Positions 1-37,204 of a stretch of 37,204 nt of DNA are shown here, piece after piece. Position numbers and translations under genes: made by a program. The DNA is from Bacteroidota bacterium (GTDB taxonomy: Bacteria; Bacteroidota; Rhodothermia; Rhodothermales; JANQRZ01): positions 1 to 37,204 of the forward strand of contig JBCDKT010000037.1 of the NCBI GenBank assembly GCA_038746285.1, in the 5' to 3' direction. Each line of letters starts with the position of its first letter. Positions within the stretch are counted from its first letter, which is position 1. The notes under the pieces are model-generated. The model did no database searches, was not told where the DNA came from, and worked only from the letters and a program-made list of their open reading frames with translations.

Positions 1-119
1 CCCACTCGCCCACTCGCCCACTCGCCCACTCGCCCACTCGCCCACTCGCCCACTCGCCCACTCGCCCACTCGCCCACTCGCCCACTCGCCCACTCGCCCA
101 CTCGCCCACTCGCCCACTC
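1..119. repeat. Octamer tandem array 1 (CCCACTCG)n
   Basis: Perfect 8-bp tandem repeat, about 14.9 copies, running off the left edge of the window. It stops 23 bases before the start codon of the T9SS cargo gene. The minus strand reads GGG-N5-GGG-N5, which meets the usual definition of a G-quadruplex motif. Three other arrays of the same unit occur in this window, so this is a repeat family. Long open frames across it are an artefact of a stop-free 24-bp period. Confidence 0.97.
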
Positions 120-142
120 CCGCCAACCCAACCACCGATCTC

Positions 143-2371
143 ATGCACCGCCTCCTCCCTCTGCTCTTCGCGCTCCTCGCCGTGCCCGCGTCGGCCCAAG
201 TCATCAACGTTGCCACGGGCAGCGAACTCCTCATCGCCGCCGAGTTCTCCGACGCCGGGTCCGAGCTCCGGCTGACGAGCGCCGACCCGTACGAGATCGA
301 CCGCCCGCTCCGGAACACGAACGCGATCACCATCTTCGGCGACCCCGAACTGGAGTCCGCCCCCGAGATCCGCGCTACGGGCAGCGCGTTCGGCGACCCG
401 CTCGTGCGGCCCGGCGCGTCGCTCCGGCTGGAGTACCTCGCGCTCGACGGGGCCGGCCTCGCTGAGGAAGTGATCCGCATCAAGGACGCCGGCCTCGACA
501 GCCTCTTCGTCACCGACGTGACGCTCCGCGGCTCCGAGGACGGGGAAGACCTCGTCCGAATCAACGACGAGGACGATGGCAGCGGCGACCCGCTCGTGCT
601 CGGCGCGGCGGTCTTCGAGGACGTAGTCTTCGCCGCGAGCGGGCGCGGGGCCTTCCGCACGGAGGCTACCATCGGCATGCTCTCGTTCGAGGACATCACC
701 GCGTTCGACGCCGAGGAGTTCCGGCTCGACGGGGCCGTGGACTCGCTCCACTTCGACGGGGCGACGCTCTACCGCCTCAACGGCGGTGGCGCCCCCGCCA
801 TCGACGTGCGCTCCGAGGACTACGGCTCGGTCGAGATCCGCGACGCGCTCATCCAGTACGAGGAGGGCGGAGCGATCGACCTCTTGGCGGAGATCGGGGC
901 CGAGAACATCGTGATCGAGAACACTTACCTCGTCACCATCGGCGGGATGCCGAACGCTTTCCCCGGTGAGGACAACCCCGCCGAGGCCGCCTTCGACGCG
1001 GGCGAGGGCAACGGCACCGTCGTCAGCGGGCAGCCCATCTTTGAGAACCCGATCACCGGCGTCTTCAACGTCGACATTGCTGTCATCCCGCTCATCGACG
1101 GCGACGAGGAGGGCACCATCATCGGCGACAACCGGTGGGGGCTGTTCTCCGAAGACGAGAGCTACACGCTCGGCGCAGACGGGCCGGAGCTGTCGGCCGT
1201 CGTCAACCAACTCGCGAGCGTCCCGTCGAGCGCCAACCCGTTCGCCGTGCTCCTCGACCGCGAGGCGGACTACGCCCTCCGCAACACGCTTCGCAATCGC
1301 ATCCCGCTCCGCATCGAGGCCGAGGGCGTCGAGCCGGGGCAGGAGGAGCCGGCCCTGGCCCGCGTCGCCCCCGGTGCCGACTTCGAGGACGGCGAGAAGC
1401 TCTTCCGGCCCGAGGCCGACCTCGAGCTCGTCGGCGTCGAGGCCGACGGCGAGGAGCGCGTCGAGGAGGTCCTCCGCTACGACGAGGGCACCGGCGCGAG
1501 CATCACGGTCCGCTCGTCGATCCTCGCCAACTCCGGCGAGGACGAGGACCTCGTCCGCTTCGACCAGGCCGTCGGGGCGGTCTTCTTCGACGACGTGATC
1601 TTGCGCAACGCCGGCCGCCGACCCGTCGCCTTCCGCGGCGACTTCGCCTCGCCGAGCTTCGTCATGACCAACTCCACGATTGACGGCAGCCGGGACCGCC
1701 TCCGGCTCGAAGCCGCCCCCGACACCTTCGCGATGGAGTTCGTCACCATCACGGGCATCGACGGCGCCGCGACGATCGACTTCCAGCCCGCCTTCCCGGC
1801 CGCCTCGCTCCGCAACGTCCTCTTCTGGGGCAACACCAACCCCATCGACGTCGACAGTGAGGAGACCAACCTGTCCATCAACTTCAGCGACTTCGAGGAC
1901 GCCGACGACCTCAACAGCCGTGCGCGCCGCGCCTTCGACGCCGGCGAGGGCAACTTCTCGGCCGACCCCGTCTACGAGAACCCTGACGAGGACGACTACT
2001 CGGTCCTCGTCACGACCGAGGCCGCGACCGGCGCTTCCGACGGCGGCCCCGTCGGCGATCCCCGCTGGGGCACCTACATGGTCGTCAGCAACGAGGATGA
2101 GACCGCCGCGCCGACGTTTGCTCTAGGCCTCTACCCCAACCCGCTCGCCGGGGACGCGACCGTCCGGTTCTCACTGGCCGAGGCCGGGACGGCGACGCTC
2201 CGGGTCTACGACATGCTCGGCCGCGTCGTGGCGACACTGGCTGAGGGCGAGTACGCGGCGGGTCGGCACGAGGCAACCTGGACGGCCGGCGACGTGGCGA
2301 GCGGCGTCTATCTCCTTCGCCTCAGCGCGGGCCGCCGCTCGGCGACGGAGCGTGTGACGGTGCTTCGTTAG
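143..2371 (+). CDS. T9SS-exported parallel beta-helix-like protein
   Basis: The 742-residue protein starts with a classical Sec signal peptide (residues 1-18, hydrophobic LLPLLFALLAV, cleavage after ASA). It ends with a type A T9SS sorting domain (about residues 661-742: LYPNPLAGDATVRF at its start, YDMLGR and GVYLLRL inside). The middle is Asp/Glu-rich with short strand-turn repeats typical of a right-handed beta-helix. It looks like an internal duplication: FDAGEGN followed by an ENP motif and a G(D/N)xRWG motif occurs near residue 283 and again near 597. Expected location is outside the outer membrane, anchored or released after sorting-domain cleavage. No enzymatic motif is visible. The start is the ATG 23 bases after the octamer array; no Shine-Dalgarno is present. 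It may be an adhesin or polysaccharide-binding protein, but the function is unknown. Confidence 0.9.
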   Translation: MHRLLPLLFALLAVPASAQVINVATGSELLIAAEFSDAGSELRLTSADPYEIDRPLRNTNAITIFGDPELESAPEIRATGSAFGDPLVRPGASLRLEYLALDGAGLAEEVIRIKDAGLDSLFVTDVTLRGSEDGEDLVRINDEDDGSGDPLVLGAAVFEDVVFAASGRGAFRTEATIGMLSFEDITAFDAEEFRLDGAVDSLHFDGATLYRLNGGGAPAIDVRSEDYGSVEIRDALIQYEEGGAIDLLAEIGAENIVIENTYLVTIGGMPNAFPGEDNPAEAAFDAGEGNGTVVSGQPIFENPITGVFNVDIAVIPLIDGDEEGTIIGDNRWGLFSEDESYTLGADGPELSAVVNQLASVPSSANPFAVLLDREADYALRNTLRNRIPLRIEAEGVEPGQEEPALARVAPGADFEDGEKLFRPEADLELVGVEADGEERVEEVLRYDEGTGASITVRSSILANSGEDEDLVRFDQAVGAVFFDDVILRNAGRRPVAFRGDFASPSFVMTNSTIDGSRDRLRLEAAPDTFAMEFVTITGIDGAATIDFQPAFPAASLRNVLFWGNTNPIDVDSEETNLSINFSDFEDADDLNSRARRAFDAGEGNFSADPVYENPDEDDYSVLVTTEAATGASDGGPVGDPRWGTYMVVSNEDETAAPTFALGLYPNPLAGDATVRFSLAEAGTATLRVYDMLGRVVATLAEGEYAAGRHEATWTAGDVASGVYLLRLSAGRRSATERVTVLR

Positions 2372-2442
2372 CGCCTGCGGCGCGGAAAGGGCGAGAGGGC
2401 GGATGGGCGAAAGGGAGGAACTTTTCCAGTGTCGCGTTTCAA

Positions 2443-2549
2443 CACTCGCCCACTCGCCCACTCGCCCACTCGCCCACTCGCCCACTCGCCCACTCGCCCA
2501 CTCGCCCACTCGCCCACTCGCCCACTCGCCCACTCGCCCACTCGCCCAC
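2443..2549. repeat. Octamer tandem array 2, leader of symporter gene
   Basis: Perfect (CACTCGCC)n array, about 13.4 copies. It ends four bases before the ATG at 2554, so it occupies the place of the ribosome-binding region of the symporter gene. It is the same unit as the arrays at 1, 21174 and 37101. Confidence 0.97.
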
Positions 2550-2553
2550 CCCC

Positions 2554-4326
2554 ATGCTCGGACTCGCGCCTCTCGACTGGGCCGTCGTCGCCGTCTACGT
2601 CGCGGGCGTGACGTGGCTCGGGCTGCGGATGAGCCGGGGCGTAGCCACGACGGGCGACTACTTCATGGGCGGGCGTCGGTTCGGGCGGCTCCTGATGGTG
2701 GCGCAGGCGTTCGGGACGGGGACGCGGACGAGCCAGGTGGTGGCCGTCTCCGGCGGGGCGGCGCAGTTCGGGCTTGCCGCGATCTGGTTCCAGTGGATCT
2801 ACCTCTTCTCGACGCCCTTCTACTGGCTCCTCGCGCCGGTCTACCGGCGGCTGCGCTACCTCACGATCGGCGACTTCTTCGAGCGGCGCTACGGGGCACC
2901 CCTGGGCGCGGCCTACGCCGTCATCGGACTGCTCTACTTCGCCGTCACGACGGGCGTGATGCTCAAAGGGGCTGGCTTGACTATCTCGGCGGTGACGGGC
3001 GAGGCCGTGAGCGTTGAGGCGGCGGTGTTCGCCCTCGTCGCGTTCTTCGTCGCCTACAGCCTCTTCGGCGGCCTCGTCGCGGCGGTGACGACGCAGGCGG
3101 TGCAGGGGCTGTTCATCCTCGTGCTCTCGTTCCTGCTCATCCCGTACGCGCTCGCGGCAGTCGGCGGGTTCGAGGGCGCGCGGGCGGCGCTCCCCGAGGG
3201 GACGGCCTGGTTCAGCCTCGTAGCCGCCGAGGAGGTGACGCTGTTCTACGTCGTGATGGGCGTCGTCAACGCGCTCGTCGGGGCGACGGTGCAGCCGCAC
3301 CACATGGCGATCAACGGGGCGGGCAAGGACGAGATCGCGTGCCGGACGGGCTGGACCTACGGCAACTTCGTCAAGCGCTTCGCCACGCTCGGGTGGGCGC
3401 TCTCGGGCGTGCTGATCGCAGCGGCGCTCCCGGCGTTTGCGGGCGGGGCGAGCCGGGGGACGCGCGAGGCGGCGTTCGGGATCGCGGCGCGCGAACTGCT
3501 CCCGGTGGGGCTGACGGGGCTGCTCGTCGCGGCCGTCGCGGCGGCCGTCGTGGCGGGGGCGAGCGCGTTTATGGTAGGCGGCTCGGCGCTCTTCACGCGC
3601 AACGTGTGGCGGCGCTACGTCCGGCCCGAGGCCCCCGAGGCGCACTACCTCGCCGTCGGGCGCGGGGCGTCGGGGGCGGTCGTCGCCATCGGGGTCGTGG
3701 CCGCGCTCGCCCTCCCGAGTGTGATCGGCGGGCTGGAGCTGCTGTGGAAGCTGATGGCGTTTCTCGGGATTCCGTTCTGGGCGGCGCTCTTCTGGCGGCG
3801 GGCCAACCGCTGGGGCGCGTGGGCCGCGCTCGCGGTGACATTCGGCTGCCTCCTCGTCACGAGCGGGCTGGCGTGGAGCTTCCCGGCCCAGGTCGCGCTC
3901 TACCTCCCGGCGGGGATCGCGACGCTCATCGCCGTCAGCCTCGCCACGCGGCCCGAGCCGGAGGCCGACCTCAACGCGTTCTACTCGCTCCTCAACACGC
4001 CCGTCGGCGACGAGGAGCGCCTTGCCGAGGCGGGTATCGAGGTGATCCACGAGACCGAGCCGGCGGCGGTGCCCGTCGGCGCACCTGGCACGGAGAGCGC
4101 GGTCACGCCGAGCGTCCCCGCCGCGCCCGGCCCCCCGCCCCTCTTGGACGATGCCCCGGCGGCGCGGCGCGGTGCGAGCCTGCTCCTCGTCAACCTGCCT
4201 CGCCTCGGCGACGGCTTCTCGCTCACTCGCTACCGGACGGACCTCCGCGGGTTCGCCCTCGCGTGGGGGATCGTCGTCGGCCTGCTCGCCCTCGCTTACG
4301 GCGTCGTTGCGTGGGCCGGCGGGTGA
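2554..4326 (+). CDS. Sodium:solute symporter family (SSS) transporter
   Basis: The 590-residue polytopic membrane protein begins LDWAVVAVYVAGVTWLGLRMSR, then GDYFMGGRRFG, the standard N-terminus of SSS (SLC5-like) sodium-coupled transporters, in which the first helix is followed by a D/E-Y-F-L-A/G-GR motif. About 13-14 hydrophobic segments can be counted. A long soluble loop (about residues 470-555, Pro/Ala/Glu-rich) precedes the final helix, making it longer than the roughly 500 residues common in the family. The substrate cannot be read from sequence; sugars, amino acids and organic acids are all possible. The start is the ATG directly after octamer array 2; there is no Shine-Dalgarno. The last 42 codons exist again as a diverged copy at 14968-15093, on the far side of the accessory island, so this 3' end marks the island boundary. 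Confidence 0.92.
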   Translation: MLGLAPLDWAVVAVYVAGVTWLGLRMSRGVATTGDYFMGGRRFGRLLMVAQAFGTGTRTSQVVAVSGGAAQFGLAAIWFQWIYLFSTPFYWLLAPVYRRLRYLTIGDFFERRYGAPLGAAYAVIGLLYFAVTTGVMLKGAGLTISAVTGEAVSVEAAVFALVAFFVAYSLFGGLVAAVTTQAVQGLFILVLSFLLIPYALAAVGGFEGARAALPEGTAWFSLVAAEEVTLFYVVMGVVNALVGATVQPHHMAINGAGKDEIACRTGWTYGNFVKRFATLGWALSGVLIAAALPAFAGGASRGTREAAFGIAARELLPVGLTGLLVAAVAAAVVAGASAFMVGGSALFTRNVWRRYVRPEAPEAHYLAVGRGASGAVVAIGVVAALALPSVIGGLELLWKLMAFLGIPFWAALFWRRANRWGAWAALAVTFGCLLVTSGLAWSFPAQVALYLPAGIATLIAVSLATRPEPEADLNAFYSLLNTPVGDEERLAEAGIEVIHETEPAAVPVGAPGTESAVTPSVPAAPGPPPLLDDAPAARRGASLLLVNLPRLGDGFSLTRYRTDLRGFALAWGIVVGLLALAYGVVAWAGG

Positions 4327-4347
4327 AACCACCGGCCATGCCAGTCT

Positions 4348-4369
4348 GTACGTAGGCCATGTGACGTAC
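4348..4369. promoter_or_regulatory. Inverted repeat upstream of xre-res, candidate autoregulatory operator
   Basis: GTACGT (4348-4353) and ACGTAC (4364-4369) form a perfect 6-bp dyad with a 10-bp spacer, centred about 35 bases before the antitoxin ATG. Xre-family antitoxins with a helix-turn-helix usually repress their own operon by binding such dyads. The role here is inferred from position and symmetry only. Confidence 0.5.
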
Positions 4370-4393
4370 CGCGTCAAGCCATCTGCTGACCTC

Positions 4394-4813
4394 ATGCCGA
4401 CTCCCTCCGTCACCCGTACCGTTGCTGGCTTCGCCGACTGGGACCTTCCTACCGCTGCCCACCGCATCGAGCAGGGTCTCGCTTCGACCACGCTCGACGG
4501 GATCAAAGAGACGCTCGGCCTTTCCAGCCAGGAGCTGGCCGACGCCCTTCTGCTCTCCCCGCGCACGATCTCGCGTAGGCGGACTGCCGGGGAGCGCCTC
4601 ACGCCTGCCGAATCCGAACGGGCCTACCGCCTCGGTCGTCTTGCCGCCCTCGCTGTGGGCACCCTCGGCGGCGTCGAGCACGCTCGGGCGTGGATGCGTG
4701 AGGAGAACTTCGCACTCGGCGACGTTCGCCCGCTCGACCTCGCCCGAACCGAGCCGGGCGCGCGACTCGTCGAGCGACTCCTCAGACAGATCCCTCACGG
4801 GATACCGGTCTAG
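4394..4813 (+). CDS. Xre/MbcA/ParS-family antitoxin (DUF2384)
   Basis: The 139-residue cytoplasmic protein should neutralise the RES toxin encoded 6 bases downstream and repress the operon. It shows the family layout: an N-terminal helical HTH region (LDGIKETLGLSSQELADALLLSPRTISR in two consecutive helices, about residues 34-60), then the DUF2384 toxin-binding segment (RLGRLAALAVGTLG, AWMREENFALGDVRPLDLART, GARLVERLLRQIPHGI). The ending, where the C-terminal helix covers the toxin active site, is typical of these antitoxins. The ATG at 4394 gives a protein of normal family length. A GTG at 4361 is in frame, but it lies inside the candidate operator dyad and would add an atypical tail. The pair sits at the left edge of the accessory island, as expected for a mobile toxin-antitoxin module. 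Confidence 0.9.
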   Translation: MPTPSVTRTVAGFADWDLPTAAHRIEQGLASTTLDGIKETLGLSSQELADALLLSPRTISRRRTAGERLTPAESERAYRLGRLAALAVGTLGGVEHARAWMREENFALGDVRPLDLARTEPGARLVERLLRQIPHGIPV

Positions 4814-4819
4814 GATGCC

Positions 4820-5281
4820 GTGATCGAGGTCTGGCGCATCACCGCCCCGGAGTACGCCGACACCGCCTTCTCGGGCGAAGGAGCGCGGCTATGGGGCGGA
4901 CGCTGGGGCAGCGAAGGGCGTCGCCTCGTCTACACCGCCGGGTCGCTTTCGCTGGCCCTACTCGAAGTCCTCGCGGGCGCGGGCGACCGTCACCGGCTCC
5001 GGGGGTACCTCGCCGTCAAAGCCTCCTTCGACGAGCATCACCTCGACACGCTCGATACGGCTTCGCTACCGACCGGGTGGGACGCACGGCCCTATACTGG
5101 CGTGTCCCAAGCCGTTGGCGACCGGTGGCTTGACGAGCAGTCCTCGCTTGCGCTGCGTGTGCCGAGCGTGGTGGTTCCGACGGAGTGGAACGTGCTGCTC
5201 AACCCGGAGCACCCGGCGTTCGAAGAGATCGTATTCGATGTCCCGACAGCAGCCCCGTTCGACCCGCGCTTGCTTGGGTAA
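4820..5281 (+). CDS. RES-domain toxin (predicted NAD+-degrading)
   Basis: The 153-residue protein has the three conserved residues that name the RES fold: Arg28 (GGRWG), Glu49 (LALLEVL) and Ser116 (VPSVVVPTEWNVLLNP). Tyr38 and Asn124 of the pocket are also present. RES toxins of Xre-RES modules resemble ADP-ribosyltransferases and deplete cellular NAD+; this activity is family knowledge. The start is GTG at 4820, six bases after the antitoxin stop, consistent with translational coupling. Length matches intact family members, so the module appears functional. Its last 35 codons recur as a diverged relic at 9810-9911, showing that a second RES toxin once lay nearby. Confidence 0.92.
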   Translation: MIEVWRITAPEYADTAFSGEGARLWGGRWGSEGRRLVYTAGSLSLALLEVLAGAGDRHRLRGYLAVKASFDEHHLDTLDTASLPTGWDARPYTGVSQAVGDRWLDEQSSLALRVPSVVVPTEWNVLLNPEHPAFEEIVFDVPTAAPFDPRLLG

Positions 5282-5293
5282 AGCAGAGTCAGG

Positions 5294-8200
5294 TTACCGG
5301 ATGAGGGTGAGGCGGTGGGTCTCGACGTAGTCCGGCGTCCTCATCCGCACCACGTAGACGCTGCTGGCGAGACGCGAGGCATCGAACGTTGCCTGGTAGC
5401 GCCCTGGCTGTTGCTGCCCGTCTGCGAGCAGTGCCACGCGCCGACCGAGGGCGTCGTAGACTGCGAGCCGGACGTGGCCCGCTTCAGCGAGGTCGTAGCG
5501 GATCGTCGTCGAGGAGGTGAACGGGTTGGGATAGGCCGGGTAGAGCGCAGGCTCCGTCGGCAGCGCTACCGACAGCGGTGCAGTCTCAATCTCAGCGGTC
5601 TCGGCTTCGTCGAGTGCCGCCTCGTCGCCGGTGCCACGTGCGGCGGCCTCGGCACCGAAGGGCAGCCCGGTGGCGAGGTCCACGACCGGCCAGTCTGCCA
5701 CGTCGAAGACGAAGTCGTCTGTCTCGGGCGCGCTGCTCGGTGCAACGTCGGGCTGCAGGTCGGGCTGAGCCGACGGCACTGTCTTGGCCTCAGCCGCGGC
5801 CTCAATGCCGCTCGTGGCCTTGAGTTGTGCGGTGGTGCGAGGAGCCGATTCTTCCGGCGTACCGGTGGCGAGTGCTGCACTCGACGTTGGGCGAGCAGCG
5901 GGCGGGAGCTTAGCGAAGGGGAAGCTGTCGCTCTGCTCGGTCGCCGGGAAGGTCGACCCGACTCGGGCGGTGTAGGTGTACGTCCCCGCCGGAGCGAACG
6001 CCGGGACGCTCTGGCGCAGCGTGAACTGGCGCGTCGCACCTGCCTGGACCGTGAGACGGACCGGACCGGCGACGGGGCCGTAGGGGCTGCCGTTCGGCAG
6101 CGTCACGTCGGTCCAGCCGTCGAAGGTGAGCGGGCCGTCGGTGGGGTTGGTGAGCGTGACGCGGTAGTCGAAGGTGCCGCCGCCCGCCGGAATCTCGATG
6201 GGCGAGCCGACCGGCTCGATGGAGACGCTGAGACCAGCCTGCGGCGGGGCCTCGCCGACCGAGAACCGGAGCGTGTCAGCCACACCTCGGTAATTCAGGA
6301 CGGCGAGCGTTGAGCCTTCGCCGACGGCCCGGAACGCTTTGAACTCCGGCTCGAAGGCGACGACCGAAGCGTCGAGGCCAGTGACGAGGAGCGCGTCCTC
6401 GTTCTCGCCCGGCTGCGCGAGAAACGTCGGGAAGACGGCCTCGTACTCCGGCCGCACTTCGTCCCCCACTGTGAGCAGGTGAAGATCGTCGTCCACCGAG
6501 AAGGAGACAGGCGAGGTGCCAGGATCAACGTAAACCCGCTGACTTGCCGAGGCAAGCACGACGCTGTCGGGATAAGCGAATGTGGCGAGAGCGAGCACGG
6601 TGACGGAGTCCAGCACGGCTCCGGTCACGGGCAGCGCGAGGTTCACCGTAGGAGCCACTGCCGAAACGCCTATGGACTCCTGCTGGAACAACACATTGAG
6701 GCTCACAAATCCGGTCGTGTCGGCGACCTGAATTGAAACGGGAAGCACGTCGCCAACGGTCACGCCTGTACCCGACACCGGAGCCGAGAGCGAGAGGCGA
6801 CCCGGGGCCGAACGAAGCGGTAGTTGGTCTCTTCCGCGTGCAGTCGGGGCATTACCATAAGGCTGAGCCGGGAAACCGGCCCGGTAAGCATCGTTGGAAG
6901 CCGGGTAGTTGAGCAATTCATCGACGTTGTGCCCGACTTCTGTGTTGCCCGTGACGTAGTTGCTGGATGTCGTAGAGGAGTGAGAGACACCGTCGTAGAC
7001 AGTAGTTGCTACGTCAGCCCTGCCGAGTCCGGCTAGCTGACTCGGAAGCGCGACGATGACATCACCATTTGTGGCGAATTCGTCTTCCCCATGTTTCTCG
7101 CCAAAGGCGTCAAGGATCTGAATCAGTTCCTGATCGCCTACTCCATAGATGTCCAGATAGGCGTCTGCAATTTGCAAACGCAGGTGCTCTTCTTCCCATT
7201 CCAACGTTTCCGCAAGGACCGGAGAAATGAGCGCCGTCATAAGCGCCTTGATAACCGTCTCTGCTCTGAAAGACTCCGTTTGATTCGTCGGATAGTCTTC
7301 GAGGCCAGGTGCGATGTCGCCACCGATGATATGTACGGCAGGTGTCGCGGTTGCCTCCAAACCGTACCCCCTACCGTTAGCCTGTATATGCTCTATCGCA
7401 GCAGTCGGGCAGGCGGATCTGTCGAATGGTATGCAGAACTCATAGAAATAGCTGAGACCTATAAACCTCATGAAGTACAACAGCTCCTGCACGCCTGAGC
7501 CAAAGACACCGTTGATCTCGTCTGTGATGTCAACGAGCATATTTGCTAACTCAGTCCCATTGTGTGGAGTGTCCAGAGTGACCGCCCGGTAGACATAGCC
7601 CTTGTTGTAGTTCGCCAGCGTCCTGTAGTCCGGTGCGCCAGAAGGCACGTCAATCGCTGCTCGAAGCATCAGCCCCCCCATGCTGTGGCCAACGTAGTCC
7701 ACGAGGTTAGCAGCGTAGCCCTGCTCGCGGAGCAGGCTCACAGCAGACGAGAACGACTTTCCGCCCTGCCCTCGTGGTGGCCCAAGCAACTTCTCGGCGT
7801 TCTCGTCGAACCCGCCGCCCGGAGCCATCTGTGGGACAAGGCGGGCGCGGAACCGAGGGTCGTCCTTGAACAGCTTGCCGTTCCGGCCCCGCAGATCGTC
7901 CCAGTCATCAGGACCTCCATTGAAGCCATGAACAAGCATGAGCGGCGGGCGCACGACTTCGATGGGCCGAAGAAGCGGCTCCGTGGAACAGGGAATAGCA
8001 GAGAATGAAGGAGTGATGGTCACGAGCACCGTTCGGCCTGCTCGGTCTACGTCCTCTGGCAACCGGTTGAAGTCGTCCGGAGCACGGTACCAGAACCAGA
8101 ACTCACCGTCTGCACCCGGCAGCGGCCCGAATGGGTCTAGCGTCGTGCGCTCGCCAGTGCTGGCCGCGTCGCTCCAGCCAGTCGTCTCACTCAGGTCTCC

Positions 8201-9337
8201 GACCCTCTTCACGCGTCCCAGCGTTTGCGGCGTGGTGCTCGAAGGTGAGAAGGGGTCGGAAAGAGCTACCGAGACGCTCTGCACGTCGCAGCCGTCGTCA
8301 GGCAGGCGGTCGGTGACCTTGACGAGAAAACGGGCTACGCCGTCGGCTGCAACGCCCAAAACAGGGCTGTCGCGGTCTTCGTAGTCCTCGTAGCTGTAGT
8401 CCCAGACAAACTCGGCGTCGATTCCCGAGGCTGACTCGTCGGTCACGCTGAACGGGCCGGAGATGTCGAAGCTGGACGGGGTGAGTTCATCAGTCACCCG
8501 GATGCGGTAGTCCGTACTGCTTACAGCGTTCGAAATCTCCACTGTCTCGCTGATCGTCTTGATCTCGTCATAGATCCCGATGCCATCTCTGTACCCTAGC
8601 GTGGTCGGCCAAGTAGCCCCTCCGTCTTCTGAGAGATCGATCCGGTAGCGGAAACTTCGGAAGACGGAGTTGACGAAGCTCTCTGGGTTGCCGATGCGCA
8701 GCATCTGGTCTTCCCACTCAACGAGCACCCTGCCACCGAAGGAGCGGTAGCCGCCGTCTTGACCTCCGCTGCCGATCCGTGCATTTTCACCAGGCGCAGG
8801 CTTGGTGATGCGGAGCGCGAACGTCGGCTCCGGACCCTCTTCGACGCGGAAGTTGATTGCGGGCGAGTAGCGGCCCGTCGCCTCGTCGCGGGCGACGACG
8901 CTGTAGGTACCGGACGGGTCTGCGGTATTGGCGGAAAATGAAGTTGTGAACTCACCATCTGGAGTTGCAGAGAAGTGAGAGTCAATCGCATCGAAGCCGG
9001 AAGGCCCTATGATTGAGAGAACAACATCACCACTCGCCGTATACCCGCTTCCGCCAATCGTGACCGACTCACCCGGACTGAGCAGTGCCGTCGAGAGCGC
9101 GAGTTGGGGCACGGCCACGTCCGCCGTCACCGAGAACGACCGCGACGCCCAGTAGCTCGTCCCGCCCTCGTCGTCGACGGCGCGGACCCGGAAGACGTAG
9201 GAGCCGACGGCGAGGCCGGTGAACGTGCGCGAGGTCGCGGTCGTCGTGCCGGTCTGGTCGTTAAGCGCCCACTCGTAGCCGATGATGGAGCGCCCGCTCT
9301 GGCGCGGGTCGTCCGATCCGTCCCAGGCGAACGTCAC
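5294..9337 (-). pseudogene. T9SS-sorted Ig-like/alpha-beta hydrolase (lipase) protein, 5' end lost
   Basis: The 1,347 residues run without interruption but lack a beginning. There is no signal peptide; the frame stays open only to 9430, and the best start codon is a GTG at 9337 inside an Ig-like/fibronectin-like domain. Layout: Ig-like domains about 1-170; beta-rich region 170-460; alpha/beta-hydrolase core with oxyanion motif HGFNGG at 470 and nucleophile elbow GHSMGG (Ser552); PHNGTEL near 591; further beta domains; type A T9SS sorting domain at about 1265-1347 (LYPAYPNPFTSSTTIRYDL, ending HRLTLIR). An intact relative would be a secreted or surface esterase or lipase. Upstream sequence switches abruptly at about 9395-9411 into a fragment of an unrelated gene, so this is a recombination-truncated allele. 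Without a signal peptide the product cannot reach T9SS. The gene converges with the RES gene. Base use between about 6500 and 9100 is visibly more AT-rich than in housekeeping genes of this window. Confidence 0.8.
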
Positions 9338-9404
9338 CGATGAAGTGCTGACCGGGCCGCTCGGGCCGGAGGTGATGACGACGACGGGGGCGGTGTTGAG
9401 GTAG

Positions 9405-9734
9405 ACCGGCCAGATGCTCGAGACGTTCGTCTACGGAGAACTCCGGCGGCAGGCGAGCGGGTACGAGGACCCCGTCGCCTTCTACCACCTCCGCGACCGC
9501 GACGGGGTCGAGGTCGACCTTGTGCTCGAGCGGTCAGGCCGCTACATCGCGGGCGTGGAGGTCAAGGCGTCGGCCACCGTCCGGGCGAGCGATTTCCGCG
9601 GGCTCCGCAAGCTCCAGGAGGCCGTCGGCGACCGCTTCGTCGCAGGCGTGATCCTCTACGACGGCGAGACCGCGCTTCCGTTCGGTGAACGCCTCTGGGC
9701 TGTTCCCGTCGGCGGCCTCTGGGAAGCGCGGTAG
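9405..9734 (+). pseudogene. DUF4143 C-terminal fragment of an AAA ATPase
   Basis: The fragment encodes about 109 residues: TGQMLETFVYGELRRQ, then FYHLRDRDGVEVDLVLER and GVEVKASATVRASDFRGLRKL. This is the conserved C-terminal DUF4143 domain (PD-(D/E)XK-like nuclease fold) of archaeal/bacterial AAA ATPases of roughly 380-420 residues. The N-terminal ATPase part, including the Walker motifs, is absent. An in-frame TAG at 9402-9404 precedes the first recognisable family residue. The break coincides with the place where the opposite-strand lipase gene loses its 5' end. A full-length DUF4143 ATPase would suit a mobile or defence island. The remnant is unlikely to be active. Confidence 0.85.
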
Positions 9735-9809
9735 CATCCTGCTCCGAGCCGTGAAACCGTAGACAGGGAATGCCTCTGAATCCGACCGGCGATCCCCGGC
9801 TCGCACACC

Positions 9810-9911
9810 TCCGAGTGGAACGTGCTGCTGAATCCGGAGCATCCGGCGTTCGGCGAGATCGTGTTCGGTGCTCCGACGGGAACTCCGCTCGACCCGCGCC
9901 TGCTCCGATGA
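9810..9911 (+). pseudogene. RES toxin C-terminal relic
   Basis: Thirty-three codons plus a stop, reading SEWNVLLNPEHPAF, then GEIVFGAPTG and DPRLLR. They align without gaps to the final residues of the intact RES toxin (TEWNVLLNPEHPAFEEIVFD to DPRLLG). Many third-position differences mark it as a diverged paralogue. Everything upstream, including the catalytic Arg and Glu region, is missing. Confidence 0.85.
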
Positions 9912-9923
9912 AGGGGAGTCGTG

Positions 9924-10003
9924 TCATCGTATGAGTGTGAGGCGGTGGGTCTTGACGTAGTCTGGCATTCGCACGACGTAGACACCGCTGGCAGCCCTGA
10001 GCC
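9924..10003 (-). pseudogene. T9SS sorting-domain tail relic
   Basis: On the minus strand this reads LRAASGVYVVRMPDYVKTHR then LTLIR and a stop. It matches the end of the lipase at 5294 (ASSVYVVRMRTPDYVETHR, LTLIR). It converges with the RES relic exactly as the intact pair converge at 5281/5294, so 9810-10003 is a diverged copy of the 5176-5370 junction. The remaining 10004-10055 holds nothing recognisable. Confidence 0.8.
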
Positions 10004-10055
10004 GTGGGTGGTGGCTGAGCACGAGAACCTTTGGACCAATGACGAAATGTAGCCG

Positions 10056-13000
10056 TCAGAACTGCACGTCGTAGTCCGTGGCGTTCAGGTTTGTCAGCGC
10101 AAGCATGCCGTGACGCTCGGCGACTGTTCCGGCGCTCTGCATGTCTGCCAGGGCACCAGCGACGGCTACGCGCATCTGCTCGCTCGTCTGCCCGAACCCA
10201 AACATCCGGCACACTTCGAGCGCGAGATCCTCGGCCGCGATTCCGAATGAGGAAGAGATCACCTCCGCGATTGCCGCTCGCACCTCCTCCGGCGCGATGA
10301 AATCAAACTTGCGAGACCCCGCCGACAGATCGCTCCGCTCGCGGACGGGCACATCAGCCCGCTTTTGCGAAGAGAGGTAGAGAAAGTCTCCGCGCCGGAC
10401 GATGCCGTTCCGCGCCTCGGCGAGAAGAGTAGCACTCTCAATCGCTTTTCGAATACGACTGCCGAGTCGACTCACTCCGCTGGCATCGAGTATGCGCCGC
10501 GCAACCTCATCGAAGTGGACGGGGCTCTCCACCCGTACGACATGACCAACATCCCCAGCGAGTATGTGCTTCGGCACTTCGTGAAGAGGCTCCAAGTGTC
10601 CGCGAAGTTTTGCCTTCACGTACGGCTCCGTCGGCACGGGCGCGCGCTTCTCAAGCGGCTTGTCGGCTCGTTCGAGCGAGGGCATATCGACCGTGCGGCG
10701 AGGTGGTGAGCGGTCCACCGGCTCGGCCTTTGCGCGCTCGATGGCAGCGACCACCCGCTTCACCTCGCTCTGCGGGTACCGGAACCAGTTGGTACTCCAG
10801 ATTCGGTGGATCCGCCAACCAAGACCTTCGAGCACAGACTGCCGAATGCGGTCGCGGTCCCGAGCGGTGCGGGCGCTGTGGTACGTCGCCCCATCACATT
10901 CGATGCCGAGGAGATAGCGTCCCGGTCGCTCCGGGTCCACGACCGCGAGGTCGATCCGGAAGCCGCCGACGCCGATCTGGTACTCGACGCGGTACCCGAG
11001 CGTGCGGAGGGCCTTCGCCACCGCCACCTCGAATGGGGAGTCCGGCTCCCGTCCCGTCGGCTTGTCCATCTCGAGCACCCCCGTTTCGGCGTACTGGAGG
11101 TACCGTTTGAAGGCGGCGACCCCGCGAGCGTCAGTTCGTCCGAGGTCGATGTCGTCGGCGCGGAGGTTCGTAAATACTTCGCACCGGCGGCGTGCCCTCG
11201 AGATCAGCACGTTGAGCCGCCGCTCGCCACCCTCGCGGTTGAGCGGCCCGAAGTTCATCGACACCGCGCCGTGCTGGTCCCGCCCGTAGCCGACACTGAT
11301 GAAAACGACGTCGCGTTCGTCGCCCTGCACGTTCTCGAGGTTCTTAACATCAAACCGCTCGATTACGTCCCTGCGGTTAGCGAAGTAATTTAGTTCGGGG
11401 TCTTGCAGGCATAACAGGTCTACTTGATCTCGCACCTCCTTCTGCTGGGCTTGGCTGAACGTCGCCACCATCAGAGAGAGCTCCGGCGTCGATTTCGCAT
11501 GCCTCATTACGGCCTTTGCGACAGCCTTTGCCTCCTTCCGGTTCGAGCGGCGTCCCCCCTTGTCGTAGGTGGTCTCGGGAAGGTGATGGTAGACGAGGCC
11601 GACCTCTGCCTTCCCGGCGTCGGGGCTGGGGAAGATCACGAGTCGGTTCTCGTAGAACTCCTGGTTTGAGACGGCGATGAGGGATTCGTGGCGGCTACGG
11701 TAGTGCCAATTGAGCATACGCTCGGGGGCCCGCTTTGACTTGAACAGTTCGAGGATGCTCTCGATGTCGGCGGTGTCGGAGAAGTCCTCGTCGTCGGCAT
11801 CGCCGACCACGCTGTCGAAGAAGCTCGTCGGAGGCAGCTGCTTGCTGTCGCCCACGACGACTGCCTGCCGACCGCGAAGGATCGCGCCGAAGGCATCGAC
11901 CGGTTTCACCTGGCTCGCTTCGTCGAACACGACGAGATCGAAATCGACCGTTCCGGGCGGGAGGTACGTCGCGATTGACATCGGACTCATCATGAACACA
12001 GGCTTGATCGCCTGCACGGCCCGGCCAGCGACGGTCATGAGCTTGCGGATAGGCAGGTACCGCCGCTTCTTCCCAAACTCGTGGTAGAGCACGCCTAGTT
12101 GTCCGGCAGCAGAGGCTGCCGTCCCATTGCGCGGGAGGTTCTGCCAGTGTTCGAGGGCGAGTCGGACACGGTTATAGGCGAGGGCGATCTCGTCGCGGTC
12201 GATGAACCGGCGGAGCGCTTCGCCGTGGAGTGCGCTGTTGAACCGGGCAAGTGCTGGACGCTCGGTGAAGGCGACATCGACGAGCGTCGAGTACCAGACG
12301 TAGTCGAAGGCGTCGGAGAGATGCGTCGCTGCGTGCTCCCAGTTCGTGGCTAGACCGGCGAAGAGAATGAGGCTGTCTTCGGCGAACGCATCGACTTGGT
12401 GGTTGAAAGTCACGATCTCCTGAAGTCTCGCAGCCTGTTTCGCCCATCCCTTCGCAAGAGCCGCGAGCACATGCAGAGGCTGCATGTCAATAGTCTCGCC
12501 CTCGCCGTACCGTCGCTCGGCCACGAACGCCACGATGTCTACCGCCTTCTGCATACGCTCGCCGAACGACTTCAGCCGCCCTTCCACGTTCTCGGCAAGC
12601 GGCTCCAGCGCATCGAGGTCGGGGCCACCCGCGAGAAACGCGACAAGGCCGCGGGGCACCTTGCCGGAGGCTACGTCCCCATGCAGCGAGGTCATCCACG
12701 ACGCGATGCGCTCCAGCACCGCCCAGTCCGACGCCGCGCCTTCCCACTGCAGACCGAACAGCCCCGACCCGAGCGACGCGTAGGCATCGATCTCTTTCCG
12801 AAGCCGCTGGGCCTCCCGGATGCCATCGACGATGGCGAGGCGCTCGTCGTGCCCCGTCGGTATCGGCGTTTCGATAAGCCCCGCAAGCCGACTCTTCGCA
12901 CGTCGCCAGTCCCCAATGAAGATCCGGTACCACTTCTCGCCGTGAGCTTTGAGGTGCTGGCGGGTCTCCAGCACGTCCTCTTTCCATGCCTCGGGAATGA

Positions 13001-14933
13001 GCACCTCGTTGTACTCTGCCCGGACGGCATCGTAGGCCGTCCCCACGCGCACGAGTTCCGCCACGTCCGAGCGCCGCGCGTGCCACTCACCGGCATCGAC
13101 CCGAACGCCCCGGAGGTCCGGTGCCGCGAGGGCGCGGCGTGCCGCCCGAGTCAGCACGTCCGCGTCGGCCGGCGTTTCTGCATCGAGGTGGAGGAAGTCG
13201 CTGAGGGGCCGAACGGCTTCAGAGAGTGATTCGATAGAGGTCGAGGCTTCACTGGCAGTGCGTTCCACCGACTGTTGCTCTGATGGCAGGAACGCCTTCC
13301 GGTTGCTTCCCCAGAAAGGGTGCTCGGTAGGGCGACCTATGTCGGCCACGAGCGTCTGCATTTGGACCACCTTCGCACGCCGCCGAGCACAGTCCGATGC
13401 CGTCCACGACTCCATGTCTCGGTCGGACGCTCCGGGTGGCTCGACCCCATTCCACCGCTGCCGCTGAAGGAGCAACTCGCCATAGGCATCGTAGGGCCGG
13501 ACGCCGGTCTCCCCGATTGACTCATAGACGGCTGCGGCATATGCGTTGAGTTGATCCCTCGCGTCGATGAGCACATCGAGGTCGGTATGCAGTGCCTCCG
13601 ACATGGGGCGACCGAGATTGATCGTCCGCTCCAACTCTGCGAGCAGTTTTTTCTTGCTCGTCTTGTGGCTATGAAGTTCGAGGCACGCATCGCCGAGATG
13701 AACCCCATTGAGTCGCCGCTTGACCACTTCGAGCGCCGCCATCTTCTCGGCCACGAACAATACGCTCTTCCCCTGCCCTATGGCCTCGGCGATGATGTTC
13801 GTGATGGTTTGCGACTTTCCTGTCCCCGGCGGCCCCTGGATGACTAGGTTGTTGCCACGCTTGACGTCTAGGAGCGCGAGCGTCTGCGAACCGTCTGCAT
13901 CGACGACTTGGTGGACTTCGTCGGGGTGTAGGTGCCGGTCGAGATGTTCCTCATCGCTGAGCCGGTCGGTCGCTGGCGGGAAGCCGTCGCCGAGAATGGC
14001 CCCGATGATGTCGTGGTCGAGCGGGCTGGTGCCGTCCGGCCACTCGGTCACGTCGAGGTCGTTGTACATCAGCAGCTTCCCAAACAGGAAGAAGCCGAGG
14101 TGAACAGCCTCCCGGTCTACTCTCCATCGAGGCGTCTCATCGATGACGTCCCCAATCCGGTCGAAATAAGCCTCGATGTCGAGTTCTGCCTCCGGGTCGG
14201 GCAGTGGAAGGGAAAGCCCGAACTCAGCCTTGAGCTTGGCCTGCAATGAGAGGTTGCCACCGACCTCCTCATCAGTGTAAGAGAGCCGGAAGCGAGCACG
14301 CACGTCTGTCCGTGTCAGTTCGACCGGAACGAGAAGGAGCGGTGCCCGACGCCGCTTGTCGCTCGACAGATCCTCGTACCATTCCAGCATTCCAAGCGCG
14401 AGGTACAACACGTTGACGCCCTGCTCCTCCACGAACGTCCGTGCAGCATAGAACGTCGCGAGCAGCCGACTCTGAAGCTTACTTGGTGTGTAGGGCGTCT
14501 GGAGCCGACTGTCCGTGTGCCGCGAGGCAGTTCCCTCCTCGCCCGCCTCTTCGGGCTGAGTGAGCAACGCCGATAGGTCGCCCTGATATTCGTCGTTCTC
14601 GAAGAGCGACGGCTCGAACAGTTCTTCTTCCTCGTCGAAGTCTGGGATGGGCAAGAACGACATCAGCCGCCTTTCGCCGACGAGGACCTCGTAGACCTGT
14701 GCCGGAAGTTCGTCGGTGATATCGAGCCCCCGCGCCTTGAAGGTTTGATAGTTGAGCAGGGGGTTGCGAAGCCCGAGGTCTAGAAGCTCACGGCGGGCAG
14801 ATTCGAGTTCGCTCCGGATCGTATTGCGAGTGGCAGACGACAAGGTTGAAACTGAGTCTTGGAGTAGCTTAGGCAAGAACGGAACGCCAGACGCTCGGGG
14901 AGCGCAAACATAACCGACAGGCGAATACCGCAT
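10056..14933 (-). CDS. DUF4011-SF1 helicase-DUF559/Vsr-like nuclease-DUF3320 defence-type protein
   Basis: This is a giant protein of about 1,625 residues. Order of parts: N-terminal DUF4011 (ELESARRELLDLGLRNPLLNYQ, then PTTLYLALG-type strands); UPF1-like superfamily I helicase with Walker A GPPGTGKSQT near residue 366, Walker B/II FDEASQVKP near 1003, VVGDSKQLPP, and motif VI LNVLISRARRR near 1240; an MTES_1575/DUF559-type endonuclease domain of the Vsr/PD-(D/E)XK fold (FRIDLAV, GIECDGATYHSA, near 1330-1400); and a C-terminal DUF3320 region. The same order is reported for single-gene anti-phage proteins (the Hhe type, from memory). It should bind DNA, translocate with ATP and cut. The start is uncertain. 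The ATG at 14933 is used; the open frame continues upstream, but only through the symporter-tail relic and a tRNA. A TTG a little inside, before PKLLQDSVSTLSS, is possible. All motifs are intact, so it is probably functional. Confidence 0.85.
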   Translation of the reverse strand: MRYSPVGYVCAPRASGVPFLPKLLQDSVSTLSSATRNTIRSELESARRELLDLGLRNPLLNYQTFKARGLDITDELPAQVYEVLVGERRLMSFLPIPDFDEEEELFEPSLFENDEYQGDLSALLTQPEEAGEEGTASRHTDSRLQTPYTPSKLQSRLLATFYAARTFVEEQGVNVLYLALGMLEWYEDLSSDKRRRAPLLLVPVELTRTDVRARFRLSYTDEEVGGNLSLQAKLKAEFGLSLPLPDPEAELDIEAYFDRIGDVIDETPRWRVDREAVHLGFFLFGKLLMYNDLDVTEWPDGTSPLDHDIIGAILGDGFPPATDRLSDEEHLDRHLHPDEVHQVVDADGSQTLALLDVKRGNNLVIQGPPGTGKSQTITNIIAEAIGQGKSVLFVAEKMAALEVVKRRLNGVHLGDACLELHSHKTSKKKLLAELERTINLGRPMSEALHTDLDVLIDARDQLNAYAAAVYESIGETGVRPYDAYGELLLQRQRWNGVEPPGASDRDMESWTASDCARRRAKVVQMQTLVADIGRPTEHPFWGSNRKAFLPSEQQSVERTASEASTSIESLSEAVRPLSDFLHLDAETPADADVLTRAARRALAAPDLRGVRVDAGEWHARRSDVAELVRVGTAYDAVRAEYNEVLIPEAWKEDVLETRQHLKAHGEKWYRIFIGDWRRAKSRLAGLIETPIPTGHDERLAIVDGIREAQRLRKEIDAYASLGSGLFGLQWEGAASDWAVLERIASWMTSLHGDVASGKVPRGLVAFLAGGPDLDALEPLAENVEGRLKSFGERMQKAVDIVAFVAERRYGEGETIDMQPLHVLAALAKGWAKQAARLQEIVTFNHQVDAFAEDSLILFAGLATNWEHAATHLSDAFDYVWYSTLVDVAFTERPALARFNSALHGEALRRFIDRDEIALAYNRVRLALEHWQNLPRNGTAASAAGQLGVLYHEFGKKRRYLPIRKLMTVAGRAVQAIKPVFMMSPMSIATYLPPGTVDFDLVVFDEASQVKPVDAFGAILRGRQAVVVGDSKQLPPTSFFDSVVGDADDEDFSDTADIESILELFKSKRAPERMLNWHYRSRHESLIAVSNQEFYENRLVIFPSPDAGKAEVGLVYHHLPETTYDKGGRRSNRKEAKAVAKAVMRHAKSTPELSLMVATFSQAQQKEVRDQVDLLCLQDPELNYFANRRDVIERFDVKNLENVQGDERDVVFISVGYGRDQHGAVSMNFGPLNREGGERRLNVLISRARRRCEVFTNLRADDIDLGRTDARGVAAFKRYLQYAETGVLEMDKPTGREPDSPFEVAVAKALRTLGYRVEYQIGVGGFRIDLAVVDPERPGRYLLGIECDGATYHSARTARDRDRIRQSVLEGLGWRIHRIWSTNWFRYPQSEVKRVVAAIERAKAEPVDRSPPRRTVDMPSLERADKPLEKRAPVPTEPYVKAKLRGHLEPLHEVPKHILAGDVGHVVRVESPVHFDEVARRILDASGVSRLGSRIRKAIESATLLAEARNGIVRRGDFLYLSSQKRADVPVRERSDLSAGSRKFDFIAPEEVRAAIAEVISSSFGIAAEDLALEVCRMFGFGQTSEQMRVAVAGALADMQSAGTVAERHGMLALTNLNATDYDVQF

Positions 14934-14965
14934 GCGCCGATACCTTCTAAAATCTGCTTCGACTT

Positions 14966-15093
14966 GCGCCTCACCGACGGCTTCTCGGTCGCCCGCTACC
15001 GGACCGACCTCCGCGGGTTCGCGCTCGCGTGGGGGATCGTCGGCGTCCTGATCGCCCTCGCCTACGGCGTCGTTGCGTGGGCCGGAGGGTAGA
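14966..15093 (+). pseudogene. Symporter 3'-end relic (second copy)
   Basis: The plus strand encodes RLTDGFSVARYRTDLRGFAL, then AWGIVGVLIALAYGVVAWAGG and a stop. This matches the last residues of the SSS symporter ending at 4326 (RLGDGFSLTRYRTDLRGFAL, AWGIVVGLLALAYGVVAWAGG). DNA similarity is high but clearly below identity. No start or upstream symporter sequence is present. With the intact 3' end it forms a pair of same-orientation repeats bracketing the island. Confidence 0.9.
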
Positions 15094-15099
15094 AAGGCC

Positions 15100-15131
15100 G
15101 AGGCCCGGAGCCGTCGCGGGACCCGGGCCTC
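15100..15131 (-). terminator. Intrinsic terminator of tRNA-Thr
   Basis: GAGGCCCGG (15100-15108) pairs with CCGGGCCTC (15123-15131), a perfect 9-bp stem starting six bases after the tRNA 3' end. In the direction of transcription (minus) it is followed by GGCCTTTCT, a short T-rich run. Confidence 0.65.
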
Positions 15132-15136
15132 ACAGG

Positions 15137-15209
15137 AGCCAATGACCGGACTCGAACCGGTGACCTGCTCATTACGAATGAGCTGCTCTACCAACTGAGC
15201 TACATTGGC
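15137..15209 (-). tRNA. tRNA-Thr (anticodon CGT)
   Basis: 73-nt cloverleaf. Acceptor GCCAATG pairs with CATTGGC, discriminator T. The D-arm is AGCTCAGTTGGTAGAGC. The anticodon arm GCTCA-TTCGTAA-TGAGC gives anticodon CGT. The T-arm ACCGG-TTCGAGT-CCGGT is perfect. The CCA end is not encoded (CCT follows). It borders the right edge of the accessory island, a common arrangement for integration sites. Confidence 0.97.
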
Positions 15210-15219
15210 GGTCAGAGGA

Positions 15220-15251
15220 GAAAACTACGGCCCGACGCCCACCGCCGTCAA
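15220..15251 (-). promoter_or_regulatory. tRNA-Thr promoter, Bacteroidota type
   Basis: On the minus strand, TTG (15251-15249), a 21-bp spacer, then TAGTTTTC (15227-15220). This matches the Bacteroidota TTTG-N19..22-TAnnTTTG pattern. It ends 11 bases before the tRNA 5' end. The tRNA-Pro promoter has the same spacing. Confidence 0.6.
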
Positions 15252-15283
15252 GCAGCGGAACCGCGCCGGGCCGGGGATAATCT

Positions 15284-16048
15284 ATGAACGGCCCTACCGC
15301 CTACGCCGTGCTCACCCTCCGCCACGTATCCAAAGCCTTCGGCTCGACGCACGCACTCCGCGACGTGAGCCTCACGGCAGCGTCGGGACAGACGACGGCC
15401 CTCCTCGGGCCGAGCGGATGCGGGAAGTCGACCCTGCTGCGGCTGATGATCGGGTTGCTGCGGCCGGACAGCGGGACGGTGCAGTTCGAGGGCGAGGCCG
15501 TGACGCCGCAGAGCGCGGAGCGGCTGCGCCGCCGGATGGGCTACGTGATCCAGGACGGCGGCCTCTTCCCCCACCTCACGGCCCGCGAGAACGTGACGCT
15601 GATGGCCCGCCACCTCGGCCAGCCGAGCGAGCAGATCGAGCGCCGCCTGCGCGACCTCGCCAGCCTCGTCAAGCTGCCTCTGGGCGCGCTCGACCGCTAC
15701 CCGGTGCAGCTCTCCGGCGGGCAGCGGCAGCGCGTCGGCCTCGTGCGGGCGCTCTTTCTCGACCCCGACGTGCTCCTCCTCGACGAGCCGCTCGGCGCGC
15801 TCGACCCGCTCATCCGCGCCGACCTCCAGGACGACCTCCGCGCCATCTTCCGCGACCTCGGCAAGACGGTCGTCCTCGTCACGCACGACGTGGGTGAGGC
15901 CGCCTACCTCGGCGACACGCTCGTCCTCCTCCGGGACGGCGAGGTCGTGCAGACCGGCTCGCTGAAGGACCTGGCGGAGCGTCCTGCCCGTCCGTTCGTC
16001 GAGCGTTTCCTCCGCGCCCAGCGCAACCCGGCCTTCGACCGCGCATGA
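15284..16048 (+). CDS. Quaternary-amine (glycine betaine/choline-type) ABC importer ATPase
   Basis: The 254-residue ATP-binding subunit energises uptake through the fused partner encoded next. Visible motifs: Walker A GPSGCGKST (42-50), Q-loop Gln90, signature LSGGQRQR (143-150), Walker B VLLLDEP (163-169), D-loop GALDPL, H-loop His201. Sequence style and partner match the OpuBA/OsmV/YehX group for osmoprotectants. The C-terminal CBS domains found in many OpuA-type ATPases are absent. The start is the ATG at 15284. Its last four bases overlap the ATG of the next gene (ATGA), indicating translational coupling. It begins 75 bases from tRNA-Thr, transcribed divergently from it. Confidence 0.93.
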   Translation: MNGPTAYAVLTLRHVSKAFGSTHALRDVSLTAASGQTTALLGPSGCGKSTLLRLMIGLLRPDSGTVQFEGEAVTPQSAERLRRRMGYVIQDGGLFPHLTARENVTLMARHLGQPSEQIERRLRDLASLVKLPLGALDRYPVQLSGGQRQRVGLVRALFLDPDVLLLDEPLGALDPLIRADLQDDLRAIFRDLGKTVVLVTHDVGEAAYLGDTLVLLRDGEVVQTGSLKDLAERPARPFVERFLRAQRNPAFDRA

Positions 16049-17511
16049 CGCTCGTCCTCATCCTCGCGCTCCTCCTCCTCCCTGCCGACACGACGGTCGT
16101 CGTCGGCTCGAAGAAGTTCACCGAGTCGGTGATCCTCGGTGAGGTCGCGGCGCAGAAGCTGCGGGCCGAGGGCATCGACGCCCAGCACCGGGCCGAGGTC
16201 GGCGGGACGCGCGTGCTGTGGGAGGCGCTCCGGCGCGGCGACCTCGACGCGTACCCCGAGTACACGGGGACGATTGCCCAGGAGATTCTAGGCGGTGCGG
16301 CGCTTCCCGATGCCTCTGCGATGCGCGACAGCCTCGCCCGCTACGGGGTTCGGATGAGCGAGCCACTGGGGTTCAACAACACCTACGCTATTGGGATGCG
16401 CGAGGCGGAGGCCGAGCGGCTCGGCATCGAGGCGATCTCCGACCTGCGTGACCACCCCGACCTGCGGATCGGGTTTACGAACGAGTTCATGGACCGGCCC
16501 GACGGCTGGCCCGGCCTCCGCCGCGCCTACGCACTCCCCCACCGCGACGTGCGCGGGCTCGACCACGACCTCGCCTACCAGGGCCTCGAAGCCGGGACGA
16601 TTGCGGCGATGGACCTCTACTCGACCGACGCCGAGATCGCCTACTACGACCTCCGCGTGCTCCGCGACGACCGGGGCTTCTTTCCCGACTACCAGGCCGT
16701 GCTCCTCTACCGCGCCGACCTGCCCGCCCGGGCCGCCGCTGCGCTCAGCCGGCTCGAAGGCACGCTGTCCGAGGAGCGCATGACCGCGCTCAACGCCCGG
16801 GCGAAGCTCGACCGCGTGCCCGAGGCGCTCATCGCGGCGGGGTTCCTCGAAGAGCGGCTCGGCATCGCCGACGAGATCGTGGTCGATGGGTTCTGGGCGC
16901 GGCTGTGGGCGCGGACGAAGGAGCACCTCGGCCTCGTCGGGCTGTCGCTTCTGGCGGCGATCCTCGTGGCGGTTCCGCTCGGCGTGGCGGCGGCGAAGGT
17001 GGGGTGGCTGGAGCAGCCCCTCCTCGGGATCGTCGGGGTGATCTACACGGTCCCGTCGCTGGCCCTGCTCGTGTTCATGATTCCGCTCCTCGGCATCGGC
17101 GCGGTGCCGGCAATGGTGGCGCTGTTTCTCTACAGCCTCCTCCCGATCGTCCGCAACACCCACGCCGGGCTCAAAGGCATCCCCGGTCCGCTCCTCGAAT
17201 CGGCCGAGGCGCTCGGCCTGCCCGCCCGCGCCCGGCTCCGGCTCGTCGAACTCCCCCTCGCCGCACCGACGATCCTCGCCGGGATCAAGACGAGCGCCGT
17301 GCTCAACATCGGTACCGCGACGCTCGGCGCGCTCATCGGCGCGGGCGGCTACGGGCAGCCGATCCTGACCGGCATCCGGCTTGACGACACCGCGCTGATC
17401 CTCGAAGGGGCCGTGCCGGCGGCCCTCCTCGCCCTCGCCGCGCAGGGCCTATTCGAGATCGTGGAGCGCGTCGTCGTCCCGAAGGGGCTGCGGCTCGACT
17501 CGGCAGTGTAG
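16045..17511 (+). CDS. Fused substrate-binding protein-permease of quaternary-amine ABC importer
   Basis: The 488-residue protein joins two functions. Residues 1-16 are a hydrophobic leader (LVLILALLLLPAD). About 17-275 is an OpuBC/OsmF-type binding domain (VVVGSKKFTESVILGEV, GGTRVLWEALRRGDLDAYPEYTGT, LGFNNTYAIGM). About 285-480 is an OpuBB-type permease with five or six helices (GVIYTVPSLALLVFM, coupling-loop ESAEALGLPARARLRLVELP). The binding domain must face the periplasm with the permease in the inner membrane. Here the binding domain comes first; in well-known fused systems such as lactococcal OpuABC the permease comes first. Likely role: osmoprotectant uptake. The substrate (betaine, choline, carnitine or ectoine type) is not certain. 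It forms a two-gene operon with the ATPase. Confidence 0.92.
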   Translation: MTLVLILALLLLPADTTVVVGSKKFTESVILGEVAAQKLRAEGIDAQHRAEVGGTRVLWEALRRGDLDAYPEYTGTIAQEILGGAALPDASAMRDSLARYGVRMSEPLGFNNTYAIGMREAEAERLGIEAISDLRDHPDLRIGFTNEFMDRPDGWPGLRRAYALPHRDVRGLDHDLAYQGLEAGTIAAMDLYSTDAEIAYYDLRVLRDDRGFFPDYQAVLLYRADLPARAAAALSRLEGTLSEERMTALNARAKLDRVPEALIAAGFLEERLGIADEIVVDGFWARLWARTKEHLGLVGLSLLAAILVAVPLGVAAAKVGWLEQPLLGIVGVIYTVPSLALLVFMIPLLGIGAVPAMVALFLYSLLPIVRNTHAGLKGIPGPLLESAEALGLPARARLRLVELPLAAPTILAGIKTSAVLNIGTATLGALIGAGGYGQPILTGIRLDDTALILEGAVPAALLALAAQGLFEIVERVVVPKGLRLDSAV

Positions 17512-17521
17512 TGGGGGCAAA

Positions 17522-17559
17522 GAAAAAGCCGGCCCCCGCTGCAAAGCGAGAGCCGGCCT
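17522..17559 (-). terminator. Terminator copy 2, after tRNA-Pro relic
   Basis: On the minus strand, a GCCGGC stem with inner pairs CTCGCT/AGCGGG-like, followed by TTTTTCTTT. It is a near-duplicate of the terminator at 17891-17930. It may also serve plus-strand transcripts ending at 17511. Confidence 0.75.
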
Positions 17560-17563
17560 CTGT

Positions 17564-17637
17564 CGGGGTGGCCCCGCAGGGCGGGGTAAACTCCGATTTG
17601 AACCCACGACCTTCCCGCTCCGGCGGGACGCGCTACC
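17564..17637 (-). pseudogene. tRNA-Pro 3'-part relic with inserted inverted-repeat arm
   Basis: Read on the minus strand: D-loop GGTAGCGCG, then TCCCG-CCGGAG-CGGGA where the anticodon arm should be (six-base loop, not seven), then GGTCGTGGGTTCAAAT identical to tRNA-Pro, then an insertion of about 23 bases (GGAGTTTACCCCGCC and onward), then acceptor CCACCCCG. It cannot fold as a normal tRNA. The GIY-YIG stop codon touches its first bases. Confidence 0.75.
17570..17595. repeat. Inverted repeat, right arm (tRNA-Pro/GIY-YIG cassette)
   Basis: The 26-base arm starts GGCCCCG and ends GGGGTAAACTCCG. It is the inverse of 18179-18203 with a 13-base perfect core and a near-match elsewhere. It contains its own short palindrome (CCCCG/CGGGG). 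It interrupts the T-arm/acceptor region of a tRNA-Pro relic. Confidence 0.8.
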
Positions 17638-17885
17638 TACCGTTCGGACAGGAGCAGGAGTACACGCTCTGGACTCTTCAGACGCTTGAGCGTACGTTCG
17701 AAGCGCATTGCCTCGCTGCGCGTCTCGAAAGGCTCTGTGTGGAGCAGCGTCCACGGTCCGCGCCCACGCGTGGACCGAGTCTGCCCAGCATTGTGTTCGC
17801 GGAGGCGGCGTTCTAGATTCTGCGTGTGGCCGATGTACAGGCGGCCCGAGGATTCGGACCTCAGCACGTATACGAAGAAAGGCAC
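17637..17885 (-). CDS. Small GIY-YIG endonuclease downstream of tRNA-Pro
   Basis: The 82-residue protein is essentially one GIY-YIG nuclease domain: FVYVLRS (GIY strand), LYIGHTQNLERRLREHN (YIG strand and catalytic Arg helix), GPWTLLHTEPF, and SEAMRFERTLK, which carries the metal-binding Glu. It is the free-standing UPF0213/YhbQ-like type common in Bacteroidota. The chosen start is GTG at 17885. The frame stays open upstream, but only through the terminator and the tRNA itself (giving a false GSALRSGRRGRGFKSRHPDS leader). The stop TAG lies at the first bases of a tRNA-Pro relic. The gene is flanked by two copies of a tRNA-Pro 3' part plus terminator, which suggests insertion into or beside tRNA-Pro. 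Whether it acts as a homing-type nuclease is unknown. Confidence 0.85.
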   Translation of the reverse strand: MPFFVYVLRSESSGRLYIGHTQNLERRLREHNAGQTRSTRGRGPWTLLHTEPFETRSEAMRFERTLKRLKSPERVLLLLSER

Positions 17886-17890
17886 GGGCC

Positions 17891-17930
17891 AAAGAAAAGG
17901 CCGGCCCTCGCTGTAAAGCAAGAGCCGGCC
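17891..17930 (-). terminator. Intrinsic terminator of tRNA-Pro (copy 1)
   Basis: On the minus strand, GGCCGGC and GCCGGCC (17930-17924 and 17905-17899) form a stem with additional inner pairing, followed by TTTTCTTT. It lies five bases after the tRNA 3' end. It would limit readthrough into the GIY-YIG gene. Confidence 0.85.
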
Positions 17931-17934
17931 GCTG

Positions 17935-18172
<238 letters not shown>

Positions 18173-18178
18173 ACCGGG

Positions 18179-18203
18179 CGGAGTTTACCCCGGCACCGGG
18201 GCC
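18179..18203. repeat. Inverted repeat, left arm (tRNA-Pro/GIY-YIG cassette)
   Basis: The 25-base arm starts CGGAGTTTACCCC and ends CCGGGGCC, the inverse of 17570-17595. On its outer side is a further acceptor 5' strand of tRNA-Pro (minus-strand CGGGGTGT, 18211-18204). Together the two arms and their flanks therefore read as the two halves of one acceptor stem separated by the cassette. Confidence 0.8.
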
Positions 18204-18227
18204 ACACCCCGAGGTTGGACAGGGCGG

Positions 18228-18260
18228 CAATATAAATCGGCGGCGCGGCGACGGGCAAAA
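18228..18260 (-). promoter_or_regulatory. Promoter of the tRNA-Pro array
   Basis: On the minus strand, TTTTGC (18260-18255), then 21 bases after the TTG, then TATATTG (18234-18228). It fits the Bacteroidota consensus and the spacing of the tRNA-Thr promoter. The expected start is near 18220, so the primary transcript would cross both 5'-half relics before tRNA-Pro. Confidence 0.55.
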
Positions 18261-18363
18261 GGAGTTTCAGGGAAAGACCACGGTCTGGACGAGGCTGGGG
18301 CTTTCACGGCGTCTGCACCGGGCGCGCCGTAGTTTCTTCGCTTCGCTTTCTTTGCCGCCCGCC

Positions 18364-21057
18364 ATGCCCGAGACCGCCCCCGCCCCGCCCGTCACCCCGG
18401 ACGCCGACGCCACCGCCTACGACCCGACGACGGTCGAGGCCGGGTGGTACGCCTACTGGGAAGGCCACGGCTTCTTCCGCGCCGACGCCGGGCGCGCCCA
18501 GCAGCAGCGCGACGCCGGCACGCCGCCGTTCGTCGTCCCGATGCCGCCGCCGAACGTGACCGGCAGGCTCCACATGGGGCACGCGCTCCAGGACGCGGTC
18601 CAGGACGCGCTCACCCGAGTGCACCGCATGCAAGGCCGCGAAGCGCTCTGGATTCCTGGGATGGACCACGCCGGCATCGCCACGCAGAATGTGGTCGAGC
18701 GCACGCTCCGCGAGGACGGCATCGAGCGGAAGGCCATCGGGCGCGAGGCATTTCTGGAGCACGTCTGGGCCTACGTCGAGGAGTTTGGGGGGATCATCCT
18801 CGACCAGAAGCGCCGCCTCGGGACCTCGCCCGACTGGAGCCGCGAGCGCTTCACGCTCGACGACGGCTACGCCCGCGTCGTGCAGGATGTCTTCGTGAAG
18901 CTCTACGAGGACGGGCTGATCTACCGGGGCAACTACCTCGTCAACTGGGACCCGGAGAACATGACGGCCATCTCCGACGAAGAGGTGGACAACGTCGAGC
19001 GCGACGGGCAGATGTGGTGGATCCGCTACCCCTACGCCGAGCGCGACGGCCACGTCACGATTGCCACGACGCGCCCCGAGACGATGCTCGGCGACACCGC
19101 CGTCGCCGTCCACCCCGAGGACGAGCGCTACACCGACCTCGTCGGGGAGCGCCTGCGCCTCCCGCTCACCGACCGCACGATCCCGATTGTCGCCGACGCG
19201 CACGCCAACCCGGAGTTCGGCGCGGGCGCGCTCAAGGTCACCCCGGCCCACGACAAGAACGACTTCGAGATCGGCCACCGCCACGACCTGGAGGTACTAA
19301 CGATCCTGAACCCCGACGCGACGGTCAACGAGCACGGCGGGCCGTACGAAGGGCTCGACCGCTTCGAGGCGCGCAAGCAGATCGTTGCCGACCTCGACGC
19401 CGCCGGACTGCTCGAAAAGGTGGAGCCGTACAAAAACACGGTCCCGGTCTCGTCGCGCTCGAAGGCGGTCATCGAGCCGCTCATCTCGCGGCAGTGGTTC
19501 GTCAAGATGCAGCCCCTGGCCGACCTCGGGCTGCAGGCGCTCCGCGACGGTGCCATCCGGTTCTACCCCGAGCGCTGGCAGAACGAGTACGTCCGCTGGC
19601 TCGACGGCATCCGCGACTGGACCATCAGCCGCCAGCTCTGGTGGGGCCACCGCATTCCGGTCTGGTACTACCTCGACGCCGACGGCGAGATCGACGAGAG
19701 CCGTGGTTTCGTGGTCTCGGTCGGGCAGCCCGAACTCGGCATGGTGCAGGACGAGGACGTGCTCGACACCTGGTTCTCGTCGTGGCTCTGGCCCTTCGCC
19801 ACGCTGGGCTGGCCCGAGGAGACCGACGACCTCCGGGCGTTCTACCCGGCGACGACGCTCGTCTCGGGCTACGACATCCTCTTCTTCTGGATCGCCCGGA
19901 TGGTGATGGCGGGGCTCCACTTCACCGGGCAGGTCCCGTTCCGCGACATCTACATCACCGGGATGATCAAGGACGCCCAGGGGCGCTGGATGTCGAAGAC
20001 GCTCGGCAACGGGATCGACCCGCTCGACATGATCGAGCAGTACGGGGCCGACGCGGTCCGCTTCAGCCTGAACGTCCTCTGCACGCCCGGCCAGGACATC
20101 AAGCTCGACCCGTCGAAGTTCGAGATGGGGCGCAACTTCGCCAACAAGATCTGGAACGCGTTCAACGTCTTCGGCCGGTTCATGGAGCCGGGGAAGGACT
20201 ATCGCCGGACGCGCGCGTTCGAGGACCTCGACCTCGCCGAGCGCTGGATGCTGACCCGGCTCAGCCAGACGATTGAAACGGTCAACGAGGCCGTCGGGCG
20301 CTACCGGCTGAGCGAGGCCGCGCTCGCCGTCTACGACCTCTTCTGGCGCGACTACTGCGACTGGTACCTCGAACTCATCAAGCCCGCCCCCGGCGAGGCT
20401 ATGAGCGACGAGACGATCGCGCTCGCGGCCGAGGTCTACGAGCAGATGGTGAAGCTCCTCCACCCGTTCATGCCGTTCATCACCGAGGAGCTGTGGCACC
20501 GCCTGCGCCCGCGCGCCGCCGGCGACGCCTGCATCGTCGCCCCCTGGCCCGAGCCAAACGCGGCCGAGACCGACGCCGAGGCCGCCGAGACGTTCGCGCT
20601 CATGCAGGAGCTGATCTCCGGCATCCGCGGCGTCAAGAGCCAGTACGGCGTCGCGCCCTCGAAGCCAGTCGAAGCCCACGTCAGTGTGAGCGATGCGAAC
20701 GGGCTGGCCGACGCCCTCGGCGCGCACGGGCGCTACTTCGAGCGGCTGGCGAACGTGGACCGGCTGACCGTCGGAAGCGGCCTCGCCAAGCCGAAGGCGA
20801 GCGCGGCGGTCGTGATCGGCTCGCACGAGGTGTTCGTCCCGCTCGCCGGGATGATCGACCTGGGTGCCGAGCGCGCCCGGCTCCGCAAAGCCATCGAGGA
20901 GAAAGAGGCCTTTCGCGCGAGCGTCCAGAAGAAGCTCTCCAACGAGCAGTTCACCAGCCGCGCCCCGGCCGAGGTCGTCCAGCGCGAGCGCGACAAGGCC
21001 ACCGACGCCTCGGCCGAGATCGCCGCCCTCCGCGCCAACCTCGAGGACCTGGGGTGA
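18364..21057 (+). CDS. valS: Valyl-tRNA synthetase
   Basis: The 897-residue class I synthetase charges tRNA-Val and edits misacylated Thr. Visible: YDPTTVEAGWYAYWEGHGFF; HIGH motif as HMGH at 70-73 (PPPNVTGRLHMGH); GMDHAGIATQ; CP1 editing domain with ATTRPETMLGDTAVAVHP and KVTPAHDKNDF; WISRQLWWGHRIP; KMSKS variant MSKTLGN at 543; anticodon-binding helical domain; and the C-terminal coiled coil (about 825-897, ERARLRKAIEEKEAF and following). The start is the ATG at 18364. The frame is open further upstream, but through the tRNA-Pro array. A possible -7 box TAGTTTCT lies at 18330-18337, weakly supported. No T-box leader is seen. Unlike several neighbours, it has no tandem repeat in front of its start. 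Confidence 0.97.
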   Translation: MPETAPAPPVTPDADATAYDPTTVEAGWYAYWEGHGFFRADAGRAQQQRDAGTPPFVVPMPPPNVTGRLHMGHALQDAVQDALTRVHRMQGREALWIPGMDHAGIATQNVVERTLREDGIERKAIGREAFLEHVWAYVEEFGGIILDQKRRLGTSPDWSRERFTLDDGYARVVQDVFVKLYEDGLIYRGNYLVNWDPENMTAISDEEVDNVERDGQMWWIRYPYAERDGHVTIATTRPETMLGDTAVAVHPEDERYTDLVGERLRLPLTDRTIPIVADAHANPEFGAGALKVTPAHDKNDFEIGHRHDLEVLTILNPDATVNEHGGPYEGLDRFEARKQIVADLDAAGLLEKVEPYKNTVPVSSRSKAVIEPLISRQWFVKMQPLADLGLQALRDGAIRFYPERWQNEYVRWLDGIRDWTISRQLWWGHRIPVWYYLDADGEIDESRGFVVSVGQPELGMVQDEDVLDTWFSSWLWPFATLGWPEETDDLRAFYPATTLVSGYDILFFWIARMVMAGLHFTGQVPFRDIYITGMIKDAQGRWMSKTLGNGIDPLDMIEQYGADAVRFSLNVLCTPGQDIKLDPSKFEMGRNFANKIWNAFNVFGRFMEPGKDYRRTRAFEDLDLAERWMLTRLSQTIETVNEAVGRYRLSEAALAVYDLFWRDYCDWYLELIKPAPGEAMSDETIALAAEVYEQMVKLLHPFMPFITEELWHRLRPRAAGDACIVAPWPEPNAAETDAEAAETFALMQELISGIRGVKSQYGVAPSKPVEAHVSVSDANGLADALGAHGRYFERLANVDRLTVGSGLAKPKASAAVVIGSHEVFVPLAGMIDLGAERARLRKAIEEKEAFRASVQKKLSNEQFTSRAPAEVVQRERDKATDASAEIAALRANLEDLG

Positions 21058-21081
21058 GGACGGAGGACGGTGAGACGGAGG

Positions 21082-21127
21082 ACGGAAGACAGTGGACGGA
21101 AGACAGTGGACGGAAGACAGTGGACGG
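21082..21127. repeat. 14-bp minisatellite after valS
   Basis: Three perfect copies of ACGGAAGACAGTGG plus ACGG, preceded by looser versions (ACGGAGG, ACGGTGAG) from 21058. It fills the space between the valS stop and the promoter of the next gene. Confidence 0.9.
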
Positions 21128-21159
21128 TTGGCGCAGAGCACAACGGTCTCGCTAACTTG
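21128..21159 (+). promoter_or_regulatory. Promoter of the FxLYD lipoprotein gene
   Basis: TTG (21128-21130), a 22-bp spacer, then TAACTTG (21153-21159), close to TTTG-N-TAnnTTTG. The expected start near 21166 places the whole octamer array in the leader. Confidence 0.5.
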
Positions 21160-21173
21160 TCTGGCTTTTCTTG

Positions 21174-21246
21174 ACTCGCCCACTCGCCCACTCGCCCACT
21201 CGCCCACTCGCCCACTCGCCCACTCGCCCACTCGCCCACTCGCCCA
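21174..21246. repeat. Octamer tandem array 3, leader of lipoprotein gene
   Basis: Perfect (ACTCGCCC)n, about 9.1 copies. The final A of the array is the A of the ATG start codon. The 12 bases before it (TGGCTTTTCTTG) are the same as those before array 4 at 37101. Confidence 0.97.
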
Positions 21247-21596
21247 TGCGACGCCGCGCCCTCGCCGCCATGCTGCTCCTCATCCTCCTCGCCGGCTGCG
21301 GCGGGGAGCAGGTGGCGCTCGACGCCCAGGTCGAGGACTTTCGGCTCGTCCGAGAGGAGGACGGGAAGCAGGTCGTCACCGGCGTCCTCGTCAATCCGAC
21401 GGAGCGGACGCTGGCGAGTGCGACGGTCTACGTGGACCTCTACGACCAGCCGGTCGAGCCGGGCGTGGAGCCGGTCGAGGCGATGCAGGTCGAGGTGCGC
21501 GGCGTCGCGCCGGGCGACAGCTTGCGGTTCCGTCAGACCGTCGACACGCGCCTCACGCTCAGCGGGGCCCGCGCCGCCCGCATCGTCGTGCGGTAG
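21246..21596 (+). CDS. FxLYD-domain lipoprotein
   Basis: The 116-residue protein has a lipoprotein signal (MRRRALAAMLLLILLAGC, lipobox LLAGC, lipidated Cys18). A single FxLYD-type beta-sandwich follows: VVTGVLVNPTERTLASATVYVDLYDQ, then SLRFRQTVDTR. FxLYD domains occur in exported proteins of unknown function. It probably sits on the inner or outer membrane facing the periplasm. The ATG is fused to the end of the octamer array, so there is no ribosome-binding sequence. A TTG at 21171 is in frame through the array at the present copy number; it would bury the signal peptide behind about 25 residues. Gain or loss of one 8-bp unit would break that frame but not affect the ATG. Confidence 0.85.
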   Translation: MRRRALAAMLLLILLAGCGGEQVALDAQVEDFRLVREEDGKQVVTGVLVNPTERTLASATVYVDLYDQPVEPGVEPVEAMQVEVRGVAPGDSLRFRQTVDTRLTLSGARAARIVVR

Positions 21597-21847
21597 GTAG
21601 CGCCAAGAGCACACTCTGGGCCTCGCTGCGCCGGCACGGACGTGAGGCACGGCAGCAGATGCCGAGAGCGCAGGCGACGGACCGCAGACAGCAGGCAACG
21701 ACCCGGCCCGGCGGTCAGCGGTCAGCCGTCCGGGGTCCCTGGGATGGCGACGGGGTTCATGACAGCAGTAGATCCGTAGCCCCCAGACGTAGCGAGGGCG
21801 ACGGACACCCACGGCCCGTCGCCCTCAACTACCGCTGCACCCCGGGA
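21597..21847. other. Intergenic stretch with low-complexity words
   Basis: There is no gene in this stretch. It contains short repeated words (GGTCAGCGGTCAGC, GCAGACAGCAGGC) and the convergent terminator at 21794-21826. Nothing else is recognised. Confidence 0.5.
21794..21826. terminator. Convergent hairpin between lipoprotein and FAS1 genes
   Basis: GAGGGCGACGG (21794-21804) pairs perfectly with CCGTCGCCCTC (21816-21826), an 11-bp stem with an 11-base loop. It lies between two convergent genes, so it can serve both. T-runs are weak on both sides. Confidence 0.6.
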
Positions 21848-23200
21848 TTACTCTCCCGGTAGCAGCACGGCGTCGATCGCATGCACCACGCCGTTGCTCG
21901 CGTCGAGGTCGGCAGGGCCTACCACCACGGTGTTCGTCTCGCCGATGAGCGAGATGACGCCACCGGTGATGTCTACCTCAAGGGTACTTCCCTCGATGGT
22001 CGTCAGCACCTGCCCGTCGATGAGGTCACCGGAGAACGCCTCGACTTCCACGACATGGTAGGTCAGGATGTCGCCGAGGTCGTCGCGGGCCAGAAGTTCC
22101 TCCACGGTGATCTCGAGGTCACCGAGGAGTGCGTCGAAGGCGTCGTTCGTTGGGGCGAAGACGGTGAACGGGCCGTCGCCTCGGAGCGTGGTGATGAGCT
22201 CGGCCTCCGTGAGTGCCGTGGCGAGCGTGCTGAAGCCCTGCACGACGGCTACGTCCACGACATCGAGGTTCTGGAGCAGCACCTCGTCGATCAGGTGCAC
22301 CACGCCGTTCGTGGCGAGGATGTCCGTCGCGATGATGTCGACGCCGTTGACGGTCGGGCCGCCGTCGAGGTCGATCTCCAGCGTCGAGCCTTCGACGGTC
22401 GTGGGCATCTGCCCGTCCATGAGATCAGCCGCGAGAATCCGACCCGGCACGACGTGGTAGGTCAGCACCTTCTGGAGGAGCGCCTGGTTGTCGTCCTCCA
22501 GGAGCCGGCCGACGATCTCAGCGCCAAGCGCGTCGAACGCGGAGTTGACCGGAGCGAAGACCGTAAACGGACCCGGGCCCTGGAGCGTGGCGACGAGTTC
22601 GGCCTCGATGAGCGCCGTGACGAGCGTGCTGAGGTCCGGCGTCGCCTGCGCGAGCTCGACGATGTTCTGCGTCGGGCCGGACTCAGGAAGCAGCACCGCA
22701 TCGATGAGGTGCACGACCCCGTTCGAGGCGTCGATGTTCGGCGTAGTCACGGTCACCGTGTTGGTCTCGCCAATCAGCGAGATCGTCGGGCCGTTGATGT
22801 CGACCTCGAGCATGCTGCCCTCGACGGTCATCAGCATCTGGCCGTCGGAGAGGTCGCCGGAGAAGGCTTCGCCCGGCACGACGTGGTACGTCAGGATGTC
22901 GCCGAGGTCGTCGCGGGCGAGGAGTTCGTCGGCCGTGATCTGGAGATCCGCCAGGAGGGCCTCGAAGGCGGCGTTCGTCGGGGCGAAGACGGTGAAGGGG
23001 CCGTCGCCCTGGAGCGTGGTGACGAGGTCAGCCTCGATGAGGGCGGCGACGAGCGTGCTGAGGTCGTCGGTGCCCTGGGCGAGCTCGACGATGTTCTGGA
23101 GCGGGGGCGGGTCGTCGTCGTCGTCGTCGCTGTCGCAGCCGGAGAGGACCGGGACGAAGAGCGCGAGGAGGACGGCGAAGGAGAGCAGCTTGAAAGGCAT
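21848..23200 (-). CDS. Triple fasciclin (FAS1) domain lipoprotein
   Basis: The 450-residue protein has a lipoprotein signal ending LFVPVLSGC, then an acidic linker (DSDDDDDDPPP). Three FAS1 domains follow of about 130 residues each (about 36-170, 177-312, 318-450). Each carries FTVFAP(T/V)N near its start, LTYHVV (the conserved YH motif) in the middle, and GVVH(L/A)IDxVLLP at its end. Domains 1 and 3 are most alike, so domain 2 is the older branch of the internal duplications. FAS1 proteins mediate cell-surface adhesion and matrix contact. The chosen start is the ATG at 23200, which places the lipobox correctly; an upstream ATG in the frame would spoil the signal. Expected to be anchored in the outer membrane. 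Confidence 0.93.
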   Translation of the reverse strand: MPFKLLSFAVLLALFVPVLSGCDSDDDDDDPPPLQNIVELAQGTDDLSTLVAALIEADLVTTLQGDGPFTVFAPTNAAFEALLADLQITADELLARDDLGDILTYHVVPGEAFSGDLSDGQMLMTVEGSMLEVDINGPTISLIGETNTVTVTTPNIDASNGVVHLIDAVLLPESGPTQNIVELAQATPDLSTLVTALIEAELVATLQGPGPFTVFAPVNSAFDALGAEIVGRLLEDDNQALLQKVLTYHVVPGRILAADLMDGQMPTTVEGSTLEIDLDGGPTVNGVDIIATDILATNGVVHLIDEVLLQNLDVVDVAVVQGFSTLATALTEAELITTLRGDGPFTVFAPTNDAFDALLGDLEITVEELLARDDLGDILTYHVVEVEAFSGDLIDGQVLTTIEGSTLEVDITGGVISLIGETNTVVVGPADLDASNGVVHAIDAVLLPGE

Positions 23201-23464
23201 GGTCTTGATAGGCAAGTGAGTGGGATTTGCGACTTCAGTACCCCCCACTCGGGCCCGGTGACTATGCCTTTTTCTGGCGTGCTACCCCGCTTTTTGCGCC
23301 AAAACACGCGCTGACGAGCCGAAAACCAAAACCTAATTCACTGATACGAAATACCTTGACTGAAGTAGGGGCGTAGCATGCTACGCCCCCACAGAAAATT
23401 TTCCATACCGGCGGCGAGTGGGCCCGTCTAGCCCGCTCTCCTTGCCGAAGGCGTAGGCCTCGCG
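23201..23464. other. Intergenic region upstream of FAS1 gene
   Basis: No gene is seen here. It contains the leader of the FAS1 gene, the 22-bp palindrome at 23368-23389, and AT-richer sequence around 23320-23410. A promoter for the FAS1 gene must lie here, but I could not assign boxes with confidence. Confidence 0.5.
23368..23389. repeat. REP-like perfect palindrome, copy 1
   Basis: GGGGCGTAGCA followed by its exact complement, 22 bp with no spacer, flanked by GTA. The 18-bp core recurs at 33573-33590. It resembles the dispersed REP-type palindromes GTAGGGGC..GCCCCTAC known from several phyla (from memory). It lies downstream of the phosphorelay operon and could also act as a terminator. Confidence 0.8.
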
Positions 23465-24217
23465 CTATGCCGTCGCCGCGAGCACCGTCATCAGCTTGTT
23501 GGCGATCGTCTCCATCTCGACCGGCTTGAGGAGGTAGCCCTCGCTGCTGTAGCTGAGCGCCTTGAGGACCGTGTCGGTGTCGTCCTCGGCGGTGAGGAAG
23601 ACGACGGGGACGTCCTTCAGGCTTGGGTTCTCGTAGAGCAGCTTGGTCGCCTGGAGCCCGGTCATGTTGGGCATCTGGATGTCCATCAGGATAATGTCGG
23701 GCGTCGTCTCCGAAGCGAGCTTCACGGCCTCGGCCCCGTCGGAGGCGCACACGAGGCGGAAGCCGACCTGCTCGAGGTAGAACCGGATCGCGTCGCGGAC
23801 CGGCTGCTCGTCGTCGACGACGAGGACGAGCGACTGGTCGTACTTGTCGTCGGCGTAGGCCGAGGGCAACTCGAGTTCGGGGAGGTCGTCCTGGGGCCCT
23901 TCGGCCGAGCGGGCGAGCGCCTCGACGAGGGCGCCGAGTTGGGCGCGCCATGTGCCGAGGTCCTGCTCGCTGCCGAAGAACGAAGACAGCGCCACGTCGA
24001 GCAGGCCGGCGGTCTCGCTGACGTTCCCGAAACCGTACATCCCGGCGCTCCCGCGCAGCTTGTGCACCAGCCCGTTCATCTCGCGGAGCGACTCGGCGCG
24101 CCCGGCGATGGCCTGCCCCCACAGCGTCTGGATGTCCGAGAGGCGGCGCGGCAGGTCGTGGGCGTAGGCGTCCCGCTGGGCCTGCATCTGGGCCTGAAAC
24201 GTGTTCAGATTAGACAT
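23465..24217 (-). CDS. Hpt-receiver phosphotransfer protein
   Basis: The 250-residue cytoplasmic protein has two signalling parts. Residues about 15-105 form a histidine phosphotransfer (Hpt) bundle with His52 in VHKLRGSAGMYGF. Residues about 128-248 form a CheY-like receiver with acidic pair Asp135-Asp136, phospho-acceptor Asp179 (LMDIQMPN), Thr209 and Lys231. No DNA-binding or enzymatic output domain is present. It is the last gene of a three-gene minus-strand operon; its ATG overlaps the end of the upstream receiver gene by 8 bases, so translation is coupled. In a relay, His52 could pass phosphate between receivers of the kinase, the lone receiver and its own receiver. The final target is not encoded here. 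Confidence 0.93.
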   Translation of the reverse strand: MSNLNTFQAQMQAQRDAYAHDLPRRLSDIQTLWGQAIAGRAESLREMNGLVHKLRGSAGMYGFGNVSETAGLLDVALSSFFGSEQDLGTWRAQLGALVEALARSAEGPQDDLPELELPSAYADDKYDQSLVLVVDDEQPVRDAIRFYLEQVGFRLVCASDGAEAVKLASETTPDIILMDIQMPNMTGLQATKLLYENPSLKDVPVVFLTAEDDTDTVLKALSYSSEGYLLKPVEMETIANKLMTVLAATA

Positions 24218-24596
24218 ATTGGCGACTCCAAATCTCCCGGACCTGCTCAGGCAGCGCGACGGGGTCGAACGGTTTGTGGATGACCTCGGCGATGCCGAGC
24301 GTGAGGTAGTGATCGACCTCGTGGCGCTGGGCCTTAGCGGTGAGGAAAATGACCGGCGTAGATGTAAAGGCCGGGTTCTGGCGCAGCGCCCCGAGGGTCG
24401 CCGGGCCGTCCATCTCAGGCATCATCACGTCGAGCACGATCAGGTCCGGCGTGAAGGTGGCCAGGCGCTCGAGCGCCTCGACGCCGTTGGCGGCGGCAGC
24501 GACGGTGTAGCCGCCGACCGCCTCGAGCGACATCTGGAGGATGGACCGGATGTCCGGGTCGTCTTCGACGATGAGGATGCGTTGCAGCGATTCCAT
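24210..24596 (-). CDS. Single-domain response regulator (CheY-like)
   Basis: The 128-residue receiver-only protein has acidic pair Glu11-Asp12 (VEDDPDI), phospho-acceptor Asp56 (LIVLDVMMPEMDG), Thr86 (FLTAKAQ) and Lys108 (IHKPF). It has no output domain, so it must act by protein contact or as a shuttle in the relay. It lies 47 bases after the hybrid kinase gene and overlaps the Hpt-receiver gene by 8 bases; all three are probably one transcript. Confidence 0.95.
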   Translation of the reverse strand: MESLQRILIVEDDPDIRSILQMSLEAVGGYTVAAAANGVEALERLATFTPDLIVLDVMMPEMDGPATLGALRQNPAFTSTPVIFLTAKAQRHEVDHYLTLGIAEVIHKPFDPVALPEQVREIWSRQYV

Positions 24597-24643
24597 GAGG
24601 GGACCGGAGATGAGGTTGATGTAATGTGGGGGGATAGGGTGAT

Positions 24644-27600
24644 TTACGAAGACAATGCGGAGGCCGAGCGCGCGGGCGCAGGCGGCCGTGCCCCCGTAGG
24701 CGGCACCGGGGGCGTCTGCTCGATGGTGGTGCAGACGAGGTCCAGCAGCCGGGCGTGGTCCACGGGGCCTTTGACGACGTGGCCGATGGCCTGCGCAGCG
24801 CTCTCGTGGTCGTCCTCGCGCGCCGAGTAGATGGCGACGGGGACGCCGGCGTTCTTGAGGTCCGGCAGCAGGTCCAGCCCGTCGCCGTCCGGGAGTTCGA
24901 GGTCTAGGATGACGAGGTCGAACGGCTCGGCCTGGATCGCGGCGCGTGCCTCAGCCAGGGTCGCGGCCGAGGCCACGTCGCCGACCGAGGCCAGCGTCAT
25001 CGCGGTGACGGCCCGGCAGTCGGGGTCGTCCTCGACGTGGAGCAGGCGCGGGACCGAGGGCGCGAGGGCGACGCGCTGCACGACCTCGAGCAGGCGCTCG
25101 GCCTGGAACGGCTTGTCGAGCCAGTCGGCGACCGGGACGGTGCCGCCGACGAGCTCCTCCCGGCGCTCGCTCGCGCCGACGGCCAGCACGATCACCGGGA
25201 GGTCGGGCCACGCGTCGCCCCAGTCGCGGAGCAGCGCGATGCCGTCGGCGTCCGGGAGGCGGAGGTCGAGCGTCGCGGCGGCGTAGGTCCGCTCGGCGGC
25301 CAGGGCGCGCGCCTGCTCGGCGTCGGCGGCGATGTCCACGCGGAAGCCGTTGCGCGTCAGGATGAGGTTCAAGACGCGCGACACGTCGGGGTCGTCCTCG
25401 ACCACGAGCAGGGCCGGGCGGTGGTCGTGGGTCCGGCGCAGCACCACCTCGCCCCCGGCAGGCACGGCCGCTTCGAGCGGGAGGTCGAAGTAGAACGTCG
25501 TCCCGACGCCCTCCTCGGTCTCGAAGCCGAGGCGGCCGCCGTGGAGCTCGACGAGCGACTTGGTGATGTTCAGCCCGAGCCCGGTCCCCTCCTGCTTGCG
25601 CGTGGTCGAGCTGTCGGCCTGCACGAAGCGGCCGAAGAGGCTGGCGTGGAGCGAGGCCGGGATGCCGGGCCCGTAGTCGGTCACGGCGATGCGCACGGTG
25701 CGGTTCTGGCGCTCGACGGCCGAGACCTCGACGGTCCCCTGCTCGGGCGAGAACTTCATCGCGTTCGAGATCAGGTTGGCCATGATCTGCATGAAGCGGT
25801 CCGGGTCCACGCTGACGCGGACGTCGGGCGCGGCCTGGCGCAGGCACAGGAGGATGCCGCGCGCGCCGCCGTAGCTCTGGTTGGCCTCGATGGTGTCCCG
25901 CAGGAGGTCTGCCAGCGGCTTGGTCTGGACCTCCAGCTTGAGCTTGCCTGCCTCGATCTTCTGCACGTCCAAGAGGTCGTTGATCAGGCGCACGAGGCGG
26001 TCCGAGTTGCGCGAGGCGATGTCGAGCAGCCGGAGCGTCGGGTCCGGGACGTTGCCCTGGGCCGAGATCAGCCGGAGCGAGCCGGAGATCGAGGTGAGCG
26101 GCGTGCGCAGCTCGTGGCTGACCATCGAGACGAACTCGTTCTTGAGCCGGTCGGCCTCCTTGCGCGCCGTGATGTCCATCACCTCGGCGACGAAGTGCTG
26201 CACCGCGCCGTCGGCATCGACCACGCTGGAGACCGAGAGCAGCCCCCACACGACATGCCCTTCGCGGTGGAGGTAGCGCTTCTCGCGCACGTAGGATTCG
26301 GTCTCCCGGCTGATCAGCTGCTCGATCCGCTCGCGGTCGGTCGCGACGTCGTCCGGGTGGGTGATGTCGGCGAAGGTCTTGGTCTCCAGCTCCTCGGCGG
26401 CGTAGCCGAGCATGGAGGCAAAGGCGGGGTTGACCCGCGTCAGGCGGCCCTCCGTGCTGGCGAGCACCTTGCCGATGGCAGCGTGGCGGAACGCGTTGCG
26501 GAAGCGGGCCTCGCTCCCGCGCAGCGCCCGGGTGGCGCGCTGCCGCTCGACGGCGTGCGCGGTCCACAGGCCGAGGAGGCGGAGGAAGTTGTAGTCCTCC
26601 TCGCCGAATGGGGCCTCGGCGGGCTCGGTGCCGGAGAAGTGGAGCGTGCCGTAGACCTCGCCGCCGACGCGCACCGGAATCCCGATGTAGGCCTCCAGCC
26701 TGGACGCCTCGTAGCACGGGTGGCCGCTGTGGACCGACGGCCCCATGTGGTCGATGGCCAGCACGCCGCCCCGCTCGAGGGTGAGGCTGCAGTAGGTGTG
26801 CCCGAGGTCGAACGTCTGCCCCGGGGCCAGGTCGGTGCCGGGCGCGTAGACGTGCTCGACGGTGTAGGTCTCGCCCTCGACGCGGCTTAGGATGCCGACC
26901 TCGAGCCCGAGCACATGCGTAGCCAGGGCGAGAGCTTCGTCGATTTGCGCGTCGAGGCCCTGTGTCGAGGTGACCTCGAGCAGGAGCTGCAGCCGCTCGG
27001 CGTTGACCCGCAGCGCGGCCTCCGTCTCCTTGCGGGCTGTGATGTCCTGCACCTCGGCGATGATGTGGAGTGCTTCCCCGTCGGTCCCGCGGTGGAGCGC
27101 GACCGAGAGCAGTCCCCACACGATGTGTCCGTCGCGGTGGAGGTAGCGCTTCTCCAGTTCGTAGCTCCCGATCTCCCCGCCCACGAGCTGCTCGACCTGC
27201 TCCATGTCGGCGTCGACGTCGTCGGGGTGGGTGAACTCCGGGAAGGCCATCTCGCGCAGTTCGTCCTCGGCGTAGCCGAGCATGGCGCACAGCGCCGGGT
27301 TGACCCGCAGCGGGTGGCCCTCCGGGCTGACGAGGGCCTTGCCGACGGCAGCGTCTTCGAAGGCCGTACGGAACAGCGCTTGGCTCTCCAGCAGCGACCG
27401 CTCGCGCTGCCGCTCCTCGGTCACGTCGCGGAAGGTGACGGAGAAGCCGTCGCCGCACGGCACGGCCGTGACGGTGAACCAGGTGGCGAGGCCGTCGTGC
27501 TCGTAGAAGAACGTGTCGCCCCACGGCACCCCGGTCTCGGTGACGCGGATGTAGGCGTCGAAGAGGCCGTCGGTACGGTTGCCGGGGTACTCGCTGAGCA

Positions 27601-28138
27601 TGCGCTTGCCGAGGAGACCGGCGGGGTCGCGGTCGAGGATGGCTCCGGCGGCGGGGTTGGCCTGGACGTAGGCGAAGTCTACGATCGTGCCCTCCGCGTC
27701 GCGCACGGTTTCGAAGACGAGGATGCCGTCGAGCGAGGCGTCGAAGACGCTGGCGAGGAGGTCGCGCGAGGCCGTCAGGTCGGTGGGCGCGGAGAGCAGG
27801 CGGGCGAGGCCGCGGCTTACCCTCCCGAAGTTCCAGGCCAGCACGGCGAGCGAGGCGACGCTGGCCGCGGCGAGCGCGCCGAGCACAGCCAGCCCGACGG
27901 TGCCGTCCGGCGGCAGCCCGGCGGAGGTCAGAAACGCGCGGTGCACCGAGCACAGTGGCCCGAAGGCCAGTACGGCGAACGCTTCGAAGGCGTAGGTCCG
28001 GCGCAGGTGTCCCTTCGCCACGAGGTCGCGGGCGCGCCGGAGGTAGAGCGCGTAGACGAGGGCGCTGATGCCGGCGTACGGCAGCATGACACCGAAGCTG
28101 TGGAGCGCGCCGTAGAGCGCAGACGCGTCGTGGAGCAT
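24644..28138 (-). CDS. Hybrid sensor kinase, PAS-PAS-GAF-PAS-HisKA-HATPase-REC-REC
   Basis: Start of the phosphorelay operon. Positions are numbered from an upstream in-frame ATG at 28171; subtract 11 for the start used here. Three hydrophobic segments (about 25-47, 62-82, 92-114) form a short membrane region. PAS 1 is about 140-255, PAS 2 about 262-380, GAF about 395-545 (GHTYCSLTLERGGVLAIDH), PAS 3 about 552-670. HisKA has His686 in VSHELRTPL. The ATPase has NAMKFS, DYGPGIP and GTGLGL. Receiver 1 has Asp969 and Lys1020; receiver 2 has Asp1090 and Lys1114-region GHVVKGP. PAS 2 and PAS 3 share EKRYLHR(D/E)GH(I/V)VWGLLSV and look like an internal duplication. The GAF domain resembles those sensing small molecules or light, but no chromophore attachment can be claimed. 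The start at 28138 is a choice between two close ATGs. Confidence 0.92.
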   Translation of the reverse strand: MLHDASALYGALHSFGVMLPYAGISALVYALYLRRARDLVAKGHLRRTYAFEAFAVLAFGPLCSVHRAFLTSAGLPPDGTVGLAVLGALAAASVASLAVLAWNFGRVSRGLARLLSAPTDLTASRDLLASVFDASLDGILVFETVRDAEGTIVDFAYVQANPAAGAILDRDPAGLLGKRMLSEYPGNRTDGLFDAYIRVTETGVPWGDTFFYEHDGLATWFTVTAVPCGDGFSVTFRDVTEERQRERSLLESQALFRTAFEDAAVGKALVSPEGHPLRVNPALCAMLGYAEDELREMAFPEFTHPDDVDADMEQVEQLVGGEIGSYELEKRYLHRDGHIVWGLLSVALHRGTDGEALHIIAEVQDITARKETEAALRVNAERLQLLLEVTSTQGLDAQIDEALALATHVLGLEVGILSRVEGETYTVEHVYAPGTDLAPGQTFDLGHTYCSLTLERGGVLAIDHMGPSVHSGHPCYEASRLEAYIGIPVRVGGEVYGTLHFSGTEPAEAPFGEEDYNFLRLLGLWTAHAVERQRATRALRGSEARFRNAFRHAAIGKVLASTEGRLTRVNPAFASMLGYAAEELETKTFADITHPDDVATDRERIEQLISRETESYVREKRYLHREGHVVWGLLSVSSVVDADGAVQHFVAEVMDITARKEADRLKNEFVSMVSHELRTPLTSISGSLRLISAQGNVPDPTLRLLDIASRNSDRLVRLINDLLDVQKIEAGKLKLEVQTKPLADLLRDTIEANQSYGGARGILLCLRQAAPDVRVSVDPDRFMQIMANLISNAMKFSPEQGTVEVSAVERQNRTVRIAVTDYGPGIPASLHASLFGRFVQADSSTTRKQEGTGLGLNITKSLVELHGGRLGFETEEGVGTTFYFDLPLEAAVPAGGEVVLRRTHDHRPALLVVEDDPDVSRVLNLILTRNGFRVDIAADAEQARALAAERTYAAATLDLRLPDADGIALLRDWGDAWPDLPVIVLAVGASERREELVGGTVPVADWLDKPFQAERLLEVVQRVALAPSVPRLLHVEDDPDCRAVTAMTLASVGDVASAATLAEARAAIQAEPFDLVILDLELPDGDGLDLLPDLKNAGVPVAIYSAREDDHESAAQAIGHVVKGPVDHARLLDLVCTTIEQTPPVPPTGARPPAPARSASALSS

Positions 28139-28340
28139 GGGTCCCGGGTGCGAAGTGATGCCTGATGCCAAGTAATGTCAGAATCGTAACTCCTAGCCAG
28201 CGACCCCACGCCGACACCGGACCATGCATCGTTCAGGGCTAGCGGATGTCGTGATCCCGCACCCTTTGTCAATCCACCGTTACGGAACAGATGCTTATTG
28301 CTCCTTTCCGCCGCCGCCTCTACGTCGGGCTCGGGTCCGG

Positions 28341-28357
28341 GCGGAAACATGTTCCGC
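28341..28357. promoter_or_regulatory. Dyad GCGGAA-ACATG-TTCCGC, candidate operator
   Basis: Near-perfect 17-bp palindrome (GCGGAA and TTCCGC arms, one extra A in the centre) in the middle of a divergent promoter region. Regulator unknown; the function is inferred from position. Confidence 0.35.
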
Positions 28358-28421
28358 GGGCGCCGCTGACTCTTTTTCCACCCGCCTTTTCCCCGCGGTT
28401 GTTCGGCTTTCGTGATGCCTC

Positions 28422-28454
28422 CGCCCGGCCGCACGGTCTATGTTCGGCCGGGCG
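28422..28454 (+). promoter_or_regulatory. Leader hairpin upstream of the AhpD-like gene
   Basis: CGCCCGGCCG (28422-28431) and CGGCCGGGCG (28445-28454) form a perfect 10-bp stem with a 13-base loop, followed by AGTATTTTCC. It sits 59 bases before the start codon. It looks like an intrinsic terminator or attenuator, or alternatively flanks a promoter (TATGTTC lies in the loop). Confidence 0.4.
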
Positions 28455-28513
28455 AGTATTTTCCCCGCCGAGCCTCGCCCTCCACTGCCTCCATACCCCC
28501 TACCGCCTCCTTC

Positions 28514-28846
28514 ATGGAAACGTACTACAAGCCCGAAGACCTCGCCAAGTTTGGCGACATCGCCGAGGGCAACCAGCCGCTCGCCGACGCCTTCTTCAGC
28601 TACTACGGCCAGGTCTTCGAGGACGGCGCGCTCTCGGCGCGCGAGAAGGCGCTGATCGCGCTCGCCGTGGCCCACGCCGTCCAGTGCCCGTACTGCATCG
28701 ACGCCTACACCTCGGAGTCGCTCGAGAAGGGGTCCGACCTGGAGCAGATGACCGAGGCGGTCCACGTCGCCGCCGCGATCCGGGGCGGGGCCTCGCTCGT
28801 GCACGGGGTCCAGATGCTGGAGCAGGTCAAGGCCAAGATGATGTAG
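28514..28846 (+). CDS. AhpD/carboxymuconolactone decarboxylase-like protein, arsenosugar-associated
   Basis: The 110-residue all-helical protein of the CMD/AhpD fold has the redox CxxC Cys58-Pro-Tyr-Cys61 (VQCPYCIDAYTSE), preceded by LSAREKALIALAVAHA and followed by MTEAVHVAAAIRGGASLVHG. It closely resembles the peroxidase-like protein annotated as associated with arsenosugar biosynthesis. Here it lies directly upstream of arsS, which supports that reading. The activity on any arsenic intermediate has not been shown, as far as I know; the family usually reduces peroxides using the two cysteines. The start is the ATG at 28514, giving METYYKPEDL; the frame is open upstream but runs through the leader hairpin. 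Confidence 0.88.
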   Translation: METYYKPEDLAKFGDIAEGNQPLADAFFSYYGQVFEDGALSAREKALIALAVAHAVQCPYCIDAYTSESLEKGSDLEQMTEAVHVAAAIRGGASLVHGVQMLEQVKAKMM

Positions 28847-28861
28847 GGCGTGATGCATGCG

Positions 28862-28914
28862 GCGTGATGCGTGAACGCAGCCTTTAGGGCGGTGCTCGGC
28901 CTCACGCATCACGC
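28862..28914. repeat. 13-bp inverted repeat between AhpD-like gene and arsS
   Basis: GCGTGATGCGTGA (28862-28874) and its exact complement (28902-28914) with a 27-base loop. The left arm is preceded by a related word (GCGTGATGCATGCG). It lacks a T-run. It may be a weak terminator or a processing/stability structure. Confidence 0.6.
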
Positions 28915-28957
28915 GTCACGGATCACCTCCCCTGAGCACGATCTGAGCACCGGGCGG

Positions 28958-28991
28958 TTTGGTCTCGCTGCCCCGCTCGGCGTTATATAGG
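28958..28991 (+). promoter_or_regulatory. Possible arsS promoter
   Basis: TTTG (28958-28961), 22 bases, then TATATAGG (28984-28991). It partly fits the Bacteroidota consensus and would give a leader of about 33 bases. Confidence 0.35.
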
Positions 28992-29030
28992 CAGCGCTGC
29001 GTAGCTCGCCGCTTCCCCACCTCTCTCCCC

Positions 29031-30188
29031 ATGCCTACCGCCGACCCCGGCTTCATCGACCTCACCGTTCTCAGCCGCGAGCTGCTCGTCGATGCCGAGG
29101 GGGCGGGCCCGAAGCGCACGACGAGCCTCCACGGGCGTCGCACCCCGCTGGCCGCGCCGGCGGCGCAGTTCCGCGCCCTCAACGCCGCCCGCATCGCCGG
29201 CGGCCCGACCGGCACCGGCAACTTCGGGGCCGACCTCGCCGCGAGCGGGTGGCCCCGCCTCACGGCCGCCCCGCTCGAGATCTTCCAGGTCAACATCGGC
29301 AAGCTGTGCAACATGGTCTGCCGCCACTGCCATGTGGACTCGGGGCCGGACCGCGTCCGGGAGAACATGGACCGCGAGACGGTCGACGCCTGCCTCGCGG
29401 CGATTGACCAGATCATGGCCGCCCCGGGGAGCGCGCTCCACACCGTGGACCTCACCGGCGGCGCGCCCGAGCTGAACCCGCACTTCGAGTACTTCGTCGA
29501 GGAGGCCGTGCAGCGCGGCCTCCACGTCATCGACCGCTGCAACCTCACGATCCTCCTCGTCCGCCGCTGCCGTCACCTGCCGGAGTGGTTCGCCGAGCGC
29601 GGGGTCGAGGTGGCGTGCTCGCTCCCCCACTACCGCAAGCTCGGCACCGACGCCCAGCGCGGCGACGGGACCTACGAGAAGTCGATCAAGGCGCTGCGCA
29701 GGCTCAACGAGGCCGGCTACGGGCAGGGCGACCCGAAGCGCGTCCTCACGCTCGTCACCAACCCCGTCGGTGCGTTCCTGGCCGGCAACCAAGAATCGCT
29801 GGAGGACGAGTGGAAGGCCGCGCTTGCCAAGAACCACGGCGTGTCGTTCGACCGGCTCTTCGCGCTCAACAACATGCCGATGTCGCGCTACCTCGAGTGG
29901 CTGCTGGAGAAGGGCATGACCGAGTCCTACCTCGAACGCCTCGTCGGAGCCTTCAACGCCGCCACGATCGACGGGCTGATGTGCCGCAACACGATCTCGG
30001 TGAGCTGGGACGGGCGGCTCTTCGACTGCGACTTCAACCAGCAGCTCGAGATGGACGCCGCGATCCCGTTCGGCCACATCGGCGACTTCGACCTCGGCGC
30101 GTGGCAGGCCCGCTCTGTCCTCACGGCGCGGCACTGCTACGGCTGCACGGCCGGCTCCGGCTCCTCCTGCGGCGGCGCGACGACCTGA
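29031..30188 (+). CDS. arsS: Arsenosugar biosynthesis radical SAM protein ArsS
   Basis: The 385-residue radical SAM enzyme has the cluster motif CNMVCRHC (Cys93, Cys97, Cys100) followed directly by HVDSGPDR, the family hallmark. Also visible: VDLTGGAPELNPHF (SAM-binding region), SLPHYRKLGTDAQRG, TNPVGAFLAGNQ, LFALNNMPMSRYLEWL, and a Cys-rich end (CYGCTAGSGSSC) that probably binds a second cluster. Family knowledge: ArsS forms the deoxyadenosyl-arsenic bond on dimethylarsenite, on the way to arsenosugars. It is preceded by the associated AhpD-like gene. No arsenic methyltransferase (ArsM) or glycosyltransferase of the pathway is in this window. The start is the ATG at 29031; an upstream frame extension begins before the probable promoter. 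Confidence 0.92.
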   Translation: MPTADPGFIDLTVLSRELLVDAEGAGPKRTTSLHGRRTPLAAPAAQFRALNAARIAGGPTGTGNFGADLAASGWPRLTAAPLEIFQVNIGKLCNMVCRHCHVDSGPDRVRENMDRETVDACLAAIDQIMAAPGSALHTVDLTGGAPELNPHFEYFVEEAVQRGLHVIDRCNLTILLVRRCRHLPEWFAERGVEVACSLPHYRKLGTDAQRGDGTYEKSIKALRRLNEAGYGQGDPKRVLTLVTNPVGAFLAGNQESLEDEWKAALAKNHGVSFDRLFALNNMPMSRYLEWLLEKGMTESYLERLVGAFNAATIDGLMCRNTISVSWDGRLFDCDFNQQLEMDAAIPFGHIGDFDLGAWQARSVLTARHCYGCTAGSGSSCGGATT

Positions 30189-30238
30189 GGGTGCACCTGC
30201 GGCGCGGGGCAGGTTAGTTCAGCGTGGAGAGCAGGGAG

Positions 30239-30287
30239 GATAGAGAGTAGAGGATGGAGTATGGACTGCCATCCTCTACTCTCTATC
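30239..30287. terminator. 19-bp convergent hairpin between arsS and lipid kinase gene
   Basis: GATAGAGAGTAGAGGATGG (30239-30257) pairs perfectly with 30269-30287, leaving an 11-base loop. It lies between convergent genes. The lipid kinase stop codon (complement of 30283-30285) is inside the right arm. Confidence 0.8.
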
Positions 30288-31236
30288 TTCCCGCGTTCAG
30301 CCCCGGCCGCAGCATCCGAAACGCGCCGGGCTGCACCTCCACCTCGACCTCGGCGGCAGAGCGGGTCAGCACCTCGCCATCGACGTGGATGGGTAGACCG
30401 GCCTCGGTGCGGAGTGCGAGGTGCCGGACCCGGCGCATGGAGACTTCGGGTTCGCCGAGGTGGCGGCCCCGGATAGCCTTCGGCATCAGGACCAAGATGC
30501 GCGCCAGCGAGAGCGGCCCGGCGACGAAGCACAGGTCGAGCACGCCGTCGTCGGGTTGCGCCTCCGGGGTGAGCCGGAAGCCTCCGCCGACGGCGGTGCC
30601 GTTGCCGACAGATGCCAGGAAGAGTGGCTCACGGTTCTCCGGCACGGTCCCCTCGGCCCCGACGCTCCGCACCTCGACCTCCGGCTGCGTCCACAGGCGC
30701 AGCGTGCGGAGCACGGCGGCGACGTAGCCCGAGACGCCGCGCACCCACTTCGTCCGCGCCGCCTCCGCGGCTACGAGCGCGTCGAACCCGATCCCGACAG
30801 CGTTGACGAACAAGGCATCGTGCCGGCGGGTCTCTCCCTGCTCGCGCCACCGTACGACGCCCGCATCGACCGGCGCGATCTCGCCACCGAGCAGCGCCGG
30901 GACGGCCGCCTCGGGGCGCTTCGGGACGCCAAGGAGGCGGGCGAAGTCGTTCCCGGTCCCGAGCGGGATCACGCCGAGCACAGTCCCACCGTCCGTGCCG
31001 AAGAGGCCGGAGGCGACCTCCTGCAACGTCCCGTCGCCCCCGGCGGCCACGACCGCGTCGAAGCGCTCGGCCGCGCGCCGAGCAAGAGCGGCGGCGTGGT
31101 TTGGGCGCTCCGTGACGAAGACCTCGAACGGCAGCCCAGCCGCGCCCAGGGCCGCCTCTAGCCGGGCGCGCTCCCGGCCGGCGCGGCGATTCCCGGCGGC
31201 CGGGTTGAGAATGACGGCGAGCGAGCGGACAGGCAT
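30283..31236 (-). CDS. YegS/BmrU/DagK-family lipid kinase
   Basis: The 317-residue cytoplasmic or membrane-peripheral kinase phosphorylates a lipid such as diacylglycerol or a sphingoid-type base with ATP. Visible: VILNPAAGNRRAG (N-terminal nucleotide fold), AAGGDGTLQEVASGL (catalytic GGDGT at 66-70), IPLGTGNDFARLL, DLCFVAGPLSLARIL, and the C-terminal beta-sandwich (LPIHVDGEVL). Length is normal for the family. It may recycle diacylglycerol released during phospholipid or lipoprotein turnover. The stop codon falls inside the terminator hairpin. It converges with arsS and is transcribed away from the polyprenyl synthase gene. Confidence 0.92.
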   Translation of the reverse strand: MPVRSLAVILNPAAGNRRAGRERARLEAALGAAGLPFEVFVTERPNHAAALARRAAERFDAVVAAGGDGTLQEVASGLFGTDGGTVLGVIPLGTGNDFARLLGVPKRPEAAVPALLGGEIAPVDAGVVRWREQGETRRHDALFVNAVGIGFDALVAAEAARTKWVRGVSGYVAAVLRTLRLWTQPEVEVRSVGAEGTVPENREPLFLASVGNGTAVGGGFRLTPEAQPDDGVLDLCFVAGPLSLARILVLMPKAIRGRHLGEPEVSMRRVRHLALRTEAGLPIHVDGEVLTRSAAEVEVEVQPGAFRMLRPGLNAGR

Positions 31237-31593
31237 CGGGCGAACGAGCGGGCGCGCGACAAGCTACGGCGCACCGGCGAACGAGAGGTTTGACTGCCCC
31301 GTCTCGGCGGCAGTAGAAACAGACCGAGCGGGCCCGCTACTTCTCTACTTATCTGGCTTGTTCTCCACTTATCTGGCTTGGCCCGCCCCTGCAGGACCGA
31401 GGCGCTGGCGCGAATCTTGACGGTCGAGCAGCGGACGCGGGGACCAGCGGATGCCAGCGAGACAGCAATCTCCGAAACCGTCCCCTTTTCAGGCTTCAGA
31501 CCCCGAACTGCCTCCGCGAAATCTTTGTGCGGGCGCGCAACCCACAGCCGCGCCACCCGGTAGTATCTTTCATTGCAGACTGAAAATAACCCT
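31237..31593. other. Divergent intergenic region, lipid kinase/polyprenyl synthase
   Basis: No gene is recognised. It contains a small hairpin at about 31292-31315 (ACTGCC/GGCAGT), the 20-bp tandem duplication at 31341-31380, and a -7-like TATCTTTC at 31564-31571 in front of the polyprenyl synthase start. No convincing TTG box lies at the right distance. Confidence 0.45.
31341..31380. repeat. 20-bp tandem duplication
   Basis: TTCTCTACTTATCTGGCTTG followed by the same sequence with one change (T to C at position 6). The word TCTGGCTT also occurs just before octamer array 3. Confidence 0.9.
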
Positions 31594-32613
31594 ATGGAGC
31601 ATCCTGCCCTCGCCCCGAGCCTCCGCACGCGCCGCGCCGCGCCGCCGTCGATCCGTGCGATCCGCGCTCCCATCGAGGACGACCTCGACGCCTTCCGCTC
31701 GTACTTCCGCGACGCCATGCGCTCGCGCGTCGGACTGCTCGAGAAGGTCACGCGCTACGTCCTCCGGCAGAAGGGCAAGGAGATCCGCCCAGTTCTGGTG
31801 CTGCTCGCGTCGCAGCTCTGCGGCGGCGTCACCGAAAAGAGCTACCGCGCCGCCGCCCTCGTCGAACTCCTCCACACCGCGACCCTGGTCCACGACGATG
31901 TCGTCGACGAGGCCGAGCGCCGCCGCGGGCTGTTCTCGATCAACGCGCTCTGGAAGAACAAGGTCGCCGTCCTCCTCGGGGACTTCCTCCTCTCGCGCGG
32001 CCTCCTGCTCGCGCTCGACCACGGCGACTACGACCTCCTCCACACCGTCTCCGACGCCGTCCGGCGGATGAGCGAGGGCGAGCTGCTCCAGATCGAGAAG
32101 GCCCGGCGGCTCGACATCGACGAGGCGACCTACTTCCGCATCATCTCCGACAAGACGGCCTCGCTGATCTCAGCCTGCACCGCCTGCGGCGCGATCTCTG
32201 CTACCGAAGACGCCGACGACATCCTCGCCCTCCGCGAGATCGGCGAGAAGCTCGGCCTCGCGTTCCAGATCCGCGACGACCTCTTCGACTTCGGCGACGT
32301 GGACGTGGGCAAGCCGCTCGGGATCGACCTTCAGGAGAAGAAGATGACGCTCCCCCTCATCGTCGCCCTCCGCACGGCCGACGAGCGCGAGCGCAAGGCG
32401 ATCCTGAAGATCGTCCGCAAAAAAAAGAAGAGCCGCGAGGACATCCGCACCGTCGGCGACTTCGTGCGGCGGCAGGGCGGCCTGGGCTACGCGCGCCAGA
32501 AGATGCAGGCCCTCGCCAACGAGGCGGCCGAAGCCCTCGGCAGCTTCCCGCCGACCCCGGCCCGCGACGCGCTCATGGACCTCGCCGCCTACGTCGTCGC
32601 GCGGAAAAAGTGA
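31594..32613 (+). CDS. Polyprenyl (octaprenyl/heptaprenyl-type) diphosphate synthase
   Basis: The 339-residue all-helical trans-prenyltransferase elongates FPP with IPP units for the menaquinone/ubiquinone side chain. First Asp-rich motif HDDVVDEAERRRG (Asp101 onward), second motif DDLFDF (Asp228 onward), GKEIRPVLVLLASQ substrate-binding, and KKMTLPLIVAL near the end. Chain length cannot be fixed by eye. Residues before the first Asp motif lack bulky aromatic stops that would suggest a short product. The ATG at 31594 is preferred; a TTG at 31573 is in frame but adds an atypical tail. A KKKKK-like basic stretch (VRKKKKSRED) lies near residue 275. Confidence 0.93.
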   Translation: MEHPALAPSLRTRRAAPPSIRAIRAPIEDDLDAFRSYFRDAMRSRVGLLEKVTRYVLRQKGKEIRPVLVLLASQLCGGVTEKSYRAAALVELLHTATLVHDDVVDEAERRRGLFSINALWKNKVAVLLGDFLLSRGLLLALDHGDYDLLHTVSDAVRRMSEGELLQIEKARRLDIDEATYFRIISDKTASLISACTACGAISATEDADDILALREIGEKLGLAFQIRDDLFDFGDVDVGKPLGIDLQEKKMTLPLIVALRTADERERKAILKIVRKKKKSREDIRTVGDFVRRQGGLGYARQKMQALANEAAEALGSFPPTPARDALMDLAAYVVARKK

Positions 32614-32680
32614 AGCGAACGCCGAGTGCTGAGTGACAAGCGCTGAAAAGAACCTCCCGAGGCAGCAGACGCCGCTCGTC

Positions 32681-32720
32681 CTCAGGAGATTCTTCGATCG
32701 CTACGCTCCTCAGAATGACA
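32681..32720. repeat. Possible interspersed repeat (GATTCTTCG..CAGAATGACA type)
   Basis: The stretch has ATTCTTCGATCGCTACGCTC and then CAGAATGACA, with ATTCT/AGAAT ends complementary. The wording is typical of a short dispersed repeat seen in many bacterial genomes (recalled, not searched). Only one copy occurs in this window. Confidence 0.4.
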
Positions 32721-32815
32721 GCCACCTTCCGGGCCGCGCACCTTGTTGCGGCCGTGAGCGATTTGGGGCACCGTGAGTATCATTCGACACTCGCCCCTCG
32801 TCACTCGACGTTTCC

Positions 32816-33562
32816 ATGACGCTCTACCTGCTCGGCACCGGCGCGGCGGTCTCGGACCCGCACCGCACGACGACCATGCTCGCCGTCTCGGACGGCACCT
32901 CGACGCTCGCCGTGGACTGCGGCGGCGACCTCGTCCAGCGCATGATGGCCTGCGGCCTCGACCCCGCGACGCTCGACGGCCTCATCCTCACGCACGAGCA
33001 CCCGGACCACGTCAGCGGCTTCCCGCTCTTCATGGAGAAGCTCTGGCTGACCGGCCGGAGCCGCCCGATTCCGGTCTACGGCGTCCGCGCCGCGCTCGGC
33101 CAGGCCCGGCGGCTGTGGGAGGCGTTCGACACGAGCCGGTGGGACGGCGTCCCGGAGATCGTCTGGCAGGAGGTCGCGCACGAGCCGGGCACCGAGGTGC
33201 TGACCAGCGATACCTGGCACGTCACCGCTGCGCCGGTTACCCATCCGGTCCCGACGATCGGCCTTCGGATCGAGCACGGGCCGACGAGCCGGACGGTCGC
33301 CTACTCGTGCGACACGGCCCCGTGCGAGCGCGTCGTCGAACTCGGGCGCGACGCCGGCGTCCTCGTGCACGAGGCGACGGGGGCAACGCCGGGTGTCCAC
33401 TCGTCGGCCGAGCAGGCGGCCGAGATTGCGGCGAAGGCGGGCGCGCACCGGCTCCTCCTGGTCCACCTCCCACCGGGCCTCACCGACGACGATCTCGGCG
33501 ACGCCCGGCGCTGGCTGTCGGAGGTCGAACTGGGCGAAGAACTCGGGGTGTACAACCTGTAG
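32816..33562 (+). CDS. MBL-fold metallo-hydrolase (RNase Z/arylsulfatase-like)
   Basis: The 248-residue metallo-beta-lactamase fold protein has a full set of likely metal ligands: His60, His62, Asp64 and His65 (LTHEHPDHVSG), His143, Asp166 (YSCDTAPC) and His217 (VHLPPGL). The N-terminal LLGTGAAVSDPHRTTTMLAV is typical of the RNase Z/ElaC-like branch. It lacks the long flexible arm of true RNase Z, and the exact substrate is unknown. The start is the ATG at 32816. It stands alone between the polyprenyl synthase and HD hydrolase genes, all on the plus strand. Confidence 0.88.
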   Translation: MTLYLLGTGAAVSDPHRTTTMLAVSDGTSTLAVDCGGDLVQRMMACGLDPATLDGLILTHEHPDHVSGFPLFMEKLWLTGRSRPIPVYGVRAALGQARRLWEAFDTSRWDGVPEIVWQEVAHEPGTEVLTSDTWHVTAAPVTHPVPTIGLRIEHGPTSRTVAYSCDTAPCERVVELGRDAGVLVHEATGATPGVHSSAEQAAEIAAKAGAHRLLLVHLPPGLTDDDLGDARRWLSEVELGEELGVYNL

Positions 33563-33572
33563 CCAACCCTCG

Positions 33573-33590
33573 GGCGTAGCATGCTACGCC
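33573..33590. repeat. REP-like perfect palindrome, copy 2
   Basis: GGCGTAGCATGCTACGCC, 18 bp with no spacer, identical in core to 23368-23389. It lies 10 bases after the MBL gene stop. An apparent ATG at 33581 inside it is an unlikely start. Confidence 0.8.
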
Positions 33591-33667
33591 TCTACGAGTG
33601 CCACGGGCACAGCGGCGGCGCTACCTTTCTTTCGCTCTTCCCTTCCTCCGCTCTTCCGCTCCCGACC

Positions 33668-34999
33668 GTGTCGAGCCGGTTCAAAATCTTCTCCGACCCG
33701 GTCCACGGGTTCATCTCCGTCCCGAAAGGGCTGCTGCTCCGGCTGATCGAGACGCCGGAGTTCCAGCGGCTGCGGCGCATCCGGCAGCTCGGCCTCGGCC
33801 ACCTCGTCTTCCCCGGCGCGGAGCACACGCGGTTCGCCCACGGCCTCGGCGCGATGGCGCTGATGCAGCAGGCCCTCGGCAGCCTCTCGGAGAAGGGCAC
33901 GCCCGTCACGGAGGCGGAGTACGCTGCCGCGCTCGCTGCCGCGCTCCTCCACGACGTCGGCCACGGGCCGTTCTCGCACACGCTCGAAGAGGACCTTATC
34001 GCCCCCGGCACGGCGGAACCGCACCTCGGCCCGTTCCGCCACGAGTGGATGAGCCGCACGATCATCGAGCGCCTGAACGACCGCTTCGGCGGGGCGCTGG
34101 ACCTCGCGCTGACGATCTTCGACGGGGCCTACGGCCGCCCGTTCTTCGAGAGCCTGCTCTCGAGCCAGCTCGACATGGACCGGCTCGACTACCTCCGGCG
34201 CGACAGCTTCTACACCGACGTCGCCGAGGGGGTGGTCGGCGTAGACCGGATCATCAAGACGATGCGGGTCCACCCCATCGAAGGCCGGGCGGACGCGGAC
34301 ATCGTGATCGAGGCGAAGGGGGCGTACGCCGTCGAGAGCTACGTGCTCTCGCGGCGGCTGATGTACTGGCAGGTCTACCTCCACAAGACCGTGATCGCCG
34401 CCGACCACCTGCTGCGCGCCGCCTTCGCCCGCGCCCGCGCGTGCTGCGCCGGCAGCGACGCCGCCGTGCTGTCGTCCTCGCCTGCGCTCCTCTTCTTCCT
34501 CCGAGACCGCGTCACCGCCGACCGGATCGGCGATGACGCCGTGCTCGACGCCTTCTGCCAGCTCGACGACACGGACCTCCTCTACAGCCTCAAGCAGTGG
34601 GCCCACTCCGCCGACCCGCTCCTGGCCGACCTCGCCCGCCGCTTCGTCGAGCGCGACCTCTTCCGCACGACCTACCTGCCGGCCGAGCCGGGCGCAGACG
34701 AGATCGCCGCGTGGCGCGAGGCCGTCGCCGCGTGGCTCATCGAGGCCGGCCTGTCGGGGCCGGAGGATGCCCACGCCGCCGCTGACCTCTACTTCACCGT
34801 CGGCCGTTCTTCGCTCGACGCCTACCAGCGCTCGGACGACTCGATCTCGATCCTGGAGCGCGACGGGCGGGTGCGCGAACTCTCGCGGGCCGACGACGTG
34901 GCGACGGTCCGGGCCGTCGCCGGGGCCGTCGTCCGGCACTACGTCTGCGCGCCGAAGCAGGTCGCGCTCGGCATCGCCTCGGAGCCGATGTCTCGCTAG
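33668..34999 (+). CDS. HD-domain phosphohydrolase (SAMHD1/dGTPase-like)
   Basis: The 443-residue protein starts VSSRFKIFSDPVHGFISVP, the usual opening of COG1078-type HD hydrolases. Metal-binding residues: His53 (AEHTRFAHGLG), His95-Asp96 (LLHDVGHGPFSHTLEE), with the second Asp in SSQLDMDRLDYLRRDSFYTD. The group includes dNTP triphosphohydrolases and SAMHD1. Likely role: dNTP pool control, possibly phage restriction, neither proven. The chosen start is GTG at 33668; the upstream extension to 33581 begins inside a palindrome. Its stop codon shares CTAG with the stop of the convergent hpt gene. Confidence 0.9.
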   Translation: MSSRFKIFSDPVHGFISVPKGLLLRLIETPEFQRLRRIRQLGLGHLVFPGAEHTRFAHGLGAMALMQQALGSLSEKGTPVTEAEYAAALAAALLHDVGHGPFSHTLEEDLIAPGTAEPHLGPFRHEWMSRTIIERLNDRFGGALDLALTIFDGAYGRPFFESLLSSQLDMDRLDYLRRDSFYTDVAEGVVGVDRIIKTMRVHPIEGRADADIVIEAKGAYAVESYVLSRRLMYWQVYLHKTVIAADHLLRAAFARARACCAGSDAAVLSSSPALLFFLRDRVTADRIGDDAVLDAFCQLDDTDLLYSLKQWAHSADPLLADLARRFVERDLFRTTYLPAEPGADEIAAWREAVAAWLIEAGLSGPEDAHAAADLYFTVGRSSLDAYQRSDDSISILERDGRVRELSRADDVATVRAVAGAVVRHYVCAPKQVALGIASEPMSR

Positions 35000-35565
35000 C
35001 GCTCGTCGAGGATGTAGATCGCCGGGAGGTTGCGCCCGAGCTGGCCGTAGTCCAGCCCGTAGCCAATCACGAACAGGTTCTCGATCTCGAACCCGACGTA
35101 GTCGAGCCGCAGGTCGAGCTCGGGGTTGGTGGCCTCCTTCTTGTGCAGCAGCGTCGCCGTCCTGACCGACGCCGGGCGCAGGTCCGCCATCAGGTCCGTG
35201 ATGAACTGCATCGAGAGGCCGGTGTCGACGATGTCCTCGACGACGATGATGTGCCGGCCCTCCAGGTCGGCGTCGATCTTCTTGAGCTCGGTGACGGTCC
35301 CGCTCGACACCTTCTCGGCCCCGTAGGACGAGAGCTTGAGGAAGTCGACCTCGCAGTCGATCGTGATGGCCCGCATGAGGTCGGCGAGGAAGAGGAAGGC
35401 CCCGTTGAGGACGCCGATCAGGATCGGCCGCTTGCCGTCGTACTCGGCGTCGATGGCGCGTCCGATGGCCTGGACGCGGGCGCTGATGGTATCAGCGTCG
35501 AGGTAGAGGCGGAAGCGCTCGCCCTGGCAGGTGACGGTGTCGGCGACGGAGGTGAGATCGGGCAT
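34996..35565 (-). CDS. hpt: Hypoxanthine phosphoribosyltransferase
   Basis: The 189-residue purine-salvage enzyme converts hypoxanthine (and guanine) with PRPP to IMP (GMP). The PRPP-binding loop is VVEDIVDTGLS (Glu110-Asp111 to Gly116). It also has VLNGAFLFLADLMR, a flexible loop around SSYGAEKVSSGTV, and the base-binding ending FVIGYGLDYGQLGRNLPAIY. It is the second gene behind tilS, 30 bases downstream; the tilS-hpt order is widespread. It converges with the HD hydrolase gene with a 4-base overlap of the stop codons. Confidence 0.95.
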   Translation of the reverse strand: MPDLTSVADTVTCQGERFRLYLDADTISARVQAIGRAIDAEYDGKRPILIGVLNGAFLFLADLMRAITIDCEVDFLKLSSYGAEKVSSGTVTELKKIDADLEGRHIIVVEDIVDTGLSMQFITDLMADLRPASVRTATLLHKKEATNPELDLRLDYVGFEIENLFVIGYGLDYGQLGRNLPAIYILDER

Positions 35566-35595
35566 GGCAGCAGCGGGCGATGGGAAGCGCCGAAG

Positions 35596-36966
35596 CTACG
35601 CACCGGAGCGGACGGGGGGCAACGCAGGCCTCCACCTCAGCCGTACGGCCCGCTGCGTCTCCGGCCCGACAGCCCACGCGGCCCCGAGCCGGTGCCCGAC
35701 GACCCACGCGACGGCCTCGCCCGAGAGCAGCACGAGCTGGCGCGCCCGCTCGTGCGGCGACACCCGCCGCTCGGTGAGCAGATCGCTGACGTTCTTGCGC
35801 CCGGTCATCCCGAGCGGCTGGAACGCGTCGCCCGCTTGCCAGGGCCGCAGCGTGAGCGGAAACCGCAGCCGGTCTGCGTCTACCCACTCGACCTCCGGCG
35901 ACGCGTCGAACGCGGCCGGCACCGCGCTGGGCTTGCCGACGTGCAGTGTGCCGAGCGGCGTAGTGGTCTCGCCCGGCTGCACGTCGAGCGCGAACGCGTC
36001 CACCGCCGGCTCCGCCTCGAAGACGAGCCGGTCGCGGTCGCGCCAGACGGTGACGCCGGGCCACGCGACCCGCCGCCCCGGCTGCGCGCCGAGGAGCGCT
36101 TCGAGTTCGCGCACCGTCGCCTGCGAGCGTGGGGTGCCCGGAGCCCACCGGCGGAGGGCGTCGAGGAGCACGCCCCGCCGCACGGCCTCGGGCTGGTCTG
36201 CCAGCACGCCGAGCCGGAGAGCCCAGGCCCCGCCGGTCTCCTCAGCCGCCGCCTCAAACAGGCTGGCCGGTACGAGTGCTGCCTCGCTTTCGAGCGCTTC
36301 GCGCACGAGGTCGGCAGCTCCGGCGATGCGCTCGCCGACCCCTTCGCCGAAGTGCTGTTCGATGAGCGGCAGCACGGCGTGGCGCAGCGCGTTCCGGCGG
36401 TAGGCCAGCGACCGGTTCGAGGCGTCCTCTCGCCAGGCCAGGTCGTGCGTGCGGGCGTAGGCCTCGATCTCGGCGCGGGCCGCCCACAACAGCGGGCGGA
36501 TGACCTCCACCTCGGAGTCGGGCACGAGCGGCCGGCGGAGCGGCATCCCAGCGAGGCCGACCAGCCCGGCCCCGCGAAAGAGGTTCAGGAGCACCGTCTC
36601 CGCCTGGTCGTCGCGGTGGTGCGCCGTGGCAACGGCTGCGGCCCCGACCTGGCAAGCTACCTCACCGAAGAACGCGTAGCGGGCCTCGCGCGCCGCCGCC
36701 TGCACCGAGCCCTCGATCCCGGCTCGGTGCACCTTCAGCGGCATGTCGCTCTGCCTGCAGAGCGTCCGCACGAGCGCTTCGTCGGCGTCGGCGTCGGCCC
36801 CGCGCAGCCCGTAGTTGACGTGCGCCGCTGTGACCTCGTACCCCGCCGCGCGCAGCAGGTGCAGCAGCACAACCGAGTCCACGCCGCCGCTGACGCCGAC
36901 CACAACGCGCGCGCCCTCAGCGAGCAGGGCGCGCGCGTTCACGAACCGGAGAAGGCGAGACAGCAT
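35596..36966 (-). CDS. tilS: tRNA(Ile)-lysidine synthetase
   Basis: The 456-residue enzyme attaches lysine to C34 of the CAT-anticodon tRNA-Ile so that it reads AUA. The N-terminal ATP-pyrophosphatase domain has the P-loop SGGVDS (26-31), AAHVNYGLRG, TAHHRDDQAETVLLNLFRG and REDASN. The middle and C-terminal tRNA-recognition domains follow (LRPWQAGDAFQPLGMTGRKNVSDLL, then GEAVAWVVGHRLG). The start is the ATG at 36966. Its leader consists almost wholly of a 7-bp repeat, so no Shine-Dalgarno is present. It is followed by hpt on the same strand. Confidence 0.95.
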   Translation of the reverse strand: MLSRLLRFVNARALLAEGARVVVGVSGGVDSVVLLHLLRAAGYEVTAAHVNYGLRGADADADEALVRTLCRQSDMPLKVHRAGIEGSVQAAAREARYAFFGEVACQVGAAAVATAHHRDDQAETVLLNLFRGAGLVGLAGMPLRRPLVPDSEVEVIRPLLWAARAEIEAYARTHDLAWREDASNRSLAYRRNALRHAVLPLIEQHFGEGVGERIAGAADLVREALESEAALVPASLFEAAAEETGGAWALRLGVLADQPEAVRRGVLLDALRRWAPGTPRSQATVRELEALLGAQPGRRVAWPGVTVWRDRDRLVFEAEPAVDAFALDVQPGETTTPLGTLHVGKPSAVPAAFDASPEVEWVDADRLRFPLTLRPWQAGDAFQPLGMTGRKNVSDLLTERRVSPHERARQLVLLSGEAVAWVVGHRLGAAWAVGPETQRAVRLRWRPALPPVRSGA

Positions 36967-36970
36967 GGTT

Positions 36971-37042
36971 CAGAGGACAGAGGACAGAGGACAGAGGACA
37001 GAGGACAGAGGACAGAGGACAGAGGACAGAGGACAGAGGACA
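36971..37042. repeat. Heptamer tandem array in the tilS leader
   Basis: Perfect 7-bp repeat (CAGAGGA)n, about 10.3 copies. It runs from the promoter -7 box to four bases before the tilS ATG. As RNA it is a pure pyrimidine-rich (UCCUCUG)n leader. Confidence 0.96.
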
Positions 37043-37070
37043 ATTTTATACCGTTAGCCTCAGAGTGCAA
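37041..37070 (-). promoter_or_regulatory. tilS promoter
   Basis: On the minus strand, TTG (37070-37068), 19 bases, then TAAAATTG (37048-37041). It fits the Bacteroidota pattern. Transcription would begin near 37034, inside the heptamer array. Confidence 0.5.
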
Positions 37071-37100
37071 GGACGTTCGTAATTTTCGTGGCTTTTCTTG

Positions 37101-37204
37101 ACTCGCCCACTCGCCCACTCGCCCACTCGCCCACTCGCCCACTCGCCCACTCGCCCACTCGCCCACTCGCCCACTCGCCCACTCGCCCACTCGCCCACTC
37201 GCCC
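37101..37204. repeat. Octamer tandem array 4 (window end)
   Basis: Perfect (ACTCGCCC)n, 13 copies to the last base of the window. It is preceded by TGGCTTTTCTTG as in array 3, and by a -7-like TAATTTTC at 37080-37087. It presumably forms the leader of a plus-strand gene beyond the window. Confidence 0.95.

Follow-up and report, generated by a model that had tools for sequence, protein, structure and literature searches.

Several catalogued or described systems come close to the gene considered here. PDC-S37 is a phage defence candidate class in PADLOC-DB. A domain analysis published in Biol Direct in 2013 (PMC3710099) found in the MTES_1575 protein a Vsr-family nuclease together with wHTH domains overlapping DUF3320, within one protein. 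P. aeruginosa has a DUF4011 gene in its core genome, at the flank of a defence hotspot (PMC10250203). Hachiman couples a sensor of damaged DNA, HamB, to a nuclease, HamA, which HamB frees (PMC12278908). In the literature covered, a search on PDC-S37, ProA, DUF3320 and DUF4011 found no experimental paper, and no text links DefenseFinder 'Prometheus' to the name ProA, of which it was considered as a possible source.

The window, i.e., the whole stretch of 37,204 nucleotides that was analysed, carries on its minus strand a gene that joins a helicase to a nuclease (Table 1). With a probability of about 0.68, this helicase-nuclease gene reached the genome by horizontal transfer and provides antiphage defence through a single protein of the PDC-S37/ProA family, which would use its helicase as a sensor and its nuclease as an effector. 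This reading derives from the PDC-S37 and ProA scores, the accessory distribution, the foreign GC3, the flanking repeats, the defence-rich loci of relatives, the nuclease fold and the selection acting on the frame. It is from these that we infer an antiphage function in this genome; the immediate neighbours of the gene in the window are not validated defence genes.

Table 1. Features of the window around the helicase-nuclease gene.
Feature	Position	Strand	Evidence or remark
Left direct-repeat copy, 3' end of the symporter gene	4201..4328	+	blastn self-comparison, 89.9% over 129 bp
Putative inserted or foreign segment (10.6 kb)	4329..14966	.	flanking repeats, GC3, no match at this place in the same-genus genome G001
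Xre/ParS antitoxin	4433..4813	+	NF049845, 100.8 bits; PF20432, PF09722
RES/ParT toxin	4820..5281	+	NF049844, 149.4 bits; PF08808
DUF4143 ATPase C-terminal remnant	9414..9734	+	PDC-S01, 316-419 of 422
RES C-terminal remnant	9813..9992		decayed
Helicase-nuclease gene, PDC-S37/ProA family	10056..14840	-	probable real extent, TTG start, 1,594 aa
DUF3320, first of two predicted C-terminal winged helices	10446..10586	-	Pfam 8.7e-14; AlphaFold2 model
MTES_1575 Vsr-fold nuclease	10740..11033	-	Pfam 1.2e-39; AlphaFold2 fold matches; invariant E, D, D
Helicase C-terminal part (HYRSRHESLI, VQGDERD, RRLNVLISRAR)	11166..11759	-	AAA_12 3.1e-13; conserved motifs
Helicase motifs II-III (DEASQ, GDSKQLPP), Upf1-like SF1	11823..11945	-	AAA_11 1.8e-14
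Helicase N-terminal part with Walker A	13710..13859	-	AAA_19 1.3e-7; GPPGTGKS at 13812-13835
DUF4011 domain	14232..14789	-	Pfam PF13195 5.3e-42; AlphaFold2 N-terminal model without PDB match
31-codon upstream extension to ATG 14933	14841..14933	-	probably not coding or not conserved; N-termini of relatives
Right direct-repeat copy, 41-codon fragment of the symporter 3' end	14967..15095	+	blastn self-comparison
tRNA-Thr(CGT) adjoining the segment	15135..15209	-	

The frame from 10056 to 14933 is intact and uninterrupted, and Pfam finds in it DUF4011, AAA_11, AAA_12, MTES_1575 and DUF3320, in this order. The profile search proposed by the first-pass annotation thus recovers every domain that it named, i.e., the four parts of an intact DUF4011-helicase-Vsr-like nuclease-DUF3320 protein. 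The helicase part is split, its N-terminal Walker A part lying apart from motifs II-III and the C-terminal part. In an alignment of 66 rows that includes the protein itself, both the helicase motifs (GPPGTGKS, DEASQ, GDSKQLPP, HYRSRHESLI, VQGDERDV and RRLNVLISRAR) and those of the nuclease (PFE, FRIDLAV, CDG and DRDR) agree with the relatives. Judged from its sequence, the helicase is of the Upf1-like SF1 type, and the nearest solved sequences to it are SMUBP2 and SEN1.

The nuclease domain scores 134.7 bits with the MTES_1575 Pfam model (cut-off 38.2). Residues E38, D64 and D83 are invariant in its alignment of 36 rows, in which the E of 'GIECDG' varies. In the AlphaFold2 model built for the last 361 residues (mean pLDDT 84), this domain matches the catalytic domain of I-Bth0305I (3r3p_A; Z 12.3, rmsd 2.6 A, 97 aa) and Vsr (1cw0_A; Z 10.7, rmsd 2.3 A, 100 aa), both above the Z 8-9 that winged helices reach as background in that match list. 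Two predicted winged-helix units follow the nuclease, and many winged helices of the PDB match them at Z 8-9. This picture agrees with the domain analysis of 2013. Searched against the PDB, the model of the N-terminal DUF4011 part (mean pLDDT 77) drew no match, Foldseek giving nothing under E 0.3 and VIA-align no Z above 2.4.

The longest mechanical open reading frame reaches 15194, only by reading through the tRNA-Thr gene. The first-pass annotation began the gene at ATG 14933; the frame is indeed open to that codon, but TTG 14840 is probably the real start since most short-form relatives begin at the equivalent position, i.e., at residues 33-37 of the protein read from ATG 14933. Their usual start corresponds to LSSATRNTIRSELESARRELLDLG in the helicase-nuclease and to MSRADTIRRELDAARRELLDF in the closest relative found, that of genome G013, which shares 67% identity. 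Comparison with this relative gives a dN of 0.256 and a dS of 1.42 (dN/dS of about 0.18), with differences of 0.25/0.18/0.53 at the three codon positions. Since these fall mostly at third positions, the codon pattern argues that the frame is under purifying selection and not a product of chance. The genome carries one copy of the gene.

Curated models decide the family. The best fit is PADLOC PDC-S37, with 1942.5 bits over the full length (profile positions 4-1545 of 1550), about the same score as for the G013 relative (1928) and an Adhaeribacter one (2039). The NCBIfam equivalog NF058533, 'anti-phage protein ProA', is passed marginally, with about 1508 bits for a cut-off of 1500. Its alignment runs from 346 to 1902 of 1903 model positions, so that the ~345 N-terminal ones are absent from the helicase-nuclease. 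Because this alignment begins at position 346, the protein is not filed as a full ProA ortholog, and on these profile matches it is classed as a PDC-S37/ProA-like short form. The proposal of a single-gene antiphage system with this domain order is thus supported by the PADLOC and NCBIfam models.

The composition and borders of the region point to horizontal acquisition. The helicase-nuclease gene has a GC3 of 0.765, and the whole genes of the segment, xre, res and the T9SS gene among them, range from 0.74 to 0.80, versus 0.91-0.95 for the symporter, the ABC transporter, valS and other flanking genes. The direct repeats lie beside the tRNA-Thr gene and bracket this low-GC3 segment, which contains, besides the helicase-nuclease, the xre-res pair, a T9SS protein and the DUF4143 and RES remnants. 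It would have been inserted at the 3' end of a gene, and the 129-bp repeats agree with this. None of the segment's genes that were scanned was recognised as an integrase.

A classical tRNA attachment site was considered and rejected: the flanking repeat is the 3' end of the symporter gene, not that of the tRNA, and the stretch downstream of the tRNA is conserved in the same-genus genome (G001). In that genome, tRNA-Thr adjoins tRNA-Pro, 35 bp apart, and unrelated genes follow. In the window, an ABC transporter made up of an ATPase and a fused substrate-binding/permease protein, glycine-betaine-like, lies between the two tRNAs (15210-17933). A 93-bp stretch that overlaps the end of tRNA-Pro is tandemly repeated with 99% identity (17982-18179). 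For the sodium:solute symporter gene (2554-4326), the genomes of the same genus and the same family offer distant matches only (29-31%). The 8-bp unit CCCACTCG forms perfect arrays at four places, 1-119, 2443-2549, 21174-21246 and 37101-37204; assembly breaks at such arrays, present at both ends, may explain the contig ends.

The neighbours had been described as decayed. This holds for the DUF4143 and RES remnants, but not for xre-res, the symporter, the ABC transporter or valS, all of which are whole. At 79% identity, the RES remnant (9813-9992) repeats the 3' end of the intact res together with the stretch downstream (5183-5368), and this suggests a second xre-res copy, since lost. The T9SS-sorted protein (5294-9430; 1,347 aa, with no obvious N-terminal signal in the open frame) is encoded head to head with the DUF4143 remnant, which it abuts near 9,337-9,414; this junction is probably a rearrangement breakpoint that cut both genes short. 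As for the defence-island context also claimed, it is reasonable for the relatives but thin in the window, where the only possible defence company is the xre-res pair, for which PADLOC gives no match, and the DUF4143 remnant.

The loci of relatives are richer. In G013, the relative is flanked by a gene for a phage integrase and by one for an MmeI-type IIG restriction enzyme, beyond which comes DUF3800; in G092, it comes after type I hsdR-hsdM-hsdS-like genes, from which a single other ORF separates it. On plasmids, relatives adjoin type I-E CRISPR-Cas (pSR118 of Salinibacter ruber), a SIR2-domain protein (Hymenobacter), two DUF262 proteins (Vibrio) or DUF4297-HerA (Paraburkholderia). At 16 chromosomal loci, the 142 neighbour proteins match 39 PADLOC models at E <= 1e-30, the best including GajB of Gabija (1e-223), DarG (1e-126), AbiEi/AbiEii, MkoC, a reverse transcriptase and SpbK, while 136 neighbours of valS or ileS in the same genomes, taken as a control, match five, none better than 2e-58. 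PADLOC models overlap, so that 39 versus five counts models and not systems. Some matches may come from genes without a role in defence: DndA/SspA could be hit by a housekeeping cysteine desulfurase and Cas12f/u by TnpB.

Two other arrangements were seen near relatives. In two genomes of one Rhodothermales genus (L036 3104-12825 and L149 1230-10949), the relative is followed by sbcD, a fragment of an MNT-like nucleotidyltransferase and sbcC, a repeated order that may hint at a functional linkage with SbcCD. On pSR118 (L106 2049-7832), a 1,927-aa ATP-binding protein whose only match is AAA_22 is encoded near the relative and the CRISPR-Cas genes.

The gene is accessory. A strong match (E <= 1e-60) is found in 23 of the 245 genomes of the class, its own included, and among 60 near genomes the sole same-genus and same-family (G002) ones are without it, G002 giving distant helicase matches only. 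Many Bacteroidota carry full-length relatives, which are also present in other Rhodothermales and on a Salinibacter ruber plasmid. The first-pass annotation expected a Bacteroidota/Rhodothermota copy to widen the known range, but such copies are plentiful. The short form (1,550-1,600 aa) is present in Bacteroidota, Rhodothermota, Chloroflexota, Planctomycetota, Acidobacteriota, Cyanobacteriota and Pseudomonadota, and on plasmids of halophilic archaea. A search of a phage collection gave two weak records only.

In the tree, drawn with a midpoint root, the helicase-nuclease pairs with the G013 copy (100/100) within a Rhodothermales group of eight members (99/90). A different clade (96/87) unites other Rhodothermaceae copies with proteobacterial ones, on long branches that call for caution. 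The separation of Rhodothermales copies into distinct clades agrees with repeated transfer. It should be added that the wider superfamily is not always mobile, since in one Rhodothermaceae genus the gene occupies the same place in three genomes and since the DUF4011 gene of P. aeruginosa is core.

Other explanations have to be weighed against the antiphage one. The first-pass annotation called the protein Hhe-type. That it is a true Hhe ortholog is very improbable: the domain order is the same and homology extends over most of the helicase-nuclease part, but the NCBIfam Hhe model (NF042953) gives 1081.7 bits for a cut-off of 2000 and the PADLOC one 803.6 bits in three pieces, versus 2743.8 and 2444 for a Klebsiella plasmid Hhe taken as a control (1143 with ProA). 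The Klebsiella Hhe pair also lies outside the clade that holds the helicase-nuclease in the midpoint-rooted tree. Because of the curated-model scores, read with this control, the label Hhe is replaced by PDC-S37/ProA. The gene could also have a housekeeping role in DNA repair or RNA surveillance, as a helicase-nuclease of the Upf1/SMUBP2 type that is kept patchily, and the kinship of the helicase with SMUBP2 and SEN1, the sbcC-sbcD genes adjoining the relatives of two genomes (G054 and G215) and the fixed site in some lineages would fit such a role. We regard this as quite unlikely, given the foreign composition of the gene, the 222 genomes of the class, the same-genus one included, that are without a match at E <= 1e-60, and the 77.9 bits obtained with the housekeeping model TIGR00376 (IGHMBP2-type) for a cut-off of 348.9. 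A housekeeping helicase shared by all relatives, the outcome that the first-pass annotation had set against its own proposal, is thus not what the class presents.

Foreign DNA other than that of phages might be the target. The protein would then act mainly against plasmids, conjugative elements or transforming DNA, by the same route from helicase to nuclease; a Vsr-like nuclease joined to a translocase fits any foreign DNA, and relatives stand beside restriction systems. This is unlikely, since many plasmids, some of them conjugative, themselves carry relatives and since the curated models name the family anti-phage. As to a relic, i.e., a gene that looks intact but is silent, in an island under decay, the neighbours that are cut short would agree with it, but 1,594 codons without a stop, the conservation of all motifs and the low dN/dS make it scarcely credible.

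Under the antiphage reading, the Upf1-like SF1 helicase would be an ATP-driven sensor or translocase, acting on a structure in the nucleic acid of the invader that becomes exposed as the phage replicates, and DUF4011 and the C-terminal winged helices would contribute to substrate recognition or to autoinhibition. Engagement would free the Vsr-like nuclease, the effector, which would nick or cut DNA and thereby stop the phage or the cell. Such helicase-sensor/nuclease-effector logic is found in Hachiman, which is no more than an analogy. More speculatively, and with rather low likelihood, the short PDC-S37 branch could work in a mode distinct from that of Hhe, DUF4011 being a new trigger-recognition domain that gates the nuclease.

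The gene adds a well-formed member, whose protein is probably functional, to a known defence family that is catalogued but mechanistically dark, and corrects its label. Such genes being common in this group already, it is an ordinary member. The short branch, the 67% identical G013 copy and the Bacteroidota copies provide material for asking what the trigger is and which role DUF4011 plays.

Among known systems, PDC-S37 has the same domains as the helicase-nuclease and is of the same length class, about 1,550-1,600 aa, and no difference was found. The long ProA forms of the Robinsoniella type (about 2,000 aa) fill model positions 2-1903 with 1903 bits, whereas the helicase-nuclease is without the N-terminal ~345. 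The PDC-S37/ProA family is a sister group of Hhe, with which it has in common the order DUF4011, SF1 helicase and MTES_1575 nuclease; the helicase-nuclease differs in being about 300 aa shorter, in its separate clade and in reaching about half of the Hhe cut-off, and the Klebsiella Hhe tested gave no DUF3320 match at E 1e-3. The MTES_1575 protein (HEPN-transglutaminase-helicase-Vsr-2 wHTH; PMC3710099) likewise has a helicase, a Vsr nuclease and a C-terminal wHTH overlapping DUF3320, but it is named with HEPN, a domain that Pfam did not detect in the helicase-nuclease. Finally, the Vsr endonuclease and I-Bth0305I, both EDxHD nucleases, share the nuclease fold but are stand-alone mismatch or homing nucleases without a helicase fusion, unlike the helicase-nuclease.

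Follow-up and report, generated by a model that had tools for sequence, protein, structure and literature searches.

Why should a tRNA-modification gene begin next to a perfect microsatellite, and does the array serve that gene as a leader or belong to something else? The gene in question lies near one end of the window, by which we mean the whole of contig C37 (37,204 nucleotides) from a Bacteroidota genome of 4.08 Mb, assembled in 134 contigs and 96.6% complete. It occupies positions 35596 to 36966 on the minus strand and has profile matches that identify it as tilS, the gene for tRNA lysidine(34) synthetase (TIGR02432 with E = 6.7e-51, and also TIGR02433, PF01171 and PF11734), as the original prediction had it. 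Its start lies within about two codons of the likely starts in two relatives, G002 and G001, the latter being the sole same-genus genome among the relatives searched. From 36971 to 37042, TRF reports an array of period 7 with 10.3 copies and 100% matches, whose unit reads CAGAGGA on the plus strand and TCCTCTG on the tilS strand. Four bases, AACC in the tilS sense, separate it from the ATG at 36966, so that (CAGAGGA)10 with four non-repeat bases before the start codon, as first described, is what the locus contains. The accompanying view that this genome tolerates repeat leaders also holds, since the array abuts the start codon of an important gene.

A cored arrangement with two arms

The heptamers do not stand alone. 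An octamer array begins only 58 bp beyond them, at 37101, and reaches the contig end at 37204. The same order, a purine-rich arm, a core and a pyrimidine-rich arm, recurs elsewhere in the genome, at further sites of heptamers and octamers. At tilS the plus strand carries the purine-rich left arm, (CAGAGGA)10.3 at 36971-37042, which reads TCCTCTG toward tilS; a 58-bp core at 37043-37100, oriented away from tilS; and a pyrimidine-rich right arm found by TRF, (ACTCGCCC)13 at 37101-37204, which is cut by the contig end. The core model matches at 37053-37104 with E = 6.6e-9; this copy is itself a member of the core alignment, A1. Judged by this architecture, what looks like a leader of tilS is the left arm of a single copy of an intergenic element that is dispersed in the genome. 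The idea of a second repeat type in the same position is accordingly only half right: two types do occur in comparable positions, but at tilS the heptamer and the octamer are two arms of one element.

A second copy on the plus strand of the window, at 21058-21246, lies between the stop codon of valS and a gene for an FxLYD-domain protein. It consists of a degenerate heptamer arm (21058-21127), a core (match at 21121-21177, E = 2.9e-14) and an octamer arm ending at the ATG (21174-21246). A further plus-strand copy, at 2386-2549, has a variant core, AACTTTTCC...TTTCAA at about 2419-2442, followed by an octamer arm at 2443-2549; it was found by pattern, and the core model gives no match there. 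The same variant core with its octamer arm also occurs on C53, C34, C13 and C19, and these copies are outside the model-based count. Finally, an octamer arm detected by TRF at 1-119 on the plus strand, cut by the contig start, probably belongs to one more copy. Several copies also have a GCGCCTnCGGCGC palindrome at their left outer margin, which may be where the element really begins; it was noticed about 60-110 bases to the left of the cores L225:17500 and L230:9027, and at 2372-2388 of the window.

In alignment A1, which holds 36 cores, the A, T and T of a TA..TT motif are invariant and its first T exceeds 90%. The 50 bp to the left of the core are 73% purine and those to the right 25%, against 50% in control regions (n = 470). 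A 21-base pattern of three heptamer units has 49 matches at 10 places in the genome; its reversed control has 0, so the heptamer occurs beyond chance. It forms the left arm at eight of these places and, inverted, the right arm at two (C18 and C28). Because the arms on C18 and C28 are turned over, the rule of purines on the left and pyrimidines on the right is true at all ten. Nine of the ten places adjoin a core found by the model, and the tenth (C63) adjoins core-like sequence recognised by eye.

Arrays track the core

The core model has at least 135 matches at E up to 0.1 in this genome and at least 120 at E < 1e-3; we use the latter set, about one element per 34 kb, and both counts are lower bounds from the best 150 candidates scored per genome. 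Arms and neighbours were surveyed for 78 cores (E < 1e-3) in 1.55 Mb of the genome, comprising 50 merged stretches chosen partly for their arrays or cores. Taking a perfect array to be at least three units of period 6-15, we find one left of 21 of the 78 cores and right of 46, that is, on 67 of 156 arms. Among intergenic regions of at least 60 bp without a model core, the figure is 8 of 760. Four of those eight contain the variant core, and a fifth is the C63 heptamer beside its core-like neighbour; no core is recognisable by eye at the remaining three (C4, C13 and C21).

These counts bear on the simplest account of the arrays, that they are ordinary slippage microsatellites growing under weak spacer constraint and share a core by coincidence. 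The three arrays without a recognisable core fit such an account, and heptamer repeats are reported to be over-represented in many bacterial genomes (PMC4692102). It is nevertheless hardly credible here, given that arrays track the core as they do, that cores align across copies with E down to 2.9e-17 (the best match in the genome), and that the copies have a strand polarity, described below. Nor can the core alignment be an artefact of the arms, because the conserved positions lie between them.

Position relative to genes

If the arrays were leaders, they should be arranged with respect to gene starts. Both neighbouring genes were called for 66 of the 78 copies, with orientations +E+ in 30, -E- in 24, -E+ in 7 and +E- in 5; of the other 12, two lie inside called genes and ten have no neighbour in the stretch. 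Altogether 29 of the 66 copies face the 3' end of the right-hand gene. Junctions of convergent genes hold 5 of the 66, about the background rate of 80 in 827 (background intergenic regions of at least 60 bp being 596 co-directional, 151 divergent and 80 convergent). Of 20 perfect arrays whose outer end faces a stop codon, 15 reach to within 10 nt of it (median 3); of 38 facing a start codon, 15 do (median 15). These distances rest on simple gene calls with approximate starts.

The original prediction read the locus as an instance of a general arrangement of promoter, array and start codon. As an organising rule this promoter grammar is ruled out: copies face genes both ways, some lie between convergent genes, far from any start codon, and arms abut stop codons as readily as start codons. 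The arrangement is true by position for some copies only. More generally, before intergenic arrays are read as "repeat leaders", the side facing a stop codon should be examined too.

There is a more specific version, in which the core acts as a promoter and the pyrimidine-rich array forms a 5' leader for tuning translation or, by binding Rho through its C-rich sequence, for attenuation, array length then acting as an expression dial for tilS and other genes. The TA..TT, more conserved than any other part of the 36 aligned cores, would suit it, and we take that motif to resemble the Bacteroidota -7 box; likewise, a TTG/TATAAAATTG pair before the tilS array presumably resembles the Bacteroidota promoter consensus. 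Many arms do run to a start codon, as at 21246 (ACTCGCCCATG). Moreover, 195 of 200 shuffles fold at least as well as the tilS leader, which is predicted to be nearly unstructured, in keeping with such a role. On the other side stand the 29 copies aimed at a 3' end, the five between convergent genes and the arms adjoining stops as closely as starts, together with a sigma-70 scan of 36900-37204 that returned no site. In addition, a segment like the candidate tilS promoter is present, on the reverse strand, in two copies on C4 (L177:9628 and L178:9276), where a stop codon lies on that side, or a gene start at a distance of 143 bases. Since these two copies have a similar segment without a close gene start, the candidate reverse-strand promoter is not peculiar to tilS, though it may be active all the same. 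We regard this explanation as unlikely. Any effect on tilS expression would be incidental, the consequence of a C/U-rich leader with little predicted structure.

Empty sites and distribution in relatives

Comparison with the same-genus genome G001 argues that the element was added to existing gene junctions. In 0.64 Mb of G001 there are 109 conserved adjacent gene pairs (at least 45% identity and 60% coverage), nine of which carry the element in the genome studied here. None of the nine corresponding gaps in G001 contains an array, and none gives a core match even at E up to 10. The median gap of these nine pairs is 201 here vs 90 in G001, while for 67 control pairs it is 122 vs 104. The clearest empty site has about 5 bp from stop to start in G001 vs 180 bp here; two of the nine G001 gaps are long (223 and 169 bp) and filled with other sequence.

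The tilS locus itself offers a further comparison. On contig C14, mutL is followed by three bases, 12 octamers and, up to the contig end, 13 bases of core, a terminus that matches that of C37. A MutL_C match is present in C14, G001 and G002, and mutL directly precedes tilS in both relatives. Because of this match and this gene order, the ends of C14 and C37 very probably meet, with the tilS copy separating mutL from tilS. If so, the spacer between the two genes is about 233 bp or slightly more, vs 41 bp, free of any array, in G001. The original prediction named ordinary leaders at tilS in related strains as grounds for rejecting it, and at genus level that is what G001 shows. In G002 the spacer is 376 bp and TRF finds only a 2.3-copy 7-mer in it. 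This G002 spacer (L063, about 1116-1491) is a different sequence, including a CATCCTGAGCGGAG-type stretch that resembles another dispersed repeat. At what is probably a single junction, the octamer count is 12 in C14 and at least 13 in C37, a difference that could be an assembly effect.

Among 99 genomes including its own, the core is found at E 1e-4 only in its own genome (at least 55 matches) and in G002 (one, E = 2.5e-6), under stricter filters and with the best 55 candidates scored per genome; it is absent at that threshold from 97 of the 98 others, G001 included. At E up to 0.1, weak matches number at least 5 in G001 (best 5.6e-4) and at least 11 in G002 (best E = 2.5e-6). The heptamer pattern occurs in two of 60 genomes, its own and, once, G002. 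Among the genomes searched, then, the element is nearly restricted to its own species. From the one relative examined for empty sites, we infer gain by insertion in this lineage rather than loss in G001.

Other repeats were seen in passing. A 93-bp direct repeat at 17982-18179 of the window (2.1 copies, 99%) duplicates part of the tRNA gene at 17935-18008 with its flank, yielding a partial tRNA copy, and a 20-bp unit, TTCTCCACTTATCTGGCTTG, stands twice in tandem (95%) between two genes at 31341-31380. Contig C37 both begins (1-119) and ends (37101-37204) inside octamer arrays. Twenty contig starts were read: three (L235, L241 and L242, positions 1-170) hold a repeat with TTCCCG...CGGGAA palindromes, which we take to resemble the dRS3 of Neisseria, and three (L231, L237 and L246) hold microsatellite arrays. 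Each kind being found at three of 20 starts, palindromic repeats and microsatellite arrays may both break assembly.

Strand polarity and replication

Copies on one contig nearly always point the same way. Of the 102 copies on contigs with two or more (34 contigs), 100 share the strand that predominates on their contig, whereas the best of 20000 random draws gives 86. Thirty-two contigs are uniform, and C13 and C28 each carry a single exceptional copy. An overlapping nhmmer set agrees (66 of 68 on the majority strand). Gene direction does not explain this polarity, because copies face genes both ways.

Replication is the other obvious candidate. Marker genes were chosen that usually lie on the leading strand. 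Six loci run opposite to the element strand, namely rpoC, rpsL and EF-Tu on C18 (three matches counted as one locus), rpsK on C9, EF-Tu on C29, an EF-Tu or IF2-like gene on C5, lepA on C3 and recA on C15, and two lie on the element strand, groEL on C19 and gyrA on C20; their identities are presumed from sequence motifs. Outside this 6-to-2 count are LSGGE-motif ABC-type matches on C18 (opposite), C16 (same) and C5 (same), and a gyrB-motif match on C9 (opposite) that is seemingly out of frame. C54 has a marker and no listed copy. A first motif scan of 0.79 Mb gave no match, nor did patterns for 16S and ribosomal L2.

Overall, 625 genes run opposite to the element strand vs 514 on it. When the contig signs are permuted, the p values are 0.057 (gene number), 0.043 (bases), 0.019 (GC3 skew) and 0.28 (T-A skew), from four tests without correction. 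Composition skew within single contigs is too weak by eye, and the signal appears only in the pooled permutation, in two of the four measures. On this moderate evidence, the polarity is probably set by the direction of replication.

A strict polarity of this kind also raises the prospect of a functional chromosome motif, of the sort that guides FtsK or stimulates recombination, kept in one orientation per replichore by selection and not inserted selfishly. Its appeal lies in the 100 of 102 copies whose polarity is independent of gene direction. Such a motif would hardly be missing, as the core is at E 1e-4, from 97 of 98 other genomes, one of the same genus among them. Its distribution fits poorly as well, with 2 of 78 copies within called genes and all others intergenic or at the end of a stretch, at the low density given above. 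To our knowledge, polar motifs are also far smaller than a 50- to 60-bp core with long arms. This explanation therefore seems to us quite improbable.

Origin and mechanism

The reading that we favour, and consider likely, is a lineage-specific inserted element whose polarity is tied to replication and whose arms arise by slippage. Copies would be gained as insertions at gene junctions, filling the space up to the neighbouring stop and start codons. The core would be the part that is copied, and the arms microsatellites that most likely change length by replication slippage. Insertion or retention may depend on replication direction, for example through single-stranded DNA at the fork, and the fixed polarity would follow.

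How such an element would move is a separate matter. IS608 and ISDra2 reportedly use the template of the lagging strand, and that would make orientation depend on replication. A search for the Y1 transposase profile PF01797, positive in 5 of 14 control genomes, gave 0 matches in this genome (96.6% complete). With no Y1 gene found, mobilisation of the REP/RAYT or IS200/IS605 type is unlikely, unless it acts in trans or the gene lies in the missing 3% of the genome. A structured RNA finds as little encouragement: at Rfam gathering thresholds the window holds only two tRNAs, RNAalifold returns no consensus pair for the core alignment, and none of three folded stretches does better than shuffles. 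A GCGC-GGA-GCGC pattern is visible by eye in many rows of A1, and RNAalifold pairs none of it.

More tentatively, this could be a new kind of small mobile or replication-guided element: a non-coding core flanked by microsatellites, purine on one side and pyrimidine on the other, which is inserted between genes in over 100 copies and kept in a single orientation within each replichore. An enzyme working on single-stranded DNA at the fork might spread it, or it might be copied via an RNA intermediate, whose slippage would then produce the arms. We put this forward as a possibility that we hold with some doubt. In either form, an odd leader becomes a testable genome-wide phenomenon, in which differing microsatellite units flank one conserved core with near-perfect strand consistency. 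If the polarity does follow replication, the copies would preserve a natural record of how DNA comes into chromosomes at the fork, in a genome where no Y1 transposase is detected, and the family would be a source of variable gene boundaries.

Comparison with known repeat systems

Apart from the STAR paper considered below, literature listings, including those on oriented intergenic repeats and Bacteroidota, showed nothing judged to describe such an element. Of three exact repeat strings, only the heptamer string occurs in the literature text searched, in three Coxiella typing papers, in one of which it belongs to a primer. REP/REPIN sequences with their RAYT, and IS200/IS605 elements, the subject of PMC6006769 and PMC3116915, resemble the present element in being short and intergenic; they differ from it in that here no Y1 gene was found, no consensus hairpin is predicted, and the arms are microsatellites.

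Among the nearest kinds are the GGGAATC and GGGGA(C/T)T heptamers of Xanthomonas and Nostoc, which form mostly intergenic, genome-wide arrays (PMC4692102). There the G-rich strand is the coding strand after stops and the non-coding strand before starts, much as the arms here are purine-rich on the left and pyrimidine-rich on the right. In contrast, those arrays showed no leading/lagging preference, where 100 of 102 copies of the present element share the majority strand; their units form G-quadruplexes, while CAGAGGA repeats have no GGG runs; and the portion of that description drawn on here gives no two-armed core of the kind present here.

The TAACTGA direct repeats of Beggiatoaceae, Cyanobacteria and some Bacteroidetes (PMC4679880), also among the nearest kinds, are similar in other ways. 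According to the sections of that paper used here, these heptamers lie a few nucleotides from start codons, also before presumably essential genes, some relatives have shorter, array-free spacers, and several Bacteroidetes and Cyanobacteria have longer arrays. They differ in being present at 2-6 copies in the main genome described and in standing mostly forward before starts, where a translational role was suggested. Here, the units are CAGAGGA and ACTCGCCC rather than TAACTGA, arms abut stop codons equally, and there is a core.

The STAR elements of Staphylococcus aureus (PMC3532100), the nearest of the interspersed repeats, are, as far as the relevant part of the paper describes them, likewise interspersed and intergenic, GC-rich with direct repeats, and show locus-specific length changes and structural differences between lineages. 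Their 14-bp repeats are separated by spacers of about 40 bp, whereas here perfect arrays of 7-9 bp units flank one core in a fixed polarity. Two arms, one core and fixed polarity are thus features that the element of this genome brings together, and that are combined in none of the Xanthomonas/Nostoc, TAACTGA and STAR descriptions, within the portions of them considered here.
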